From positions 1 through 64,000 of the forward strand of contig NZ_KE150422.1 of the NCBI RefSeq assembly GCF_000411295.1: a DNA stretch of 64,000 nt, in the 5' to 3' direction. The notes beneath the pieces are model-generated. The model was not told the origin of the DNA. It searched no databases and was given only the letters and a program-made list of their open reading frames with translations. The DNA comes from Paenisporosarcina sp. HGH0030 (GTDB lineage Bacteria; Bacillota; Bacilli; Bacillales_A; Planococcaceae). The translations under genes and the position numbers were made by a program. Shown here piece by piece: positions 1 to 64,000 of this stretch. Each line of letters opens with the position of its first letter. The stretch's first letter is position 1.

Positions 1-180
1 TTGGTATTAGCCCCGGTTTCCCGGAGTTATCCCAATCTACAAGGTAGGTTGCCCACGTGTTACTCACCCGTCCGCCGCTAAAATCAGAAGAAGCAAGCTT
101 CTTCATCATTCCGCTCGACTTGCATGTATTAGGCACGCCGCCAGCGTTCGTCCTGAGCCAGGATCAAACTCTCCATAATA
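1..180 (-). rRNA. rrs: 16S rRNA, 5' part only
   Basis: The reverse complement carries the universal 16S 5' landmarks: the bacterial 27F site (AGAGTTTGATCCTGGCTCAG) near 155-175, then the conserved AACGCTGGCGGCGTGCCTAA stretch, a V1 hairpin with GAAGAAGCTTGCTTCTTC, and GGCGGACGGGTGAGTAACAC. The gene runs off the left edge, so only about 180 of roughly 1550 nt are present. The V1 type fits Planococcaceae; this is recognition by eye, not an alignment. The exact mature 5' end is approximate. Confidence 0.97.
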
Positions 181-366
181 GGTGAGTCGATTAGCTCGAC
201 TTTGTTGCTGGCGTCAAATTAATGACGTTCTTTATTGCTCCGGTCGCAAGCGACCATCGCAGAAATTCATTCTCGCGCTAAGCGCTCGTAATGAATTTTG
301 TTGACGTTTTGCTGTTCAGTTTTCAAGGTTCATTTCGTTGGTCACTCTCGCGACAGCAACTTTTAT
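181..366 (-). other. rRNA operon leader with boxA-like antitermination region
   Basis: This is the transcribed leader between the rrn promoter and the 16S 5' end. It contains ACCTTGAAAACTGAAC (complement of 314-329), the sequence usually found before rRNA processing and antitermination signals in Bacilli. It also holds several short inverted repeats, for example GAGCGCTTAGCGCGAG, likely part of the processing stem. No protein gene is credible in 181-541. Confidence 0.6.
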
Positions 367-395
367 ATCTTAGCAAATCCAGATTGTCATGTCAA
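367..395 (-). promoter_or_regulatory. rRNA operon sigma-A promoter
   Basis: On the minus strand TTGACA (390-395) is separated by exactly 17 nt from TAAGAT (367-372). The consensus -35 box and the position about 190 nt upstream of 16S fit a strong rrn P promoter. An A/T-rich tract upstream could act as an UP element. Confidence 0.8.
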
Positions 396-531
396 CAAAA
401 AGTTTTGCTTTTTCTTTTTTTGTTTGCCGCTTGTTTTGGCGACTTTATTAATATACCTTCATTCGAAATCAAAGTCAATAACTATTTTGAAATATTTTTC
501 TTCGCTTCCGAAGGACAAGTATTAATATACA

Positions 532-562
532 ACCTCTTGATTTATAAATCAAGAGGTTTTTT
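532..562. terminator. 24-bp perfect palindrome with T-run at the end of the EamA gene
   Basis: CCTCTTGATTTA is followed directly by its exact complement at 533-556. The TAA stop of the EamA gene lies in the loop, so the stem includes the last codons. The T-run is on the plus side (557-562), where no gene needs terminating; on the minus side the tail is only T-rich. It may be bidirectional. Confidence 0.6.
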
Positions 563-1450
563 ACTAAAAAGTTTAAATATCTTCTTAAAGTCCACTACAA
601 ACAGCACTATACCTGCAATAACGATGATTCCTCCGATGATCTGAGTCGTGATTAAATATTCATCAAAGATATAAAATGCTAAAATTGCTGCACCCACAGG
701 CTCAAATAAAATTGCGATTGATATAACATTTGTTGAAACATATTTTAAAGACCAATTAAATAATGTATGTCCCAGTAGATTCGGTACGATTGCTAATAAG
801 ATAAACCATAACCAATCATCAGCTGGATAAGGTCCAAATGATTCTCCTTTAATTAATACATAGAAAAATAGCGTAATCGTACTAATTCCATACACCACAA
901 ATGTATATGTAACGAGAGACAGTCTTTGACGTACATCCTGGCCGAATAAAAGATAGGCAGTAACAAGTGCACAAGCGATGAGCGCCAATACATCTCCATA
1001 TAATGCACTCCCACTGATTCGGAAGTCTCCCCAGCTTATTAAAATCGAGCCTCCTAATGCAATGACTCCAGATACGATGGTTTTTAATGATAAGCGTTCT
1101 TTAAAAAAGAAGTATGTACCCGCGAAAGCAAAAATAGGTTGTAACGTCACTAGAACCGTTGAGCTGGCCACCGATGTGTAATTTAGTGATTCAAACCATA
1201 AGATAAAGTGAAATGCCAAAAAGATTCCGGCAACTAACGAAAATGTCCAATCTCTCTTTGTTAATTGTTTAATTTCTGACGTGTATTTCCAAAAGAAAAT
1301 GGGTGCCATGATCAATACTGAAAATAACATACGATAAAATGCTATGACCCCTGCATCCGCATTTGCAAGTTTAACAAATATTGCCGACAAGGCAACTGCG
1401 AGAACGCCAACAGCAATTGGAATTAAAGGGTGAATTGTTGGTTTTTCCAT
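542..1450 (-). CDS. DMT superfamily transporter (EamA family)
   Basis: This is a multispanning membrane protein of about 302 residues with the two EamA repeats of drug/metabolite exporters, roughly residues 5-135 and 150-290, giving about ten hydrophobic segments. The first repeat contains the FVKLANADAGVIAFYR-type TM1-TM2 region typical of RhaT/EamA carriers. The frame is open 11 codons further upstream, but ATG at 1450 is preferred because AGAGAGAAG precedes it. Substrate cannot be told from sequence. It is transcribed alone, divergent from the mgtC-like gene. The stop codon sits inside a perfect palindrome (532-562). Confidence 0.9.
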   Translation of the reverse strand: MEKPTIHPLIPIAVGVLAVALSAIFVKLANADAGVIAFYRMLFSVLIMAPIFFWKYTSEIKQLTKRDWTFSLVAGIFLAFHFILWFESLNYTSVASSTVLVTLQPIFAFAGTYFFFKERLSLKTIVSGVIALGGSILISWGDFRISGSALYGDVLALIACALVTAYLLFGQDVRQRLSLVTYTFVVYGISTITLFFYVLIKGESFGPYPADDWLWFILLAIVPNLLGHTLFNWSLKYVSTNVISIAILFEPVGAAILAFYIFDEYLITTQIIGGIIVIAGIVLFVVDFKKIFKLFSKKPLDL

Positions 1451-1592
1451 TAAGTTCACTTCTCTCTGTACCCTTTGAAACAATTGATAATACTATTCGA
1501 TTAAAGGTACTATATAGATAATCCTTCATATTGTTTCATGTCTTATCCAGCATTGCAAGTTCGTTTTTATCTTATTAAATAGGAGGATGCTT

Positions 1593-2318
1593 ATGGGCTC
1601 AATAATTGTTGACGGATTTATACATACTGAAATATTGATGAAATTAGGATTAGCCGCATTATTAAGTTTAATTATTGGTCTTGAGAGGGAACTTAAAAAG
1701 AAACCAGTTGGTTTGAAGACAAGTTTGGTTATTGCCACTTTCAGCTGTCTTCTTACATACATCTCTATTGAGTCAGCTTATATGGCAGATGCTAGAGACG
1801 GTGTGAATATAACCATGGACCCTTTAAGGCTGGCAGCCCAAATCGTTAGTGGAATTGGTTTTCTAGGAGCGGGTGTAATACTACGAAAAGGTAACGACAG
1901 TATTACCGGATTAACAACAGCTGCAATGATTTGGGGTGCTGGTGCTATCGGTATTGCTGTCGGAGCAGGTTTTTATGTAGAGGCGACGAGTTGTGTACTG
2001 ATTGTTTTGGTTGGGATTGAGGTTCTTCCTCCACTTCTTTCTAAAATTGGTCCTAAGCGTCTTCGAATGAAGGAAGTATATATGAAGGTTCTCCTTTCTG
2101 AATCGGGTTCGATCGAACATTTGGTTTCTTTTCTTAAATCAGAAGAGATGGTCATTGAAAGTCTTCGTATCAAAGATATCCCACTTTCCGATCAACGACT
2201 GAAGCATGAAATTGAATTACGTTTTTCCACTTTACCAAAGCATAATTCGTTAACTATTTATGACAGTGTCCATTCTCTTTCATACATTGATCGAGTCGAA
2301 CTAGAAATTTTATCCTAA
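1593..2318 (+). CDS. MgtC/SapB family membrane protein
   Basis: The 241-residue protein has an N-terminal membrane half with the family signatures GLERELKKKPVGLKT and GIGFLGAGVILRKG, and a soluble C-terminal half of about 85 residues in the position of the ACT-like domain of MgtC relatives. MgtC proteins are linked to growth under low Mg2+ and to regulation of membrane ATPases; the role here is unknown. AGGAGG at 1581-1586 gives proper 6-nt spacing to ATG 1593, whereas ATG 1587 is too close. It forms a two-gene unit with the CDF transporter 12 nt downstream, which suggests divalent-cation homeostasis. No M-box-like leader fits in the short upstream gap. Confidence 0.88.
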   Translation: MGSIIVDGFIHTEILMKLGLAALLSLIIGLERELKKKPVGLKTSLVIATFSCLLTYISIESAYMADARDGVNITMDPLRLAAQIVSGIGFLGAGVILRKGNDSITGLTTAAMIWGAGAIGIAVGAGFYVEATSCVLIVLVGIEVLPPLLSKIGPKRLRMKEVYMKVLLSESGSIEHLVSFLKSEEMVIESLRIKDIPLSDQRLKHEIELRFSTLPKHNSLTIYDSVHSLSYIDRVELEILS

Positions 2319-2330
2319 TAGGAGGATTAT

Positions 2331-3320
2331 ATGAAAGAATTTTTCGGATTACTTAAAGAAGGAAATAAACCTTCATTGTTAGCGGCTATCGTCAATTCAG
2401 TAATCGCAATACTAAAAGGTGTAGCATTCTTCTTCACAGGAAATGTAGCTATGTTTGCAGAAATGATGCACTCTATTGGGGATGCTGCAAACCAATTCTT
2501 TGTTTTCATCGGTTCAGCTCTTTCCAAGAAAGCTCCTACATCTCGTTTTCCAAATGGTTTCGGAAGAGTCGTCAATTTAGTTTGTCTAGGAGCAGTTCTA
2601 ATTGTTGGGATATTGTCTTATGAGACTGTTATAGAAGGATGGCATCATATACAACATCCAGCTAAATCAGGTGGTTTATTCATTACTCTCGGTGTATTAG
2701 CTATTGCAATCATATTAGAAACTTTCGTACTTTATAAAGCGGCAAAAGAAGTACTACACGAAGCTGGTGTGCCTAAGGCAACAGGATTGGCACCTTTAAC
2801 ACTCGCTTTTAGTCATTTAAATCGAGCGAAACCCGCAACAAAATTAGTCTTTATGGAAGATTTAGTGGCAACAAGCGGAGGAGTTCTGGCATTTATCGCA
2901 GTGTTAATCGCTCATTTCACAGGCTTTTTACAAGCAGAAGGTATCGCTTCCATCATGATTGGTTTAATGATGTTCTACGTTGTTGGTCGCGTTTTCCTGG
3001 AAAATGCACGTGGAGCAATCGGGGAAACGGACGAACAAATGTTGAACCATATTGCGCATCTCGTATTTGAACATAAAGACGTTAAAGATATTCAAAAGCT
3101 TGCAGTAATTAAAGAAGGCGAGTTTTTACATGTTGAACTAGTTGCTGAAGTGGACCCTTCAATCTCTTTTGCAGAGGCTGATGACATTCGAGATCATCTT
3201 GTAGATTTAATTCTTCATCAACAAGGTGTTCAAGATGTAACTATTTCATTCGATGAAGACGATGGGGTCACTCACTGGAAGCATGTCAGTAATCGACCGG
3301 AAATTTTACCTCCACAATGA
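2331..3320 (+). CDS. Cation diffusion facilitator (CDF) family transporter
   Basis: The 329-residue protein has the CDF arrangement: TM1-TM2 with the metal-site pattern HSIGDAAN in TM2, further membrane helices, and a C-terminal cytoplasmic domain (about residues 225-315) of the dimerising ferredoxin-like type. CDF proteins exchange Zn2+, Mn2+, Co2+ or Fe2+ for protons; the metal here is not determined. A canonical AGGAGG lies 6 nt before ATG. Co-transcription with the mgtC-like gene is likely from the 12-nt gap, and a strong terminator follows the stop. Confidence 0.9.
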   Translation: MKEFFGLLKEGNKPSLLAAIVNSVIAILKGVAFFFTGNVAMFAEMMHSIGDAANQFFVFIGSALSKKAPTSRFPNGFGRVVNLVCLGAVLIVGILSYETVIEGWHHIQHPAKSGGLFITLGVLAIAIILETFVLYKAAKEVLHEAGVPKATGLAPLTLAFSHLNRAKPATKLVFMEDLVATSGGVLAFIAVLIAHFTGFLQAEGIASIMIGLMMFYVVGRVFLENARGAIGETDEQMLNHIAHLVFEHKDVKDIQKLAVIKEGEFLHVELVAEVDPSISFAEADDIRDHLVDLILHQQGVQDVTISFDEDDGVTHWKHVSNRPEILPPQ

Positions 3321-3331
3321 TTTATATGAAG

Positions 3332-3368
3332 AAAGCCCCGTTCAATGTTGCTCATTGAACGGGGCTTT
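3332..3368. terminator. Bidirectional intrinsic terminator between CDF gene and yugN
   Basis: AAAGCCCCGTTCAATG pairs perfectly with CATTGAACGGGGCTTT around a 5-nt loop. The flanks are A-rich/T-rich so it can serve both convergent genes. Confidence 0.9.
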
Positions 3369-3369
3369 C

Positions 3370-3777
3370 CTATTGTAAACGACTATCTAGAGTTTTTAGT
3401 AATTCCACGCCCTGAACGACAAGTTTATTGCTGATCGGTGCATCTTTATTGGTCGGTTTTTGGAATTGATTCATTACTCCTCCGCCAACTCCAAAAAGGG
3501 CATCTTTTTCGTCATCAATGCCATACTGATAACAATGTCTTAATAAGAAAGGAACTCCACATTCCAATTTGGCCGATGCCTGTTCAAAATCTCCACTTTT
3601 CACAGTTACCGGAATTCGTAAGACATCGTAATATGGTGTCTTTTGAAAAACATAATCAAAATAGGCATGGTCGTAATCCCAACCTCCACCTACCGTAAAT
3701 CCATGACTTGTTAAAAACTCTTCTAGGTGACCTTTTTCAAAACGTCTTCCTTCTATTGAAGAATTAAGTTCTATCAA
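3370..3777 (-). CDS. yugN: YugN-like family protein
   Basis: The 135-residue soluble protein matches the YugN-like family (B. subtilis YugN is similar in length) through its GGGWDYDHAYFDY and KLVVQGVELL stretches. The function is unknown. Translation starts at TTG with GGGAGG eight nt upstream. That Shine-Dalgarno lies in the 3' arm of a terminator-like hairpin (3778-3816) downstream of yugJ, so its translation region is embedded in the upstream gene's terminator. Its neighbour yugJ matches the B. subtilis yug locus. Confidence 0.85.
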   Translation of the reverse strand: MIELNSSIEGRRFEKGHLEEFLTSHGFTVGGGWDYDHAYFDYVFQKTPYYDVLRIPVTVKSGDFEQASAKLECGVPFLLRHCYQYGIDDEKDALFGVGGGVMNQFQKPTNKDAPISNKLVVQGVELLKTLDSRLQ

Positions 3778-3816
3778 ATAAAAAACCTCCCGTCTTCTAT
3801 TAGAATGGACAGGAGG
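3778..3816 (-). terminator. yugJ terminator overlapping the yugN ribosome binding site
   Basis: On the minus strand CCTCCTGTC (3808-3816) pairs with GACGGGAGG (3786-3794) across a 13-nt loop, followed by six T. GGGAGG in the 3' arm is also the Shine-Dalgarno of yugN, eight nt before its TTG start. Confidence 0.7.
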
Positions 3817-3879
3817 AGTATGGTTTTATTCGTAACTGGAAAAGAAAACATCAATCACGAGTGCAGTTTACTTCATTTA

Positions 3880-5043
3880 TTAAAGTGAAGCTTTTAAAAT
3901 GGCGCGTACATCGCCTGCTTCTAATGGTACGAAGTTTCCGAATGGACCGTAAACCATAGCTTTTTCAACCATAGATTCAATTTTAGAATCGTCGATGTTA
4001 TAGTCGGCAAGTGTCTCGGGTGCTCCTAGTGAAGTCCAAAAAGCACGCAAGTTATCGATTCCTTCATTTGCTATTTCATCAACCGTCTTGCCTTCAGGCT
4101 CTACGCCAAATACATAAACCGCCAATCTGGCAAAACGTTCTGGATCAACTTTGATATTATGACGCATCCAATGTGGGAATAGAATTGCTAGTCCACCTGC
4201 ATGGGGAATATCATAAATTGCTGATACTGCATGCTCAATATTGTGAGTTGCCCAGTCTCCTTGGTACCCCATTTGCAACATGCCGTTTAAAGCAATTGTT
4301 CCGGAGAAAAGAATGGTTTCACGATGTTCATACGAGTGTAAATTGTTCAGTAGTTTTGGTGCAGTTTCCATAATGGCACGCAATACGCCTTCACACATTT
4401 CATCTTGAACCGGTGTACTCGTAGCGTTATTGAAATATTGCTCAAAAATATGAGACATCATATCCACAATTCCATAAACAGTTTGATCTTGCGGAACTGA
4501 GAAAGTGTATGTAGGATCTAATATAGAGAATTTAGGGTATACCAATGGGCTACCCCATCCGTATTTTTCCTGTGTCTCTTCATTAGTAATAACCGATCCC
4601 GCATTCATTTCAGAACCAGTTGCAGCCAATGTCAATACTGTACCAAAAGGCAATGCCGTTTCAGGTACTGCTTTACGACTGACAAAGTCCCAAGCATCCC
4701 CATCATATTTTGCACCAGCAGCAATTAGCTTCGTACAATCAATGACAGAGCCGCCCCCTACCGCAAGTAAAACGTCGATATTTTCGTTCTTACAAATTTC
4801 TACGCCTCTTCGGACGCTTGAGATTCGTGGATTCGGGTCCACTCCACTCAATTCAAATACTTCCAAATCCGCCGCTTTTAAAGTGGTCATTACTTCTTCA
4901 TAGAGACCATTTTTCTTAATACTTCCGCCACCATAAACGAGCAGTACTTTTTTGCCGTATGTAGGTAATTCTTGTTTGATCTGTTCAAGTTGGCCTTTAC
5001 CAAAAATCAATTTAACAGGGTTATAAAATGAAAATGCATTCAT
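3880..5043 (-). CDS. yugJ: Iron-containing alcohol dehydrogenase, YugJ type
   Basis: The 387-residue protein belongs to the Fe-dependent (class III) alcohol dehydrogenases, close to NADH-dependent butanol dehydrogenases. The NAD-binding [10 protein letters not shown] motif lies near residue 95. Metal ligands are expected in [11 protein letters not shown] and in the [18 protein letters not shown] region, followed by FPHWMRH, all present. It should reduce aldehydes to alcohols with NAD(P)H in the cytoplasm. ATG 5043 is preferred over the GTG three codons upstream because GAGGAG touches that GTG. It is followed by yugN, as in the B. subtilis yug locus. Confidence 0.92.
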
Positions 5044-5116
5044 TTTTATCACGCTCCTCTATTGAGTATTATGTACATAATCGCCCGTGAAATCAAAGGA
5101 AAAAGTCTAAAATAAA

Positions 5117-5153
5117 TAAAAAAACGCCTTGTCCCTAAAGAGACAAGACGCGT
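5117..5153 (-). terminator. Glutamate dehydrogenase gene terminator
   Basis: The hairpin CGTCTTGTC/GACAAGGCG (minus strand) is followed by seven T, just after the dehydrogenase stop codon. Confidence 0.85.
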
Positions 5154-5159
5154 TTATTT

Positions 5160-6404
5160 TTATACCCAGCCACGGAAGCGAGAAGCTTCTGCAGTTTTAC
5201 GAACACCAACCATATATGCTGCTAATCGCATATTGATGTTGCGTGTTGTTGAAACAGTGTAAACATTTTCAAATGCGTCCACCATTTTTTTATAAAGTTT
5301 TTCGTTTACTTCTTCTTCTGTCCAGTAATAACCTTGATTATTTTGAACCCATTCAAAATAAGATACTGTAACACCACCTGCGCTAGCAAGTACGTCAGGA
5401 ACAAGTAAAATGCCTCGATCAGTTAGTATTTTTGTAGCTTCAGTAGTAGTCGGGCCATTTGCAGCTTCTACTACGATGCTCGCACGAATGTTGTGTGCAT
5501 TTTCAGAAGTAATTTGATTTTCAATTGCTGCCGGTACTAAAATATCGCAATCTAATTCAAGTAATTCTTTATTAGAGATTGTATTTTCGAACAATGTTGT
5601 TACCGTTCCAAAACTATCACGGCGATCCAGTAAATAATCAATATCTAAACCATTCGGATCATGTAAAGCTCCGTATGCATCTGAGATTCCGATTACTTTA
5701 GCTCCTGCATCACTCATAAACTTAGCTAAGAAACTACCAGCATTACCGAAACCTTGAATGACCACACGTGCCCCATTCATATCGATGCCGCGTTTTTTTG
5801 CAGCTTCTTCCACACAGATTGTTACACCTTGGGCAGTAGCGCGTTCACGTCCTTGAGAACCTCCAAGAACAATTGGTTTACCAGTAATGAAACCTGGTGA
5901 GTTAAATTCATCAATACGGCTATATTCATCCATCATCCAAGCCATAATTTGTGAATTTGTAAATACATCTGGAGCTGGAATATCTTTAGTTGGTCCCACA
6001 AATTGACTAATCGCGCGAACATAGCCACGACTAAGTTTTTCAATTTCGTTCATTGACATTTTTCGAGGGTCGCAAATAATTCCGCCCTTACCACCACCAT
6101 AAGGTAAATCAACGATTCCGCATTTCAATGTCATCCACATTGATAATGCTTTCACTTCATCTTCAGAAACCTCCGGGTGGAAACGTACGCCACCTTTAGT
6201 AGGTCCTACAGCGTCGTTATGTTGAGCACGATAACCCGTGAATACTTTTACTTTACCATCATCCATTTTAATTGGAATACGCACTTCAAGCATACGCAAT
6301 GGTTCTTTTAAAAGTTCAAACATTCCTTCATCATATCCAAGTTTGTTAAGAGCGTCCTGAATAACATCTTGTGTTGATGTGAACAGGTTTAGATTTTCAG
6401 CCAT
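5160..6404 (-). CDS. rocG: NAD-specific glutamate dehydrogenase (RocG/GudB type)
   Basis: The 414-residue enzyme interconverts glutamate and 2-oxoglutarate plus ammonium. GYRAQHNDAVGPTKGGVRFH contains substrate-binding Lys70; Lys94 and catalytic Lys106 of PYGGGKGG are present; a Rossmann motif GFGNAG lies near residue 220. The length equals that of the active Bacillus enzymes, and I see no GudB-like duplication near the active site. Downstream of rocD and near rocA, it would complete ornithine and proline breakdown to 2-oxoglutarate. RocG and GudB paralogues cannot be separated by eye; the symbol rests on context. A palindrome overlaps its likely promoter. Confidence 0.93.
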   Translation of the reverse strand: MAENLNLFTSTQDVIQDALNKLGYDEGMFELLKEPLRMLEVRIPIKMDDGKVKVFTGYRAQHNDAVGPTKGGVRFHPEVSEDEVKALSMWMTLKCGIVDLPYGGGKGGIICDPRKMSMNEIEKLSRGYVRAISQFVGPTKDIPAPDVFTNSQIMAWMMDEYSRIDEFNSPGFITGKPIVLGGSQGRERATAQGVTICVEEAAKKRGIDMNGARVVIQGFGNAGSFLAKFMSDAGAKVIGISDAYGALHDPNGLDIDYLLDRRDSFGTVTTLFENTISNKELLELDCDILVPAAIENQITSENAHNIRASIVVEAANGPTTTEATKILTDRGILLVPDVLASAGGVTVSYFEWVQNNQGYYWTEEEVNEKLYKKMVDAFENVYTVSTTRNINMRLAAYMVGVRKTAEASRFRGWV

Positions 6405-6429
6405 TTTTTAGTTTCGCCTCTTTATTCAT

Positions 6430-6476
6430 AATGATTACGTCGCAATCATTGTAACATAATTATTTTTATTTTTTAA
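6430..6476 (-). promoter_or_regulatory. Candidate promoter and operator-like palindrome of the dehydrogenase gene
   Basis: On the minus strand TTAAAA (6471-6476), 17 nt, TACAAT (6448-6453) forms a plausible sigma-A promoter. AATGATT-7 nt-AATCATT (6430-6450) overlaps the -10 edge and the expected start site, a classic operator position. The regulator is unknown. It lies in the 81-nt gap after rocD. Confidence 0.45.
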
Positions 6477-6485
6477 CACTAAATA

Positions 6486-7679
6486 TTATTTATTGAATAC
6501 TTTTTGAATTTTTTCGATTGCCCAGTCCAATTCTTCTTTTGTAATAACCAATGGAGGAGCAAAACGAATGACCGTATCATGCGTTTCTTTACATAAAAGT
6601 CCAAGCTCTTTCAATTCCTCACAATAAGGACGAGCTTCTGTATTTAGTTCCATTCCGATAAATAATCCGCGACCACGTACTTCTTTAATAGAAGAATGTT
6701 CGATTTTTGACAGTGCATCTTTGAAATAGTTTCCTAGTTCTTCAGAGCGTTCTGCTAACTTCTCTTCTGTCAATACGTTCAAAGAAGCAATCGATACTGC
6801 ACAAGCCATTGGGTTCCCACCAAAAGTTGAACCATGAGATCCAGGGTTAAATACTTCAAGAATTTCTTTGTTGGCTACTACGCAAGAGATTGGGAATACT
6901 CCTCCTCCAAGTGCTTTACCCAAAATGTACATATCTGGATCAACATCTTCCCATTCACATGCGAACATTTTACCAGTACGGCATAGTCCTGCTTGAATTT
7001 CATCTGCAATAAATAGGACGTTGTTTTCGCGACAAAGTTCACGAGCAGCTTTCATGAATCCGGCTGGAGGAATGACAATGCCTGCTTCCCCTTGAATTGG
7101 TTCAATCAAGAATGCCGCTGTATTCGGCGTGATTGCTGATTTTAACGATTCAATGTCTCCGTAAGGAATCAAATTGATACCTGGAAGCATTGGTCCGAAG
7201 CCACGTTTGTAATCAGGATCTGAAGATAAAGAAACTGCCGCCATCGTACGTCCGTGGAAGTTTCCGTTACAAGCAATGACTTCTGCTTGGTTTTCAGCAA
7301 TACCTTTTACATCATAAGCCCATCGACGAGCTGCCTTAATAGCTGTTTCAACAGCTTCAGCCCCTGTATTCATAGGAAGTGCCATATCTTTTCCAGATAA
7401 CTCACAAATCATTTCATACCAAGGTCCTAACTGATCGTTATGGAATGCACGTGACGTCAAAGTTACACGGTCAGCTTGATCTTTAAGCGCTTGGATAATT
7501 TTCGGGTGACGATGCCCTTGGTTTACTGCCGAATAAGCAGATAACATATCCATGTATTTGTTACCTTCTGGATCCTTAACCCATACACCTTGTGCTTCAG
7601 AAATAACAATCGGAAGTGGATGATAGTTTGGCGCACCAAATTTTTCTGTTTGCGCAATAACGTTTTGTGAAACTGTCAT
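6486..7679 (-). CDS. rocD: Ornithine aminotransferase
   Basis: The 397-residue class III PLP aminotransferase converts ornithine and 2-oxoglutarate into glutamate semialdehyde and glutamate. The PLP lysine is Lys255 in [10 protein letters not shown], preceded by the IADEIQAG cofactor aspartate motif, and [17 protein letters not shown] matches the ornithine aminotransferase N-terminal region. Length agrees with Bacillus RocD (about 400). ATG 7679 follows GAGGAGG with good spacing; six upstream codons are not needed. It lies between rocA and the dehydrogenase, so the three minus-strand genes form one catabolic route, but about 530 bp of repeats separate it from rocA. Confidence 0.95.
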
Positions 7680-7758
7680 AATGTTTCGCCTCCTCAATTT
7701 TCAAAAAAAAGCAGACGCATCTTCTGATGTGCCTGCCTATATTTAATGTCGCTTTTCT

Positions 7759-7972
7759 TAATGTCTAGCTTCGAAGCCCAGCTCGTACCTAAACTTAGGC
7801 CTACAGGATGTAGGTCATGAAGGCGTTGCCGCAAAATAACTTTTTCCTGCATTTTGCGACGAGTAATCGCAGGAGCAGGACGCGGCATTCTTAGCCTTCC
7901 TTCCGAAACTTATTCGAAAGCAAGCTTTCGATTCGAGCCTTCTCGAGCTACTTTAGGGTTTCCCGCTAGCCG
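7759..7972 (-). repeat. Intergenic repeat, copy 1 of 3 (with inner insertion)
   Basis: This copy opens with TAATGTCTAGCTTCGAAGCC and contains a CGAAAGC-A-GCTTTCG hairpin near 7918-7933. It is longer than the other copies because of an inner segment (about 7800-7890) with the core TTTGCGACGAGTAA, which recurs at 36427. No credible gene lies in 7680-8209. Confidence 0.7.
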
Positions 7973-8091
7973 TAATGTCTAGTTCCGCAGGGCAGGCTGC
8001 GCCTAAGCTTCAAGCCCTCATTCGGAAACAGGTTTCCGATTCGGTCTTTCCAGCGCCGGCGTCAGCCATTCTACGAGCTTCCCGCTAGGCT
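7973..8091 (-). repeat. Intergenic repeat, copy 2 of 3
   Basis: It begins TAATGTCTAG and has the hairpin TCGGAAACAGGTTTCCGA at the place where the other copies have CGAAAGCAAGCTTTCG, so stem pairing is kept while sequence differs. It ends with CCAGCGCCGGCGTC and CTTCCCGCTAGGC. Confidence 0.7.
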
Positions 8092-8206
8092 TAATGTCTA
8101 GCTTCGAAGCCCAGCTCGCACCTAAGCTTCAGACTCTCAAGCGAAAGCAAGCTTTCGATTCGAGCCTTCCAGCGCCGGTGTCGAGCTAGCATGGGCTTCT
8201 ACGCTT
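8092..8206 (-). repeat. Intergenic repeat, copy 3 of 3
   Basis: It begins TAATGTCTAGCTTCGAAGCC like copy 1, has CGAAAGCAAGCTTTCG, and ends CCAGCGCCGGTGTCGAGC directly before the rocA stop codon. This TGTCTAG...CAGCGCC type resembles interspersed intergenic elements common in Bacillaceae. Confidence 0.7.
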
Positions 8207-8209
8207 TTC

Positions 8210-9754
8210 TTATAACATTTCAGATGTTGTTTTTGCTTGTAAGTGTAAAGTCAGGTAGTCAGGACCGCCTGCTTTAGAGTCTGTACCTGACATGTTGAAT
8301 CCACCGAATGGTTGGTATCCAACGATAGCGCCAGTACATCCGCGGTTGAAGTACAAGTTACCCACATGGAAGTCTTCACGTGCTTTTTCTTGGTTCATAC
8401 GGTTGTTTGTAATTACCGCACCAGTTAAGCCGTATTCTGTGTTGTTTGCAATTTCAAGAGCTTCGTCGAAATCTTTAGCTTTACAGATACCTACAACTGG
8501 TCCAAAGATTTCTTCTTGCATGATGCGAGCTTTAGGATCTAAGTCAGCGATTACAGTTGGTTGAATGAAGAATCCTTTAGAATCGTCACCAGTACCACCA
8601 GAAACTAGACGACCTTCACCTTTACCAATTTCAATGTAGCTCATGATTTTTTTGAATGCAGCGCCATCGATAACTGGACCTACGAAATGCTCATCTTGAT
8701 CTGGAACACCAACTGATAGAGCCTTAGTTAATTCTTCAACGCGGTTTACTACTTGATCGTATACATCTTCAACGATTACAGCGCGTGAACATGCTGAACA
8801 TTTTTGTCCACTGAAACCGAATGCAGATTTCACGATTGATTGAGCAGCTAATTCTAAATCAGCTTCTTTATCAACAACGATTGTGTCTTTACCGCCCATT
8901 TCAGCGATTACACGTTTAATCCAAATTTGACCTTCAGTTAATTTAGAAGAACGTTCGAAGATACGAAGACCAACGTCACGTGAACCAGTGAAACTGATTA
9001 AACGTGTGCGTGGGTGATCAACCATAAAGTCCCCAACTTCAGCACCAGAACCTGGAATGAAGTTTACCACTCCTGCAGGCATACCTGCTTCTTCTAATAC
9101 TTCCATAAATTTATATGCAACAACTGGTGTTGTAGAAGCAGGCTTCAGTAATACTGTGTTACCAGTAACCATTGCCGCAACTGCAGTACCCGCCATGATA
9201 GCGAATGGGAAGTTCCAAGGAGAAATAACAACTGCCACACCCATTGGAATGTAGTCATAACGGTTATACTCACCTGGACGGCTTTCAACTGGTTGACCAT
9301 CTTTCAAACGAAGCATTTGACGACCGTAGTATTCTAGGAAATCGATTGCTTCAGCTGCTTCAACGTCAGCTTCAACCCATGTTTTACCAGCTTCTTTAGA
9401 AAGTAATGCAGAGAATTCAAATTTACGACGACGCATAATTGCTGCCGCTTTGAATAATACATCAGCACGAATTTCAGGTTTTACTTTTTTCCATGTATTG
9501 AATGTAGCATCAGCGATATCCATAGCTTTAGAAGCTAATTCTTGGTTTGCTTTAGATACAGAACCTACAACTTCAGTTTTGTTAGCTGGATTGTAAGAAA
9601 CAATTTTGTCTTCAGTTGTAATGCGTTCGCCACCAATGATAAGTGGGAAGTCTTGACCCATATAACCTGCTACTGTTTTATAACCATCTTGGATGGCTTT
9701 TTTGTTTTCTTCTTTAGTGAAATCTGTAAATGCTTCATGTTTATAAGGAATCAT
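8210..9754 (-). CDS. rocA: L-glutamate gamma-semialdehyde dehydrogenase
   Basis: The 514-residue aldehyde dehydrogenase oxidises glutamate semialdehyde (pyrroline-5-carboxylate) to glutamate with NAD+, the step after ornithine aminotransferase and proline dehydrogenase. Visible signatures are [30 protein letters not shown], the general-base EMGGKD and the catalytic-cysteine region [12 protein letters not shown]. Length matches Bacillus RocA/PutC (515). ATG is preceded by AGGAGG. It is divergent from the RocR-like regulator with a 140-bp shared control region, in which I see no convincing -24/-12 sigma-54 promoter. Confidence 0.96.
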
Positions 9755-9894
9755 GTGAATCCTCCTATTTTTTATTTTAGTGCAAAATTAATTTGCGCTT
9801 TTATTTCGTTTACATCTATAATAATGCAAAAGATTGTTGCGTTTTTCAAGTGATATTTCTTATTTTCGTAAAAAACTTTAGGAGTGAGCCTCCC

Positions 9895-11202
9895 GTGAAC
9901 GATAAAGATCTTCAATTATTGCCGTTTTACCGTTTTGCAAGTGATCATATTTCAGTGGGAATCCACGCAATTGACCGGAATGGGCGGACCATTTTATACA
10001 ACGAAAAAATGAAAAACATTGAAGGCCTTGATTTACAGGATGTCGCTGACCGCTCCCTTCTTGAATTATTTCAATTCGACCAACAGGAAAGTACCCTTTT
10101 GAAAGTTCTGCAAAGCGGCGAACACGTGTTGAATGTCAAACAAACCTATTGGAATCGCAATGGCCATGAAATTACAACCATCAACGATACCCATCCTGTT
10201 TTTGATAATGGAGAATTAATCGGGGCTGTTGAGCTAGCACGTGACGTTACCACATTGGAACGCTTAGTTTATCAACCTTTGCGCCGATATGGGGAACCAA
10301 TAACATTTTCAGTAATTACGGCTGTTTCCGAATCGATGAAACACGTTATCTCAACCGCCAAAAAAGCGGCGATGGCACGTTTATCTGTCTTGCTTGTTGG
10401 TGAAGCTGGAACCGGAAAAGACTTGGTCGCTGAAGGCATTCATTATGAATTATCGCCACCTTTGTCCCATTTTTATACGTTATATTGCCACAACTCCGAT
10501 CCGACGATTCTCAATAAATTAAGAGAAGACATGATTGCGCTTGAAGCGAGCACGATATTTTGTGAACGAATTGACCTTTTGACTTTGGGTATGCAACAAC
10601 AACTACTGGAAATGGTTAATGACTCTACGCTAGGGGACCACTTATTTTTAGCAAGTGTAGGGGCAGACCCTGTGGATTTGATTGCTTCGGGAGAATTATT
10701 AAAAGAGCTTTATTACTTCTTCGCCTCCATGACGATTGTCGTCCCTCCCTTGCGTGAACGACGAGAAGATATTGATCCATTTATACACGATTATTTTGCA
10801 CGACATCGGGTTCGCTTCGGTTCAGCAATCATTGGCCTGACAGAAGAAGTACGTGACATTTTTCATTCGTACGACTGGCCAGGTAATTTAAAAGAAGTGG
10901 AAATCTTACTGGATGAGATCGCTTCGATGCTTACTGTAGAAGAAATGGTGACGTTCGAAATGTTGCCTCTGCATTTCAAATTAAAAATGCAGGAATTGCG
11001 GGAACCTCTTAAACGAGCAGAAGATTTCGTTGTCCAATCTGATCGTGAGTTACTGCCACTGGAAGATTATTTACGTGAAGCGGAAATGTACTATTTGCAG
11101 AAAGTGATGGGCATGTTTGAAGGAAATGTCACAAAAGCTGCAGTTGCTTTAGGAATGAGCAGGCAGAACCTGCAATATCGTTTAAGGAAGATAAGAAAAT
11201 AA
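9895..11202 (+). CDS. RocR-like PAS/AAA regulator lacking the sigma-54 contact motif
   Basis: The 435-residue regulator is built like an NtrC-family activator: a PAS sensor domain (about residues 10-110), an AAA+ domain (about 140-380) with Walker A GEAGTGKD at 169-176, and a C-terminal Fis-type helix-turn-helix (NVTKAAVALGMSRQNLQYRL). The GAFTGA loop is absent; the segment between Walker A and Walker B is shortened, and the Walker B acidic pair is replaced (STIFCERI, 219-226). It is therefore unlikely to activate sigma-54 polymerase and may act like TyrR on sigma-A promoters, or as a repressor. Divergence from rocA suggests control of arginine/ornithine/proline catabolism. GTG 9895 follows TAGGAG with good spacing. 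Confidence 0.85.
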   Translation: MNDKDLQLLPFYRFASDHISVGIHAIDRNGRTILYNEKMKNIEGLDLQDVADRSLLELFQFDQQESTLLKVLQSGEHVLNVKQTYWNRNGHEITTINDTHPVFDNGELIGAVELARDVTTLERLVYQPLRRYGEPITFSVITAVSESMKHVISTAKKAAMARLSVLLVGEAGTGKDLVAEGIHYELSPPLSHFYTLYCHNSDPTILNKLREDMIALEASTIFCERIDLLTLGMQQQLLEMVNDSTLGDHLFLASVGADPVDLIASGELLKELYYFFASMTIVVPPLRERREDIDPFIHDYFARHRVRFGSAIIGLTEEVRDIFHSYDWPGNLKEVEILLDEIASMLTVEEMVTFEMLPLHFKLKMQELREPLKRAEDFVVQSDRELLPLEDYLREAEMYYLQKVMGMFEGNVTKAAVALGMSRQNLQYRLRKIRK

Positions 11203-11250
11203 CATATGCAACCCTACTGTAAACGGTGTTTAAACGCATTATTAATAGAA

Positions 11251-11290
11251 AAAGCGAGCCGGCTCACAAGGAGTTGGCTCGCTTTCTACT
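11251..11290. terminator. Convergent terminator between RocR-like gene and yugI
   Basis: AAAGCGAGCC (11251-11260) pairs with GGCTCGCTTT (11276-11285). The A/T flanks suit both directions. Confidence 0.85.
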
Positions 11291-11294
11291 TTTC

Positions 11295-11669
11295 TCATTG
11301 ACCGGATTGTTTGATCCAATCTTGTAATTTGTCTTTTAAAGAGTTGAAACCTTCTGCATCATGCTCGTCAACGCGTGCTTGCAATGATTTTTTCGGTTTG
11401 TCTTCTTTACGTAAAACCGGTGGGCGTTCTTGTAATGCACGGATAGAAAGGCTGATTTTGCCTGCTTCTTCGTCCACTTCAAGTACTTTCACTTCGATTT
11501 CTTGCCCAACAGACAAGAATTCGCTTACGTCTTTCACATAACCATATGTGATTTCCGAAATATGCACTAATCCTTGGGTTTCTTCGTCTAATGCTACAAA
11601 CGCGCCATATGGCTGTACGCCTGTTACTTTTCCTGAGATTACTTCCCCAACTTCGTACTTCTTAGTCAT
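11295..11669 (-). CDS. yugI: S1-domain RNA-binding protein YugI (general stress protein 13)
   Basis: The 124-residue protein has one S1 domain (residues 6-75) with the signatures GKVTGVQPYGAFV, GLVHISEI and SLSIRAL, followed by a basic and acidic tail. B. subtilis YugI is a general stress protein of nearly equal size thought to associate with RNA or ribosomes. AGGAG precedes the ATG. It is a single gene between two terminators and belongs to the conserved yug cluster. Confidence 0.9.
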   Translation of the reverse strand: MTKKYEVGEVISGKVTGVQPYGAFVALDEETQGLVHISEITYGYVKDVSEFLSVGQEIEVKVLEVDEEAGKISLSIRALQERPPVLRKEDKPKKSLQARVDEHDAEGFNSLKDKLQDWIKQSGQ

Positions 11670-11756
11670 AATAATCGCTCCTAGTCTTGGATATATACCT
11701 ATCTACCTTAAGGCCATAGAAGATTATACCATAAACAAGAGTTTTACTCAAAAGAC

Positions 11757-13895
11757 TCACTGCATCGGCATGAAGTGAACGCGCCATCCTTCACTCGTCT
11801 TACGCAGTTGGAATCCTTTCTGTTTTTCATTATCCGTTCGATACTCTGCTTTTAAATTATAATAAATCACTTGATCATGATCATAATCATCTTCCAATAC
11901 TTCTGGTTGATATTCTACTGATTCGTATAGAGTTTTCCAATCCATCACGTCGGCAGAACGAGAGTAATCACCTATATATTCTTCCCGGGTAGGTCTTGAA
12001 TAGCTCTCGTCATCCAACAGCAATGCATATTGGGTTTCAGCATCTCCGGAATAAAGTGCTTCCAGATAAATTCCCGCAATAATATCTGGATTTTCCCATT
12101 TAATGATGTCGTAGTCATATGCTTTTTGGAATTCTTTGTAAATTTTTTGAACTCTTTTCGTGTAATGCAAATTAATCGGTTCAAAATAGTGCTCATTTAT
12201 AACTGAAATGCCTAAATCGAGTTGCCATACACCTTCTCGGTTTTTCACAACCGGTATTAACTTATGAGTTTCCTTCGTTCGGACTTCAACATTGCCAAAA
12301 TATTCATCATTTTGATAGGTGGTTAATCGGTCATCATACGTAAGTGTAATTTCTTCTTCTGGAAGGATATTTTCATCCCCTAGAAAGGCATGTAAATCCG
12401 TTACCGATTCCATGCCTTGGAATGGAAGTGCTAAATCCAACATAACTTTTGGGATATCTAATTGCTGGGCATAGGAAAATAACAGCACAGAATCAATCGG
12501 TGACAAATTCGATAAGGCATACTCAGGATTATTAGAACCTGGATTTTTCAGATAGGCATGAATTTTTTGCTGTAATTCCGAATTTGGCCACTCAACAATT
12601 TCCACATAATCTGATGATTCATCAGCAGGCATTAACTTAGCGAGTTCACCCGTTTCTGCAAGCGAGAATGCTTCCATCAATCTATTGAAATCAAGAAATT
12701 TGTAAGTTTCGTTCACTTCCCAATTATTCGCACTGAGGGAATCTACTACGGGTTTCATGAAATATTTCATTGGTGAAGTCCCAGGGTAATTAAGTAAATA
12801 TTTCCATGCAGCTTGGTATTCCTCTTTAATTTTCCCTTCTTCAAAAACGGCATTCTGATGAGATCCAAAAATCAATGTATAGGCAAGGTCTTCATAATAA
12901 GATTTTATTACGGTGTACAATCCACCTGGTTGCTTGACACCCATCAGGGAATATTCCATTGACTCAATAATTGACGCAGATTCTTGTGGACTGTAAACCA
13001 ACTCCCCAGCATTTGTGAAAGGTGCCATTGCTTTCATATGCAATAAATTCAAGGCAGGCTGAGCGATTCCTCCTTCAAGTCCGAGAAATAATTCATTCAT
13101 TTGATATTCCGTTACATACTCTTTTTGATTTGCAGCCACTTTAATTTTAATACCTTCATGTGAAGAATTCGAAATCATCTGCTGAACTGGTTCAGGCAAA
13201 TCTTTTTGTTTGCTATACAAATAGCCCACGTCAAGTTTCTCGTTCATTTTGGCAGTATTCAAAACTTCCTTATGTTCGACCAAAATCTGGTCATAGACCA
13301 TTTTCAATTCGTCCATTTTCTTGCTTAATTCATCCACAAACCGCATACTCATTTCTTCATTCAATTGATCTCCAACTTGCAGGGTTTCCACCATTTCTGA
13401 AGGCAGTCGTAAATACTTAATCGTTTCTCCATAGGCTACTTTCAAGGAAACTGTCGAGTTCTTTATAGTATCAGGATGTGTGATACGAGCAAATTCACTA
13501 TCCGCAAACTTTACAAAGCCCAGTTGATCGTATTGTTCACTCGTCATGCCAAGCATTTTCTGTCTTTTCTCACGTTCCTTTTGATAATCTTTTTTGAGTT
13601 CTTCTATTTCCTTCTGATCATATTCGGCTGCCGCGTTGTTCTTTTGATCATCATGATCATTCATGAATGAAGCGCTCAAAATTCCGATTAAGAAAACACT
13701 TGCCAAGCTGACAGCCCAAACACTGACTCTTTGCCATTTCGATGGTTTAACCGCATTCACGACAGGCACTTCATGTTGTTTTTGATTTTCTGCTTCTATT
13801 TTGCTTAATACATCGTCCGCATTAAATTTAGATGGAACGCGATTATAAGATTTGTTAAGTAATTTCATTTGTTGCTCAAATTGCTTATCGTCCAT
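11757..13895 (-). CDS. Large membrane-anchored anti-sigma factor (putative)
   Basis: The 712-residue protein has a short cytoplasmic N-terminus (about 1-55), one membrane segment (about 57-77, VSVWAVSLASVFLIGILSAS) and some 630 extracytoplasmic residues; the last 150 look like an NTF2-type domain. Its start overlaps the ECF sigma gene by 11 bp, the usual coupling of sigma and anti-sigma. No His-Cys-Cys zinc anti-sigma motif is present. Role as anti-sigma is inferred from overlap and topology, not recognised homology. The external part is far larger than in B. subtilis RsiW, RsiX or YhdL and is probably the sensor. Confidence 0.65.
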   Translation of the reverse strand: MDDKQFEQQMKLLNKSYNRVPSKFNADDVLSKIEAENQKQHEVPVVNAVKPSKWQRVSVWAVSLASVFLIGILSASFMNDHDDQKNNAAAEYDQKEIEELKKDYQKEREKRQKMLGMTSEQYDQLGFVKFADSEFARITHPDTIKNSTVSLKVAYGETIKYLRLPSEMVETLQVGDQLNEEMSMRFVDELSKKMDELKMVYDQILVEHKEVLNTAKMNEKLDVGYLYSKQKDLPEPVQQMISNSSHEGIKIKVAANQKEYVTEYQMNELFLGLEGGIAQPALNLLHMKAMAPFTNAGELVYSPQESASIIESMEYSLMGVKQPGGLYTVIKSYYEDLAYTLIFGSHQNAVFEEGKIKEEYQAAWKYLLNYPGTSPMKYFMKPVVDSLSANNWEVNETYKFLDFNRLMEAFSLAETGELAKLMPADESSDYVEIVEWPNSELQQKIHAYLKNPGSNNPEYALSNLSPIDSVLLFSYAQQLDIPKVMLDLALPFQGMESVTDLHAFLGDENILPEEEITLTYDDRLTTYQNDEYFGNVEVRTKETHKLIPVVKNREGVWQLDLGISVINEHYFEPINLHYTKRVQKIYKEFQKAYDYDIIKWENPDIIAGIYLEALYSGDAETQYALLLDDESYSRPTREEYIGDYSRSADVMDWKTLYESVEYQPEVLEDDYDHDQVIYYNLKAEYRTDNEKQKGFQLRKTSEGWRVHFMPMQ

Positions 13896-14442
13896 ATTCG
13901 GCCCCTCCTTTTAATGCAAGTGCGGATTTGAGTTGTTCTTTTGCTCTTAGCAACCGTGTCTTAACCGTTGCCAGTGGAATGTTCATGACATCACCGATTT
14001 GGTCATATGTGAGTTCCTGAAAATAAAATAATACGATGGGAATTCGATATTTTTCATCAAGCATCTGAATGGCCGCATGCAATTCTCTGTCTTCTTCAAA
14101 GACCAGAATTTTCGATTCTGCAGATCTTACACTCGTTCCGAAGTTTTCGTTATCCTGGGCTTTATCTTCTTTATCTTTTTCTCGTTGTTCTTTTCGATAA
14201 TAATCTCTCGCTGCATTTAACGTAATTTTGTATAACCATGTCGTAAATCGGTCACGCTGAAATTGATGGAGGAATCTATACAGTTTAATAAATACTTCCT
14301 GGGTCACATCTTGCACATCATCTGCTTTGACACCACACTGGTAGGCAAATTTCTCAACGGTCCTATGATGAAGATTCATTAAATCACCGTAGGCCGCCCT
14401 GTCTCCTTTTTGTGCCCTTTCAATTAAAACCAGTTCGTTCAT
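13885..14442 (-). CDS. ECF-type RNA polymerase sigma factor
   Basis: The 185-residue protein has region 2 (about residues 20-85; DDVQDVTQEVFIKLYRFL and FTTWLYKITLNAARDYYR) and region 4 (about 120-175; LTYDQIGDVMNIPLATVKTR) and no region 3, as in ECF sigma factors. The linker is rich in charged residues. It is followed by an overlapping membrane protein gene, likely its anti-sigma factor. A TGAAAC-17-CGTATA element upstream suggests autoregulation. The subgroup (W/X/V/M-like) cannot be fixed by eye. Confidence 0.93.
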   Translation of the reverse strand: MNELVLIERAQKGDRAAYGDLMNLHHRTVEKFAYQCGVKADDVQDVTQEVFIKLYRFLHQFQRDRFTTWLYKITLNAARDYYRKEQREKDKEDKAQDNENFGTSVRSAESKILVFEEDRELHAAIQMLDEKYRIPIVLFYFQELTYDQIGDVMNIPLATVKTRLLRAKEQLKSALALKGGAEYGR

Positions 14443-14473
14443 GAGGCCCCCTCACTCTCTATGTATTACCTGT

Positions 14474-14502
14474 TATACGAACGTTTTCCTTAAATTGTTT
14501 CA
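14474..14502 (-). promoter_or_regulatory. ECF sigma-type promoter of the sigma/anti-sigma operon
   Basis: TGAAAC (complement of 14497-14502) and CGTATA (14474-14479) are separated by 17 nt. This matches the -35/-10 preferences of Bacillus ECF sigma factors and lies about 30 nt before the sigma gene start. Confidence 0.7.
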
Positions 14503-14575
14503 AAAAATTATATTAATTTCAAAGGCTCTCGTGTAGAATTAGAAAAATCTTTAAAGATTGAAGGAGTTGGAGTAC

Positions 14576-15916
14576 ATGGCAAAGCGCGATCATTTTGCAT
14601 CTAAGATTGGCTTCGTCCTTGCAGCTGCAGGGAGTGCAATAGGGCTGGGGGCAATATGGAAGTTTCCATATATGGCAGGAACAAACGGTGGAAGCGTATT
14701 TGTCTTGATGTTTATCATCAGTACATTGTTAATTGGTTTACCAATTCTACTTGCAGAATTCGTCATTGGACGTAAAGGACAAGCTGATGCAATTACAGGA
14801 CTAAAAAAGCTGGCACCGGGCAAGAAATGGTATTTAATTGGTTGGTCAGGGTTCTTTTTTTCATTTATTATTTTGTCATTCTACAGTGTTGTGGGTGGAT
14901 GGATTTTATCCTATTTAGGAAGAGCTTTACTGTTCAGCCTTAATAATACTGGAGAAAGTTCTTACGCGAACTTATTCAATAGCATCATCTCGAACCCCTG
15001 GGAAGTATTGATTGGTCAAGCCGTCTTTATGTTATTGACGATTATGATTGTACAAGGTGGGATTGAGGCAGGGATTGAACGTGCCAGCCGAATTATGATG
15101 CCAGCACTATTAATCTTCTTTGTTGTTCTGGTTATTCGTTCATTGACACTGGAGGGCGCAATGGAAGGTGTTAAATTTATGTTCGTGCCAGATTGGTCTT
15201 ACTTTAATGCACAAACCTTGCTGTTGGCATTGGGTCAAGCGTTCTTCTCCCTTAGTGTCGGTGTAGCTGGAATGATGACATATGCCTCTTACTTGCCTAA
15301 GGAACAAAAATTAGGGAATTCTGCTGTTAGTGTTTCCATGTTAAATATCGGCATTTCACTAATGGCGGGTCTGGTTATATTCCCAGCCGTTTTTGCATTA
15401 GGATATTCGCCTAACGAAGGGCCGGGACTAGTTTTTATCATTTTACCTGCAGTCTTTGAACAAATTCCTTTCGGTGCTTTCTTTATGCTGTTGTTCTTTA
15501 TTTTGATGTTATTTGCAACTTTGACGTCTTCCATTGCGATGCTTGAGACCGTCGTGTCCATGGGGATTAAAAATGCATATGATAAACGGAAACGCTCTTC
15601 ATGGATTTATGGATTGCTTATTTTCCTTGTGGGTATTCCAAGTGCGCTATCGTTTGGGGTATTTTCGGATGTGAAGATATTCGGAAAATCTTTCTTCGAT
15701 TTTGCTGACTTCCTGACAAATAACTTTGGTTTACCTTTAGGGGCTTTAATGATTTCGATTTTTGCAGGTTACGTTTTGAAGAAACAAGAAACGTTTGAGG
15801 AATTGAATATGTCTTCTTTAGCTTTTAACATTTGGCGCTTCGTTGTTCGATACCTTGCCCCAATTGCGATTATTTTGATTTTCCTAAATGCCATGTTTTC
15901 AGCCTTTAAAGGTTGA
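14576..15916 (+). CDS. Sodium-dependent transporter, NSS/SNF family
   Basis: The 446-residue membrane protein has 11-12 hydrophobic segments and the NSS TM1 signature AIGLGAIWKFPYMAGTNGG, where the unwound helix binds Na+ and substrate. These symporters move amino acids or related amines with Na+; the substrate is not evident. ATG 14576 is chosen because AAGGAG lies 9 nt upstream, although the frame opens at TTG 14558. It is divergent from the ECF sigma gene. Confidence 0.92.
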   Translation: MAKRDHFASKIGFVLAAAGSAIGLGAIWKFPYMAGTNGGSVFVLMFIISTLLIGLPILLAEFVIGRKGQADAITGLKKLAPGKKWYLIGWSGFFFSFIILSFYSVVGGWILSYLGRALLFSLNNTGESSYANLFNSIISNPWEVLIGQAVFMLLTIMIVQGGIEAGIERASRIMMPALLIFFVVLVIRSLTLEGAMEGVKFMFVPDWSYFNAQTLLLALGQAFFSLSVGVAGMMTYASYLPKEQKLGNSAVSVSMLNIGISLMAGLVIFPAVFALGYSPNEGPGLVFIILPAVFEQIPFGAFFMLLFFILMLFATLTSSIAMLETVVSMGIKNAYDKRKRSSWIYGLLIFLVGIPSALSFGVFSDVKIFGKSFFDFADFLTNNFGLPLGALMISIFAGYVLKKQETFEELNMSSLAFNIWRFVVRYLAPIAIILIFLNAMFSAFKG

Positions 15917-16016
15917 GAACTGTCTGTAAAACGACTTATTTCACAAAATCTATATCTATGAGGTATGATAAGATAGTTGCAAGCATACGATGTATGATGG
16001 AAAGGAGTGCATGAAG

Positions 16017-16232
16017 ATGAAACAAGAATTTCACACTCAACTTCGCTTATTGCGTGAAGAACGTAATATGTCTTTAGAAGATTTATCATTAAAAACACGA
16101 GTTGGTGCGGGGAAATTAGAACAATATGAAGCTGGTACAGAAGTCCCTTCCGTACAGACCATTTTGAAATTATCCAACGCACTCGAAGTTCCAGCCTCTA
16201 ATTTGTTGGATGGACTTCAAGTTAGTTCATAA
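16017..16232 (+). CDS. Small XRE-family helix-turn-helix protein
   Basis: The 71-residue protein consists almost entirely of one Cro/C1-type HTH domain (LRLLREERNMSLEDLSLKTR, then a recognition helix and PSVQTILKLSNALEVP). ATG 16017 has AAGGAG nine nt upstream; the ATG nine bases earlier is too close to it. It lacks any partner domain, so it may be a small repressor. A perfect terminator follows. Confidence 0.85.
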   Translation: MKQEFHTQLRLLREERNMSLEDLSLKTRVGAGKLEQYEAGTEVPSVQTILKLSNALEVPASNLLDGLQVSS

Positions 16233-16238
16233 AACATG

Positions 16239-16276
16239 AAAAGAGCTTACACCAAAATTGGTGTAAGCTCTTTTTT
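16239..16276. terminator. Terminator between HTH gene and yugE
   Basis: AAAAGAGCTTACACC pairs with GGTGTAAGCTCTTTT across a 6-nt loop and is followed by T; it can serve both convergent genes. Confidence 0.9.
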
Positions 16277-16287
16277 GTGAATGGGGC

Positions 16288-16551
16288 TTAGACGATGCAT
16301 TTCGCCTCGTATTTTACCGCTATTAATTTATAGGCAATTTGAACACATTGGTCAATAGGGATCCATTGTTCATATGAATGTTCATAAACTTCTTGAATGC
16401 GTTTTGCCAGTTCAGTTGGATGGTCGATTCCTTGAAGGGCAGCCACTACATCAGCTGTTTCTGTATCATATGCATCAGTACCCATTTTGAAAGGATCCCA
16501 TAACTGAAGCAATTTCACTGCCTTGCGATTCATTTCAATATTTTCCATCAT
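16288..16551 (-). CDS. yugE: DUF1871 family protein YugE
   Basis: The 87-residue soluble protein matches the DUF1871 family (B. subtilis YugE) in size, in the WDPFKMGTDAYDTETADVVAAL stretch (residues 19-40) and in position next to patB. The function is unknown. Two adjacent ATG codons follow AGGTGA; either may start. It is divergent from patB with a 73-bp gap. Confidence 0.85.
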   Translation of the reverse strand: MMENIEMNRKAVKLLQLWDPFKMGTDAYDTETADVVAALQGIDHPTELAKRIQEVYEHSYEQWIPIDQCVQIAYKLIAVKYEAKCIV

Positions 16552-16624
16552 TTTTCACCTATTTACTTTTCTTTAATAAAAGCTATGATAACATATTAAT
16601 AAAAAAAGGAAAGAAGGAATTGCT

Positions 16625-17797
16625 TTGACTTCGTTTGAACAAGTAATCGATAGACGCAGTACTCGCTCAGTAAAATGGGATTTAATGGAGATAATATATG
16701 GGATTGAAGATGCTTCGGATATTTTGCCAATGTGGGTAGCAGACATGGATTTTGCAGCTCCTCAAGCCGTCATTGATGCACTTCAAGAACGACTCAAACA
16801 CCCGATCTTTGGCTACTCCTACATGTGTGAAGGATGTAGAACTGCCGTGCAAAATTGGCTTCTTCAACGTCACGGATGGCAAACACAAAGTGAATGGATG
16901 CTTTTTCATCATGGTGTAGTTCCTGCCATAGCGACGGTTATTGAAACATTTACTCAAAAAGGAGACAGCATCCTGATCTCATCTCCTGTCTATCCCCCGT
17001 TTTTCTCAATTCCCGAAAAACAAGGAAGACAACTTGTTGAGAATTTCCTAATTGAAAAAAATGGCGTTTATGAATTTGATTTGGATAGTTTTGAAAACCA
17101 GTTGGCTCAAGGCGTGAAACTTTACATTTTATGTAATCCCCACAATCCTGGTGGTATGGTGTGGTCAAAAGAAACTTTAGAAGAAATCGTTCGGTTGTGT
17201 GCTAAATATGATACCTTGATTTTATCTGATGAAATACATAGTGACCTGGTTTTTGCCCCACATCGACATATTCCACTTGTCACGGTTGCAAATGGTGAAG
17301 AACATCGTATTATTACTTGTGTTGCTCCCACAAAAACCTTTAACTTGGCTGGTATACAAGCTGCCGTCATGATTGTGACAGACGAAGAGAAACGGGAACA
17401 ACTAAAAGAAAACGCGCTTGCTCATGGACAAATGGAATTGAGTCCATTTGCGGCAACTGCTTTAACAGCCGCTTACGAACATGGTGAACCTTGGTTAGAA
17501 GAATTGCTGACTGTCTTTTCTTCACATATGGACTATGCCATTGCTGAAATAACCAAAGCTGTTCCTGCCGTGAAAATTGCTAAGCCGAATGGAACATACC
17601 TGTTATGGATCGATACTCGCGATACCGGTCTATCTGAAAAAGAGATAATGAATTTACTGTTGACCAAAGGAAAGCTTGCTTTGGAGCCTGGTTCTAAATA
17701 TGGACAAGCCGGAACAGGCTTTTTCAGAATGAATGTCGCTTGTCCTCGCTCGATTCTTGAAGATGGGGTTGCCCGTTTTATAAAGGCTTTAACTTAA
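16625..17797 (+). CDS. patB: Cystathionine beta-lyase / PatB-MalY family aminotransferase
   Basis: The 390-residue PLP enzyme of fold type I cleaves C-S bonds of cystathionine or cysteine conjugates. Seen are DILPMWVADMDFAAPQAV near the N-terminus, LCNPHNPGGMVW, the aspartate motif LSDEIHSDLVF and the Schiff-base lysine in APTKTFNLAG (about residue 239), all typical of MalY/PatB. Length matches B. subtilis PatB (387). TTG start is preceded by GAAGGA. In B. subtilis patB lies next to yugE followed by kinB; kinB is not here. Confidence 0.92.
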   Translation: MTSFEQVIDRRSTRSVKWDLMEIIYGIEDASDILPMWVADMDFAAPQAVIDALQERLKHPIFGYSYMCEGCRTAVQNWLLQRHGWQTQSEWMLFHHGVVPAIATVIETFTQKGDSILISSPVYPPFFSIPEKQGRQLVENFLIEKNGVYEFDLDSFENQLAQGVKLYILCNPHNPGGMVWSKETLEEIVRLCAKYDTLILSDEIHSDLVFAPHRHIPLVTVANGEEHRIITCVAPTKTFNLAGIQAAVMIVTDEEKREQLKENALAHGQMELSPFAATALTAAYEHGEPWLEELLTVFSSHMDYAIAEITKAVPAVKIAKPNGTYLLWIDTRDTGLSEKEIMNLLLTKGKLALEPGSKYGQAGTGFFRMNVACPRSILEDGVARFIKALT

Positions 17798-17868
17798 ACT
17801 AAATTTAACTACTCTGTTAAAACTGTTTGTTTTTTTGACGTACATTTGCGCTGGCCGCACGTTCCGCA

Positions 17869-17909
17869 TGAGCCAACAAGTATGAAAATCACATCCTTGT
17901 TGGTCTCCC
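17869..17909. repeat. Long hairpin in the gap after patB
   Basis: GAGCCAACAAG and CTTGTTGGTCTC form an 11-12 bp stem with one mismatch around a 15-nt loop. There is no T-run beside it. It could be a mobile palindromic element or an RNA structure; I cannot assign it. Confidence 0.45.
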
Positions 17910-17941
17910 ATGAAAGTTAACACATAGCAATATTAATAAGA

Positions 17942-17977
17942 AAAAGGCTAAACCAATTGAATTGGTTTAGCCTTTTA
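17942..17977. terminator. Terminator between patB and the small membrane protein gene
   Basis: AAAAGGCTAAACCAATT is followed by its near-exact complement AATTGGTTTAGCCTTTT. It suits both convergent genes. Confidence 0.9.
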
Positions 17978-17978
17978 T

Positions 17979-18191
17979 TTATTGTTGTTCTTTTTGATTT
18001 TCTGATTGACGTTCACGTAAAATACGTTCTTCTAATTCCTTCGTCTTTAGTTCTTGTTTTTTTGAAAGCTTAATAATCCATCGAAAAGTGAGGACGCAAA
18101 TGATTGCAAAAATCAAGAATTGAAAGGCCGCTGGGATATAGGCAGACTTATCTTCTGGAAAGTATAGAAAGTTGAAAATCCATACATTCAT
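17979..18191 (-). CDS. Small single-pass membrane protein
   Basis: The 70-residue protein has one hydrophobic helix (about residues 18-40, FQFLIFAIICVLTFRWII) followed by a highly charged, probably coiled tail rich in Lys, Glu and Gln. ATG 18191 has AGGAAG eight nt upstream; a GTG three codons earlier is too close. It starts 17 nt after the cyclophilin lipoprotein gene and is probably co-transcribed. The family is not recognised. Confidence 0.7.
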   Translation of the reverse strand: MNVWIFNFLYFPEDKSAYIPAAFQFLIFAIICVLTFRWIIKLSKKQELKTKELEERILRERQSENQKEQQ

Positions 18192-18208
18192 TTGGATCAC
18201 TTCCTAAC

Positions 18209-18946
18209 TTATTTTTGAAGAACTTCGATTGATTCGATTTTGATGTCTTCAAGTGGTTTGTCGCTTGAATTCCTTTTAACCTTAGTCATCGCGTCCACAA
18301 CATCCATACCTTCAATAACTTGTCCAAAAACTGTGTGTTTGTTATCTAACCAAGGTGTACCACCATTAGTTGCATATGCTTCAACGATTTCTTCAGGGTA
18401 TCCCGCTTTTTTCATTTGGCTCAACATGCTTGAGTCCATATCGCTTTTTTGAACGATAAAGAATTGACTACCGTTTGTTCCAGGACCAGCATTGGCCATT
18501 GATAATGCACCACGTAAGTTAAATGCTTTATCCGAGAACTCATCTTCAAATTTAGGTCCGTAAATGCTTTCTCCACCCATACCAGTTCCAGTAGGATCGC
18601 CACCTTGAATCATGAAATCAGAAATAATTCGGTGGAAAATGATGCCATCATAATATCCATTTTCGGCATGAGTAATAAAGTTTTCTACTGTTTTAGGAGC
18701 GATTTCAGGGAAAAGTTTAATTTTAATCGCACCCATAGTTGTGTTCATTACGACTAATGCTTCGTTTGAAGCAACTTCTGTTGATAATTGTGGATACATT
18801 GCACTCTCTCCTTCAGTTGTTGTAGTAGTTTGTTGCGTTTCTTTTTTTGGTTTTTCTGTCTTTTCTTGTTCGACACTTTCATTTGTGCCGCATCCTGCTA
18901 ACAGGACAATCAAACTAATTAATAACAGCCATCCTCGTTTTTTCAT
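18209..18946 (-). CDS. Lipoprotein peptidyl-prolyl cis-trans isomerase (cyclophilin type)
   Basis: The 245-residue protein has a lipoprotein signal peptide ending in LLAGC (Cys near 19), a Thr/Glu-rich linker and a cyclophilin domain (about residues 62-240) with active-site [19 protein letters not shown] and GSQFFI. It would assist folding of exported proteins on the outer face of the membrane. This differs from cytosolic PpiB, which has no signal peptide. ATG 18946 has AGGGTGA at proper distance. A small membrane protein gene follows. Confidence 0.92.
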
Positions 18947-19090
18947 GTTCATTTCACCCTAAATTAGTCTATCATATTCTGTTAACAATTTCAGTAAATA
19001 AGTCGCACCACTTCCTTCGTAAAGCGAAATGTTATATAATTAATCTATATGGGACACTAAAATGTTCAAAAATTGAAAGAAGGAGATTAA

Positions 19091-20323
19091 TTGGCCAATC
19101 AAAAAAGAAATTTCTATATTATCTGGATCTCAAATTTTTTAGTTGCAGGAACCGCAACAATGATTATGCCTTTCCTGTCACTTTATATAGACACAATGGG
19201 TAACTTTTCGGATGCATACGTACAAAAATGGGCTGGATTTGTTTTCGGCATCACCTTCGTCTCAGCCTTCCTCATGTCACCAATATGGGGGCGCATCGCA
19301 GATCGATTCGGTTATAAGCCAATTTTAATCATTACGGGGTTTGGTATATCTATTAGTATTCTACTCATGGGGTTTGTACACTCAGTTGAAGCTTTCTTCC
19401 TACTACGATTGTTCATGGGTGTAGTGACCGGATTTATTCCAACCTCATTGGCTTTCATCAGTTCGCAAACAGCCAAAGAAGTAGCAGGGAAAACACTTGG
19501 AACTCTTCAAATGGGAAGTGTTTCTGGTACGTTATTCGGTCCTGTTCTTGGTGGATTACTTGCTGATTCATTCGGTTTTCAGTACACATTTGTCATTACT
19601 TCCGCAGTTATAGCTTTTGCAGCCATTCTGGTTATGTTTGGCATAAGCGAAACGAAAAAAATTGCTACAGTCAATGCACATGTTTACTCAAGAAAAACCG
19701 TAATGTCAGGCATCATTCATCATAGACTGGTGCTTAATGTCATGATTATCACTGCATTAATTCAAATTGGGAACTTTAGCATCCAGCCGCTTCTTTCACT
19801 TTACGTATCAAGTTTATCCGATTCTTCAGATGTAGCATTACTTGCGGGCATCACGTTTAGTGCCGCAGGAATCGGAAACTTATTATTTGCACGTAAATGG
19901 GGGCAACTGGGGGATTCAATCGGCTATGAGAAAGTGTTAAGCATGTTGCTTATACTGGCTTTCCTGTTTATCATTCCTCAGGCTTTTGTAACCGAACTTT
20001 GGCAATTGATTGGGTTGCGTCTATTATTCGGGATTGCCGTAGGTGGACTGGTTCCAATTACTACTGCTCTCGTCAGACGTGAATCACCAATAGAGATTCA
20101 AGGCGAAATGATGGGATACAATACGAGTTTCCGATTTTTCGGGAATATAATCGGTCCGATGTTCGGAGGACTGGTTAGTGGATATATTGGGATATCTTCT
20201 GTCTTTTTCGTGACAGGCGCATTATTCCTTGTATCTTACTTAGTTTTGACATCGACACGGAAAAAACCAGAACAAGATTTTGAAAAGGTGTTACTCAATG
20301 AAGAAGCACATCAACAAGCCTAG
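19091..20323 (+). CDS. MFS transporter, YuxJ/YttB-like
   Basis: The 410-residue major facilitator protein has about 12 membrane segments and the drug-H+ antiporter signature GRIADRFGYKP in the TM2-TM3 loop, repeated in degenerate form as GQLGDSIGYEK in the second half. It is probably a multidrug or metabolite exporter. TTG start has GAAGGAG at good spacing. B. subtilis has an MFS gene (yuxJ) at the equivalent place before mrp, so orthology is plausible but unproven. The last codons and stop belong to a 38-bp sequence duplicated 415 bp downstream. Confidence 0.88.
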   Translation: MANQKRNFYIIWISNFLVAGTATMIMPFLSLYIDTMGNFSDAYVQKWAGFVFGITFVSAFLMSPIWGRIADRFGYKPILIITGFGISISILLMGFVHSVEAFFLLRLFMGVVTGFIPTSLAFISSQTAKEVAGKTLGTLQMGSVSGTLFGPVLGGLLADSFGFQYTFVITSAVIAFAAILVMFGISETKKIATVNAHVYSRKTVMSGIIHHRLVLNVMIITALIQIGNFSIQPLLSLYVSSLSDSSDVALLAGITFSAAGIGNLLFARKWGQLGDSIGYEKVLSMLLILAFLFIIPQAFVTELWQLIGLRLLFGIAVGGLVPITTALVRRESPIEIQGEMMGYNTSFRFFGNIIGPMFGGLVSGYIGISSVFFVTGALFLVSYLVLTSTRKKPEQDFEKVLLNEEAHQQA

Positions 20324-20348
20324 CGTTTCTCTATCATGAGGAACGCTT
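20311..20348 (+). repeat. 38-bp direct repeat, left copy (end of MFS gene and terminator stem)
   Basis: This copy covers the last MFS codons, the TAG stop and the hairpin AGCGTTTCTC-6-GAGGAACGCT. It is followed by CAGACT instead of a T-run, so its terminator is broken. It matches 20726-20763 at 37 of 38 positions. Confidence 0.9.
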
Positions 20349-20424
20349 CAGACTGTAGACAAAGAAAAATATGAGTGAATATAACTGAAAAAGAGCCTAT
20401 GCAAGAAAATGTTAATTTCCATTG

Positions 20425-20463
20425 CGGCGACGCGTTTCGCGGGCACGGCTTTTGTCGCCGCCT
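20425..20463. repeat. GC-rich hairpin inside the inserted segment
   Basis: GCGGCGAC and GTCGCCGC flank a 23-nt loop containing GCGTTTCGCGGGC. This is the first of two palindromic parts of the 377-bp insert. It is GC-rich against an A/T-rich background. Confidence 0.6.
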
Positions 20464-20527
20464 CCACTCCAATCAACGGATTTCGCTTCTTTTTGCTTAT
20501 CTCTTCATATTATTTCATTAGTTAGAT

Positions 20528-20655
20528 GGTCGGCTATTTCTGAAGACTCCTGCGGAAAAACGAAATAAGCTAGACCCCACAGGCTCAGCTGTCATTGACA
20601 GCTGAGCCGAGGAGGCTAGCGTTTCGTCCGCGGAAAGCGAAAGAAATAGCCGACC
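20528..20655. repeat. 128-bp palindromic intergenic element
   Basis: The ends GGTCGGCTATTTC and GAAATAGCCGACC are exact 13-bp inverted repeats. The centre holds GGCTCAGCTGTCA/TGACAGCTGAGCC, and CTCCTGCGG/CCGCGGAAAGCG motifs lie between. It resembles the GACTCCTGCGG...CCGCGGAAAGCGA elements common between genes in Bacillaceae. It has no coding capacity. Confidence 0.8.
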
Positions 20656-20725
20656 ATAAAATTTTTCGATAGAGTGCAAATAAGAACTCAATTTTTATAC
20701 TTTTTTATTAATTATTATTCTTTTG

Positions 20726-20769
20726 TCAACAAGCTTAGCGTTTCTCTATCATGAGGAACGCTTTTTTTT
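20726..20769 (+). terminator. 38-bp direct repeat, right copy, with intact terminator
   Basis: Positions 20726-20763 repeat 20311-20348 with one mismatch. Here the hairpin is followed by ten T, so this is the original functional terminator of the MFS gene, pushed 415 bp downstream. The rest of 20764-20927 is A/T-rich upstream sequence of mrpA with a TATAAT (20875-20880). Confidence 0.85.
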
Positions 20770-20927
20770 TTGAATTTTTTAAGGCGTTTCTTCCTATTTA
20801 TCATTGGTGGTAAAGTTAGGAGCAAACTCACTGAGTTGGCAAGAGTATCCCATGCAAACACTACATATGTACGTTATAATTGACTTTATAGTGAGAATTT
20901 GTGATTTTTCAAAAAAGGAGGATTAAC

Positions 20928-23351
20928 TTGTCTTTTGTCTATCTTATTTTCATCCCAATGCTTGCCGCACTAGTGATTCCTTTTTTATATAAAAAAGTTC
21001 CTGGCATTCATACCGGTTGGTTTGTTTTAGCAGTACCAGCCATATTATTTGGTCTTTATACGACCTTTCTCTCAAAGGTTAAGAATGGAGAATCATTTAC
21101 ATCCACTTTTGACTGGATCCCTTCTTTGAACATATCTGTTACATCATACATAGACGGTTTGAGTTTGTTATTCTCTTTGCTCATTACAGGTATCGGTACA
21201 TTGGTTGTGCTTTACTCAATATTCTACTTGGATAAAACACGTGAGCAATTACACAATTTCTACGTTTATTTGCTGCTTTTCATGACAGCAATGCTGGGCG
21301 TTGTTCAATCAGATCATCTAATAAGTTTGTACTTTTTCTGGGAATTGACATCAATTTCTTCATTTTTATTAATTGGGTATTGGTATAAACGAGATCGTTC
21401 GCGCTTTGGTGCATTAAAATCCATGATGATTACAGTATTTGGCGGATTGATGATGCTGGGTGGTTTCGTTCTTCTCTCAATTATGGGTGACACTTACTCA
21501 ATCAGAGAATTGATTGCTTCGGCTCCAGAGCTCGCTAATCACGAATGGTTTGTATGGTCGCTTATTCTCGTATTACTTGGTGCTTTTACCAAGTCTGCAC
21601 AGTTTCCATTCTACATTTGGTTACCGGATGCAATGGAAGCCCCAACTCCCGTCAGTGCTTACTTACACTCAGCCACAATGGTTAAAGCTGGCCTTTATTT
21701 AGTTGCTCGTTTCACGCCGATTTACGCAAGTTCTGAATGGTGGATTTGGCTTGTGACTGGAATAGGATTATTAACCTTGTTATGGGGATCATTCTTCGCT
21801 TTGAAACAAACAGACCTAAAAGGCATTTTGGCATTCTCCACAGTAAGCCAACTCGGACTGATTATGTCTTTACTTGGAGCAGGAGCGATTTCATTACACA
21901 CAGGAATTGAAGATGATAATTCCATCTTTAAATATGCTGCTTTTGCGGCCATTTTCCATTTAGTGAATCACGCCACATTTAAAGGCAGTCTGTTCATGAT
22001 TGCGGGCATCGTCGACCATGAGACAGGTACACGAGATATTCGAAAACTTGGTGGCCTAATGAGTTTAATGCCAATCAGTTTCACCATTGCTCTTATTGGA
22101 AGTTTTTCAATGGCTGGCCTCCCTCCATTTAACGGTTTCTTGAGTAAGGAGATGTTCCTTTCTGGAATGCTCTCCATTCCAGAGTTTGATTTTTTTGCTT
22201 TTGATACTTGGGGGATGTTGTTCCCTATCATTGCATGGATTGCAAGTGTGTTCACATTTGTGTATAGCTTTTATTTTGTATTCCGCACGTTTACCGGGAA
22301 ACACAAACCAGACCTTTTACCAAAACAAGCACATGAAGCACCTATTGGTATGCTCATTTCACCAGCTATTTTAGGGTCACTTGTAGTAGCTATATTCTTC
22401 ATCCCTAATCTCATTGGTGACGTTCTGGTAAAACCAGCTGTCGTGGCAATACAACCATTTCTTTACTCTGTCCCAGAAGATGTAGACATTCACATCGCAG
22501 CTTGGCATGGGCCGAATGCTGAATTATGGATGACAATTGGCATTGTAGCTTTGGGTTATCTTCTTTATGCAACATTGTCCAAATGGCAACCACTGTACAA
22601 TAAGTTCCCACAAGGTTTCACTTTAAATCGCCTGTATGACTTCATGATGTTTTTAAGTGAAGTTGGGACAAACCGTCTGTCAAGAATTTATATGACTGGT
22701 TTCATACGCTCATATTTAGTGTATATGTTTACGGGAATTGTACTTCTGACAATTGGTACCGTTTTCATTAAGGATGCTTTTGAGGTCAGTTTTGCCACTG
22801 TGGCACCGATACATTTTTACGAATTGGTTATCGTCCTTGTATTGATCGCTGGGACATTGACCATTTTGTTTGCTAAGTCCCGACTGACCTCCATCATAGC
22901 GTTGGGTGCAGTAGGCTATTCTGTTGCTCTATTCTTTGTCATCTTTAATGCGCCAGACCTGGCACTAACCCAATTAGTCATTGAAACAGTTTCCGTTGCC
23001 CTGTTCCTATTAGCTTTTTATCATTTACCAAAATTAAATCGACACGAAAACCGGATGAAATTCCGACTGGCTAATGCACTGGTTGCAATCGGGGTAGGCG
23101 TTACTGTTACCATTGTTGCACTATCTGCCCATTCACAAAAACTTGTTAGTTCCATTTCATCTTATTATGAAAAAACGGTCTATACAGAAGCCGGTGGCGG
23201 AAATATTGTAAATGTAATTTTAGTTGACTATCGTGGATTTGATACTTTATTTGAAATTGCGGTTCTCGCAATCGCGTCCCTTGGAATTATTGCGATGATT
23301 AGATTGAGACTGACGAAAAAGAAAGAGGTGAATCGAATTGAAGACCAATGA
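20928..23351 (+). CDS. mrpA: Na+/H+ antiporter subunit A
   Basis: This is the largest subunit of the Mrp complex (807 residues), related to complex I NuoL. It has a proton-translocating core (PAPTPVSAYLHSATMVKAGL, HLVNHATFKG) and the long C-terminal extension with NAPDLALTQLVIET found in MrpA/MnhA. TTG 20928 follows AAGGAGGATTAAC; nine codons upstream are in frame but lack a ribosome site. It is the first gene of seven tightly packed mrp genes that together exchange Na+ for H+ at alkaline pH. Confidence 0.95.
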   Translation: MSFVYLIFIPMLAALVIPFLYKKVPGIHTGWFVLAVPAILFGLYTTFLSKVKNGESFTSTFDWIPSLNISVTSYIDGLSLLFSLLITGIGTLVVLYSIFYLDKTREQLHNFYVYLLLFMTAMLGVVQSDHLISLYFFWELTSISSFLLIGYWYKRDRSRFGALKSMMITVFGGLMMLGGFVLLSIMGDTYSIRELIASAPELANHEWFVWSLILVLLGAFTKSAQFPFYIWLPDAMEAPTPVSAYLHSATMVKAGLYLVARFTPIYASSEWWIWLVTGIGLLTLLWGSFFALKQTDLKGILAFSTVSQLGLIMSLLGAGAISLHTGIEDDNSIFKYAAFAAIFHLVNHATFKGSLFMIAGIVDHETGTRDIRKLGGLMSLMPISFTIALIGSFSMAGLPPFNGFLSKEMFLSGMLSIPEFDFFAFDTWGMLFPIIAWIASVFTFVYSFYFVFRTFTGKHKPDLLPKQAHEAPIGMLISPAILGSLVVAIFFIPNLIGDVLVKPAVVAIQPFLYSVPEDVDIHIAAWHGPNAELWMTIGIVALGYLLYATLSKWQPLYNKFPQGFTLNRLYDFMMFLSEVGTNRLSRIYMTGFIRSYLVYMFTGIVLLTIGTVFIKDAFEVSFATVAPIHFYELVIVLVLIAGTLTILFAKSRLTSIIALGAVGYSVALFFVIFNAPDLALTQLVIETVSVALFLLAFYHLPKLNRHENRMKFRLANALVAIGVGVTVTIVALSAHSQKLVSSISSYYEKTVYTEAGGGNIVNVILVDYRGFDTLFEIAVLAIASLGIIAMIRLRLTKKKEVNRIEDQ

Positions 23352-23760
23352 TGTCATTTTACAAACAACTACAAAGATCATCTTCTTTATCATTTTTCTC
23401 TTTTCGATTCACATTTTCTTTGCTGGTCATTATACACCCGGTGGTGGGTTTGTAGGCGGTTTATTGACTGCAAGTGGTATCGTTTTGCTACTGCTTGCTT
23501 TTGATTTGAAAACCGTCACCACTGCTTTGCCGATCAACTATACAGTAATGACCGCAATCGGATTACTATTGGCATTAAGCACAGCTGCAGGATCTATTTT
23601 CTTCAATGTTCCGTTCTTTACACATGCCTTTGATTATTTCGAACTTCCATTGTTGGGAAAACAATCGTTACATACGGCCATGTTGTTTGATACTGGTGTA
23701 TATTTAGTAGTCGTCGGTGTTACGATGACCATAATTCAATCGATTGGAGCTGATGATTGA
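23338..23760 (+). CDS. mrpB: Na+/H+ antiporter subunit B
   Basis: The 140-residue membrane protein has four hydrophobic segments and the MrpB signature HYTPGGGFVGGLL. It overlaps mrpA by 14 bp and starts at TTG with GAGGTGA upstream inside mrpA, so translation is coupled. Confidence 0.94.
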   Translation: MKTNDVILQTTTKIIFFIIFLFSIHIFFAGHYTPGGGFVGGLLTASGIVLLLLAFDLKTVTTALPINYTVMTAIGLLLALSTAAGSIFFNVPFFTHAFDYFELPLLGKQSLHTAMLFDTGVYLVVVGVTMTIIQSIGADD

Positions 23761-24101
23761 TGGAAATTATCATGTGTTTTGTCATCGGTTTTCTATTTAT
23801 GGCCGCAGTTTATTTAATGCTATCTAAAAGTCTGTTGCGTATTATCATCGGTACCGGCTTACTCAGTCACGGGGCGCATTTACTGATTTTGACCATGGGT
23901 GGACTTGGAGGTTCCGCTCCTCCAGTTGTCTCCCCTGGCGTGACAGATTATGCAGATCCTTTGCCTCAAGCACTTATCCTGACTGCTATTGTCATTAGTT
24001 TCGGTGTGACTGCATTTTTCTTGGTACTTGCATACCGAGCTTATCAGGAATTAGGCACTGATAATATGAATTTAATGAGAGGAACTGAAGATCATGATTA
24101 A
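23760..24101 (+). CDS. mrpC: Na+/H+ antiporter subunit C
   Basis: The 113-residue, three-helix protein is a NuoK homologue, with LLSHGAHLLILTMGG and DPLPQALILTAIVISFG, the latter matching the conserved NuoK/MrpC stretch. ATG shares its first base with the mrpB stop; a TTG one codon earlier is an alternative. It overlaps mrpD by 8 bp. Confidence 0.94.
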   Translation: MEIIMCFVIGFLFMAAVYLMLSKSLLRIIIGTGLLSHGAHLLILTMGGLGGSAPPVVSPGVTDYADPLPQALILTAIVISFGVTAFFLVLAYRAYQELGTDNMNLMRGTEDHD

Positions 24102-25578
24102 TTTGCTTTTGTTCCCCATCTTGCTTCCTTTTTTCTTTGCCATGATTTTAATGCTTTTTCCAAAGAAAATACTTGCACAACGAGTAGTCGCTTCTGTTGC
24201 ACTTGTCTTGACCTTTGGGGTAACTCTTGTACTTCTTTTTAAAGTGAAAACAGATGGTATTCAAGCCATAACACTCGGTAGCTGGCCTGCGCCATTTGGA
24301 ATCACAATGGTTTCGGATATGTTATCCGTTTTGCTCGTCCTGTCTTCCACATTGATCACCCTTTTTGTTGTATGGTATAGCTTTTCATCAATCGGAAAGG
24401 ATCGAGAATCCTATTTCTACTACCCTGGAATTTTGTTCATGTTAACGGGTGTGAATGGCGCATTTACCACAGGCGACATTTTCAACATGTTCGTATTTTT
24501 CGAAGTATTACTTATGTCTTCCTATTTGTTAATTGTACTCGGTGGAGAAAAAGAACAATTACGAGAATCCATAAAGTACATTTTGGTGAATGTCATTTCA
24601 TCTGCTTTATTCGTTGTCACTGTCGCTTATTTGTATTCGGTCATCGGCACCTTGAATATGGCAGATATTTCAGTGAAAATCGCACAAATCGATCAACCGG
24701 GAATCATCACGGTCATCGCTGTATTATTCCTACTTGTATTTGGATTGAAAGGTGCAATATTTCCACTTTTCTTTTGGTTGCCTAGCTCATATGCAGCACC
24801 ACCAATTCCGGTATTGGCCTTATTCGGGGCATTACTGACCAAAGTAGGCGTATACGCCATCATGCGTACATACACTCTGTTTTTCACGTTTGATCAAGGT
24901 TTTACACACGAAATGCTGATGATACTTTCAATCCTGACGATCATTGCCGGATGTATTGGTGCATTAGCTTACTTTGATGTAAAGAAAATCATCATATATA
25001 ACATAATTATTGCTGTAGGAGTCATTTTATTTGGTGCATCCCAAATGAACGAAGCATCTCTAATGGGCTCTGTATTTTATTTGATCCATGACATATTGAT
25101 TAAAGGGGCTTTGTTCTTATTAATTGGTGTCATCATTGCTATAACTGGCACATCTGATTTAAGAAAAATGGGTGGACTGATTAAAACTTATCCGATGCTT
25201 GGATGGACTTACTTAATAGCGGCATTTAGCTTAGCCGGTATACCACCTTTGAGTGGATTTATAGGAAAATTGCTTATTGTACAAGGTGGATTTGAAGCAG
25301 GGAATTTGTGGGGAAGTATCTTGATTTTACTTTCAAGTTTAATTGTTTTATTATCTGTTGTCCGTATCTTCATTTATGCATTCTGGGGTGAACCGGCTCA
25401 TATACAACCTCTTACAAAACAGCATTATCGCGGATTATTTATGCCTGCAGTCATTTTAGTAGGAATCAGTGTTTTATATGGTGTAGGCTCAGAGTGGTTG
25501 GTTCCTTATATGAGTGATGCTGCAAATGTAATGCTAGAACCCGCTCTCTATATAAAAGCTGTTTTAGGGGGTGCGTAA
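24094..25578 (+). CDS. mrpD: Na+/H+ antiporter subunit D
   Basis: The 494-residue NuoN/NuoM-like protein carries the proton-channel core: GDIFNMFVFFEVLLMSSYLL contains the key glutamate of TM5, FGLKGAIFPLFFWLP the conserved lysine, and YLIHDILIKGALFL the later channel residues. Length is as in B. subtilis MrpD (493). Confidence 0.95.
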   Translation: MINLLLFPILLPFFFAMILMLFPKKILAQRVVASVALVLTFGVTLVLLFKVKTDGIQAITLGSWPAPFGITMVSDMLSVLLVLSSTLITLFVVWYSFSSIGKDRESYFYYPGILFMLTGVNGAFTTGDIFNMFVFFEVLLMSSYLLIVLGGEKEQLRESIKYILVNVISSALFVVTVAYLYSVIGTLNMADISVKIAQIDQPGIITVIAVLFLLVFGLKGAIFPLFFWLPSSYAAPPIPVLALFGALLTKVGVYAIMRTYTLFFTFDQGFTHEMLMILSILTIIAGCIGALAYFDVKKIIIYNIIIAVGVILFGASQMNEASLMGSVFYLIHDILIKGALFLLIGVIIAITGTSDLRKMGGLIKTYPMLGWTYLIAAFSLAGIPPLSGFIGKLLIVQGGFEAGNLWGSILILLSSLIVLLSVVRIFIYAFWGEPAHIQPLTKQHYRGLFMPAVILVGISVLYGVGSEWLVPYMSDAANVMLEPALYIKAVLGGA

Positions 25579-25579
25579 G

Positions 25580-26056
25580 ATGGCTTTTCAAATCATGCTA
25601 AACTTTTTTATTGCCTTTCTTTGGATGTTTTTGTCCGTCTCGTTTAATGCTTCCACGTTTATCGTCGGATTTTTATTAGGGATGCTCATGCTATGGATTA
25701 TGAAGGGTTTTTTTCCGGGACGTTTCTATATGAATCGCGTGTGGGCTGTTATTAAATTGATTATTCTATTTTTAAAAGAATTGATCATGGCTAATATTCA
25801 GGTTTTGGTGTTAATTATTCAACCCAAGATGCCAATCAAACCTGCCATTTTTGCACTTCCAATTGTTTTAGAAAAGGATTGGGAAATCACGCTTTTGGCA
25901 AGCTTAATAACTCTGACACCTGGTACCCTTGTTATCGACGTATCTGAGGATTCCAAAATTTTATATATCCATGCATTGCATTATGATGATGCTGATGAAG
26001 CAATCGATTCGATTAAAAACACATTTGAAAAAGCCATACAGGAGGTGAGCCGCTAA
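25580..26056 (+). CDS. mrpE: Na+/H+ antiporter subunit E
   Basis: The 158-residue protein has hydrophobic N-terminal segments and the soluble MrpE tail with LLASLITLTPGTLVIDVSED, a family signature. ATG 25580 lies one base after the mrpD stop, with AGGGGG upstream; three codons before it overlap mrpD. Confidence 0.93.
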   Translation: MAFQIMLNFFIAFLWMFLSVSFNASTFIVGFLLGMLMLWIMKGFFPGRFYMNRVWAVIKLIILFLKELIMANIQVLVLIIQPKMPIKPAIFALPIVLEKDWEITLLASLITLTPGTLVIDVSEDSKILYIHALHYDDADEAIDSIKNTFEKAIQEVSR

Positions 26057-26340
26057 TGATGGTATTCTTTTGGGTCATAGTCGTACTGATTAGCCTGTCC
26101 ATGTTGGCTTTTATCTATAGATTAATTGTCGGTCCTACTGTTCCTGATAGAGTTGTAGCGCTGGATTCATTGGGTGTTGCACTAATTTCAATGATAGGGA
26201 TATTTTCTATTCTCGTTGATACCAGCTTTTTCCTTGAAATCATTTTGCTGCTCGCTATATTAGCATTTATAGGCACAGTGGCTTTCTCTAAGTTTTTAGA
26301 GAAAGGAGAGATTATCCAACGTGATAACGATCATCGCTAA
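26056..26340 (+). CDS. mrpF: Na+/H+ antiporter subunit F
   Basis: The 94-residue three-helix protein contains RLIVGPTVPDRVVALDS, the MrpF hallmark. Two ATG codons in tandem follow AGGAGGTGAG; the first overlaps the mrpE stop by one base. It overlaps mrpG by 20 bp. Confidence 0.93.
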   Translation: MMVFFWVIVVLISLSMLAFIYRLIVGPTVPDRVVALDSLGVALISMIGIFSILVDTSFFLEIILLLAILAFIGTVAFSKFLEKGEIIQRDNDHR

Positions 26341-26698
26341 TATTCTTATCGTATCTAGTATTGTTTTTGGGGTAATTTTCATTCTTGTCACCGCAATTGG
26401 CTTGATTCGCCTGCCTGATGTATATTCCCGTACCCATGCTGCTTCCAAAAGCGCTACGCTCGGGGTGATGTTCATCCTGCTAGGTGTATTCCTCCACTTT
26501 TGGTTAATTGAAGGCCATATTAATACACGTATTCTGCTAGGCATTGTATTTTTATTTATCACAGGTCCAGTTGGTGGACATGTCATCGGCCGCTCTGCCT
26601 ATTTATCAGGAGTTAAACTTTGGGATAAATCAGTGAAAGATGAATTGGCTCCCGTTGTAGCTGAACGAAGAAAAAAACATGAACAAAGAAATGCTTAA
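26321..26698 (+). CDS. mrpG: Na+/H+ antiporter subunit G
   Basis: The 125-residue protein has three hydrophobic helices and the MrpG signature GLIRLPDVYSRTHAASKSAT, ending in a basic tail. It starts at GTG with AAAGGAG inside mrpF. It is the last gene of the operon; two hairpins follow. Confidence 0.93.
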   Translation: MITIIANILIVSSIVFGVIFILVTAIGLIRLPDVYSRTHAASKSATLGVMFILLGVFLHFWLIEGHINTRILLGIVFLFITGPVGGHVIGRSAYLSGVKLWDKSVKDELAPVVAERRKKHEQRNA

Positions 26699-26722
26699 AG
26701 CGCCCAGAAAGGCTGGCGCTTG
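26698..26722 (+). terminator. Weak hairpin after mrpG
   Basis: AAGCGCC and GGCGCTT form a short stem directly at the mrpG stop, with no T-run. The stronger terminator is 40 nt further on. Confidence 0.4.
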
Positions 26723-26763
26723 GATCTAAGCAATAAGAAATGTATAAAGCACAAGGTAATAAT

Positions 26764-26810
26764 AAAACGCTTTTGCTCCTCCCCTTCTGGGACAGCAAAA
26801 GCGTTTTTTT
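26764..26810. terminator. Terminator shared by mrp operon and the Gly/Tyr-rich gene
   Basis: AAAACGCTTTTGCT and AGCAAAAGCGTTTT form a 14-bp stem around a 16-nt loop, with T-runs on both strands. The T-run touches the stop codon of the minus-strand gene. Confidence 0.9.
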
Positions 26811-27024
26811 AATAGCCGTATGGATAATATGGATAGTATGGATAATATGGATATTGATATGGGTATTGGTAATACGGATAAGGTTGATAATAAGGTTGAT
26901 TAAAGAGTGATTGACCAAGCAAACTTCCTGCCAAACCTCCTAAAAATGGACCTCCAAAAAAGCCTAGCCCTCCAAAACCCCTGCCAAATCCTCCAAATCC
27001 TCCACCAAAATGCCTGCGATTCAT
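26809..27024 (-). CDS. Gly/Phe/Tyr/Pro-rich low-complexity protein (coat-like)
   Basis: The 71-residue protein has a Gly/Phe-rich first half (GGGFGGFGRGFGGLGFFGG) and a Tyr/Pro-rich second half made of YPYY and YPYQ repeats, ending YGY. GAGGAGGGG lies before ATG 27024. Such compositions occur in spore coat and crust proteins of Bacilli, so a spore-surface role is an inference. It is not an artefact of a repeat, since the ribosome site and terminator are both good. Upstream, 27025-27258 shows only A/T-rich sequence and no other gene. Confidence 0.75.
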   Translation of the reverse strand: MNRRHFGGGFGGFGRGFGGLGFFGGPFLGGLAGSLLGQSLFNQPYYQPYPYYQYPYQYPYYPYYPYYPYGY

Positions 27025-27262
27025 ATGTCCCCTCCTCTCTTTCCTAACGTATGAGAAAAAGAAAGTGTGACATATGTACATAGCCTATTAGCTAGAACTC
27101 CAAATAAAATCAGGTTCTTTCTAATATTAAGACCTTTAACAATGATATTCTGCTTCGATTAGGTCCAAATAGCTTTTGGTCTAATCTGTCCTGCCCAAAA
27201 CTAGCAGTGAAGGAACGAGTGAATTTTCACTTTTCCAACTATGCACTACTCCAATTCACAAA

Positions 27263-27297
27263 AAAAGCGACCAGTTTATAAAAATTGGCCACTTTTC
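27263..27297 (-). terminator. pepA terminator
   Basis: AAAGTGGCCA and TGGTCGCTTT form a stem with G-T pairs, followed on the minus strand by T7. It lies 45 nt after the pepA stop. Confidence 0.75.
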
Positions 27298-27341
27298 TAT
27301 AGAATATTATGCTTTCTTAATTTACTTCTTAGAGCACTATA

Positions 27342-28859
27342 TTAAGAATTTTCTTCTGTATTTTCCAAGCTCATCCGTTCAATAAGGGTCGCTAAGGAAC
27401 GAACCATCGCACCAGTTCCACCTTTTGGTCCTAGATCGTGAGCAGCACTTGCATCTGATGTACCTGCGATATCCAAATGGATCCAAGGGGTATTTTCAAC
27501 GAATTCACCAACAAATCCTCCCCCGAAAATCATGTGCCCGTCGCGTCCCGGTGAATTGTTTAAATCGGCTACATCACTTTTCCGAATTCGTTTCTTGTCA
27601 CTCTCAGTTAATGGCAAACGCCAAACAAACTCACCTGTTTCAACAGTAGCTTCCAAGAATGTTTCAAAGAATGTTTCGTCGTTTGTCAATGCACCCGTTT
27701 TATCTTTCCCCAGTGCGATAATTACGCCACCCGTCAACGTTGCAACATCTACAATGTAGTTAGCTCCTTGTTGTTTTGCGTATGTGACGGAGTCTGCTAA
27801 CACAAGGCGTCCTTCAGCATCCGTATTCAGGATTTCAATCGTTTTTCCACTTAAAGAAGTAATAACATCATCAGGTTTGAACGCATTACCTGAAATCATA
27901 TTATCCGTTGAAGCAATGACTGCTATGACGTTTTTGTTCGGGCGTGTTTCCCCGATTATGCGCATTGCACCTAAAACAGCTGCAGCCCCCCCCATGTCAC
28001 CTTTCATGCCTACTAAGCCATCCTTAGGTTTAATGGAATAACCACCTGTATCGTAAGTAATCCCTTTCCCTACTAGGCCTACGACATCGTTCCACTCTTC
28101 ATTTGCACGGTATTTCATAACCATTAATCTTGGTTCTTCTGTTGATCCTTGGTTAACAGCCAAAATCGCACCCATACCGAGTTCTTCCATTTCTGCTTTT
28201 CCAAGTTCTTCATATTCAAAATCATACGTTTCTGCCAATTCTCTTGCGTATTCTGCCATATTCCTAGCGGTCAAAACGTTTGAAGGCATATTAACGAGAG
28301 TACGTGCTTCATTTACTGCTTCTGCATACACTTGTCCCACTTCAAAGTAAGCTAAAATTTCTTGTTCATCCGAATTGGTCAGCAATTCAACATGGTCTAG
28401 GTATGCGTCAACTTCATTTGAAGAAGTCTTGTAATTTGGCACTTTATAAAGTCCCATTCCGATGCCTTCTGCAGATAGGTAAGCCGCATCTTCAATTTCG
28501 ATATCCTCATTGATAAACGAATCCAACCAAATGGAGACATTTGATGTTTTGGAAGCAACAAGTTCTTTTCCGATTGTTCCAAAAATTTCACGTAAATCAT
28601 CTTGCTTCAGTGTTTTACGATCACCAAGCCCTACAAAGAAAACACGTAAAAGTTTGCCATCTTGAAGTGTTGGTAATTTAGTCAATTTCTTGCGATCAGT
28701 CGAGACATCGCCAGTTTTCAACCATTTTTCTAAGGATGAACCGTAGAAAGAAACAAAGTCAGACCATCCTTGTGTGTTTTCAGGATGTTTATAAGTACCT
28801 ACGATTAATACTTCAGTTTGTACATCATTAAAATTAATACCTGCAACGTCTACTCTCAC
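27342..28859 (-). CDS. pepA: Leucyl aminopeptidase (M17 family)
   Basis: The 505-residue cytosolic metallo-exopeptidase removes N-terminal residues from peptides. The catalytic domain (about residues 190-495) shows KGITYDTGGYSIKPKDGLVG and the M17 signature NTDAEGRLVLAD, which supply the metal-binding lysine, aspartates and glutamate, plus RPGRDGHM-like end motifs. GTG 28859 is preferred because GGAGGGG lies upstream with a T-rich spacer. It corresponds to B. subtilis yuiE and is divergent from yuiD, as in that genome. Confidence 0.93.
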   Translation of the reverse strand: MRVDVAGINFNDVQTEVLIVGTYKHPENTQGWSDFVSFYGSSLEKWLKTGDVSTDRKKLTKLPTLQDGKLLRVFFVGLGDRKTLKQDDLREIFGTIGKELVASKTSNVSIWLDSFINEDIEIEDAAYLSAEGIGMGLYKVPNYKTSSNEVDAYLDHVELLTNSDEQEILAYFEVGQVYAEAVNEARTLVNMPSNVLTARNMAEYARELAETYDFEYEELGKAEMEELGMGAILAVNQGSTEEPRLMVMKYRANEEWNDVVGLVGKGITYDTGGYSIKPKDGLVGMKGDMGGAAAVLGAMRIIGETRPNKNVIAVIASTDNMISGNAFKPDDVITSLSGKTIEILNTDAEGRLVLADSVTYAKQQGANYIVDVATLTGGVIIALGKDKTGALTNDETFFETFLEATVETGEFVWRLPLTESDKKRIRKSDVADLNNSPGRDGHMIFGGGFVGEFVENTPWIHLDIAGTSDASAAHDLGPKGGTGAMVRSLATLIERMSLENTEENS

Positions 28860-29013
28860 AAAAAACCCCTCCATCTATTTACATTCGACTTCTATTATAT
28901 ACGAATATGTTACGCTTTTCGAATTATCTGTCATCTACTAAGATTACGCGTTTTAGAGCCCTATAGATGTGGTATACTTTACTAAACAATTCAACACGAA
29001 AGGGTGGACCACT

Positions 29014-29490
29014 ATGGACATTCTTACAAATATTCCACTCCTCGCAGCCTTATTCGGAATCATATTTGCTCAATTCGTAAAAATCCCAATCACCTATTTA
29101 GTAACCAAGAAAGTCGATTGGAAACTTTTCACTTCAACCGGTGGTATGCCAAGTTCTCATTCAGCAGCTGTAACAGCTTTGACAACAGCGGTTGCTTTTG
29201 AAACCGGTCTCGGTTCACCTTTATTCGCTGTATCCGCCATTTTTGCAATCATCGTTATGTTTGATGCTTCAGGAGTTCGTTTCCAGGCAGGTCAGCAGGC
29301 AATCATTATTAACCAAATGCGTATTGACTTTCAGATTTTTGTTAATCAATCTAAAGAATGGGCACATAAAAAAGATGAAGAAAAGATTGAAGAGCTGAAA
29401 ACACTACTTGGACACAAACCGAGCGAGGTTTTTATGGGCGCTTTAACAGGAATTTTCATTTCCATAATCATTTATGTATTTCTCGTATAA
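29014..29490 (+). CDS. yuiD: Divergent PAP2 family protein YuiD
   Basis: The 158-residue membrane protein belongs to DUF212, distant relatives of PAP2 phosphatases, with STGGMPSSHSAAVTAL as the family's active-site-like stretch. It has four hydrophobic segments. The length equals B. subtilis YuiD. ATG 29014 follows AAAGGGTGG. Activity is not established. Confidence 0.88.
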   Translation: MDILTNIPLLAALFGIIFAQFVKIPITYLVTKKVDWKLFTSTGGMPSSHSAAVTALTTAVAFETGLGSPLFAVSAIFAIIVMFDASGVRFQAGQQAIIINQMRIDFQIFVNQSKEWAHKKDEEKIEELKTLLGHKPSEVFMGALTGIFISIIIYVFLV

Positions 29491-29493
29491 AAG

Positions 29494-29530
29494 AAGCAGT
29501 GGATCTCCTTTGAGAGCTCCACTGCTTTTC
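29494..29530. terminator. Convergent terminator yuiD/yuiB
   Basis: AAGCAGTGGA and TCCACTGCTT form a perfect 10-bp stem with T's after it, three bases downstream of the yuiD stop. Confidence 0.88.
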
Positions 29531-29532
29531 TG

Positions 29533-29862
29533 TTAAAACATTTGATATCCATTTTTACGTAACATTTTGATGACAATTCCTGCAATGATCGCACCAACCA
29601 AGCCACTAGATAAAACTAAAATATCCGCGAAATGAAGTGCCATTAATTTTTCCCCAAGTGCTTGAAATGCCATAACAGGCGCTGTGAAATACTCGAAAAA
29701 ATCCACTTCATCGATAATCAAGATAACGACTATTGGATAAACAATTGCCATTAACCATGTCATGCGAAGTAACATATTGAGTAAAAAACCAATCCCAAAA
29801 AACATTACTAGAAATATTAATACGGATAACATAACCGTTACAAGTGTAAAATTACCGTCCAT
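29533..29862 (-). CDS. yuiB: Membrane protein YuiB
   Basis: The 109-residue protein has three to four membrane helices and the conserved FGIGFLLNMLLRMTWLMA and SSGLVGAIIAGIVIKMLRKN stretches of YuiB. The function is unknown. GGAGGGAAC precedes ATG 29862; in-frame codons upstream lack a site. It follows yuiA as in B. subtilis, but a terminator lies between. Confidence 0.85.
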   Translation of the reverse strand: MDGNFTLVTVMLSVLIFLVMFFGIGFLLNMLLRMTWLMAIVYPIVVILIIDEVDFFEYFTAPVMAFQALGEKLMALHFADILVLSSGLVGAIIAGIVIKMLRKNGYQMF

Positions 29863-30008
29863 TGAATTGTTCCCTCCATGCGTTCCTTTCAACAGTTTAC
29901 ATGATTGGTATGTTCCTTTCAATATCCATGTGAGTTGTTCAACGGACTGTAACATGTTGAAGCACATAAGAAGCTTAAGGGATCGTCCATATTACTCATT
30001 AATGCCAA

Positions 30009-30048
30009 CAAAAAAGGTTCTTTTCGAATTATTTACGAAAAGAACCTT
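30009..30048 (-). terminator. yuiA terminator
   Basis: AAGGTTCTTTTCG and CGAAAAGAACCTT form a perfect 13-bp stem with T6 on the minus strand. It separates yuiA from yuiB. Confidence 0.9.
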
Positions 30049-30054
30049 CAGAGT

Positions 30055-30183
30055 CTACTTTTTCCTTCCAGAACCTGCACAACACGAACACGTTTCAGAA
30101 CCACCAAGACGTAATTGGAAATATCCATTTCCTTTACAATATGGGCATTGATTGGCTTTAACATCCTTTTTGTAAGTTGTCAT
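30055..30183 (-). CDS. yuiA: Small zinc-finger-like protein YuiA
   Basis: The 42-residue protein has two cysteine pairs, CPYCKGNG and CSCCAGSG, around GYFQLRLGGSETC, like a miniature DnaJ-type zinc domain. It matches YuiA of Bacilli in pattern and position beside yuiB and yumB. AAAGGAG lies before the ATG, and TTTACA-17-TATATT upstream is a good promoter. The role is unknown; metal binding is inferred from the cysteines. Confidence 0.85.
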   Translation of the reverse strand: MTTYKKDVKANQCPYCKGNGYFQLRLGGSETCSCCAGSGRKK

Positions 30184-30218
30184 ATTGACCATCTCCTTTT
30201 AATTCTTAATATTCTGAT

Positions 30219-30247
30219 AATATAACATACAGGAAATCCTCTGTAAA
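30219..30247 (-). promoter_or_regulatory. yuiA promoter
   Basis: TTTACA (30242-30247) and TATATT (30219-30224) are 17 nt apart on the minus strand, about 35 nt before the yuiA start. The rest of 30248-30483 is A/T-rich with no recognisable feature. Confidence 0.65.
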
Positions 30248-30483
30248 CCATACATCATCTAAATGTAAACGAATACATTAAATATTATCTCTATTTTGCT
30301 TAATTTTACTCCTCTTTTCTCATTCTTTCAAAACCATAAGCTCCTTCAACTGCTTCATCCTATATATGCATTACCCGCCCATTAATTACTTAAGTTTCAG
30401 CCTTCTATTTTCTAGAGAATCCTCATTACTCATTTAAATCCTTCAAATATTTCCGGTTTGTTAGAAAACCAACTCGGTTAGAT

Positions 30484-30516
30484 TGAAAAAACCCATCTGG
30501 ATAATCCAGATGGGCG
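30484..30516 (-). terminator. yumB terminator
   Basis: CCCATCTGG-ATTA-TCCAGATGGG followed by T6 (minus strand), 16 nt after the yumB stop. Confidence 0.9.
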
Positions 30517-30531
30517 AAATTTAATCTATTA

Positions 30532-31746
30532 TTAAAGAACGTTAAATTTACCTTTTTTCACAACTAGTGAAGGACCGCCAATCATGAAAAGAGAACGGTT
30601 ATCAATTACTTTTTTCATAAATGATGCCTTTGTGCCTGTAATTTTTTTACCGAAAACTACACCGATTGCGTCATGTTCACCAAGTGAACAAACACTACCT
30701 TTTAAATCAGGTACGAATGTTTCTGTTTGTTCTCCATTGATTAAAGCGATAAGGTTTTTCGCCACTGTCACACCTTGTTGCATTGCAATTTGTGCTGTTG
30801 GTGGGTAAGGACGGTTTACTTCTTCATTAATCAACAATGCGCAGTCACCAACGATAAATACATCATCATGACCTGGAGCACGCATATCTTTTTCAACTTT
30901 AACGCGGGCACGCATGTTTTCAATGCCTGTTTGTTCGATTAAACGGTTTCCGCGAACGCCTGCAGCCCAAACGACTGTACCAGCTTTCACAAATTCAAAC
31001 TCGTCTTCACCTTTTTTAATTTTCACACCTTCAGGAGTTGCTTCAACAACTGGTGTTCCAATTGAGAATTCAATTCCTTTTGCTTGTAGGTGACCAACTG
31101 CATATTCAACCAATTCTGGATCAAATCCTGGTAATACCATTGGTGCAGCTTCTACACAAACAACACGTACTTTTTCATGTGGTACATCGAACTCTTTGCA
31201 AAGTTCAGGAACTCTGTTACCAAGTTCACCTAGGAACTCAATACCGGTAAACCCAGCACCACCAACAACGATTGTTAAGCGGCTATCATCTTTTACGTCT
31301 TCCATTGACCAAGTAGCGAATTGATATTCGATATGCTCACGGATTTGACGAGCTGCTTTTACATTCGCAATCGATAAAGCGTATTTATCTAAACCTGGAA
31401 TCCCGAAAGTTTCGCCTTCGAATCCAAGACCGATTACTAGGTAGTCATAAGAAAACACACCGTTATCAGTTGTTACTTGTTTCCCAGGAATATCGATTCC
31501 TTCTACAGATGCTTTCACAAATTTTACTTTATCTGATTTAATTACATCTGCAATGTCATAACGTACTTGATCTGGTCTTAATGTTCCTGCTGAAGCCTCA
31601 TGTAACCATGTAGATTCATAATGATAATCATTTTGGTTAATTAATGTAATATCTGCTACGTCAGGTCCAATGTTTTTTTGTAAGTTGACTACTGTTGCTA
31701 AACCGCCATAGCCGGCGCCTAATACTAAAATTGTCGGTCTTTTCAC
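30532..31746 (-). CDS. yumB: Type II NADH dehydrogenase-like flavoprotein YumB
   Basis: The 404-residue FAD/NAD(P) oxidoreductase has an N-terminal FAD motif [10 protein letters not shown], a central NAD motif [15 protein letters not shown], the FAD-contacting [10 protein letters not shown] and a C-terminal amphipathic region that could bind the membrane. It would pass electrons from NADH to menaquinone. GTG 31746 ([10 protein letters not shown]) fits family starts. YumB and the shorter YutJ at 33-34 kb are both present, as in B. subtilis. Confidence 0.9.
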
Positions 31747-31796
31747 GAAGATCGAAACCACCTTTAAATAGTTTTATATTTATTCGTTTAGTCAAA

Positions 31797-31821
31797 GAAA
31801 AAAGAAGTATTTACATACTTC
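31797..31821 (-). terminator. A/T-rich terminator-like hairpin between yutM and yumB
   Basis: GAAGTAT-GTAA-ATACTTC followed by TTTTTT (minus strand), about 140 nt after the yutM stop and 50 nt before yumB. The stem is weak. A second inverted repeat, ATTTGTC-9-GACAAAT, lies near 31844-31866 and may be an operator. Confidence 0.45.
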
Positions 31822-31961
31822 AAGTAGACTAAAGCGAATTTGTCTCTTTTTTCGACAAATGTACTATCCTCTATAATATACCTCTTAGGTTTTGATTTCA
31901 ATATAATCCTGCCAAGAGTAAAAGGTTTGAATTTACAGAAAAAGACCAAAAATTGGTTGTC

Positions 31962-32324
31962 TTAACAATTTTCTGGTGTTCCTGTTTTGCTCGCTGTTCG
32001 GAATGATGAACCGCAACCACAAGACGCAATGGCATTTGGGTTTTCAATAGTGAACCCTCCACCCATCAACGATTGCTTATAGTCAATTACGGTACCATTT
32101 ATGATGGCTGCATCTTCACTCGATACCAGGATGGTCAAGCCATGCTGTTCCAGTGTAATGTCTGAATCTTTCTTGTCGTGTTCAAAACCCATCCCATATG
32201 AAAGACCACTACAACCACCGCCATGAACGGCTACCCGTAAAAAGGAACCTTGCTCGTCATTATGACTCATCATTTCTTTAACCTGGTAAGCTGCAGCTTC
32301 TGATAATTCGACAACATGTGTCAT
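31962..32324 (-). CDS. yutM: HesB/IscA-family Fe-S carrier YutM
   Basis: The 120-residue A-type carrier has the three conserved cysteines in GGGCSGLSYG and CGCGSSF. Such proteins accept clusters from the SUF scaffold and deliver them to apo-enzymes such as LipA, also in this window. The C-terminal tail after the motif is longer than usual and ends in Cys. AAGGAAGG precedes ATG. It is transcribed alone, downstream of yutI. Confidence 0.9.
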   Translation of the reverse strand: MTHVVELSEAAAYQVKEMMSHNDEQGSFLRVAVHGGGCSGLSYGMGFEHDKKDSDITLEQHGLTILVSSEDAAIINGTVIDYKQSLMGGGFTIENPNAIASCGCGSSFRTASKTGTPENC

Positions 32325-32445
32325 CCGTTACACCTTCCTTCTATCATTTATGATACCAATTTTGCTCAAACACATACAACTAGAACAACTTAATTTGACT
32401 ATCGATATAACCAACGTTTTGGGTATAATGAAAAAAAGATAAGTA

Positions 32446-32471
32446 TAAAAAAGGAGCCTCTTAAGGCCCCA
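32446..32471 (-). terminator. yutI terminator
   Basis: GGGGCCTTAAGAGGCTCC (minus strand) followed by TTTTTT, about 90 nt after the yutI stop. Confidence 0.75.
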
Positions 32472-32558
32472 AATTGTTCAGCATAAAAATCAACTAGCAT
32501 TATCAGCTCGTATTGTATAACTACAAGTGACAGTGCAATGCAATTTCACTTTTAGGAA

Positions 32559-32792
32559 TTAAAACACTTGTTCAACTTCCACAACACCTGGAACTTCTTC
32601 CAAAAGAGCTCTTTCAATACCTGCTTTTAGTGTTATTGTAGAACTTGGGCAGCTACCACATGCACCAAGAAGACGAAGTTTGACTATGCCATCTTCGATA
32701 TCGACAAGCTCACAATCTCCACCATCGCGGAGTAAAAATGGACGTAATTTATCTAATACTTCTTGAACTTGTTCTGTCATTGTATCAGTCAT
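32559..32792 (-). CDS. yutI: NifU-like Fe-S scaffold/carrier YutI (Nfu)
   Basis: The 77-residue protein is a single Nfu domain with the cluster-binding CGSCPSS motif (about residues 45-51) and the preceding [15 protein letters not shown] stretch. It is shorter than B. subtilis YutI (about 111) and lacks an N-terminal extension. It would transfer [4Fe-4S] clusters. It is divergent from yuzD, an arrangement kept in Bacilli. Confidence 0.9.
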
Positions 32793-32876
32793 TTATTTCG
32801 ACCCCTTTCCTTATAATTATTATAATGTGAAGAGAAGAAAAAATCCATCAGTACATACGAAACGGAGAAAATTATC

Positions 32877-33203
32877 ATGGAGAAAAAATTAGTTTCAATT
32901 GAAATTTATGGTGCAGATGTCGTTTGTGCCAGCTGTGTAAACGCACCTACATCCAAAGATACGTACGAATGGTTGCAAGCGGCAATCGATCGTAAATACC
33001 CTAATCATCCTTATGAAATAACCTATATTGACATTGAAAAACCAGTGGATAATGAACGACAACAAGAAATTGCCACTCAAGTATTGGAAGAAGAATACTT
33101 TTTCCCACTCGTTTTAGTTGCTGGAGAAGTGGTTGGCGAGGGCTATATCCAACTGCAACCCGTTTTTGTTGAACTAGAAAAACATGGTTTTATCAGTAAA
33201 TAA
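32877..33203 (+). CDS. yuzD: DUF1462 family protein YuzD
   Basis: The 108-residue protein matches YuzD in size and in VVCASCVNAPTSKDTYEWL. Its CxxC and the following fold pattern suggest a thioredoxin-like domain. The function is unknown; proximity to yutI and yutM hints at redox or Fe-S work. AACGGAG precedes ATG. Confidence 0.87.
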   Translation: MEKKLVSIEIYGADVVCASCVNAPTSKDTYEWLQAAIDRKYPNHPYEITYIDIEKPVDNERQQEIATQVLEEEYFFPLVLVAGEVVGEGYIQLQPVFVELEKHGFISK

Positions 33204-33212
33204 ACAAAAAAT

Positions 33213-33250
33213 GAGACCTGAAAGTTATATTTCACTTCCAGGTCTCTTTC
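33213..33250. terminator. Convergent terminator yuzD/yutJ
   Basis: GAGACCTG and CAGGTCTC form the stem base with an 18-nt interior; A- and T-runs flank it on both sides. Confidence 0.75.
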
Positions 33251-33256
33251 TATTCA

Positions 33257-34327
33257 TCATCCGTTATGCCACTTGTACATCCATAGCACACCAGATTTTA
33301 GTAAACGTGCGATACGTCCAGTGACTGTACGGTCTGCCAAGTAAGCAAAACCTTGTTTTTTCCCTAAAGAACCCAAGAATCCTTTTAGTTTGATTTCAGG
33401 CATCGTTTCAGGCAGCTCTTTACCTTTCCAACGTGCTTGAAGCACTTCAACAATTTGTTCCGCTTGTTCTTCCGCAACTTGTGCACTTGGCGAATATGGC
33501 AACGCTGCACAGTCACCTACCACATAAACATGTTCATCTTCGGGTAAGTTATGGTATTGAGACAACACAACACGCCCAATTGAATCAGTTTCCGTATTCA
33601 TGTTTCTCACAGGAGCGACAGGTTGAATACCTGCTGTCCACACCACTGCATCCACTTCAATCGTCTCTTCATGGTTATGCAAAACAGTTGGCTCCACTTT
33701 TGTGATATTAGAATTACTGACGACTTCGACATTGTGGGTATCAAACCATTTTTTCACGAAATTACTTAATCGTTCCGGGAAGTCACGTAAAATACGTGGG
33801 CTTCGATCGAACAATTTAATTCCTAAATCCGGACGTGATTCGCGTAATTCGCTGGCAAGTTCGATTCCACTTAATCCTGCTCCGACAATCCCGACAACAG
33901 ATCCAGATGGCAATCCACATAGTTTGTTAAATGTTTCACGTGAACGACCTATCGTTTGAATGCTTAACGTGAATTCGTCTGCACCAGGCACACCATGGTA
34001 CTTGTCTTCACAACCTAATCCAATTACTACATCATCATATGGGATTTGTATGTCATTAGAAAGCACGACCATTTTTTCTTCACGGTTGATTTCTACGACC
34101 TCGCCATAGACCATTTTCAAACGTTCATGTTCTGGATAGGATACTCGGACTTCCTGGTCAGGAACAGTACCTGCTGCCAATGCATAAAACTCTGTTTTCA
34201 AACTATGGAATGGTGTACGGTCCACTAATGTAATTTGTACATCTTCAGGTAAATTATTATTTGGCAGTAAACGAAGCAACATACGCATGTTGCCGTATCC
34301 ACCACCCAGTAAAACTAAGTTTTTCAT
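33257..34327 (-). CDS. yutJ: Type II NADH dehydrogenase-like flavoprotein YutJ
   Basis: The 356-residue protein has FAD motif GGGYGNMRML at the N-terminus, NAD motif GAGLSGIELASEL, and VYVVGDCAALPYSPSAQ. It is a relative of NDH-2 and ferredoxin/flavodoxin reductase-like enzymes. ATG 34327 follows AAGGGAGA with a T-rich spacer. A Rex-like operator lies 62 nt upstream of the start, which suggests induction when NADH is high. Confidence 0.88.
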   Translation of the reverse strand: MKNLVLLGGGYGNMRMLLRLLPNNNLPEDVQITLVDRTPFHSLKTEFYALAAGTVPDQEVRVSYPEHERLKMVYGEVVEINREEKMVVLSNDIQIPYDDVVIGLGCEDKYHGVPGADEFTLSIQTIGRSRETFNKLCGLPSGSVVGIVGAGLSGIELASELRESRPDLGIKLFDRSPRILRDFPERLSNFVKKWFDTHNVEVVSNSNITKVEPTVLHNHEETIEVDAVVWTAGIQPVAPVRNMNTETDSIGRVVLSQYHNLPEDEHVYVVGDCAALPYSPSAQVAEEQAEQIVEVLQARWKGKELPETMPEIKLKGFLGSLGKKQGFAYLADRTVTGRIARLLKSGVLWMYKWHNG

Positions 34328-34388
34328 AAAAAAATCTCCCTTGAGCATTTTATATACAGTCTATCTCTTTACGTTGTAAGTATAAATC

Positions 34389-34408
34389 ATTGTGAGAAGT
34401 TTCACAAT
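34389..34408. promoter_or_regulatory. Rex-type NADH-responsive operator
   Basis: ATTGTGAGAAGTTTCACAAT is a 20-bp inverted repeat that differs from the Rex consensus TTGTGAANNNNTTCACAA at a single core base. It lies in the 145-bp divergent region between yutJ and yuzB, in operator range of both. Rex is known to repress respiratory ndh genes in Bacillus. Confidence 0.7.
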
Positions 34409-34472
34409 AAGACACTCGGATTGACGAACGAAAAAAAAAAGAGTAGCATGGCGATGTAGCGAGGTGAAGAAC

Positions 34473-34712
34473 GTGTTTAATCCAATGGTAGAATTTTGTG
34501 TCAGTAATTTAGCGAATGGTTCGCAAAAAACGTTTGAACAATTAGAACGAGACCCAAATTTAGACGTTCTGGAATACGGGTGTTTAAGTTATTGTACAAA
34601 ATGTGCTGAATCTTTTTTTGCAGTTGTTAATGGTGATGTCGTAGAAGCTGATTCGCCAGATGAGCTTACTAAGAAGATTTATGAATATATAGATGAAAAT
34701 CCACTTTTTTAA
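34473..34712 (+). CDS. yuzB: DUF1450 family protein YuzB
   Basis: The 79-residue protein matches YuzB from NPMVEFCVSNL to the end, with DVLEYGCLSYCTKCAESFF containing conserved cysteines. The function is unknown; a metal or disulfide role is possible. GTG 34473 has GAGG eight nt upstream; the GTG three codons earlier overlaps that site. It is divergent from yutJ across the Rex-like operator. Confidence 0.87.
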   Translation: MFNPMVEFCVSNLANGSQKTFEQLERDPNLDVLEYGCLSYCTKCAESFFAVVNGDVVEADSPDELTKKIYEYIDENPLF

Positions 34713-34718
34713 TACTCA

Positions 34719-34747
34719 GGAGCTGCGTAGATGCAGCTCCTTTTTTA
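34719..34747 (+). terminator. yuzB terminator
   Basis: GGAGCTGC-GTAGAT-GCAGCTCC followed by TTTTTT. Confidence 0.9.
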
Positions 34748-35506
34748 TATGCATTCCACTAAATTTTCAAGAGTTACAGTTGGACGTTCTGGTTTCAGCA
34801 ATGCTTCTTCCGTAGAAGTCACACCCGTATTGACGTGAATCGTGTCAATTCCAAAATTTATTCCCGCCATAATATCGGTATCATAATTGTCTCCAATCAT
34901 CACCATATCCTCTTTTGAATACTGATGTTCAAGCTGAATCATTTCAAGCATATGACCATGCGGCTTTCCTATATAAATAGGTTCAACTCCAGTAGAACTT
35001 TGAATCAACGCTGTAAACGCACCATTACCTGGCATCAAGCCTCTTTCATTTGGGAAAGCACGATCACTGTTTGTAGATATAAACGTTGCTCCTTGTCTGA
35101 TGTCCAGACTGGCCTGTGCAATTTTCTCATATGTGATATCCCGGTCGATTCCCATCACAAACACTTCTTTCGAAGAAGGCACTATACACACTCCTTTCTC
35201 AAGAAGTGATTCCCTCAATCCACTTTCCCCAATCATTGAAACTTCTTTTCCAGGGTAGTGAAGTGCAATGTACTTCGCTGCCGCCAAAGCAGAAGTCATA
35301 ATATGACTGCGCTTTGCTATAATCCCAAAGCCTGCAAGCTTCGATAGCACTTGGTCCGGTGTCTGAGAAGCATTATTAGTCACAAAAAAAGGTTCTATTC
35401 CTTGGTGTTGTAAATGGTGAACAAATTGTACTGTTTCTTTTATCGGCTGTTTACCACGATAGACTGTTCCATCCAGGTCAATGCAATAACATTTATAAGT
35501 TTTCAT
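34745..35506 (-). CDS. yutF: HAD-IIA family phosphatase YutF
   Basis: The 253-residue NagD-like hydrolase has the HAD motifs in order: CIDLDGTVYRG with the nucleophile aspartate at the N-terminus, VTNNAS (motif II), IGKPHG (lysine motif) and MIGDNYDTDI (motif IV). The large cap lies between motifs II and III. It should dephosphorylate small phosphoesters. It follows yutE with a 2-bp gap. Confidence 0.92.
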   Translation of the reverse strand: MKTYKCYCIDLDGTVYRGKQPIKETVQFVHHLQHQGIEPFFVTNNASQTPDQVLSKLAGFGIIAKRSHIMTSALAAAKYIALHYPGKEVSMIGESGLRESLLEKGVCIVPSSKEVFVMGIDRDITYEKIAQASLDIRQGATFISTNSDRAFPNERGLMPGNGAFTALIQSSTGVEPIYIGKPHGHMLEMIQLEHQYSKEDMVMIGDNYDTDIMAGINFGIDTIHVNTGVTSTEEALLKPERPTVTLENLVECI

Positions 35507-35508
35507 GC

Positions 35509-35955
35509 TTAATCCTCTGGTAAAAATGCAGACACTGGCCCAAGTTCATGCGTTAAATAATGCTCAATACTCGCTGGAAATTGTCTTAACTCCTGGAAAT
35601 TTGATTGCAATATAGTTTGCACTTCCTTATGATTAACGCTCATAAAATCTCGCACCAGCATTTTACGAAGTCCAATTACTTCTTTTAGAGGTGCGTCCAT
35701 CTCAACAGATATCACTTTTTCGTCAGTCAATATGTCAATGATGTCATCATAGCTGCCTGGGTCTCTCATAATGAAGCCGTCTATCATGGAATTCCCAACA
35801 TCAATCATGGACTCGATAATGTTTTGAGCAATTCGCTCCAATGCCAATTTTTCAAATTCATTCATAGAAGAATTCACTGATGTCTCCAGCATTTCCATAA
35901 GTGTTGTCATATACTTCAATGTATGATTAATTTTTTTTCGGTCTACAAAATACAT
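35509..35955 (-). CDS. yutE: DUF86 (HEPN-fold) protein YutE
   Basis: The 148-residue helical protein matches the UPF0331/DUF86 family, whose fold is that of HepT RNases. In HepT toxins an RxxxxxH motif is catalytic; the matching place here reads GLRKMLVRDF with Arg for His, so RNase activity is doubtful. No nucleotidyltransferase antitoxin partner is next to it, which argues against a toxin-antitoxin role. It is in tandem with yutF. Confidence 0.85.
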   Translation of the reverse strand: MYFVDRKKINHTLKYMTTLMEMLETSVNSSMNEFEKLALERIAQNIIESMIDVGNSMIDGFIMRDPGSYDDIIDILTDEKVISVEMDAPLKEVIGLRKMLVRDFMSVNHKEVQTILQSNFQELRQFPASIEHYLTHELGPVSAFLPED

Positions 35956-36043
35956 AAGGTTCCCTCACTTTATCAGTTCTAAGTTGATTGTCTTTTCCAT
36001 CCTATAGTACCATAATTGCTAGGAGTGGAAGGAGAACTGCCAA

Positions 36044-36310
36044 ATGGAACGATTTTTCTTATATGATGATGTGGAAGATACAAAAACGAGATTTGTTAGC
36101 TTTACAGGTGAGTCTCAACGATATGATTTAGCAATTTTGCAAAGTAGCCGTTTTTTCGGAAAAGTACTCGTAATGGATATTCAATATAATCGTTTTGCTA
36201 TATTGGGCTCTGATGATTTAGAAGAAGAAGGTTATTTGGAACATGTCTATAACCGCAACGAAGAAGAAGCCGCAGAACTACGCGATTATTTGCAGGAATT
36301 ATTAGGCTAA
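36044..36310 (+). CDS. DUF3055 family protein
   Basis: The 88-residue acidic protein matches the DUF3055 family (DDVEDTKTRFVSF at the start, acidic EEEAAELRDYLQELLG tail). The function is unknown. GGAAGGAG precedes ATG. It stands alone, divergent from yutE, and a repeat element follows it. Confidence 0.8.
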   Translation: MERFFLYDDVEDTKTRFVSFTGESQRYDLAILQSSRFFGKVLVMDIQYNRFAILGSDDLEEEGYLEHVYNRNEEEAAELRDYLQELLG

Positions 36311-36349
36311 GCATTCATTGTTGATTTTATAAAAAGCAGGAATCTTTGC

Positions 36350-36465
36350 CCCTTTCCGCGGACGAACTATCTTTGCACCTAGCAAGCCCCAAAGAATATG
36401 GTCAAAGGTAGTTTTGATCATATTCTTTGCGACGAGTAACCGCAGGAGTAGCACTTTTGAAGAAT
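36350..36465. repeat. Palindromic intergenic repeat sharing a core with the 7.8-kb repeat
   Basis: AAAGAATATGGTCAAA and TTTGATCATATTCTTT form a 16-bp stem with one mismatch (36394-36430). It is followed by TTTGCGACGAGTAACCGCAG, which recurs at 7852-7872 with one change. CCGCGGACGAAC near 36357 is another dispersed motif. No gene. Confidence 0.65.
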
Positions 36466-36508
36466 GAGACACACATCGATAACGTTTAACTGAGTCTTAG
36501 GATAAGAA

Positions 36509-36550
36509 AAAACCTCGATTAGGATGATGGAACATCCAAATCGAGGTTTT
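36509..36550 (-). terminator. yutD terminator, overlapping its last codons
   Basis: AACCTCGATT (36511-36520) and AATCGAGGTT (36539-36548) form the stem, followed by T6 on the minus strand. The 5' arm encodes the last YutD residues. Confidence 0.85.
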
Positions 36551-36872
36551 CTGTTTGTGGTGTTTCTTCTATTGCAGCTAAAATTGCTACCGGTTTTGCT
36601 GGTCCAGATTTTTTTAATATGAAGTACGCACATCCAAAATTACAGTATTCATACAAATAATCCTGTAACGTACTGACTTTCGTATCATAAGTCGCTTTTT
36701 GATTTTTATCATCAAAGAAACCTTTCAGGCGAAGTTGTCCATAACCCCAGTCGCCCAAAATGTAATCATATTTATTTAAAATTTCACTATAACGATCTTG
36801 AAAAGCCTCTTCTTTAAATGCTTCCCGATAATCTATCAGAATTTCATATTCCCATCGATCGATTGTAATCAT
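36519..36872 (-). CDS. yutD: DUF1027 family protein YutD
   Basis: The 117-residue protein matches YutD: YDYILGDWGYGQLRLKGF and LYEYCNFGCAYFILKK are diagnostic. The function is unknown. ATG 36872 has GGAG nine nt upstream; that site lies just after the lipA stop, so the gene is translated behind lipA. The tail after KKSG is longer than in B. subtilis and is partly encoded in the terminator stem. Confidence 0.87.
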   Translation of the reverse strand: MITIDRWEYEILIDYREAFKEEAFQDRYSEILNKYDYILGDWGYGQLRLKGFFDDKNQKATYDTKVSTLQDYLYEYCNFGCAYFILKKSGPAKPVAILAAIEETPQTENLDLDVPSS

Positions 36873-36886
36873 CAATTCACGCTCCA

Positions 36887-37810
36887 TCAACTTGTTGTGA
36901 GAGTTAATTGCTCGTCACCAAGACGCTGTTTTTCTTTTGCTGCTGCATTTACCTGTTCATCCGCATGGTAACTGCTACGAACCAATGGTCCCGCTTCACA
37001 GTGTGAGAAACCTTTGGACATCGCAATTTTACGTAGTTCTCCAAATTCGAGCGGTGAATAATATTTTTGAACTGCAATATGTTTTTTAGATGGCTGTAGG
37101 TACTGCCCAATTGTCATAATATCCACATTGTTTGCTCGCAGATCATCCATTACTTCAATAATCTCTTCTTTTGTTTCACCTAGACCCACCATAAGAGAAG
37201 ATTTTGTTGGAATATCAGGTTGCATTTCTTTTGAACGACGTAAAAATTCTAGTGAACGATCGTACTTTGCTCGTGCACGAACTCTCGGTGTTAAACGACG
37301 AACTGTTTCTATATTATGGTTTAAAATATCAGGTTTTGCATCCATCAGCATTTGTAGATTTTCCTCTATCCCACCCATATCAGAAGGCAAAACTTCGATC
37401 GTTGTGAATGGGTTTTTGCGACGAATGGCACGCACAGTTTCTGCGAATACAGCAGAACCACCGTCTTTTAAATCATCTCGCGCAACCGCGGTTACGACGA
37501 CATGTTTTAGATTCATCATGACAACTGAATCTGCTACACGTTCTGGCTCTGCTAAATCAAGTTCATTCGGTAAACCCGTCTTAACTGCACAGAAACGACA
37601 TGCACGTGTACAAATTGCACCTAAAATCATGAACGTTGCTGTACGTCGAGTACCCCAGCATTCGTGAATGTTTGGGCATTTCGCTTCTTCACATACAGTA
37701 TTTAAATTGTTTTCACGCATCATTTTCTTAAGACCTTTATAATTGTCATTCGTATTTAATTTAATCTTTAACCAAGCTGGTTTTCGAATATGTGTTTGTT
37801 TAGTTGTCAT
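36887..37810 (-). CDS. lipA: Lipoyl synthase
   Basis: The 307-residue radical SAM enzyme inserts two sulfurs into protein-bound octanoyl groups. It has the auxiliary cluster motif [12 protein letters not shown] and the radical SAM motif [10 protein letters not shown], plus the C-terminal [10 protein letters not shown] serine region. It needs two [4Fe-4S] clusters, consistent with the nearby carriers yutM and yutI and the suf operon. It is followed by yutD as in B. subtilis. Confidence 0.96.
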
Positions 37811-37906
37811 GATTGTAACCCCATTCTTTTCAGACTATGTAGGCAAGTAACTCACTGTTGTCAATGTACCATATTCGAACACGTCCCACAACCTTCTCTG
37901 GAATCA

Positions 37907-37944
37907 AAAAATAAAGCTTCTCTGTGTAAGAGGAGCTTTATTTT
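37907..37944. terminator. Terminator downstream of yunB
   Basis: AAATAAAGCTTCTCT and AGAGGAGCTTTATTT pair with one mismatch; T-runs follow on both strands. It lies between yunB and lipA, both on the minus strand. Confidence 0.8.
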
Positions 37945-38016
37945 TGCTTTTAATTTTGAACCAGCATGCATCTTAACTTACCGTGATACCTCTCCCTCTG
38001 GTCTCTTTGTACGAAC

Positions 38017-38808
38017 TCATTCAGGTGGTGGTGAAGTTGGGGCTGCTGGGGGCTGTAATGGTACTTCTACTGAAGGTTGAGTATTTCCTTCACCTTTTGT
38101 ATAGATCTGAGGAACCTGTCCTCGGATGATTCCTAGTGCAACAGGTATTTTTCGTTTAATTTTCGTCGATTTAGTTGCCAGCGGCACAATGACTTGTACA
38201 GTGACCTCAATAACAATGCTCACGTCAACCATTGCATTGTTAATTCCAAACTCCGTGATTTCGTATTTTACGTCTGATTGCACATTGCCGATCACATGGA
38301 ATCTTATAGGAATTTTTGGTCCCAGATTACCAAGAAGCGGGATATTCGTTGCTTGACCAAGCGGTACATAAAACACAATTCCACCGTTATCTTCCATTGC
38401 CTGTGGATCATACTCGATGTCATCTAAATAAGGTAAATTATCCAAGTTCCCTTCTTCAGCCTGCTCCAAGTGGGTTTGCACCAATTGACTAGTTTCCGCC
38501 TGTACCCGATTGATGATATCCGTCTTGAACTTCGTCGTTACCATATTGGGTTGGTCCGTTGGTATTTCTTCAATTATATCATTTACATCCATCACATCAG
38601 CAGTGCGTGAGTTGATTGCTTTACTTACGACAAGTGAGGCAATTTTATTGGATTGAACTTCTGCATAATCTAAGTAAATTGGAGTCAGGCGAACGTTGAC
38701 GAGATAAAACATTAAAGCAACGGAGATCACGATAAAAACAAATAGCAAAGGAACAATGTTATTCCCTTTCCAATAAACTGACCTTTTTGATATTTTACGT
38801 AATCGCAC
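38017..38808 (-). CDS. yunB: Sporulation protein YunB
   Basis: The 263-residue protein has an N-terminal membrane anchor (about residues 19-40) and the YunB pattern of a long external region (LTPIYLDYAEVQSNKIASLV, PLGQATNIPLLGNLGPKIPI), ending in a proline-rich tail. In B. subtilis it is made in the mother cell under sigma-E and is needed for sporulation, so its presence marks a spore-former. It starts at GTG; AGGAGG lies 8 nt upstream inside the 3' arm of the yunD terminator. The yunA (lytH) gene that usually separates yunB from lipA is absent. Confidence 0.92.
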   Translation of the reverse strand: MRLRKISKRSVYWKGNNIVPLLFVFIVISVALMFYLVNVRLTPIYLDYAEVQSNKIASLVVSKAINSRTADVMDVNDIIEEIPTDQPNMVTTKFKTDIINRVQAETSQLVQTHLEQAEEGNLDNLPYLDDIEYDPQAMEDNGGIVFYVPLGQATNIPLLGNLGPKIPIRFHVIGNVQSDVKYEITEFGINNAMVDVSIVIEVTVQVIVPLATKSTKIKRKIPVALGIIRGQVPQIYTKGEGNTQPSVEVPLQPPAAPTSPPPE

Positions 38809-38848
38809 AAAAAAAGCCTCCTAGGTCATGTTACGACCAGGAAGCCTC
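38809..38848 (-). terminator. yunD terminator overlapping the yunB ribosome binding site
   Basis: On the minus strand GGCTTCCTGGTC and GACCTAGGAGGC pair with one bulge, followed by T7 that ends directly at the yunB GTG. AGGAGG of yunB is part of the stem. Confidence 0.75.
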
Positions 38849-40217
38849 AATTATTCCTATATTCGTTCTTTTGACCATATGCAATTAGAATGTCACGAAT
38901 GAATTCTGGCATAAAGTAAGTCTTTGGCAATTCTTTGAATGCTGGAAAGAAATAACCAAATGTGAACATATCAAGAGTTGCCAATCGAACCTTGACTGTA
39001 GGTTCAATGAGACGCCCACGTATAAACAAATCATCCTCAACTACTTTAAATTGATGGGTAATCATTTTACCCATCACTACCCCACGAAAGCCCAGTCCTT
39101 TAATTTCAAGATTTGGCCAGCTTTCATTTAACGACAAGTTGTAAATATCTTTTAATTGTTCTCCAGTCAGTTCAATGACACAAGGGTTGATTGGATGAGG
39201 CATCATTTGGTGAATATCAAAATGTGATATTTCTCCTCTATGTAAGTCCGTTAAGAACAAGCCTGCATTGAACAGGGCACATTCGGTGTTACAAAATGTG
39301 GTTAATGCGTTCCCAAAATAAGTCGACAAAGCGGAATCCTTGAACCATTCTTTTGGAAGATGTTCCTTTTGGTAAAACGCTGGAACTGATAAAAGGTTTT
39401 TGCCCACATTGACCAAATTATTTAGAAATCCTTCTTCGTCGACACTTTCTTGCAATTCATTTGTATCGTACAAAAGTGCATGTTTCTTTATAACTTCTTT
39501 CTTTTCCAAATCGTATTCTAGAGTCACATGCCCTACGTAATATCCAAACTTGCCAGCGGCTGCTAACAGGGAACGATTGACCAGCTTTCCTTCATGTAAA
39601 ATGTGGTGCGTGTGTGCCCCAAAAATGACATCAATTTCGGGAAATTGCTCTGCCATTTCTTCATCTGCTTGAATCCCCAAATGAGACATACAAATGATGA
39701 CGTCAGTTTCACCTTTTAGTTGCTCAATATGGGCTTTTAAAGCTACAAATGCATCCGTTACTCGCCATCCGAGCTGTTCATAAAACTGAGTGTATTCAGC
39801 AGTTAGGGCTGTCACACCTATCTTTGTACCATGCATCGTTGTAAGAAAAGTGGTTGGCAATAACCAATTTGGAACTTCCCCATTTTGATTAAACAAGTTT
39901 CCTACCACGACTTTAAATTGTGCATCTTCATAAAGATTTTCTAATTCATCGTATGACAAAGTTATACCTTCATTGTTACCTATAGTAGCAACATCATATA
40001 GAGCTTCATTTAAGAGATTCACATTTCCTTTGCCTAGTGTTCCTTCCGTGAAAATATGGGAACGGTCGATATGATCTCCCAAGTCTATCGTGAAACTCGA
40101 TTCGCCTTCTTCAACATGCCATTTTTTTCGTGCTGTCACGAGCTCATGAATACGTGGCCAATGCTGAAAATGACTATGTAAATCATTAGTATGATAAAAA
40201 TGAATGGTTTCAATCAT
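38847..40217 (-). CDS. yunD: 5'-nucleotidase/metallophosphoesterase YunD
   Basis: The 456-residue protein has an N-terminal calcineurin-type domain with HTNDLHSH, DLGDHIDRS, a GNNEG variant of the GNHE motif, MSHLG and GAHTHH, then a C-terminal 5'-nucleotidase domain (from about 290). There is no signal peptide, so it is probably cytosolic, as B. subtilis YunD. It hydrolyses phosphoesters of unknown identity. It follows yunE by 12 nt. Confidence 0.9.
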   Translation of the reverse strand: MIETIHFYHTNDLHSHFQHWPRIHELVTARKKWHVEEGESSFTIDLGDHIDRSHIFTEGTLGKGNVNLLNEALYDVATIGNNEGITLSYDELENLYEDAQFKVVVGNLFNQNGEVPNWLLPTTFLTTMHGTKIGVTALTAEYTQFYEQLGWRVTDAFVALKAHIEQLKGETDVIICMSHLGIQADEEMAEQFPEIDVIFGAHTHHILHEGKLVNRSLLAAAGKFGYYVGHVTLEYDLEKKEVIKKHALLYDTNELQESVDEEGFLNNLVNVGKNLLSVPAFYQKEHLPKEWFKDSALSTYFGNALTTFCNTECALFNAGLFLTDLHRGEISHFDIHQMMPHPINPCVIELTGEQLKDIYNLSLNESWPNLEIKGLGFRGVVMGKMITHQFKVVEDDLFIRGRLIEPTVKVRLATLDMFTFGYFFPAFKELPKTYFMPEFIRDILIAYGQKNEYRNN

Positions 40218-40229
40218 TTGGCCAACTCC

Positions 40230-41054
40230 TTATCCCATCAGTCCTGCAGCAATCGAGCGAACACCAAGTAATAATAAAATTATACGCAGAGCAAATACCA
40301 ATGTTTCCGATTGGATACGTTGATTTAAGTTTGCTCCTATTTTGGCTCCAATATAAGCAGCCGGTACGACTGGAATTGTATATAACCATGGAACATTCCC
40401 CAGCGAAATATGGCTGGCTGAGTTAACCAAAGCGGATAAGAACACCATGAACATGGAAGTTCCGACCGCAACGTGTGGTGGGAATAAGAATAGTAAAATC
40501 ATGGCTGGTACAATTATGGACCCACCACCTATCCCAAACAATCCAGAAGCGAAACCAATTCCGCAGGTCAATAACAGTGCGAACCATACAGGATATCCGT
40601 ATATGTAATTTTGTCCGTTAGCATCTGTGAAAGTCTTTTGCTTACCGTGTTTCACAAACCACTCTACAGGCTTTAAATATTTCCGAACCATTAATATGGT
40701 CGAAATAATAATCATTAAAATGCCAAAATACAAATTAAATGAAGGCAAATCCAAACCTTTGTTCACCCAAGCTCCTAAAATCGTTCCTGGAACACTTCCA
40801 GCAAAAAAGATCAGACCACTGCGGTAATCAACTGTTTTGGATTTCATATAGGTCAATGTAGAGGCTAGTCCCGTAAAAATCATCATAATAACAGAAAGTC
40901 CAACGACATTCTGAGGAGTAATTCCTGGAATCAATCCAAGTGTTCCACCAATATAAAGAGTCGCAGGCACCAGAATGATCCCTCCACCTAAACCAACCAA
41001 TGCACCCACGATGCCAGATATCAATCCCACAATTACCAATAAAACATATTCCAT
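40230..41054 (-). CDS. yunE: TauE/SafE family permease YunE
   Basis: The 274-residue membrane protein has about eight helices in two repeats, each starting with the family glycine motif (GALVGLGGGIILVPATL and GLFGIGGGSIIVPAMIL). TauE/SafE proteins export sulfite or related organosulfur anions; the substrate here is unknown. ATG 41054 follows AAGGAG. It is the last conserved yun gene before the accessory block. Confidence 0.9.
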   Translation of the reverse strand: MEYVLLVIVGLISGIVGALVGLGGGIILVPATLYIGGTLGLIPGITPQNVVGLSVIMMIFTGLASTLTYMKSKTVDYRSGLIFFAGSVPGTILGAWVNKGLDLPSFNLYFGILMIIISTILMVRKYLKPVEWFVKHGKQKTFTDANGQNYIYGYPVWFALLLTCGIGFASGLFGIGGGSIIVPAMILLFLFPPHVAVGTSMFMVFLSALVNSASHISLGNVPWLYTIPVVPAAYIGAKIGANLNQRIQSETLVFALRIILLLLGVRSIAAGLMG

Positions 41055-41154
41055 TAACAATCTCCTTCAAACATTTCTAGTTGCTTTAATGCCAGTCCTT
41101 CATACTGAATTGGGAAAAAATATTTGCAAGAATTATTTTTTGAAGGAGAAAAAC

Positions 41155-41271
41155 ATGAATATACGAATCTATCCTTGTGGAATTTTTCTTGAAAATCTTT
41201 CCTTTATCATATCCTTAGATTACATAGCTTTCAAACATTCACACTCAAAAAGAATATCAACAAACGCTTAA
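41155..41271 (+). CDS. Possible small protein (38 aa)
   Basis: ATG 41155 has a very good GAAGGAG six nt upstream and opens a 38-codon frame (MNIRIYPCGIFLENLSF start). The composition is not distinctive and nothing is recognised. It could be a real small gene or a chance ribosome site in A-rich DNA. Confidence 0.25.
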   Translation: MNIRIYPCGIFLENLSFIISLDYIAFKHSHSKRISTNA

Positions 41272-41313
41272 AACCTTGCATTATTATAAACTATAAAAAT
41301 TTATTCGTTTTGA

Positions 41314-41339
41314 GTTAAAGCACCCGTTAGTTGAAGAAC
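41314..41339 (-). repeat. Cassette-like repeat R1 (half copy)
   Basis: GTTAAAGCACCCGTTAGTTG, then AAGAAC, matches the right half of the repeat. Read on the minus strand it supplies the last codons Phe-Phe-Asn and the TAA stop of the DUF3147 gene. Confidence 0.8.
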
Positions 41340-41680
41340 AGAACTCTAACGTATTTTAAAGCAAGATCTTGAACCAATAAAAATATCAACCAGCCACATA
41401 CTCCTAAACCAATGGATATAAATAAATGAACGGAGTTTTGTAGGGCTATATAAACGATTACTAACAAAACAGCAGTTGCAGGAAATCCCCAAAGTACCCC
41501 TAATGCAAACTTGCTTAACGTTGCTGTTTGTTCCCCTTGGACATACAGCCATGTAATGCTTAGTAAACTTACTAAAGGAAGAGCAGCTATTATTCCTCCA
41601 TATGAAGGAAATCTTCTTGAAATCTCCGTAACAACACCAATAACGATTGCTGAAGCAATAATTTTCGTTATTACATACAT
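41327..41680 (-). CDS. DUF3147 family membrane protein
   Basis: The 117-residue protein has four hydrophobic helices and the DUF3147 signature EISRRFPSYGGIIAALPLVS. The function is unknown. Its start lies inside the marR gene (10-bp overlap), so the two are translationally coupled and its expression is probably MarR-controlled. The final codons and stop come from repeat R1. Confidence 0.85.
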   Translation of the reverse strand: MYVITKIIASAIVIGVVTEISRRFPSYGGIIAALPLVSLLSITWLYVQGEQTATLSKFALGVLWGFPATAVLLVIVYIALQNSVHLFISIGLGVCGWLIFLLVQDLALKYVRVLFFN

Positions 41681-42087
41681 TGTTTTGCACGCTCACTTAA
41701 GATTTTTAGGGCTTGTTCTATTAAATTCTTTTCATTGTCATCAAGTTGATTCAACACTTGTTCTAATTTTTCTTCATCTAAACTAGTATTTCTATGTAAA
41801 ACTTCTTTACCATAACCCGTTAGACAAAGAATTACTTTTCTTTCATCAAGAGGATCTCTCCCCTTTATTAAATAGTTCTTTTCAATCATTCTTTTAATGT
41901 GTTCCGAGGCAGTATTATGGGAAACCTGTATGTATGAAGCAATTTCATTTACTCCTATCTCATCCTTTTTATCTACAAGTTGAAGAATACGGACCACTTG
42001 ATGAGAGATTTTTTCTTTATGGAGATAATGTAAATGAAAATAAATATCTGTCCAATATTGATTTATTAGTGAAACTTTACTGTTCAC
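41671..42087 (-). CDS. MarR family transcriptional regulator
   Basis: The 138-residue winged-helix protein contains the MarR core (EIASYIQVSHNTASEHIKRM recognition helix, then KGRDPLDERKVILCLT wing). It has no cysteine-based sensor beyond the final residues. GTG 42087 has AGGAG eight nt upstream. Two ATCGT/ACGAT palindromes at the promoter are likely its own operators, giving autoregulation of the marR-DUF3147 pair. Confidence 0.9.
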   Translation of the reverse strand: MNSKVSLINQYWTDIYFHLHYLHKEKISHQVVRILQLVDKKDEIGVNEIASYIQVSHNTASEHIKRMIEKNYLIKGRDPLDERKVILCLTGYGKEVLHRNTSLDEEKLEQVLNQLDDNEKNLIEQALKILSERAKQCM

Positions 42088-42104
42088 AAATACCACTCCT
42101 TTAT

Positions 42105-42138
42105 ATCGTTAATTACGATTGTATCGTATAGTACGATA
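42105..42138. promoter_or_regulatory. Twin MarR operator candidates over the marR promoter
   Basis: TATCGTA-TAG-TACGATA (42122-42138) and ATCGT-5-ACGAT (42105-42119) share the same half-site. They overlap a plausible minus-strand promoter with TACAAT and an upstream TTTACT. The position directly before the marR ribosome site fits autorepression. Confidence 0.65.
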
Positions 42139-42183
42139 TAAAGTAAAGAGTTTGTTTTTGGTCCTACAAATCGGGATCTCTTA

Positions 42184-42264
42184 TTAAACTAAACTGCCCC
42201 GTTAGTTAAAGAAGAAAAAGGCCTTACTCCTTATTGAAGTAAAGCACCCGTGAGTTGAAGAAGA
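42184..42264 (-). repeat. Cassette-like repeat R2 (full copy)
   Basis: The left half ACTAAACTGCCCCGTTAGTT, the terminator core (minus strand GCTTTACT-9-AGTAAGGC then T5) and the right half GCACCCGTGAGTTGAAGAAG are all present. It lies 54 nt 3' of the 54-residue gene. Confidence 0.85.
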
Positions 42265-42299
42265 CTTATTTTAGAGTTGACACAAACTGTGACATGAAA

Positions 42300-42320
42300 A
42301 ATGACGGGTTTCCCCGTCTA
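42300..42320 (-). terminator. Terminator of the 54-residue gene
   Basis: GACGGGGAAACCCGTC followed by ATTTTT on the minus strand, touching the stop codon. Confidence 0.75.
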
Positions 42321-42482
42321 ATTTAGCTTATCTAGTTTGTCAGAAATAGAACGTAGTATTTTGTTCTTTTCCTGCTGTATTTTTAAGAATTTAATCATAA
42401 ACCAAATCACAAATACAACTGGTGCTATGTAAAACAAGATAGTTATGATTGGTAAAAAAGCCAAAACTGAATCATAGCTCAT
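42318..42482 (-). CDS. Small membrane protein (54 aa)
   Basis: The protein has one hydrophobic helix (about residues 7-31, PIITILFYIAPVVFVIWFMI) and a charged C-terminal tail with a heptad-like pattern (LRSISDKLDKLN). GGAGG lies seven nt before ATG and a terminator follows, so it is a genuine small gene. It resembles many short bacillal membrane proteins of unknown role. It sits between repeats R2 and R3. Confidence 0.75.
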   Translation of the reverse strand: MSYDSVLAFLPIITILFYIAPVVFVIWFMIKFLKIQQEKNKILRSISDKLDKLN

Positions 42483-42535
42483 TTATAAGCCTCCGCTAAT
42501 TTTGGTAATTATATCATAATTAGTAATGTGTTTAC

Positions 42536-42604
42536 TATTTATTAGGTAGTGAACAAAAAGGCTTCACTCCTTCTTGAAGTAAAGCACCCTTTAGTTGAAG
42601 AAGA
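42536..42604 (-). repeat. Cassette-like repeat R3
   Basis: Terminator core AAAAAGGCTTCACTCCTTCT and right half AGTAAAGCACCCTTTAGTTG are clear; the left half is decayed (TTAGGTAGTGAACAA). It ends 6 nt from the stop of the 151-residue gene. Confidence 0.75.
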
Positions 42605-42610
42605 AAGAAG

Positions 42611-43066
42611 TTATAACTGTTCAAAAACAGTGATGAAAAGTTGTTCGTCATATTCTTCAAATACCTCAATTACAATATTTCTGTTAGGATAGTTCAGTTT
42701 AAATGTCATTGACCAAAAATGTTTAAGAACTTCCCCTAATGCCCTTAATTGAATTTCTTCTTCATCATCTTTCCTGTTAATGTGAAAGAAATCGTTGAGT
42801 TCATATAGATTCATTATTTTTTCTATTTCAGTTTTGTTACCTTGGCAACCTTCCATCCAACTGTTAAACAGTCCTTCTTCATATTTATCTTTTAATATTA
42901 AACAGTCTTCTTTTTCAAGAAGTTCAGGAGAAAAGAATTTAGCAAACGCCAAAGCAGTATGTAAATCAGCTTTTAGATTAACGTAATTCCACCAACTAAA
43001 TGAATTTGGATTTGCTAATTTCCATTCTTGGTATTCCTTGATTAAATCATCTTCGAATAGGTTCAT
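42611..43066 (-). CDS. Uncharacterised acidic protein (151 aa)
   Basis: The soluble, acidic, aromatic-rich protein (SFSWWNYVNLKADLHTALAF, FNSWMEGCQGN) has no signal peptide or membrane segment. GGGAG lies six nt before ATG 43066. Size and composition recall immunity-type or SMI1-like proteins, but I do not recognise a family. It is flanked by repeats R3 and R4. Confidence 0.7.
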   Translation of the reverse strand: MNLFEDDLIKEYQEWKLANPNSFSWWNYVNLKADLHTALAFAKFFSPELLEKEDCLILKDKYEEGLFNSWMEGCQGNKTEIEKIMNLYELNDFFHINRKDDEEEIQLRALGEVLKHFWSMTFKLNYPNRNIVIEVFEEYDEQLFITVFEQL

Positions 43067-43100
43067 CTTTCTCTCCCTCAATTACGTTTAATTTTGTTCA

Positions 43101-43135
43101 TCTTCAACTAACCTGCCCCGTTAGTTTAATAAGAC
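43101..43135 (-). repeat. Cassette-like repeat R4 (left half only)
   Basis: TTCAACTAAC-CTGCCCC-GTTAGTT is present, followed by TAATAAGAC. No gene lies between this copy and R5, only about 100 bp of A/T-rich sequence. Confidence 0.75.
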
Positions 43136-43237
43136 GGAAAATCTCGTTCCTAATTAGACTAACAACTGAACCCATAGAACTTCCTTATTATTAATTAGTT
43201 CATTTTTAATTGTATTCTCTTTCCATTAATGTTTATT

Positions 43238-43344
43238 CAACAAAAAAAGTTTACTTCCTGCTTATGGAAGTAAACTGCTTCGTTAGTTCAATAAGAAAAA
43301 AGGCTTCACTCCTTATTGAAGTAAAGCATCCGTTAGTTGAAGAA
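43238..43344 (-). repeat. Cassette-like repeat R5 (double copy)
   Basis: Two units in tandem: AGTTTACTTCC...GGAAGTAAACTGC with CGTTAGTTCAATAAG, then AAAAAAGGCTTCACTCCTTA with GTAAAGCATCCGTTAGTTG. It begins directly after the stop of the frameshifted gene. Confidence 0.85.
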
Positions 43345-43570
43345 TTATTTTTTTATTGTGAGTAGAGTTTTCTCGGCTATTTCAATGTCATCCATATCAA
43401 ACATACTAATATTGATTGTTTGGTCTAATTCCTTGTTTCTTGATTCCTCACCAACCCAACAAGTATATAATTCACAATAGTCTCCTCGCTCAAGATGACT
43501 ATCCAGAATTTCAAGTAAAGCTTTCAAATATTGTTGTTCTTTTTTGTAATTGTGCAGTTTTAATTTTCAT
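43345..43570 (-). pseudogene. Frameshifted small gene (about 74 aa intended)
   Basis: Reading from ATG 43570 gives MKIK and then the wrong frame. If one A is dropped from the AAAA run at about codon 4, the frame continues as MKIKLHNYKKEQQYLKALLE and on to TIKK and the TAA at 43345, a smooth 74-residue protein. As it stands, only an internal TTG (43527) without ribosome site could give 60 residues. A true frameshift or a homopolymer sequencing error are both possible. The family is not recognised. Its 5' end abuts a partial repeat (R6). Confidence 0.55.
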
Positions 43571-43612
43571 GGGGTTTCAATAAGAAAAATGAGCTGCCTA
43601 AGCAACAGGTCT
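43556..43612 (-). repeat. Cassette-like repeat R6 (partial, with different hairpin)
   Basis: GGGGTTTCAATAAGAAAAA matches the left-half end of the repeat. The hairpin is a different, imperfect one (GAGCTG...CAGGTCTC). The adjoining TTTTAATTTTCATGGG is shared with R8. Confidence 0.6.
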
Positions 43613-43689
43613 CTTATTTTCTATTAATTCGAAAAAAATTGTAACCAAACAATAACTTTTGCAGTCTAATTTAGTGGGGAGTGATCGAA

Positions 43690-44529
43690 ATGAAGAAAGG
43701 AATTGCAATATTTATCAGTATTATAATATTAGGCGGCTGTAGTTCGGGTGAAATGAACAATGGCGATTCGGCAACACCAGACAATGAACTAAGTAGAGAT
43801 GCTATATCAAACGATGTTCCTCAGCAATTAAAGGAAATTGACAATGGAAAAATGGATAACGCCATTCTATATTGGAGTAAATCTTATTTGGACTTATTGG
43901 ACTCGAGTTTTTTTGAAAACCGAAGTCGTGAATCCTTTTATCTAAAGTCTCATCGAGTTTATCGTCCAGGTGAACAGATTGAAATTGATGCTGATTCCTT
44001 ACCACGAGATGGCAGATATGAAGTTAATTTATTTAAATTTAACAGTACTGATAAATTGTTCGAGACAATCATAGAAGAAACAGTTAACCGAAATGACCCT
44101 GATTTCAGTGTTCAGATCCCAGAAGGGGAAAATGTCACCTATTATCTTGAACAAATAGCTTTAAACACAAAAAATAAAGTTCTCAAGCAAGAATTTCAGC
44201 GTCTTTTTGTCCCATACAACGAGGTAAATGCAAAAATTGATATTGATAAGACCTTGTATTCTTCGGGAGATACTATGAAGGTTACTTTGACAAATTTGGG
44301 TACGGTTGAATTAGGAACTGGATATGGGGCCCATTTTGAGAAATGGGATGGCGAACGCTGGAATCCATATGATTTTGAACAAATTGTTTATTTAATAGCA
44401 ATTAGGTTAAGAACAGGAAAATCTTTTTCCCAAGATGTTGTACTTAAGGGATTCGAAACAGGAACCTACCGTGTTATTGAAAAGATACCTGGTGATCATA
44501 AAATTTCTGTAGCCTTCAAAGTTGAATAA
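43690..44529 (+). CDS. Lipoprotein with C-terminal Ig-like domain
   Basis: The 279-residue protein has a lipoprotein signal ending LGGC (Cys17). Two beta-rich parts follow: residues about 80-170 (YRPGEQIEIDADSLPRDGRY) and 180-275 (TLYSSGDTMKVTLTNLGTVE...FETGTYRVIEKI), the second like the Big_14 immunoglobulin-like domain of Firmicutes lipoproteins. GGGGAG precedes ATG 43690. It is the only full plus-strand gene in the accessory block. The function is unknown. Confidence 0.75.
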   Translation: MKKGIAIFISIIILGGCSSGEMNNGDSATPDNELSRDAISNDVPQQLKEIDNGKMDNAILYWSKSYLDLLDSSFFENRSRESFYLKSHRVYRPGEQIEIDADSLPRDGRYEVNLFKFNSTDKLFETIIEETVNRNDPDFSVQIPEGENVTYYLEQIALNTKNKVLKQEFQRLFVPYNEVNAKIDIDKTLYSSGDTMKVTLTNLGTVELGTGYGAHFEKWDGERWNPYDFEQIVYLIAIRLRTGKSFSQDVVLKGFETGTYRVIEKIPGDHKISVAFKVE

Positions 44530-44597
44530 AAAGTAGTAAAACAGGCTGGCTTTGAATATAAAGCTTGCCTTCTTTTGTGAATAAACTTATATAAGTT

Positions 44598-44740
44598 GTT
44601 TTCAACTAACCTGCCCCCTCAGTCTGACTCCAACGACCTCGGTGCTTCACAGACTGTCGCACCCAATGTGGGCAGCACTTATGGGAGAATTCTGCTATGA
44701 CTGCCGCAGCCTCCCCTTTATTCTAAGGAGAATGGAATTG
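44598..44740. repeat. Degenerate repeat R7 and GC-richer non-coding stretch
   Basis: TTCAACTAACCTGCCCC (44601-44617) matches the repeat's left half; the GTTAGTT arm is lost. It is followed to about 44740 by GC-richer sequence with partial inverted repeats (AGTCTG/CAGACT). No gene is credible in 44530-44875. Confidence 0.5.
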
Positions 44741-44792
44741 GTTTCTGTTCTACCTTTCAATTCAATATAATCCTTCTGAAAGCTCAGAGTTT

Positions 44793-44872
44793 TTTAATTT
44801 TCATGGGAGTTCAATAAAAAAAAAGTCTTTACTCCTTATTGAAGTAAAGCACCCGTTAGTTAAAGAAGAAGA
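44793..44872 (-). repeat. Cassette-like repeat R8
   Basis: Right half GTAAAGCACCCGTTAGTTAA and core (minus strand CTTTACT-9-AGTAAAG then T9) are intact; the left half is reduced to GGGAGTTCAATAA. It starts 3 nt from the DUF4825 gene stop. Confidence 0.8.
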
Positions 44873-44875
44873 ATT

Positions 44876-45376
44876 CTACTTTTCAAAGAGTTGATCTACT
44901 TTTTTCTCATCTGCTATTTGCTTTTGTATAAGATTTTTTAATTCTTCTTCACTTGTAAATTCGCTCAATTCTTTGCCGTACCAGTCTTGTAATTCTTCTT
45001 TAGTTATTTTATATTGCTGGTCTTCAAAATTAAAAGTAATCCACTCTGCATTTTCAACCAAAGTAAATAGGAATGTAGCATTGTATATTACCGTTTCTTT
45101 ATATTCCTTTTCTATCATAGATTCTTCAATGTCTTCGTATTTCAAAGTCATTCCATAAGGTTCTACTTTTGTTTCAAGTGAAACTTCCTTGAAATCCTCA
45201 CCGTGTTTCAATTTATTTATAATATTTATTACTGCACTATTATCTCCAATAAAAGAACCATCATATTGAAAAACATTCGCATTTTTATCGCCATTTACAT
45301 TATTATTTGGATTGCATCCATTTAGAAAAAGTAATATTGACAGTGAATATAAAAAATATATTGTCATTTTTTTCAT
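44876..45376 (-). CDS. DUF4825-like lipoprotein
   Basis: The 166-residue protein has a lipoprotein signal ending LNGC and a domain with QYDGSFIGDNSAVINIINKL and ELQDWYGKEL, which matches DUF4825 as I know it. It is an extracytoplasmic protein of unknown role. ATG 45376 has GGGAG at six nt; two more ATG codons are nearby. It is followed by repeat R8. Confidence 0.78.
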   Translation of the reverse strand: MKKMTIYFLYSLSILLFLNGCNPNNNVNGDKNANVFQYDGSFIGDNSAVINIINKLKHGEDFKEVSLETKVEPYGMTLKYEDIEESMIEKEYKETVIYNATFLFTLVENAEWITFNFEDQQYKITKEELQDWYGKELSEFTSEEELKNLIQKQIADEKKVDQLFEK

Positions 45377-45426
45377 TTTCATCTCCCTTTCAACTGCTTA
45401 TTTTAAAATAGAAATTTAAAACCCCT

Positions 45427-45506
45427 ATTAAACTAAACTGCCCCGTTAGTTCAATAAGAAAAAAGAGCTGCATAGCAGCCCAAGAATCTTCAACTAAACT
45501 CGTTAG
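45427..45506 (-). repeat. Cassette-like repeat R9 (alternative terminator stem)
   Basis: Left half AACTAAACTGCCCCGTTAGT is intact. The centre is GAGCTGC-ATA-GCAGCCC, giving on the minus strand a hairpin followed by T6. The right side reads CTTCAACTAAACTCGTTAG. It begins 7 nt from the 26-residue gene stop. Confidence 0.8.
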
Positions 45507-45512
45507 ATACAA

Positions 45513-45593
45513 TTAAGATCCTGTGGAGGACAAGAAATACATCCCAATAAGGATAAACATAATTACCAATATTCCTATTAGTAGACGTTTCAA
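45513..45593 (-). CDS. Tiny membrane peptide (26 aa)
   Basis: The frame encodes Met-Lys-Arg followed by a continuous hydrophobic helix (LLIGILVIMFILIGMYFL) and a SSTGS tail. GGGGG lies seven nt before the TTG start. Short leucine/isoleucine-rich peptides of this type can be regulatory membrane proteins or type I toxins; no antisense RNA is evident. It is flanked by R9 and the sigma operon. Confidence 0.5.
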   Translation of the reverse strand: MKRLLIGILVIMFILIGMYFLSSTGS

Positions 45594-45664
45594 TAAAATT
45601 CCCCCAAACTATTTTACTACCTTACTACTTATAGTTTTATATTCAATAAACTAATCGTTTATTC

Positions 45665-45730
45665 CTTGTTCAACTAAACTGCCCCGTTAGTTCAGCCCAA
45701 TGATCTTTAACTAAAGCCCCCGTAGTTTTA
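45665..45730 (-). repeat. Cassette-like repeat R10, overlapping a gene end
   Basis: TTCAACTAAACTGCCCCGTT and CTTTAACTAAAGCCCCCGTA are present with the central hairpin deleted. On the minus strand it encodes the last residues (AELTGQFS) and stop of the 49-residue gene. Confidence 0.8.
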
Positions 45731-45819
45731 TACAAACCGCCTAGGATGACCATCATGCTAAACTCCACTAGAAAAGCTAATGCTCTCAGTATTAGACCAA
45801 CAGGGTTTTTCGTCTTCAT
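45670..45819 (-). CDS. Small membrane protein (49 aa) ending inside a repeat
   Basis: The protein starts MKTKNPVGLILRALAFLVEF and has one hydrophobic region. About its last 19 residues are encoded by repeat R10, so the original C-terminus may have been replaced. GGAGG lies seven nt before ATG 45819. It follows the anti-sigma gene by 34 nt and may belong to that operon, although unrelated by sequence. Confidence 0.55.
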   Translation of the reverse strand: MKTKNPVGLILRALAFLVEFSMMVILGGLYKTTGALVKDHWAELTGQFS

Positions 45820-45853
45820 TCTATTTCCTCCAATATTATTGACCCATCCATCA

Positions 45854-46906
45854 TTACTCATTTGGATTTGCAGTGACTCCAAGAACAGTAGCTCGAATCA
45901 TAGGCATGTTGTTTAATTTAGCTAAGTCTGAGGCTTCCCCAGTTACAACTGCCCCTATTACATGTATGTTTTTTGCATTTAGAGTTGAAGAATCTCCTTT
46001 CAGCTGCTTATAAATCCGTTCGAATTCTCCATGATATTTTCCATCCTCCAAACTTACACCCATTTCAACATCGCCTAAAAACATTTGTTCACTTAACGAC
46101 GGATTTTCAGGATCTTCTGGCATTTCATCAAAACCATATATTTCTGTAGCTAGTTCAGGTGAAGCTTCAGTTTGGAACTCTCCACCATTAACTGCTTCAA
46201 CTGTATTATCGTTTAATCTTTCTATATCTGTTTTTGAGTAAGTATCCACCCAATACCATTTGAGAGTAATACCTTCAGGCATTAATTCTCTTACTTCTTG
46301 AGGTGAATATTTTTGATCAAATGATAATGCCAATTCTACTAGAGTGTCATCTGCAACATTATTTAGACTTGCTAAGTCATCACTTAGTTTAGGGTACTCT
46401 ACATCCGGATGATAAAATTTCATCATTCTTTGTTTTGTCACCCGATCATAAAATTTCATTTCACCATCGTTTTTATCTTGTATTTGTATGGGTGAATGGT
46501 CTCCTGTTAGCCGGCTTACTCCACCAAAGAGGCTATAAGTAACTACACGATCACTCCAGTTTACCGGGATTCCTTCAATCTCTTTGTATCGATTAAAGGT
46601 TAAAATACCTTCAAACAAGCCATTCCCCTCATTTTGGGCCCCTAATTCCTCAACATTAGGATTCGTTATCCGACTAAACAACTGAATGTCACGCATAGCA
46701 TTTTCCTGACTCCATCTCATTATAGAAAGCCATGTAAAACCTAAAGTCACACTTAGAAAAAATATAACCAAAATAGAGATAACAATGTTCCGAAGGATTG
46801 TTCTTCTTTTAGCCCTTTTAACTAATTTGGAAATGCTGCTAGTCGATTTCCCTTCAAAAAGTTCATTAAGCTCCATTTCCTCTTTACTTTCTTTGTAATC
46901 GGTCAT
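45854..46906 (-). CDS. SigM-type anti-sigma factor (YhdL-like)
   Basis: The 350-residue protein has a cytoplasmic N-terminus, a membrane helix (about residues 38-60, NIVISILVIFFLSVTLGFTW) and an external part with the sigma-factor-regulator pattern (PNVEELGAQ..., TYSLFGGVSRL, YSPQEVRELMPEGITLKWYW). It resembles B. subtilis YhdL, which holds SigM inactive. ATG 46906 is chosen from the GGAGGGAG upstream; it overlaps the sigma gene by 23 bp. Confidence 0.82.
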   Translation of the reverse strand: MTDYKESKEEMELNELFEGKSTSSISKLVKRAKRRTILRNIVISILVIFFLSVTLGFTWLSIMRWSQENAMRDIQLFSRITNPNVEELGAQNEGNGLFEGILTFNRYKEIEGIPVNWSDRVVTYSLFGGVSRLTGDHSPIQIQDKNDGEMKFYDRVTKQRMMKFYHPDVEYPKLSDDLASLNNVADDTLVELALSFDQKYSPQEVRELMPEGITLKWYWVDTYSKTDIERLNDNTVEAVNGGEFQTEASPELATEIYGFDEMPEDPENPSLSEQMFLGDVEMGVSLEDGKYHGEFERIYKQLKGDSSTLNAKNIHVIGAVVTGEASDLAKLNNMPMIRATVLGVTANPNE

Positions 46907-47408
46907 GTTTTTCTTGCTCCCTCCTATATAGTTCTTTAAAGGTCTTTCTTGCACGAAATAGATATGTCTTTAAGGTTCCTGAATTCAAATCCAACATCTC
47001 AGCAATTTCTTCATAACTTAAATCCAGCTCGTATTTTAGCAATATTAACTGTTTATGTAGGGGAGTTAGCTGATCAAGTATGACTTGTATTTCTTTTTTC
47101 GTCTCAGATTGATGAACATATTCTTCTGGCAGATGAGTATCGTCCACAAACTCAAAGTTTTCAAAAGATACAAGTATATGTTTTTGCTGCTTGCGACATA
47201 AATCATAATATAGATTAATCGCTACCCTGAATAACCAGCTAAACGACTTGTTAGGATCGACAGAATCGATGTATAAAATAAATTTATATAAGGCTTCTTG
47301 TAAGATATCTTCAGCATCTCGGGGGTTTGCACCTATTTTAATTAAATACTTGAAAATAATTCCTGATTTTTCTTGTAAGACTACGTACAGTTCTTCTTTC
47401 TGATTCAA
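46884..47408 (-). CDS. ECF sigma factor, SigM-like
   Basis: The 174-residue sigma factor shows region 2 (NPRDAEDILQEALYKFILYI, SWLFRVAINLYYDLCRKQQK) and region 4 (LSYEEIAEMLDLNSGTLKTY). Pairing with a YhdL-like anti-sigma suggests a SigM-type cell-envelope stress system. TTG 47408 has GGAGGGG five nt upstream; 21 in-frame codons before it lack a site. A candidate ECF promoter lies 23 nt upstream. It is the second sigma/anti-sigma pair of the window and lies within the repeat-rich block. Confidence 0.88.
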   Translation of the reverse strand: MNQKEELYVVLQEKSGIIFKYLIKIGANPRDAEDILQEALYKFILYIDSVDPNKSFSWLFRVAINLYYDLCRKQQKHILVSFENFEFVDDTHLPEEYVHQSETKKEIQVILDQLTPLHKQLILLKYELDLSYEEIAEMLDLNSGTLKTYLFRARKTFKELYRREQEKHDRLQRK

Positions 47409-47430
47409 TAACTCCCCTCCTTTCCACTTA

Positions 47431-47459
47431 TAAGACTCCATTGATTTTAAAAAGTTAAC
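47431..47459 (-). promoter_or_regulatory. Candidate ECF promoter of the SigM-like operon
   Basis: On the minus strand GTTAAC (47454-47459), 17 nt and GTCTTA (47431-47436) resemble ECF -35 (AAC) and -10 (GTC) motifs, with a T-run after the -35 as in Bacillus ECF promoters. Confidence 0.45.
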
Positions 47460-47489
47460 ACCCTTTTTCACTTTTTTAAATGGTTCCAG

Positions 47490-47522
47490 AAAAAAGTGTG
47501 ATTCTTATATAGAATCACACTT
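47490..47522 (-). terminator. Perfect hairpin upstream of the SigM-like gene
   Basis: AAGTGTGATTCT-5-AGAATCACACTT with T6 on the minus strand. It would insulate the sigma operon from transcription entering from the right. Confidence 0.8.
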
Positions 47523-47547
47523 CTAAAAATAATTCTTATAATAAATC

Positions 47548-47583
47548 CTTATTCAACTAACCTGCCCCGTTAGTTGAACAAGA
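47548..47583 (-). repeat. Cassette-like repeat R11 (left half, most symmetric copy)
   Basis: TTCAACTAAC-CTGCCCC-GTTAGTTGAA is a perfect 10-bp stem with 7-nt loop. AAGACTTATTGTAGTGTTGA after it is also found after R2 with small changes. Confidence 0.8.
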
Positions 47584-47619
47584 CTTATTGTAGTGTTGAC
47601 CTATTATGTGAAGTGAATA

Positions 47620-47650
47620 AAAAAGACGTCTAGTAGTATAGAACGTCTCT
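47620..47650 (-). terminator. NTF2-like gene terminator
   Basis: AGACG...CGTCT stem followed by T6 on the minus strand, about 10 nt after the stop codon. Confidence 0.7.
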
Positions 47651-47660
47651 CTTTCAAAAA

Positions 47661-48020
47661 TTATTTGGGTAAGGGACTTAAATGCTCGTGAATTAAAAGC
47701 CAGACATCGGATTCTTTGACGAAGACATTTGTGGCCCTTCCATGGCCGCTTGCATATTTATCATTGACAAAGCCTTCATAGAAATAGGTATAAGTACAAG
47801 TTGCTGAGTTACTTCCTGTGAATAGCCAGTGCACCTCTTGTGCTTCGTAGTTTTCATTTTTAACAATTGACCATGCCTTTTCAAAATATGTCTGTATTTC
47901 TTCGTGAGTTGTACAATTTCGATCTGAGAAGAAATAAACAGCATTAGGATGAAGAAATTTTTTAACTTCATCAAATTTATGAGTGTTTGTTGCCTGGATG
48001 TAATTGTGTAATACCTTCAA
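47661..48020 (-). CDS. NTF2-like/SnoaL-like protein
   Basis: The 119-residue protein has the NTF2-like cone pattern: a first helix with YIQATNTHKFDEVKKFLHPN, then AVYFFSDRNCTTHEEIQTYF and a beta-rich end with HGRATNVFVKESDVWLLIHE. Members of the SnoaL/DUF4440 group bind small molecules or act as isomerases; no role can be given. TTG start has AGGAGGG eight nt upstream. It lies between R11 and R12. Confidence 0.82.
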   Translation of the reverse strand: MKVLHNYIQATNTHKFDEVKKFLHPNAVYFFSDRNCTTHEEIQTYFEKAWSIVKNENYEAQEVHWLFTGSNSATCTYTYFYEGFVNDKYASGHGRATNVFVKESDVWLLIHEHLSPLPK

Positions 48021-48110
48021 TTTATACCCTCCTATCGTCTCTTATAAAGAAAATTGTAACAATTTATTAGGAGATTGGAAGTTGTTAATTCACAGTTTGA
48101 CCATACTACG

Positions 48111-48198
48111 CTTCTTCAACTAAACTGCCCAGTAAGTTCAAAAGAAAAAGGGCTGTTTAAACAGCCCGATGATCTTTAACTAAAGCACCCGTTAGTAA
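48111..48198 (-). repeat. Cassette-like repeat R12 (alternative terminator stem)
   Basis: CTTCTTCAACTAAACTGCCC opens the copy. The centre is the perfect palindrome GGGCTGTTTAAACAGCCC with T5 beside it on the minus strand, and TTTAACTAAAGCACCCGTTA closes it. It marks the right edge of the repeat block. Confidence 0.85.
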
Positions 48199-48237
48199 AA
48201 TTTGGGTACAATAAAAGTATGGAAAGGTGATGATATT

Positions 48238-48357
48238 ATGGAAATTAATATTGTGCCTAAATTTATTGATGATGCTGCAAGTCCAGTAGCACAACCAGTT
48301 GGAAGTACTCGATTAACACCCTTAAGATCATTCAATAATAAAACTCAACCTAAATAG
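48238..48357 (+). pseudogene. Truncated gene remnant at the right edge of the accessory block
   Basis: ATG 48238 with AAAGGTGA upstream opens a 39-codon frame starting MEINIVPKFIDDAASPVAQP. This looks like the N-terminus of a larger protein (possibly DUF4393-like) cut short where it meets the thiF 3' end; the two genes overlap tail to tail by 13 bp. The family guess is from memory only. It could also be a genuine small protein. Confidence 0.4.
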
Positions 48358-49364
48358 CGATGATATAAAGTTCTAGCTTCGGCAATGTCTTTTGTTCCGT
48401 GGATTAATACCCGGCCATCCTTAAAAATAACAAGGCGGTGATTACCGATTGAAAAAGAAAGTAAATATGGATTTTGTGAGACCTTTCTTCCTTGTCCCGA
48501 AAGGACGTTAGCCAAACTCTCTAAATTTCTATCCATAGGTTCAGGTGGTCGGATTTGAACCGTATCCCTTCCACATAATGCGACGGTTTTTGTTTGATTT
48601 GAAAAAGCTAAATGCGGATACGTACGGTGTGTACCGCAAGATAAACAACTTTCTTTCTTCATCTTATCTACGCTAATTGCTGCATGATGATTTTTCCATA
48701 AATCAAATGAAACGAGCTTTTTTCTTAAAGCTTGATAATCTTCTACTAAAATTTTTAATGCCTCTGTTGTTTGAAAGGAGACGACCATTTGAACAGCTGG
48801 GCTAATTATTCCGACAGTGTCACAAGTAACCCCCTCCATTGGCACAGTTTGTAACAAACAATGTAAACAAGGGGTTTCCCCTGGTAGGATCGTATATGTA
48901 ATCCCATAGCTTCCAACGCATGCCCCATAAATCCAGGGAATTTGATACTTCTGGGAAATGTCATTAATTATCATCCGAATATCAAAATTATCAGTTGCAT
49001 CCATGATTAAATCCACATCTTTAACAAGCATTACTAGTTCCTCTACAGAGACATCCATTACGTGGGAAATAATATCTACCTCTGAATTTATGTGCGCTAA
49101 ACGTTCTCTCGCTGCAATTGCTTTTGGAATGCGTTGCTTCGCATCATTTTCGGTATACAATTGCTGACGTTGGAGATTACTCCACTCCACATAGTCACGA
49201 TCAACAATCGTCAGCTTGCCAACACCTGCACGCACAAGCACTTCTGCACTTCCCGTTCCAAGTGCACCCGCACCGATTACTAACACATGTTTTTCCCCTA
49301 TTTTTGATTGTCCTTCTACTCCAATTGGAACGAAGAGTTCTTGTCGTGAATACCGTTCACTCAA
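48345..49364 (-). CDS. thiF: Thiazole biosynthesis adenylyltransferase ThiF
   Basis: The 339-residue E1-like enzyme adenylates the C-terminal glycine of ThiS so that it can carry sulfur. The ATP-binding GAGALGTG motif, the RQxLYTEND-type loop and [10 protein letters not shown] are present, as are zinc cysteines CLHC and CLSC. It starts at TTG overlapping the thiG stop by a few bases and is the last gene of the thiamine operon. The C-terminal part after about 250 is less conserved. Confidence 0.93.
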
Positions 49365-50128
49365 CTCATACTCATTCCTTCCGTAGGGCTACTAGCAGTT
49401 GCATAACGCTTTTTCGGAATCCGTCCTGCTTCAAATCCTAGTCGACCCGCTTCAATCGCAAGTTTCATTGCCTTCGCCATTTTCACTGGGTCATTAGCTC
49501 CTGAAACTGCAGTATTTAGTAACACCCCATCCGCACCTAATTCCATGGCAATGGCTGCGTCAGATGGAGTCCCTATTCCAGCATCGATAATAACTGGTAC
49601 ACTTGCTTGCTCAATAATAAAGCTGAGGTTTAATGGATTAATAATCCCTTGGCCGGAACCAATTGGTGATGCACCTGGCATAATGGCATGACACCCCAAT
49701 TCTTCTAGTCGTTTAGCTAGGAGAACATCGTCAGACGTATATGGTAGGACCGTAAATCCCTCTTTTAACAGTTCCTCTGATGCCTTTAATGTTTCTATTG
49801 GGTCCGGTAATAATGTTTTTTGGCAACCAATTATTTCAACCTTAATCATGTCGCAAAGACCTGAAGCTTTAGCTAATTTAGCAATACGAACCGCTTCTGC
49901 TGCTGTACTTGCACCTGCTGTATTTGGAAGTAATATGTACTTATTAAGGTCTAGCTTTTCTAAAAAATTTGGTTGGCTCGGCTCGAATACATTCATCCTA
50001 CGAACAGAGAACGTTAATATCTCTGTTCCTGACACTTCTACTGCTTCCTTTTGAACATCAAAGTCCGGATATTTCCCTGTACCTAATAGTAATCTTGACA
50101 TGAATTCATATGATCCAATTTTTAACAT
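49361..50128 (-). CDS. thiG: Thiazole synthase
   Basis: The 255-residue TIM-barrel enzyme builds thiazole phosphate from deoxyxylulose phosphate, dehydroglycine and ThiS thiocarboxylate. [13 protein letters not shown], the lysine-bearing [17 protein letters not shown] and [20 protein letters not shown] are present. ATG 50128 aligns with family starts and has AGGAGG nine nt upstream, inside the thiS Gly codons; ATG 50134 is an alternative. Confidence 0.95.
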
Positions 50129-50130
50129 CG

Positions 50131-50334
50131 TCATCCGCCTCCTACAAAATGTACTAACTCAACTTTATCCCCATCACATAGTATGGTTTCTTGATGCGAT
50201 CCTTTTTCCAATATCGTGTTATTCCATTCAACGATTACAACCTTCTTTTCTAATTCGAAATGCTGCAACAGGTTAGATATTGTTTCCACTGTATTTGGAA
50301 CTTCTATTTTGTCTCCGTTAATCACTAATTTCAT
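50131..50334 (-). CDS. thiS: Sulfur carrier protein ThiS
   Basis: The 67-residue ubiquitin-like protein ends in the required C-terminal Gly-Gly (VHFVGGG), which is adenylated by ThiF and thiocarboxylated. ATG 50334 follows GGGGTGA. Its end overlaps the thiG start region, so expression is coupled. Confidence 0.93.
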
Positions 50335-50349
50335 TCTTTCACCCCACAC

Positions 50350-51474
50350 TTAAACTAATTGCTTTACCAAACGATCTACCCGAAAAGGTGCCAAGTTTAC
50401 CGATGTGGACTTTCCTTCAACCAAGTCGGAGATAATCTCACCAGTTATTGGAGAAAGTAATATTCCATTTCTAAAATGGCCTGTTGCGATGAATAACCCT
50501 TTATAAACAGGATGTTCCCCCAAGTACGGGTATCCGTCAGCGGTTTGTGGTCGAATTCCAGCCCAGGTCTGCTCCAATTCTGCCTCCAAAATGGACGGCA
50601 TCAATTTTTTAGCATTTTCCATCAGAAAGGATATCCCCTCAATCGTAACTTTTGGGTTAAAAGTTCTTGGTTTAACGGTAGCACCAACGATTATTCTTCC
50701 ACCTTTTTTGGGGACGAGGTAGCAACCATGCGAAAATATCGTACTAGTTAGCAATGGACGATGTGTTACGATAGAAAAACATTCACCTTTTACGGGATGG
50801 GTTTCTAACTGTATACCTGTTTTTGAAAGTAACTTCTTACTCCAAGCCCCACCTGCCACTATGACATTTTCACTGGTAAAATCACCTTCACTCGTCACAA
50901 CGCCTGTAACTCTCTCTTTCGTGAACTGAAAGTCATAAACTTCCACGTATTCCTTTATTACCACACCAAGTACTGCTGCAGACTTTAATAACCCTAAAGT
51001 TAACTGGGGAGCTTCTACATGCCCATCTTTATCAAGAAGCATAGCTCCAATAATATCTTGAGATAATGCAGGCTCTTTTTCTCTTACCTCTTCACCTGTA
51101 AGCCAATCAGCTTGATCTCCACTTTGTCTCTGGATTGCAATGAATCTCTTGTATTCCTGTTGTTCCTGTTCATTAATGGCAACCTTTAGCATGCCTTTAT
51201 TTATGAGTTCAATATCTATTCCACTGGTCCCTTTTATTTCATCTGCTAATCTTGTAAACATCGCTCTGCTTTTTCTAGCTAATTGAAAAAGTGGTCCCAC
51301 TCCATCCAATTCTGCTTGAGCGGCCAACATTCCAGCAGCGGCTCCAGATGATTTACTAGCAAGTCGATCTTTTTCTAACAAAAGTACCTTAATCCCTCTT
51401 TTGGCAAGATTATAAGCGATGGCTCCCCCGATAACTCCACCGCCCACCACGATTGCGTCATACTGATATCTCAT
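50350..51474 (-). CDS. thiO: Glycine oxidase ThiO
   Basis: The 374-residue FAD enzyme oxidises glycine to the imine needed by ThiG. The N-terminal dinucleotide motif VVGGGVIGGAIAYNLAKRG is complete, and GIRPQTADGYPYLGEHP with GHFRNGILLSPITGE closes the FAD site. Tandem ATG codons follow GGGGGG; the second (51474) has better spacing. Confidence 0.94.
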   Translation of the reverse strand: MRYQYDAIVVGGGVIGGAIAYNLAKRGIKVLLLEKDRLASKSSGAAAGMLAAQAELDGVGPLFQLARKSRAMFTRLADEIKGTSGIDIELINKGMLKVAINEQEQQEYKRFIAIQRQSGDQADWLTGEEVREKEPALSQDIIGAMLLDKDGHVEAPQLTLGLLKSAAVLGVVIKEYVEVYDFQFTKERVTGVVTSEGDFTSENVIVAGGAWSKKLLSKTGIQLETHPVKGECFSIVTHRPLLTSTIFSHGCYLVPKKGGRIIVGATVKPRTFNPKVTIEGISFLMENAKKLMPSILEAELEQTWAGIRPQTADGYPYLGEHPVYKGLFIATGHFRNGILLSPITGEIISDLVEGKSTSVNLAPFRVDRLVKQLV

Positions 51475-51508
51475 CATATCCCCCCTTTTTCCCTGGAAAA
51501 TTATTAAG

Positions 51509-52120
51509 TCAATTGATAGACGTTAGCTTTTGATAATATTCCTTTGCTGCCTCTAACGGATTATCAGCTTCTAATATTCCTGACATCACAGCAATACCAC
51601 TTGCCCCAGCTTCGATTACTTCCCTAACGTTTAGCGGTTTTATACCGCCTATTGCAAATACGGGAATAGTAACTGAATGAGAGACGGTGGCTAATTGCTC
51701 TAAACCCTTTGAAACTAATCCCGGCTTTGATTGTGTGGGGAAAACATGTCCGAAAATCACATAATCTGCATCTTGTTCTTGTGCAATATGAGCCTCATCA
51801 ATTGAATGAACCGAACAACCAACTCTAAAACTTGGAAACTGTATTTTCACAATATCAGCTGGTATAGAATGATAGGCGAGTTGAACTCCTCCAACCTTTG
51901 ACACATTGGCCACATCTAGTCGATCGTTGATAATTATTTTAGATAATGGGACTTTATTGTCCGTTAATAAACTCACTAATCTATAGATTTCTATGGCTGT
52001 TTTCGACTTCTCTCGAATATGGATGGCATCGATATATGGATGGATCGCCCCAGCTATTTCTGCTAATTGCTCTGGCTTCTGTCTTCCAGTTGATATAACA
52101 TGTAGTTTTGCATGATCCAT
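51509..52120 (-). CDS. tenI: Thiazole tautomerase TenI (ThiE-like)
   Basis: The 203-residue barrel protein resembles ThiE but has the TenI features: HIREKSK near the N-terminus and GHVFPTQSKPG in place of the ThiE phosphate loop. TenI aromatises the thiazole product. The operon order tenA-tenI-thiO supports the assignment over ThiE. Confidence 0.9.
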   Translation of the reverse strand: MDHAKLHVISTGRQKPEQLAEIAGAIHPYIDAIHIREKSKTAIEIYRLVSLLTDNKVPLSKIIINDRLDVANVSKVGGVQLAYHSIPADIVKIQFPSFRVGCSVHSIDEAHIAQEQDADYVIFGHVFPTQSKPGLVSKGLEQLATVSHSVTIPVFAIGGIKPLNVREVIEAGASGIAVMSGILEADNPLEAAKEYYQKLTSIN

Positions 52121-52255
52121 ACTCTTAATCCCCTTTGGAAAAGCCTAAAGTTGATTGCCTTATAAACTAATGTAAATTAAATTAGAAAAACACAGTTTGC
52201 ATCCACAATGGTGCAAGCTACTGACCTCCGAAAACTTCCACTCTCTTATCGGTGT

Positions 52256-52285
52256 AGAAAAACCACACTGGCGCTTAGAGTGGTT
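52256..52285 (-). terminator. Hairpin between tenA and tenI
   Basis: AACCACTC and AGTGTGGTT (minus strand) pair around an 8-nt loop and are followed by TTTTTC. CCACTCTCTTA nearby (52239-52249) repeats part of the riboswitch terminator at 53104. It may attenuate the operon after tenA. Confidence 0.6.
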
Positions 52286-52345
52286 TGTTGTGATATGCAT
52301 AAAACATAACTAACATTTCCTCTTCCCTACGCCAGCTACAATTTA

Positions 52346-53032
52346 CTACGTGAAACTTACTACTTCTTTTTGAGCTGGCCATTTTTCTAATGTATGGGCC
52401 ATCTCCCAAAATGAATATTCGTATTGGCTACTAATGATAAAATGTTCTTTCATCCGTTCGCGGTCCTCAGCAGTTACTGTTTCAGCAAGCTTGTCTAGTC
52501 TATTAATTTGTTCCTCGACTTTCGATCTAAACCATTCACCACCATATGCTGCAATCCATTCTTGGTAAATCGGTTCTTCAGGAGTACACGACTGAAGTCT
52601 CTCGCCTATTTCAAAATAAAGCCAATAACAAGGTAAAATGGCTGCGATAATATCGCCTAAATGTCCGTGATATGCTGCACGATACAAATGGGATGTGTAA
52701 GCATACGCAGTAGGCGAAGGCTTGAAACTTGCTTGTTCTTCTTCTGTTATTCCGAGTCGACGTGAAAAATTCTTATGCAGCGATAATTCCGCTTCATATG
52801 TGGCTTGTGCATGAGCTGCCATTTTACTCGTTGTTTCAAAATCATTAGCTCTAGCTGCACCCAAAGCTTGAACCTTTGCAAAGTGGGACAAGTAATATGC
52901 ATCCTGCATAACGTAATAACGGAAACACTCTAAAGACAATGTCCCATCCCCAATTCCTGTAACGAACGGATGATGAAAGCTTGCTTCCCAAATGTGATCT
53001 GATTCTTCTCTTAAAAGCTTTGAAAATGTCAT
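52346..53032 (-). CDS. tenA: Aminopyrimidine aminohydrolase / thiaminase II
   Basis: The 228-residue all-helical enzyme salvages base-degraded thiamine by hydrolysing formylaminopyrimidine to HMP. ILPCYWLYFEIG contains the catalytic cysteine, and FVTGIGDGTLSLECFRYYVM with QDAYYL matches TenA. It is the first gene of the operon, directly after the riboswitch. Confidence 0.94.
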   Translation of the reverse strand: MTFSKLLREESDHIWEASFHHPFVTGIGDGTLSLECFRYYVMQDAYYLSHFAKVQALGAARANDFETTSKMAAHAQATYEAELSLHKNFSRRLGITEEEQASFKPSPTAYAYTSHLYRAAYHGHLGDIIAAILPCYWLYFEIGERLQSCTPEEPIYQEWIAAYGGEWFRSKVEEQINRLDKLAETVTAEDRERMKEHFIISSQYEYSFWEMAHTLEKWPAQKEVVSFT

Positions 53033-53095
53033 AAAGCAACCTCCAAAAAAGTTTTGCTCAACTGAATCGAATCACTTCCGCCAAATTTAGAGCAA

Positions 53096-53134
53096 ATAAA
53101 AAACCACTCTCTTAACAAACATAAGAAAGTGGTT
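53096..53134 (-). terminator. Riboswitch-controlled terminator before tenA
   Basis: AACCACTTTCTTATG...AGAGTGGTT stem followed by T6 on the minus strand. It lies between the TPP aptamer and tenA, where an expression-platform terminator is expected. Confidence 0.8.
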
Positions 53135-53169
53135 GTATTGGAAAAATAGTAAAAAAACATACTGCTCCG

Positions 53170-53302
53170 CAACTCCACTTCCCTACGCTGGTATAAACCA
53201 GATCAGGTTCTAAGGGTCTTAAAGCATTACTTTAATCTCAACCTTTATTTAATGAATAAATGATTTCCATTTATCAATTGCAAGGTCCCCCTAGTGGAAG
53301 AT
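53170..53302 (-). ncRNA. TPP riboswitch (THI element)
   Basis: The minus strand carries the thi-box landmarks in order: ACTAGGGGGACC at the 5' side, GAGATTAAAG and GACCCTTAGAACCTGATCTGG in two pieces, then ATACCAGCGTAGGGAAGTGG. The segment between has the variable P3 extension. It controls the tenA-thiF operon: with TPP bound, the terminator downstream should form. Confidence 0.95.
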
Positions 53303-53326
53303 GTTACTATTCAGTTGTACATGAAC

Positions 53327-53354
53327 ATCATAACACGAATTAATTACTTATCAA
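53327..53354 (-). promoter_or_regulatory. Thiamine operon promoter
   Basis: TTGATA (53349-53354), 16 nt, TATGAT (53327-53332) on the minus strand, about 30 nt upstream of the aptamer. The remaining 53355-53571 holds the upstream region of the plus-strand ABC genes, with TATACT at 53533-53538 but no clear -35. Confidence 0.7.
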
Positions 53355-53571
53355 TCCAAAGATAAATGTAATGCATTTTTCTACGTAAACATGATAGCCA
53401 GTTTTTGAGTATACATGCACAAGTCACCACAGTAACGATCCAGATAAATCCCTCTGTATCCCGAAAAGAAAAAGTATTCGACAGTCGTTTTACGATGTAA
53501 TCTTCAGTTCATATTCCGTTCACTTAACACGAATATACTCTAGTTATCATAAAAAAACGGAGGCGTAAAAG

Positions 53572-54606
53572 ATGAATATTGCATGGAAAGAAATTAGGAA
53601 GAGTAAAGCAAAATTTATCATTTTAGGATCAATTATATTTCTTGTTAGTTTTTTAACGTTTATCATTTCTGGATTATCGAATGGTTTATCTCAAGATAAT
53701 GCGGCTTTAATAAAAGATCTGCCGAATGGTCAATTCTATATGAATGAAGAAGCAAATGAAACCTATAATCTTTCGAAAATAGATGAAAAATTACAAGACA
53801 AAGCAATAAATAACCAGAAGGATGCAGCGGCACTTTCAATTCAGATGGGCTTTGTGAACGATGCAGACGACAAACAACATAGCGTTGCCTTTGTTACTTC
53901 AACTGATTCGAAGTTATTTGAAAAAGTTGGAGAAGGAGAAATCATATTAGATCGTTCATTAGAAGAAGACGGCATAAATGTCGGGGATACCATAACAAAC
54001 AATCAGTTTAGCGGTGAGTTTAAAGTAAAAGGCTTTGTCGATCAAAAGAAATATAGCCACGCACCTGTTGCTTATATCAATATGGAAAACTACAAAGAAA
54101 TCTACGGTGTGGAAGATATGCAATTGGTATTTGTACCTGGAAATGATAAGGAACAAGCAATTGACGGATTACAATCATTTTCAAATAAAGAATTTCTCAA
54201 TACGATTCCAAGTTATAGCGCAGAACAGATGTCGCTCAATATGATTGTATGGTTTTTAGTCGTCATCAGCGGGATGTTGTTCGCGATATTCTTCTACATG
54301 ATGAACGTTCAAAAAATTGGATTATACGGGATTTTGAAAGCGCTTGGGGTTAAAACAAGTCAATTATTTGGGATGATGTGGTCGCAGATGCTATTTATTA
54401 CCGCAATTGCACTAACATTGTCAGTTGCATTGAGCCAAGCTTTCACAATGATTGCACCTGAAGGAATGCCTTTTAGTTTAACCATTCAAACAACGGTTCA
54501 ATTATCACTCATATTCGTGTTCATCGGATTTATTGGCGCTACGCTATCGGGTATCCAAATTAAAAAAGTCGAGCCACTACAAGCGATTCAACAAGGAGAG
54601 GTTTAA
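53572..54606 (+). CDS. FtsX-like ABC transporter permease, HrtB-like
   Basis: The 344-residue permease has an N-terminal membrane helix (about 17-38), an extracytoplasmic MacB-type domain (about 40-220) and three C-terminal helices (about 225-335), the MacB/FtsX topology. SYSAEQMSLNMIVW and QKIGLYGILKALGVKTSQLF resemble HrtB of the heme exporter HrtBA, so heme or hydrophobic-compound efflux is a reasonable guess. GGAGG precedes ATG. The ATPase gene follows by one base. Confidence 0.85.
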   Translation: MNIAWKEIRKSKAKFIILGSIIFLVSFLTFIISGLSNGLSQDNAALIKDLPNGQFYMNEEANETYNLSKIDEKLQDKAINNQKDAAALSIQMGFVNDADDKQHSVAFVTSTDSKLFEKVGEGEIILDRSLEEDGINVGDTITNNQFSGEFKVKGFVDQKKYSHAPVAYINMENYKEIYGVEDMQLVFVPGNDKEQAIDGLQSFSNKEFLNTIPSYSAEQMSLNMIVWFLVVISGMLFAIFFYMMNVQKIGLYGILKALGVKTSQLFGMMWSQMLFITAIALTLSVALSQAFTMIAPEGMPFSLTIQTTVQLSLIFVFIGFIGATLSGIQIKKVEPLQAIQQGEV

Positions 54607-54607
54607 T

Positions 54608-55282
54608 ATGACTGTATTCACAATTGATGATGTCAAAAAAACGTTTAAAAACGGGGAAGTAGAAGAGCAAGTATTAAAAGGAATCAATCTTTCTCTTCAA
54701 CAAGGGGAAATAACAGCTTTAGTAGGAGCATCTGGTTCTGGGAAAAGTACGATACTTACAATAGCCGCCGGTCTTCAACGCGCAACGCATGGTCAGGTTC
54801 TATTCGATGGGAAAGATTTGTCTAAGATGAGTCAGGAGCAAATTCGAAAAATCCGGGCAAGTGAGTTCGGATTTGTCTTTCAATCCTCTCATCTTGTTCC
54901 TTTTCTCACTGTAGAAGAACAACTTATGCTGATGCTCGACGTTTCGGAAACAAAGATGAAAAAAAAGAAACAAAAAGAGGAAGTTGCACAAATACTTAAA
55001 TTGGTTGATATGGAACACCGTAAGGATTCCTACCCTGCTTCATTGTCAGGTGGGGAAAAACAACGGGTGGCAATTGCACGCGCAATCATCCACAAACCTA
55101 AAATGCTTTTTGCGGATGAGCCCACTGCGAGTTTAGATTCGAAAAGATCGAAAGATGTGATGACGTTAATCAGAGAATTAACTAAAACGTTGAATATTAC
55201 CACGTTAATGGTGACTCACGATGAAGAAATGCTTTCATATGCAGACCACATTATCTCAATGAAAGACGGCTTAATTCTTTGA
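54608..55282 (+). CDS. ABC transporter ATPase, HrtA/LolD-like
   Basis: The 224-residue ATPase has Walker A GASGSGKST (about residues 43-51), Q-loop FVFQSSHLVPFLT, signature LSGGEKQRVAIARA and Walker B MLFADEPTASLD. It powers the adjacent FtsX-type permease. A Lys-rich insertion (KMKKKKQKEE, about 118-127) is unusual. ATG 54608 has AAGGAG at nine nt. Confidence 0.93.
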   Translation: MTVFTIDDVKKTFKNGEVEEQVLKGINLSLQQGEITALVGASGSGKSTILTIAAGLQRATHGQVLFDGKDLSKMSQEQIRKIRASEFGFVFQSSHLVPFLTVEEQLMLMLDVSETKMKKKKQKEEVAQILKLVDMEHRKDSYPASLSGGEKQRVAIARAIIHKPKMLFADEPTASLDSKRSKDVMTLIRELTKTLNITTLMVTHDEEMLSYADHIISMKDGLIL

Positions 55283-55327
55283 AATCCACTTCTGCTTTTC
55301 AAGCTATGTTGAATCAATGAATCAATT

Positions 55328-55378
55328 AAAAGGAAAAAGGGTATCCCATAAGCACTCGGGATACCCTTTTTCCTTTTA
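55328..55378 (+). terminator. Terminator of the ABC exporter genes
   Basis: AAAAGGAAAAAGGGTATCCC and GGGATACCCTTTTTCCTTTT form a 20-bp stem around an 8-nt loop. Confidence 0.92.
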
Positions 55379-55450
55379 GCAAACTATAATGAACAATATT
55401 GTTTTCAATGTAAAGACACCAAAGTAGAGATGACCAACACTGTCATTTTT

Positions 55451-56152
55451 TTATTCTATCAAAACCTTATCCTTCACGATTTGTACTAATTCTATAAACT
55501 CGCTAATTTCATAGGTTGGCTTAATTGCCGATACATTTTCTTTTCCATGTGGATTAAACCAGCAAGTATCGATTCCAAAATTGTTGCCACCTTGAATATC
55601 TGATGTAAGGGAATCCCCTACCATTAACACATTTCCTTTAGTAGAAATACCCAGTTTTTCAAAAGCATATTCGAAAATTTCCGCTTGTGGCTTTTGATAG
55701 CCGGTTTCCTCAGAAGAAATGATGGCTTCAAAAGTATCCTTCATGCATGAAATTGCTATTCTTGAATGTTGAACTTCTTGAAACCCATTCGTTAATACAG
55801 CAAGCCTACAATTAGAAAGATTATTGAGCATTTCCTGGACACCATCGATCAAATGTACTTCTTGCCCTAGGTTATCTAAATAGGATTGACCAAAGTCTTC
55901 CGCGCTTAATGTCAGTTGATGCTGCATAAATAAGCGCTTAAACCTTTCTACTTTAAGTTCAGAAAGTGAAATATGTCCTTGCTCCAAGTCAGACCATAGA
56001 CCTTTACTGATCACATTATAGCTAGCTCTGTAATCTGTTAAACCATTCGGCAAACCAAATGCTGTAAATGAATTATTAAAAGCATTTTTCTCCGTCTCAC
56101 TGAAGTCTAATAACGTGTCATCCAAATCAAATAATATTACATCATATTTCAC
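55451..56152 (-). CDS. HAD phosphatase, YjjG-like nucleotidase
   Basis: The 233-residue protein has HAD motifs FDLDDTLLDFS (I), LTNGF (II), YQKPQAEIFE (III) and MVGDSLTSDIQGG (IV), with a helical C1 cap between I and II. The pattern fits noncanonical pyrimidine nucleotidases (YjjG). GTG 56152 follows AAGGGTGAG; a longer frame with a hydrophobic N-terminus starts upstream but lacks a site and is probably not translated. Confidence 0.88.
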   Translation of the reverse strand: MKYDVILFDLDDTLLDFSETEKNAFNNSFTAFGLPNGLTDYRASYNVISKGLWSDLEQGHISLSELKVERFKRLFMQHQLTLSAEDFGQSYLDNLGQEVHLIDGVQEMLNNLSNCRLAVLTNGFQEVQHSRIAISCMKDTFEAIISSEETGYQKPQAEIFEYAFEKLGISTKGNVLMVGDSLTSDIQGGNNFGIDTCWFNPHGKENVSAIKPTYEISEFIELVQIVKDKVLIE

Positions 56153-56288
56153 GAGCTTCTCACCCTTTTTGTATTCAAATTTCACTACGACATACATTAT
56201 CGTACCTATAATAAGCATAACAAAATCAAATTTCCATTTCAAAGAAGTTCCATAATCAATAAATCACGCCACCCTTGAAGATAACCTA

Positions 56289-56328
56289 CAAAAAAAACTG
56301 TAGACACTTGTAATGTGTCTACAGCTTT
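56289..56328 (-). terminator. suf operon terminator
   Basis: CTGTAGACAC and GTGTCTACAG form a perfect 10-bp stem with seven T after it on the minus strand. It lies about 85 nt after the sufB stop. Confidence 0.88.
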
Positions 56329-56410
56329 TATCGTTCATAAAAATTTTCACTATTATCATACAGAATAATAGACGAATCACTCAAAAAGTGAGCACTACAC
56401 AATTCGTTTA

Positions 56411-57808
56411 TTACCCGATACTACCTTCCATTTCGAACTTAATCAAACGGTTCATCTCAACCGCATATTCCATCGGTAATTCTTTTGTAAACGGTTCAAT
56501 GAAGCCCATAACGATCATTTCAGTTGCTTCTTCCTGTGAAATGCCGCGGCTCATCAAGTAGAACAATTGCTCTTCAGATACTTTTGAAACTTTCGCTTCA
56601 TGTTCCAAAGATACATTGTCGTTTAGGATTTCGTTGTATGGAATCGTATCTGATGTCGACAGGTTATCCATGATCAATGTATCACACTCGATATTTGAAC
56701 GGGCACCTGATGCTTTAGGACCGAATCGTACAACGCCTCGATAAGTCACTTTTCCGCCTTGTTTCGAAATTGATTTAGAAACAATTGTCGAAGACGTGTT
56801 TGGAGCCAAGTGAATCATTTTCGCACCTGCATCCTGATGTTGACCTTTACCAGCTAAAGCAATAGATAAGGTCATACCACGTGCACCTTCACCTTTTAAG
56901 ATGACAGCAGGGTATTTCATTGTTAATTTAGAACCGATATTTCCATCAATCCATTCCATCGTAGCGTTTGCTTCACAAACTGCACGCTTCGTTACTAGGT
57001 TATACACATTGTTCGCCCAGTTTTGGATTGTTGTGTAACGGCAATATGCATCTTTTTTGATGATGATTTCTACAACCGCACTATGAAGTGAATTCGTCGT
57101 ATAAACTGGAGCTGTACAGCCTTCTACATAATGTACGTGTGCACCTTCATCAACAATGATAAGTGTACGTTCGAATTGCCCCATGTTTTCTGAGTTAATT
57201 CGGAAATAAGCTTGTAGAGGCGTTTCAACTTTGATACCAGGCGGCACATAAATGAACGATCCACCTGACCATACAGCCGAGTTCAATGCAGCAAACTTGT
57301 TATCCGAGTTCGGAATGACTGTACCCCAATGTTTTTTGAACAGTTCTTCGTTTTCACGTAGAGCAGATCCAGTATCTTTAAAGACGATACCCATATCTTC
57401 TAGTTCTTGTTTCATGTTGTGGTAAACCACTTCAGATTCGTACTGAGCAGATACACCAGCTAAATACTTTTGCTCTGCTTCAGGAATACCGAGTTTATCA
57501 AACGTACGTTTAATTTCTTCCGGCACTTCATCCCATGAAGTTTGAGTCGCTTCTGATGGTTTTACGTAATACGTAATTTCATCGAAATTAAGGGAAGATA
57601 AATCTCCACCCCATTGTGGCATTGGTTTTGCGTAGAACAACTCCAAAGATTTTAGACGGTAGTCTAACATCCATTGAGGTTCTTCTTTCATATTTGAAAT
57701 TGTTTCAACGATTTCACGTGTCAGTCCACGTTTTGAACGGAAAATAGACACGTCTTTATCATGGAAACCATATTTGTAATCGCCGATTTCAGGCATTTTT
57801 TTAGCCAT
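56411..57808 (-). CDS. sufB: Fe-S cluster assembly protein SufB
   Basis: The 465-residue scaffold subunit of SufBC2D has length and sequence nearly identical to B. subtilis SufB ([17 protein letters not shown]-type, [38 protein letters not shown]). It forms the beta-helix core where clusters are built. Second ATG of a tandem pair is preferred after GGAGG. Last gene of sufCDSUB. Confidence 0.97.
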
Positions 57809-57826
57809 CATCTTTCCTCCGTTCTG

Positions 57827-60787
<2,961 letters not shown>

Positions 60788-60802
60788 TTGTATGTCTCCT
60801 CC

Positions 60803-61582
60803 TTACGCTTCTTGACCTACAGTTTCGTCTTCAATTCCTAATTCTTCTTTAATCCAATCGTAACCTTGTGCTTCTAGTTTATGAGCAAGTTCCGCTCCAC
60901 CAGATTTCACTACACGACCTTGCATCATTACATGTACATGATCAGGCGTGATGTAGTTCAATAAGCGTTGGTAGTGAGTGATGATTAAACAACCGAAACC
61001 TTCGCCACGCATTTGGTTGATTCCTTTAGAAACTACTTTAAGTGCATCGATATCTAAACCAGAGTCAATCTCGTCAAGAATCGCAAATTTTGGTTGAAGC
61101 ATCATTAATTGAAGAATTTCGTTACGTTTTTTCTCTCCGCCTGAGAAACCTTCATTTAAATAGCGTTGAGCCATATCTTGGTCCATTTCTAGATATTCCA
61201 TTTTCGAATCAAGTTCACGGATGAATTTCATAATTGAAATTTCATCACCTTCATCACGGCGTGAGTTAATTGCTGAGCGTAAGAAGTCAGCATTCGTTAC
61301 ACCAGTGATTTCACTTGGGTATTGCATTGCTAAGAAAAGACCCGCTTGAGCGCGCTCATCTACTTCCATTTCCAGTACATCTTCACCGTCTAAAGTGACT
61401 GAACCAGAAGTTACTTCATATTTCGGGTGACCCATGATTGCTGAAGCTAAAGTAGATTTACCAGTACCATTTGGTCCCATGATTGCGTGAATTTCGTTTG
61501 TATTAAGTGTAAGGTTCAATCCTTTAAGAATCTCCTTACCATCAATGGCAACGTGAAGATCTTGAATAACTAAAGTCGACAT
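60803..61582 (-). CDS. sufC: Fe-S cluster assembly ATPase SufC
   Basis: The 259-residue ABC-type ATPase has Walker A GPNGTGKST (36-44), the SufC signature EGFSGGEKKRNEIL and Walker B FAILDEIDSGLDIDAL. It drives SufB-SufD rearrangement. It is the first gene of the operon, with GGAGG before ATG and a strong promoter about 65-90 nt upstream. Confidence 0.97.
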   Translation of the reverse strand: MSTLVIQDLHVAIDGKEILKGLNLTLNTNEIHAIMGPNGTGKSTLASAIMGHPKYEVTSGSVTLDGEDVLEMEVDERAQAGLFLAMQYPSEITGVTNADFLRSAINSRRDEGDEISIMKFIRELDSKMEYLEMDQDMAQRYLNEGFSGGEKKRNEILQLMMLQPKFAILDEIDSGLDIDALKVVSKGINQMRGEGFGCLIITHYQRLLNYITPDHVHVMMQGRVVKSGGAELAHKLEAQGYDWIKEELGIEDETVGQEA

Positions 61583-61644
61583 TTTATAACCTCCATATTG
61601 TATAAATGAACGGAAAAAACCATTCTTAATTTATTATCATTCTA

Positions 61645-61673
61645 ATCTTAACCGAATTATCGACCCCTTGCAA
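61645..61673 (-). promoter_or_regulatory. suf operon promoter
   Basis: TTGCAA (61668-61673), 17 nt, TAAGAT (61645-61650) on the minus strand. A TGATAATAAATTA sequence just downstream resembles half of a Fur box. The rest of 61674-61823 is A/T-rich without a clear feature. Confidence 0.7.
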
Positions 61674-61823
61674 ATCTTTTAAACGGCCTATTAAATATAT
61701 GAAAATCGTTTAACACAATTGAAATTAACTAATATCAGCACGATTTATCATATACTATCATTCACAGTTTTTCATTTTCAATAAAGCGAATCTAATTGAG
61801 AATCGATTTCACTAAGAAACGAC

Positions 61824-61861
61824 AAAAAAAAGCCAATGAACCTAGGCTCACTGACTTTTGC
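61824..61861 (-). terminator. Terminator of the small gene upstream of suf
   Basis: AGTCAGTGAGCC and GTTCATTGGCT (minus strand) pair with G-T wobbles around TAG and are followed by T7. Confidence 0.65.
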
Positions 61862-61879
61862 TACTATTTATTATACTTC

Positions 61880-62029
61880 TCAATGTGCTTGACGCTCTAG
61901 ACGAGCCGCGATTTGTTGGCCAATTTCATGATCACGTTCACGTTGCATTTCAACCCTAATTCGTATATCGGCGTCGTTTTGATAATCAACCAATCCAACT
62001 CCATGTGCGCTTCTGAATGCTTGGTCCAT
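61880..62029 (-). CDS. Small charged protein of uncertain start (49 aa or more)
   Basis: From ATG 62029 the frame reads MDQAFRSAHGVGLVDYQNDA and ends RLERQAH, a helical, Arg/Glu-rich peptide. Upstream codons in the same frame (FTIQSLDFTYTER) look coding, yet the only ATG with a ribosome site (AAAGGA before 62072) is one base out of frame. Either a frameshift near the start or a non-standard start is possible. A terminator follows, supporting a real transcript. The family is not recognised. Confidence 0.45.
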   Translation of the reverse strand: MDQAFRSAHGVGLVDYQNDADIRIRVEMQRERDHEIGQQIAARLERQAH

Positions 62030-62309
62030 ACGTTCTGTGTAGGTAAAATCTAGTGATTGGATAGTGAATCATTCCTTTCAAATTTTCAACCTACTGTTGT
62101 AAGTTGTAATCCTTCACATTTGTATATATACCCACAGGTCAAACTTTTAAACAAAAACTCTCATAACTTTTGTTTTTGTTTTATAACAAAAGTATGTATC
62201 GATTCGATTTCCACGGACTAACTGGTTAATCTCAGTACGTTGGCTTAGGCCTAACAAGCGGCAAGCGCATATGTACAAAATTTACAACGAGATTTTTAAT
62301 CAGCTCAAA

Positions 62310-62352
62310 ATAAAAAAAAGTTCGACCGAATTAACGGAAGAACTTTTTTGGA
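62310..62352 (-). terminator. Terminator of the lipoprotein gene
   Basis: AAAAAAGTTC and GAACTTTTTT flank an interior with a further CG/CG pair; T-rich on both sides. The remainder of 62073-62309 shows no gene. Confidence 0.75.
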
Positions 62353-62385
62353 AAACATCCAACAAATCAAGCTATGATTTGTTTC

Positions 62386-62919
62386 TTATAAAGAAACTTC
62401 ATTAAAAATACTTGAACCAACCAAACCGATTTCTTCAAGGACAGCATTTAACTCTTTGTCAGCTTCCTGGAATTTTGCATTTGCTTCATCTAATTGAACT
62501 TCGCCTTCAGAAGCTAACGCTTTTGATTTCATTGTGTAAGCTTCTTGAATTTTAGAAAGTGCGCTGTTAATTGCTTCTTGTTGCTTTGTTAAGGTTTTAG
62601 GAACTTCCAACGCTTCTACTTTTGCTGATGCATTGTCTGCAGAAGCTATTGCTGCATCTTTCATCGCTTGAAGATCGGCACCTTCAGGAAGTGCTGCTTC
62701 ACCCTGTGCATCTTCAAAAGCGTTTAAATCAGCATCAACCTCATTAATTGATTGAGAAATGGATAAATAAAACTTCATCATATCTGCTGCAGGATTAGCT
62801 TTTTCTTCAGTCTTTGCTGCTCCGTTTGTTGTTGTTTCCGGCTTTTCTTCTTTATCGGATGAACATGCCGCAAGAACGATTGTAAGTGAAGTAAGTAGTA
62901 GTAATAATTTTTTCATCAT
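62386..62919 (-). CDS. Ala/Glu-rich helical lipoprotein
   Basis: The 177-residue protein has a lipoprotein signal ending LAAC (Cys about 19), a short Lys/Glu/Thr linker and then a long alpha-helical, Ala-rich region (MKDAAIASADNASAKVEALE) likely forming a bundle. It is anchored to the outer membrane face; the function is unknown. Tandem ATG codons follow AAAGGAG. It lies between suf and metQ with its own terminator. Confidence 0.8.
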   Translation of the reverse strand: MMKKLLLLLTSLTIVLAACSSDKEEKPETTTNGAAKTEEKANPAADMMKFYLSISQSINEVDADLNAFEDAQGEAALPEGADLQAMKDAAIASADNASAKVEALEVPKTLTKQQEAINSALSKIQEAYTMKSKALASEGEVQLDEANAKFQEADKELNAVLEEIGLVGSSIFNEVSL

Positions 62920-63197
62920 TGAATCTCCTTTATATGTAGTCAATTTGCATCATTATCCTACCATAACAATATTCCCAATGTAAAGGCTATACAAAATAGT
63001 CGGAACACATTGAAAATTATGATTCCAAAGAGCTACTTTCATTAGTTTTTTCACGTGAAAGTCGATTCACGATTAACATGGTGATGCCTCATCTCGATTT
63101 ATATTTGTTGCCAATTCAAAACTATCCTGTGCTATGTAATGTACAATCATTAATATAATCATCGTTTGGATTAAATCCTAACTCGGTATGACACTCA

Positions 63198-63324
63198 TTT
63201 AATTTGGAGTAAAGTGAAAATTAATCGGCATCGTCTTGGATTTAATTGGGTTCAACTGAGATTTAAACGGCATTGACTTAGTTTTAATCGGCATCAAATA
63301 CCATTTAATCGGTCTCACCCAATA
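63198..63324. repeat. Six direct repeats with 21-bp period
   Basis: Units start at 63198, 63220, 63241, 63262, 63283 and 63304, spacings 22 then 21 four times. Each opens with a variant of TTTAATCGGCATC; the second halves vary. No gene lies in 62920-63422. Confidence 0.75.
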
Positions 63325-63385
63325 ATTCCTACAAAAAATCAAACTTCAAGTTACTGAGTGACTAAGTATCCTCTTCCAAGAAATA

Positions 63386-63410
63386 GAAAAGACGCCGGTT
63401 TCCCGACGTC
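63386..63410 (-). terminator. metQ terminator
   Basis: GACGTCGG-GAAA-CCGGCGTC followed by TTTTCT on the minus strand, 12 nt after the metQ stop. Confidence 0.88.
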
Positions 63411-63422
63411 CATAGGATTACT

Positions 63423-64000
63423 TTATTTAACTGGAACGACCGAGCCGCCCCATTCATCTAAAATGAAATCTTGAATTTCTTTAGATTTCAATACTTCAAC
63501 TAATGCTTTAATTTCTTTATTTTTTTCATTACCAGCTTTTACAGCAATGATATTTACGTATGGAGACTCTGAGTTTTCAATAGCGATTGAATCTTCCAAT
63601 GGGTTCAACCCAGCGTCGATTGCGTAGTTTGAGTTGATTAGCACCGCATCGCCTTCTTCATTTTGGTACATTTGTATAAGTAGTGCCGCTTCGTATTCTG
63701 CATCAAATTCCAAGTTCTTCGGATTGTCTACAATATCTTTTACTTCTGCTGTTGTCTTATCAATGCCTTCTTTCAATGTGATTAGACCCTCAGCTTCCAA
63801 CATAGATAGGATACGACCATGGTCAGCAACTGAATTACTGATTAGTATCGTTGCTCCTTCAGGAAGTTCATCCAGAGTCTTATATTTTTTGGAGTACACA
63901 CCGATTGGCTCAATATGGATACCGCCAGCATTGGCAAAATCATAGCCATGATCGGCCATTTGAGCTTCGAAGTAAGGAATGTGCTGGAAGTAGTTAGCAT
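63423..64000 (-). CDS. metQ: Methionine ABC transporter substrate-binding lipoprotein MetQ (3' part)
   Basis: The visible C-terminal 192 residues match NlpA/MetQ: ANYFQHIPYFEAQ at the edge, then IHIEPIGVYSKKYKTLDELP, VDNPKNLEF and a C-terminal SKEIQDFILDEWGGSVVPVK. The 5' end with the signal peptide lies beyond the window. MetQ binds methionine outside the cell for the MetNP importer, which should lie further right. In B. subtilis metNPQ is likewise near suf. Confidence 0.94.
   Translation of the reverse strand, partial: ANYFQHIPYFEAQMADHGYDFANAGGIHIEPIGVYSKKYKTLDELPEGATILISNSVADHGRILSMLEAEGLITLKEGIDKTTAEVKDIVDNPKNLEFDAEYEAALLIQMYQNEEGDAVLINSNYAIDAGLNPLEDSIAIENSESPYVNIIAVKAGNEKNKEIKALVEVLKSKEIQDFILDEWGGSVVPVK

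Follow-up and report, generated by a model that had tools for sequence, protein, structure and literature searches.

RocR, described in Bacillus subtilis and Bacillus thuringiensis, carries in its canonical form a GAFTGA motif, a DE Walker B and arginine fingers, and serves a −24/−12 target promoter (PMC4428206). Its ligands are citrulline and ornithine (PMC4348106), and B. subtilis rocR is described as negatively autoregulated (PMC4813224). Among bEBP relatives, TyrR, DhaR, HupR, VpsR and YplP lack GAFTGA, Escherichia coli TyrR is sigma-70 dependent, and the sigma-54-less Fusobacterium and Jannaschia have bEBPs with altered GAFTGA and a proposed sigma-70 use (PMC3162934). VpsR of Vibrio cholerae, without GAFTGA, regulates sigma-70 promoters and reportedly needs no ATP, while in the NtrC proteins of Rhodobacter capsulatus and Caulobacter, which work at sigma-70 promoters, an L1 loop deletion removes GAFTGA; the Walker residues of Caulobacter NtrC are kept and needed (PMC10274813). 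With these precedents, GAFTGA-less, sigma-70-linked relatives are already known, and the new part of the present work is the stepwise rewiring. No account of a GAFTGA-less RocR-like group was found among the literature matches listed, a set that leaves out most subscription journals.

The window, the whole 64,000-nucleotide stretch of DNA analysed, contains a roc cluster with a divergently transcribed regulator gene. Positions below are those of the window, and L, G and f numbers are our handles for loci, genomes and families.

5160–6404, minus strand: glutamate dehydrogenase gene (gdh) of the roc cluster (Pfam and profile match)
6486–7697, minus strand: rocD, ornithine aminotransferase, proposed member of the rocA unit (profile match)
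8210–9754, minus strand: rocA, L-glutamate gamma-semialdehyde dehydrogenase, proposed target (NF002852, 895.8 bits; TIGR01237, 812.7 bits; both above cut-off)
9895–11202, plus strand: GAFTGA-less RocR-like regulator, PAS-AAA+-Fis HTH, 435 aa, GTG start
9943–10260, plus strand: PAS sensor domain, aa 17–122, mean 50% identity to 25 canonical RocR rows
10399–10422, plus strand: Walker A GEAGTGKD, aa 169–176, with Lys175 in 124/129 rows
10510–10551, plus strand: position of the shortened L1 loop, about aa 206–219, 15 residues shorter than in canonical RocR and without GAFTGA
10552–10575, plus strand: degenerate Walker B TIFCERID, aa 220–227, in which an invariant Arg225 replaces the catalytic Glu
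11071–11190, plus strand: Fis-type helix-turn-helix, aa 393–432 (Pfam match)

On the minus strand, rocA is followed by rocD, glutamate dehydrogenase and a predicted alcohol dehydrogenase, while a predicted small S1-domain gene lies on the regulator's other side (the alcohol dehydrogenase and S1-type names are readings from the letters alone). The gene order is kept in most related loci of sufficient length, and the divergent spacing between regulator and rocA is nearly fixed across them; the closest named genome is that of Paenisporosarcina quisquiliarum, with 96% protein identity. The gap between rocA and rocD holds direct repeats (window 7750–8182; one of 104 nt in two copies, others of 47 nt and of 43 nt in three copies each) that resemble a small intergenic repeat element. 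The PAS-AAA+-Fis layout, the roc neighbourhood and the divergent position all recall RocR (the sequence-only reading had called the protein RocR-like), and the same pair of DNA boxes (below) occurs at the canonical Bacilli RocR loci fetched, B. subtilis RocR itself lying outside our alignment. The window regulator nevertheless has no GAFTGA, DE Walker B, arginine fingers or −24/−12 target promoter.

We aligned the window protein with 128 loci from overlapping sources (129 rows, including two broken copies, each read as its longer open piece) and compared these with 25 canonical ('GAFTGA+') rows, in which the motif reads GAFTGA (19 rows), GSFTGA (two), GAFTDA (two), GAFTGS (one) or GAFSGA (one). 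A GAFTGA-like motif is present in 0/129 rows. Specifically, the distance between K175 and E224 is 50 residues in 102/129 rows and 47–49 in the remainder, versus a K-to-D distance of 65 residues in 25/25 canonical rows; on this alignment, a 15-residue deletion relative to canonical RocR took out GAFTGA. The Walker A positions are kept in 124–128 of the 129 rows, depending on the position. In the Walker B register, where canonical RocR has LLLDE (or LFLDE and similar), the window protein has IFCER: the first acid survives as Glu224 (125/129 rows have E or D there), and the catalytic Glu has become Arg225 in all 129. The shortened GAFTGA segment and the intact Walker A had thus been read correctly from the window, and the claim that the Walker B acids were replaced by Cys-Glu-Arg applies to the catalytic Glu and not to the first acid. 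Furthermore, arginine-finger positions 269 and 275 hold Arg in 0/129 rows, and Gly256 takes the place of the sensor I Asn in 129/129; the canonical rows have K, D, E, N (24/25), R and R at the same places. Lys270 was considered as a replaced arginine finger and rejected, the same Lys being present in canonical RocR. Since every ortholog fetched has the same motif state, neither chance nor a sequencing deletion, which the sequence-only reading had named as a possible undoing of its claim, accounts for the missing motif.

Pfam assigns PAS, Sigma54_activat, Sigma54_activ_2, AAA lid and Fis HTH matches to the regulator. The best Sigma54_activat stretch covers model positions 3–66 of 168 only, and the sister model Sigma54_activ_2 spans positions 4–138 of 138. 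The predicted structure (pLDDT 83.9, pTM 0.55, 44 sequences) retains an AAA+ core, which together with Walker A is a bEBP trait; the GAFTGA loop, the Walker B Asp-Glu with the arginine fingers, and a sigma-54 in the genome are bEBP traits that are missing, and 'sigma-54 interaction domain' is a misleading name for the GAFTGA-less RocR-like group. FleQ is an ATP-binding protein that still acts together with sigma-54 at flagellar genes, and VpsR has an N-terminal domain unlike that of the window regulator. Among the fold matches listed, FleQ of Pseudomonas aeruginosa gave the top AAA+ match (6jdi, Z 22.8, rmsd 2.2, 226 aligned), tied with LuxO (Z 22.8) and many others, and VpsR, which differs in its c-di-GMP control (7v2b title), matched at Z 21.7 (7v2b, rmsd 2.2, 221 aligned). 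TyrR does not appear among the 50 fold matches listed, which is uninformative. The R. capsulatus and Caulobacter NtrC proteins are, unlike the window regulator, phosphorylated response regulators (PMC10274813).

Identity to canonical RocR is 50% in the PAS domain, 66% in the recognition region and 31% in the AAA part. The dN/dS against locus L001 is 0.018 for the whole protein and 0.022 for its AAA part (approximate, as dS is about 1), and ranges from 0.018 to 0.033 across comparisons in which dS is near or past saturation, the AAA part against L005 giving 0.10. By these estimates the regulator is under strong purifying selection, AAA part included. The many missing catalytic residues, and the regulator frames broken into pieces in L115 (genome G237) and L116 (genome G157), would suit a functionless RocR relic decaying after sigma-54 loss; given the open frame, the invariant residues, the retained Walker A, the low dN/dS (at the saturation just mentioned) and the presence of the gene in 233/250 genomes, we consider this reading highly improbable. 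Despite the broken regulator, L116 has seemingly intact boxes and promoter.

The window genome (3.52 Mb, 99.81% complete) gave no match when searched for PF04552, the DNA-binding domain of sigma-54, or for PF00309, its activator-interacting domain, although both searches match in B. subtilis and E. coli controls, and PF04552 found no match in the single-contig genome of the same species, G061. The check for sigL/rpoN proposed with the sequence-only reading has thus come out in its favour. A sigma-54-dependent activator whose sigma factor was missed in assembly or searches could appeal to the draft state of the genome (5 contigs); the completeness, the control matches, the same-species genome, and the lack of GAFTGA, of the catalytic Glu and of a −24/−12 element leave this explanation with very little credit.

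Across 250 genomes of this family of soil bacteria, PF04552 is present in 145 (rpoN+, E ≤ 0.001; 141 over the curated cut-off). The GAFTGA-less roc regulator, scored as present at a best E of 1.9e-107 or lower and as absent at a best E weaker than 1e-100, occurs in 233/250 genomes, with the two broken copies included and unfetched members taken as GAFTGA-less by similarity only; it is found in 133/145 rpoN+ versus 100/105 rpoN− genomes (Fisher p 0.32). Canonical RocR, called at E 1.5e-162 or lower (next match 2.4e-93), is found in 23/145 rpoN+ versus 0/105 rpoN− genomes (p 2e-6), and 18 of the 23 lie within about 3 kb of the rpoN match on the same contig. By these genome counts, the GAFTGA-less protein does not track sigma-54, whereas canonical RocR does; being equally common with and without rpoN, the GAFTGA-less state does not follow rpoN loss. 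Canonical RocR copies within the family (L261–L271) are mostly neighbours of rpoN and are accompanied by another rocD, in some cases by another rocA too, an arrangement that resembles a sigma-54 roc cassette.

We scanned roc intergenic regions for −24/−12 elements, requiring GG and GC at proper spacing and scoring 12 positions. At canonical loci, a site of at least 9/12 lies on the roc strand in 19/23, with or without 30-nt flanks (L249, L250, L254 and L256 have none), versus a mean of 0.22 loci with a site, and at most 2, in letter shuffles of the same 23. At GAFTGA-less loci, a site of 8/12 or better was found in 0/152 intergenics: 136 of type I (135 with no site, one scoring 7), 14 of type II (none) and two of f29 (both scoring 6). 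The difference has a Fisher p of 7e-22, the rows not being independent. The canonical count excludes L253 and L260, which are GAFTGA+ with no divergent rocA, rocD or gdh in the stretch; the 152 exclude L242 and L245, whose stretches likewise contain none of these roc genes; L241 and L244, which duplicate L203 and L206; and L243 of f37, in which 1.7 kb separates rocA from the regulator and contains a 9/12 site. L247 and L272–L275, also outside the 152, show no site. The scan of the window's own rocA promoter region found no −24/−12 element, as the sequence-only reading had stated.

The region between rocA and the regulator contains instead the following predicted elements.

9781–9797, no strand: box 2, TGCAAAATTAATTTGCG, 9/10, spaced 44 bp from box 1 and covering the predicted regulator −35
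9793–9798, plus strand: predicted regulator −35, TTGCGC (box 2 end plus one base), 18-bp spacer; sequence reading, conserved
9817–9822, plus strand: predicted regulator −10, TATAAT, sharing bases with the rocA −10 predicted below; sequence reading, conserved
9821–9826, minus strand: predicted rocA −10, CATTAT, 17-bp spacer, start predicted near 9814; sequence reading, conserved
9825–9841, no strand: box 1, TGCAAAAGATTGTTGCG, 9/10, within the −35/−10 spacer of the predicted rocA promoter
9844–9849, minus strand: predicted rocA −35, TTGAAA; sequence reading, conserved

The box consensus, TGCAA-N7-TTGCA, was defined on the roc loci of this analysis and not on published footprints. The two window boxes have one mismatch apiece and flank the predicted rocA start, so that the rocA strand reads TTGAAA, 17 bp holding box 1, CATTAT, and then box 2 just ahead of the ribosome binding site. 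A chance origin of the pair was rejected, as the 64 kb contain one pair 44 bp apart and 50 letter shuffles none. Taken singly, boxes with one mismatch do not exceed chance expectation in the window (6 versus 4.98 expected), and a genome-wide box search, with 243 matches per strand versus 127 for the reversed pattern, is not selective enough to delimit a regulon. No boxes were found ahead of rocD.

The arrangement is conserved among 110 unique type I intergenics out of the 136, in which named loci and G genomes overlap and rows are not independent. A TTG lies exactly 8 bp ahead of box 1 in 110/110 (TTGAAA in 81/110), the hexamer after a 17-bp spacer (N17) is CATTAT in 108/110, and the box spacing is 44 in 98/109, 43 in 8 and 45 in 3. 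The hexamer after a 20-bp spacer (N20) is TATTAT in 94/110 and TATAAT in 12/110. Of the type II intergenics, 13/14 fit the box and −35 (the exception is L124), with N17 hexamers CACAAT (5), CATAAT (3), CATTAT (2), CAGAAT (2) and CATCAT (1), and N20 hexamers that are AAT-something in ten sequences and CATAAT, TATAAT and TATATA in one apiece. The N17 spacing thus fits both ortholog types, and N20 mainly type I. From these conserved elements we infer that rocA probably uses sigma-A; with no sigma-54 domain match and 0/152 sites, the sigma-54 independence proposed for the regulator is strongly supported at the level of sequence. The further proposal that the roc pathway was rewired to sigma-A is consistent with the conserved sigma-A-type promoter, but the change spans the whole family rather than following rpoN loss.

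The box pair appears to be older than the promoter. At canonical loci, two boxes of at least 7/10 lie 40–45 bp apart in 14/23 (shuffled mean 0.37 pairs, largest 3, in 500 shuffles), and in the ten loci with both a pair and a −24/−12 site the pair is upstream of the site, which suggests that an enhancer pair was probably inherited and a sigma-A promoter placed on top of it.

TyrR combines a PAS sensor with pairs of palindromic boxes that lie over promoters. It is, like the window regulator, a GAFTGA-less bEBP relative, of another lineage and regulon; our comparison with it is through the NCBIfam TyrR profile only (89.9 bits, far below the cut-off of 576). We propose that a RocR-type sigma-54 activator lost its motor and retained its sensor and DNA-binding ends, and that it would bind the two boxes, which would have served the ancestral sigma-54 promoter as upstream activator sites. 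With the −24/−12 element gone, the putative sigma-A promoter TTGAAA-N17-CATTAT would now read out from box 1, where a dimer would cover the rocA −35/−10 spacer, and a dimer on box 2 would cover the regulator's own −35. These positions make TyrR-like repression the most likely mode. The protein, as an oligomer, would then repress its own gene as well as the rocA-rocD(-gdh) unit until its PAS domain senses an arginine catabolite, as the PAS conservation and the ligands of RocR suggest, and it would probably bind ATP without hydrolysing it. We give this reading, a ligand-relieved TyrR-like repressor of the rocA unit and of itself, a probability of about 0.58. Repression would be an inherited skill, since rocR of B. 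subtilis is described as negatively autoregulated; that the ancestral RocR is an activator counts against it. The word 'activator' in the sequence-only reading is doubtful, as boxes on a core promoter are a repressor's seat.

Classical sigma-A activators bind upstream of −35, and MerR proteins realign promoters with an over-long spacer. The regulator could still activate rocA through sigma-A, either from box 1 by a MerR-like realignment of the 20-bp spacer in TTGAAA-N20-TATTAT/TATAAT or by direct contact with RNA polymerase. The N20 hexamers of type I are nearer to consensus than CATTAT at N17 and may leave room for such a spacer-twisting activator, and the ancestor was an activator. However, the N20 hexamers of type II are mostly not −10-like while the N17 ones fit, the type I conservation at N20 is explicable by the TATAAT of the regulator's promoter, which lies there on the opposite strand, and no conserved box lies upstream of the rocA −35 in the aligned intergenics. 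We therefore hold sigma-A activation to be unlikely, if the nearest competitor of repression.

One natural loss bears on both modes. In G057, which has no rpoN match, adh-gdh-rocD-rocA adjoins the S1 gene with no regulator remnant found; the roc genes are thus still there, but neither of the boxes nor the TTGA-N17 promoter is. This joint loss ties the boxes to the regulator gene. Loss of the promoter along with the regulator speaks for activation, and a promoter released from its repressor might have been retained, making the case neutral to mildly against repression, though a single deletion may have removed everything. A second natural loss was looked for in G172, chiefly at contig ends, and no roc cluster was found there.

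The joint loss also bears on whether the boxes serve another factor, for example of ArgR/AhrC type, with the regulator controlling something else. Binding of the boxes by the regulator is predicted from sequence, and AhrC has a part at the roc operons of B. subtilis as well (PMC4813224). Besides the loss in G057, the occurrence of the same boxes at canonical RocR loci, the recognition region conserved with canonical RocR and the near-fixed divergent position beside rocA all argue against another factor, which we judge improbable.

It is difficult to observe a regulon midway in its escape from an alternative sigma factor, and here apparent intermediates coexist: canonical RocR with its −24/−12 site, f29, the partly decayed f37 and the fully dead motor of the window's family. 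In f29 (L241, L242, L244), GAFTGA is lost while DE and both arginine fingers are kept; f37 has DD and no arginine fingers, f38 is more decayed, and the window's family has E-R. All six genomes of these three other families have rpoN, as do 22/22 outgroup genomes, and the f29 loci L203 and L206 already show the box-1 promoter. These states suggest, as far as sequences can order events, that GAFTGA loss and promoter change preceded Walker B loss, with no need of rpoN loss. A quick-method tree (trait columns left out, 20 type I rows) places 45 GAFTGA-less rows on one side versus 25 canonical RocR-like rows on the other (SH-aLRT 93, not starred), and an order-level search for relatives returned, among the matches listed, only the window's family.

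A broader reading, to which we give somewhat less than even odds, is that a whole Bacilli family moved arginine catabolism from distant sigma-54 activation to sigma-A repression by putting the activator's enhancer pair to a new use: a sigma-A promoter would have arisen on the enhancer, the motor would have died stepwise (GAFTGA first, then arginine fingers and Walker B), the change would have helped to make sigma-54 dispensable, and BkdR would now be in the same change in the same genus.

Several other bEBP-like proteins were observed. A second GAFTGA-less type (L117–L135) is 40–47% identical, with FFAER in most rows and the Walker A Lys replaced by Ile in three and by Thr in one of 19 rows; it is the sole type found in some genomes and co-occurs with type I in others (G074, G120, G033 and G049 have second copies). 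In the window genome, L108 (G000:C1:34146-34634) is bEBP-like without GAFTGA and with FLDEIG kept, and L109 (G000:C1:1991210-1991650) is bEBP-like without GAFTGA and with LKELD.

A BkdR-like regulator (L145–L174; in the window genome G000:C1:453393-455441) has an altered L1 in rpoN− genomes: DAFAGA in G000, DAFVGA in G061, GAFVGA in G011, GSFTGA in G047 and a rewritten loop in G091, none of which has an rpoN match. GAFTGA is retained in the rpoN+ genomes G030, G072, G005, G024 and G042. About 95 nt after the bkdR-like gene, a −24/−12 site of at least 9/12 is present in these five rpoN+ genomes and eroded in the five rpoN− ones. In the window's genus, BkdR thus appears to be losing GAFTGA and its −24/−12 site in sigma-54-less genomes. 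The exceptions are G082 and G100, fragmented drafts with no rpoN match that keep GAFTGA, G082 also keeping the site. A further exception is g8, in which BkdR has lost GAFTGA in 18/18 genomes fetched, rpoN+ ones included.
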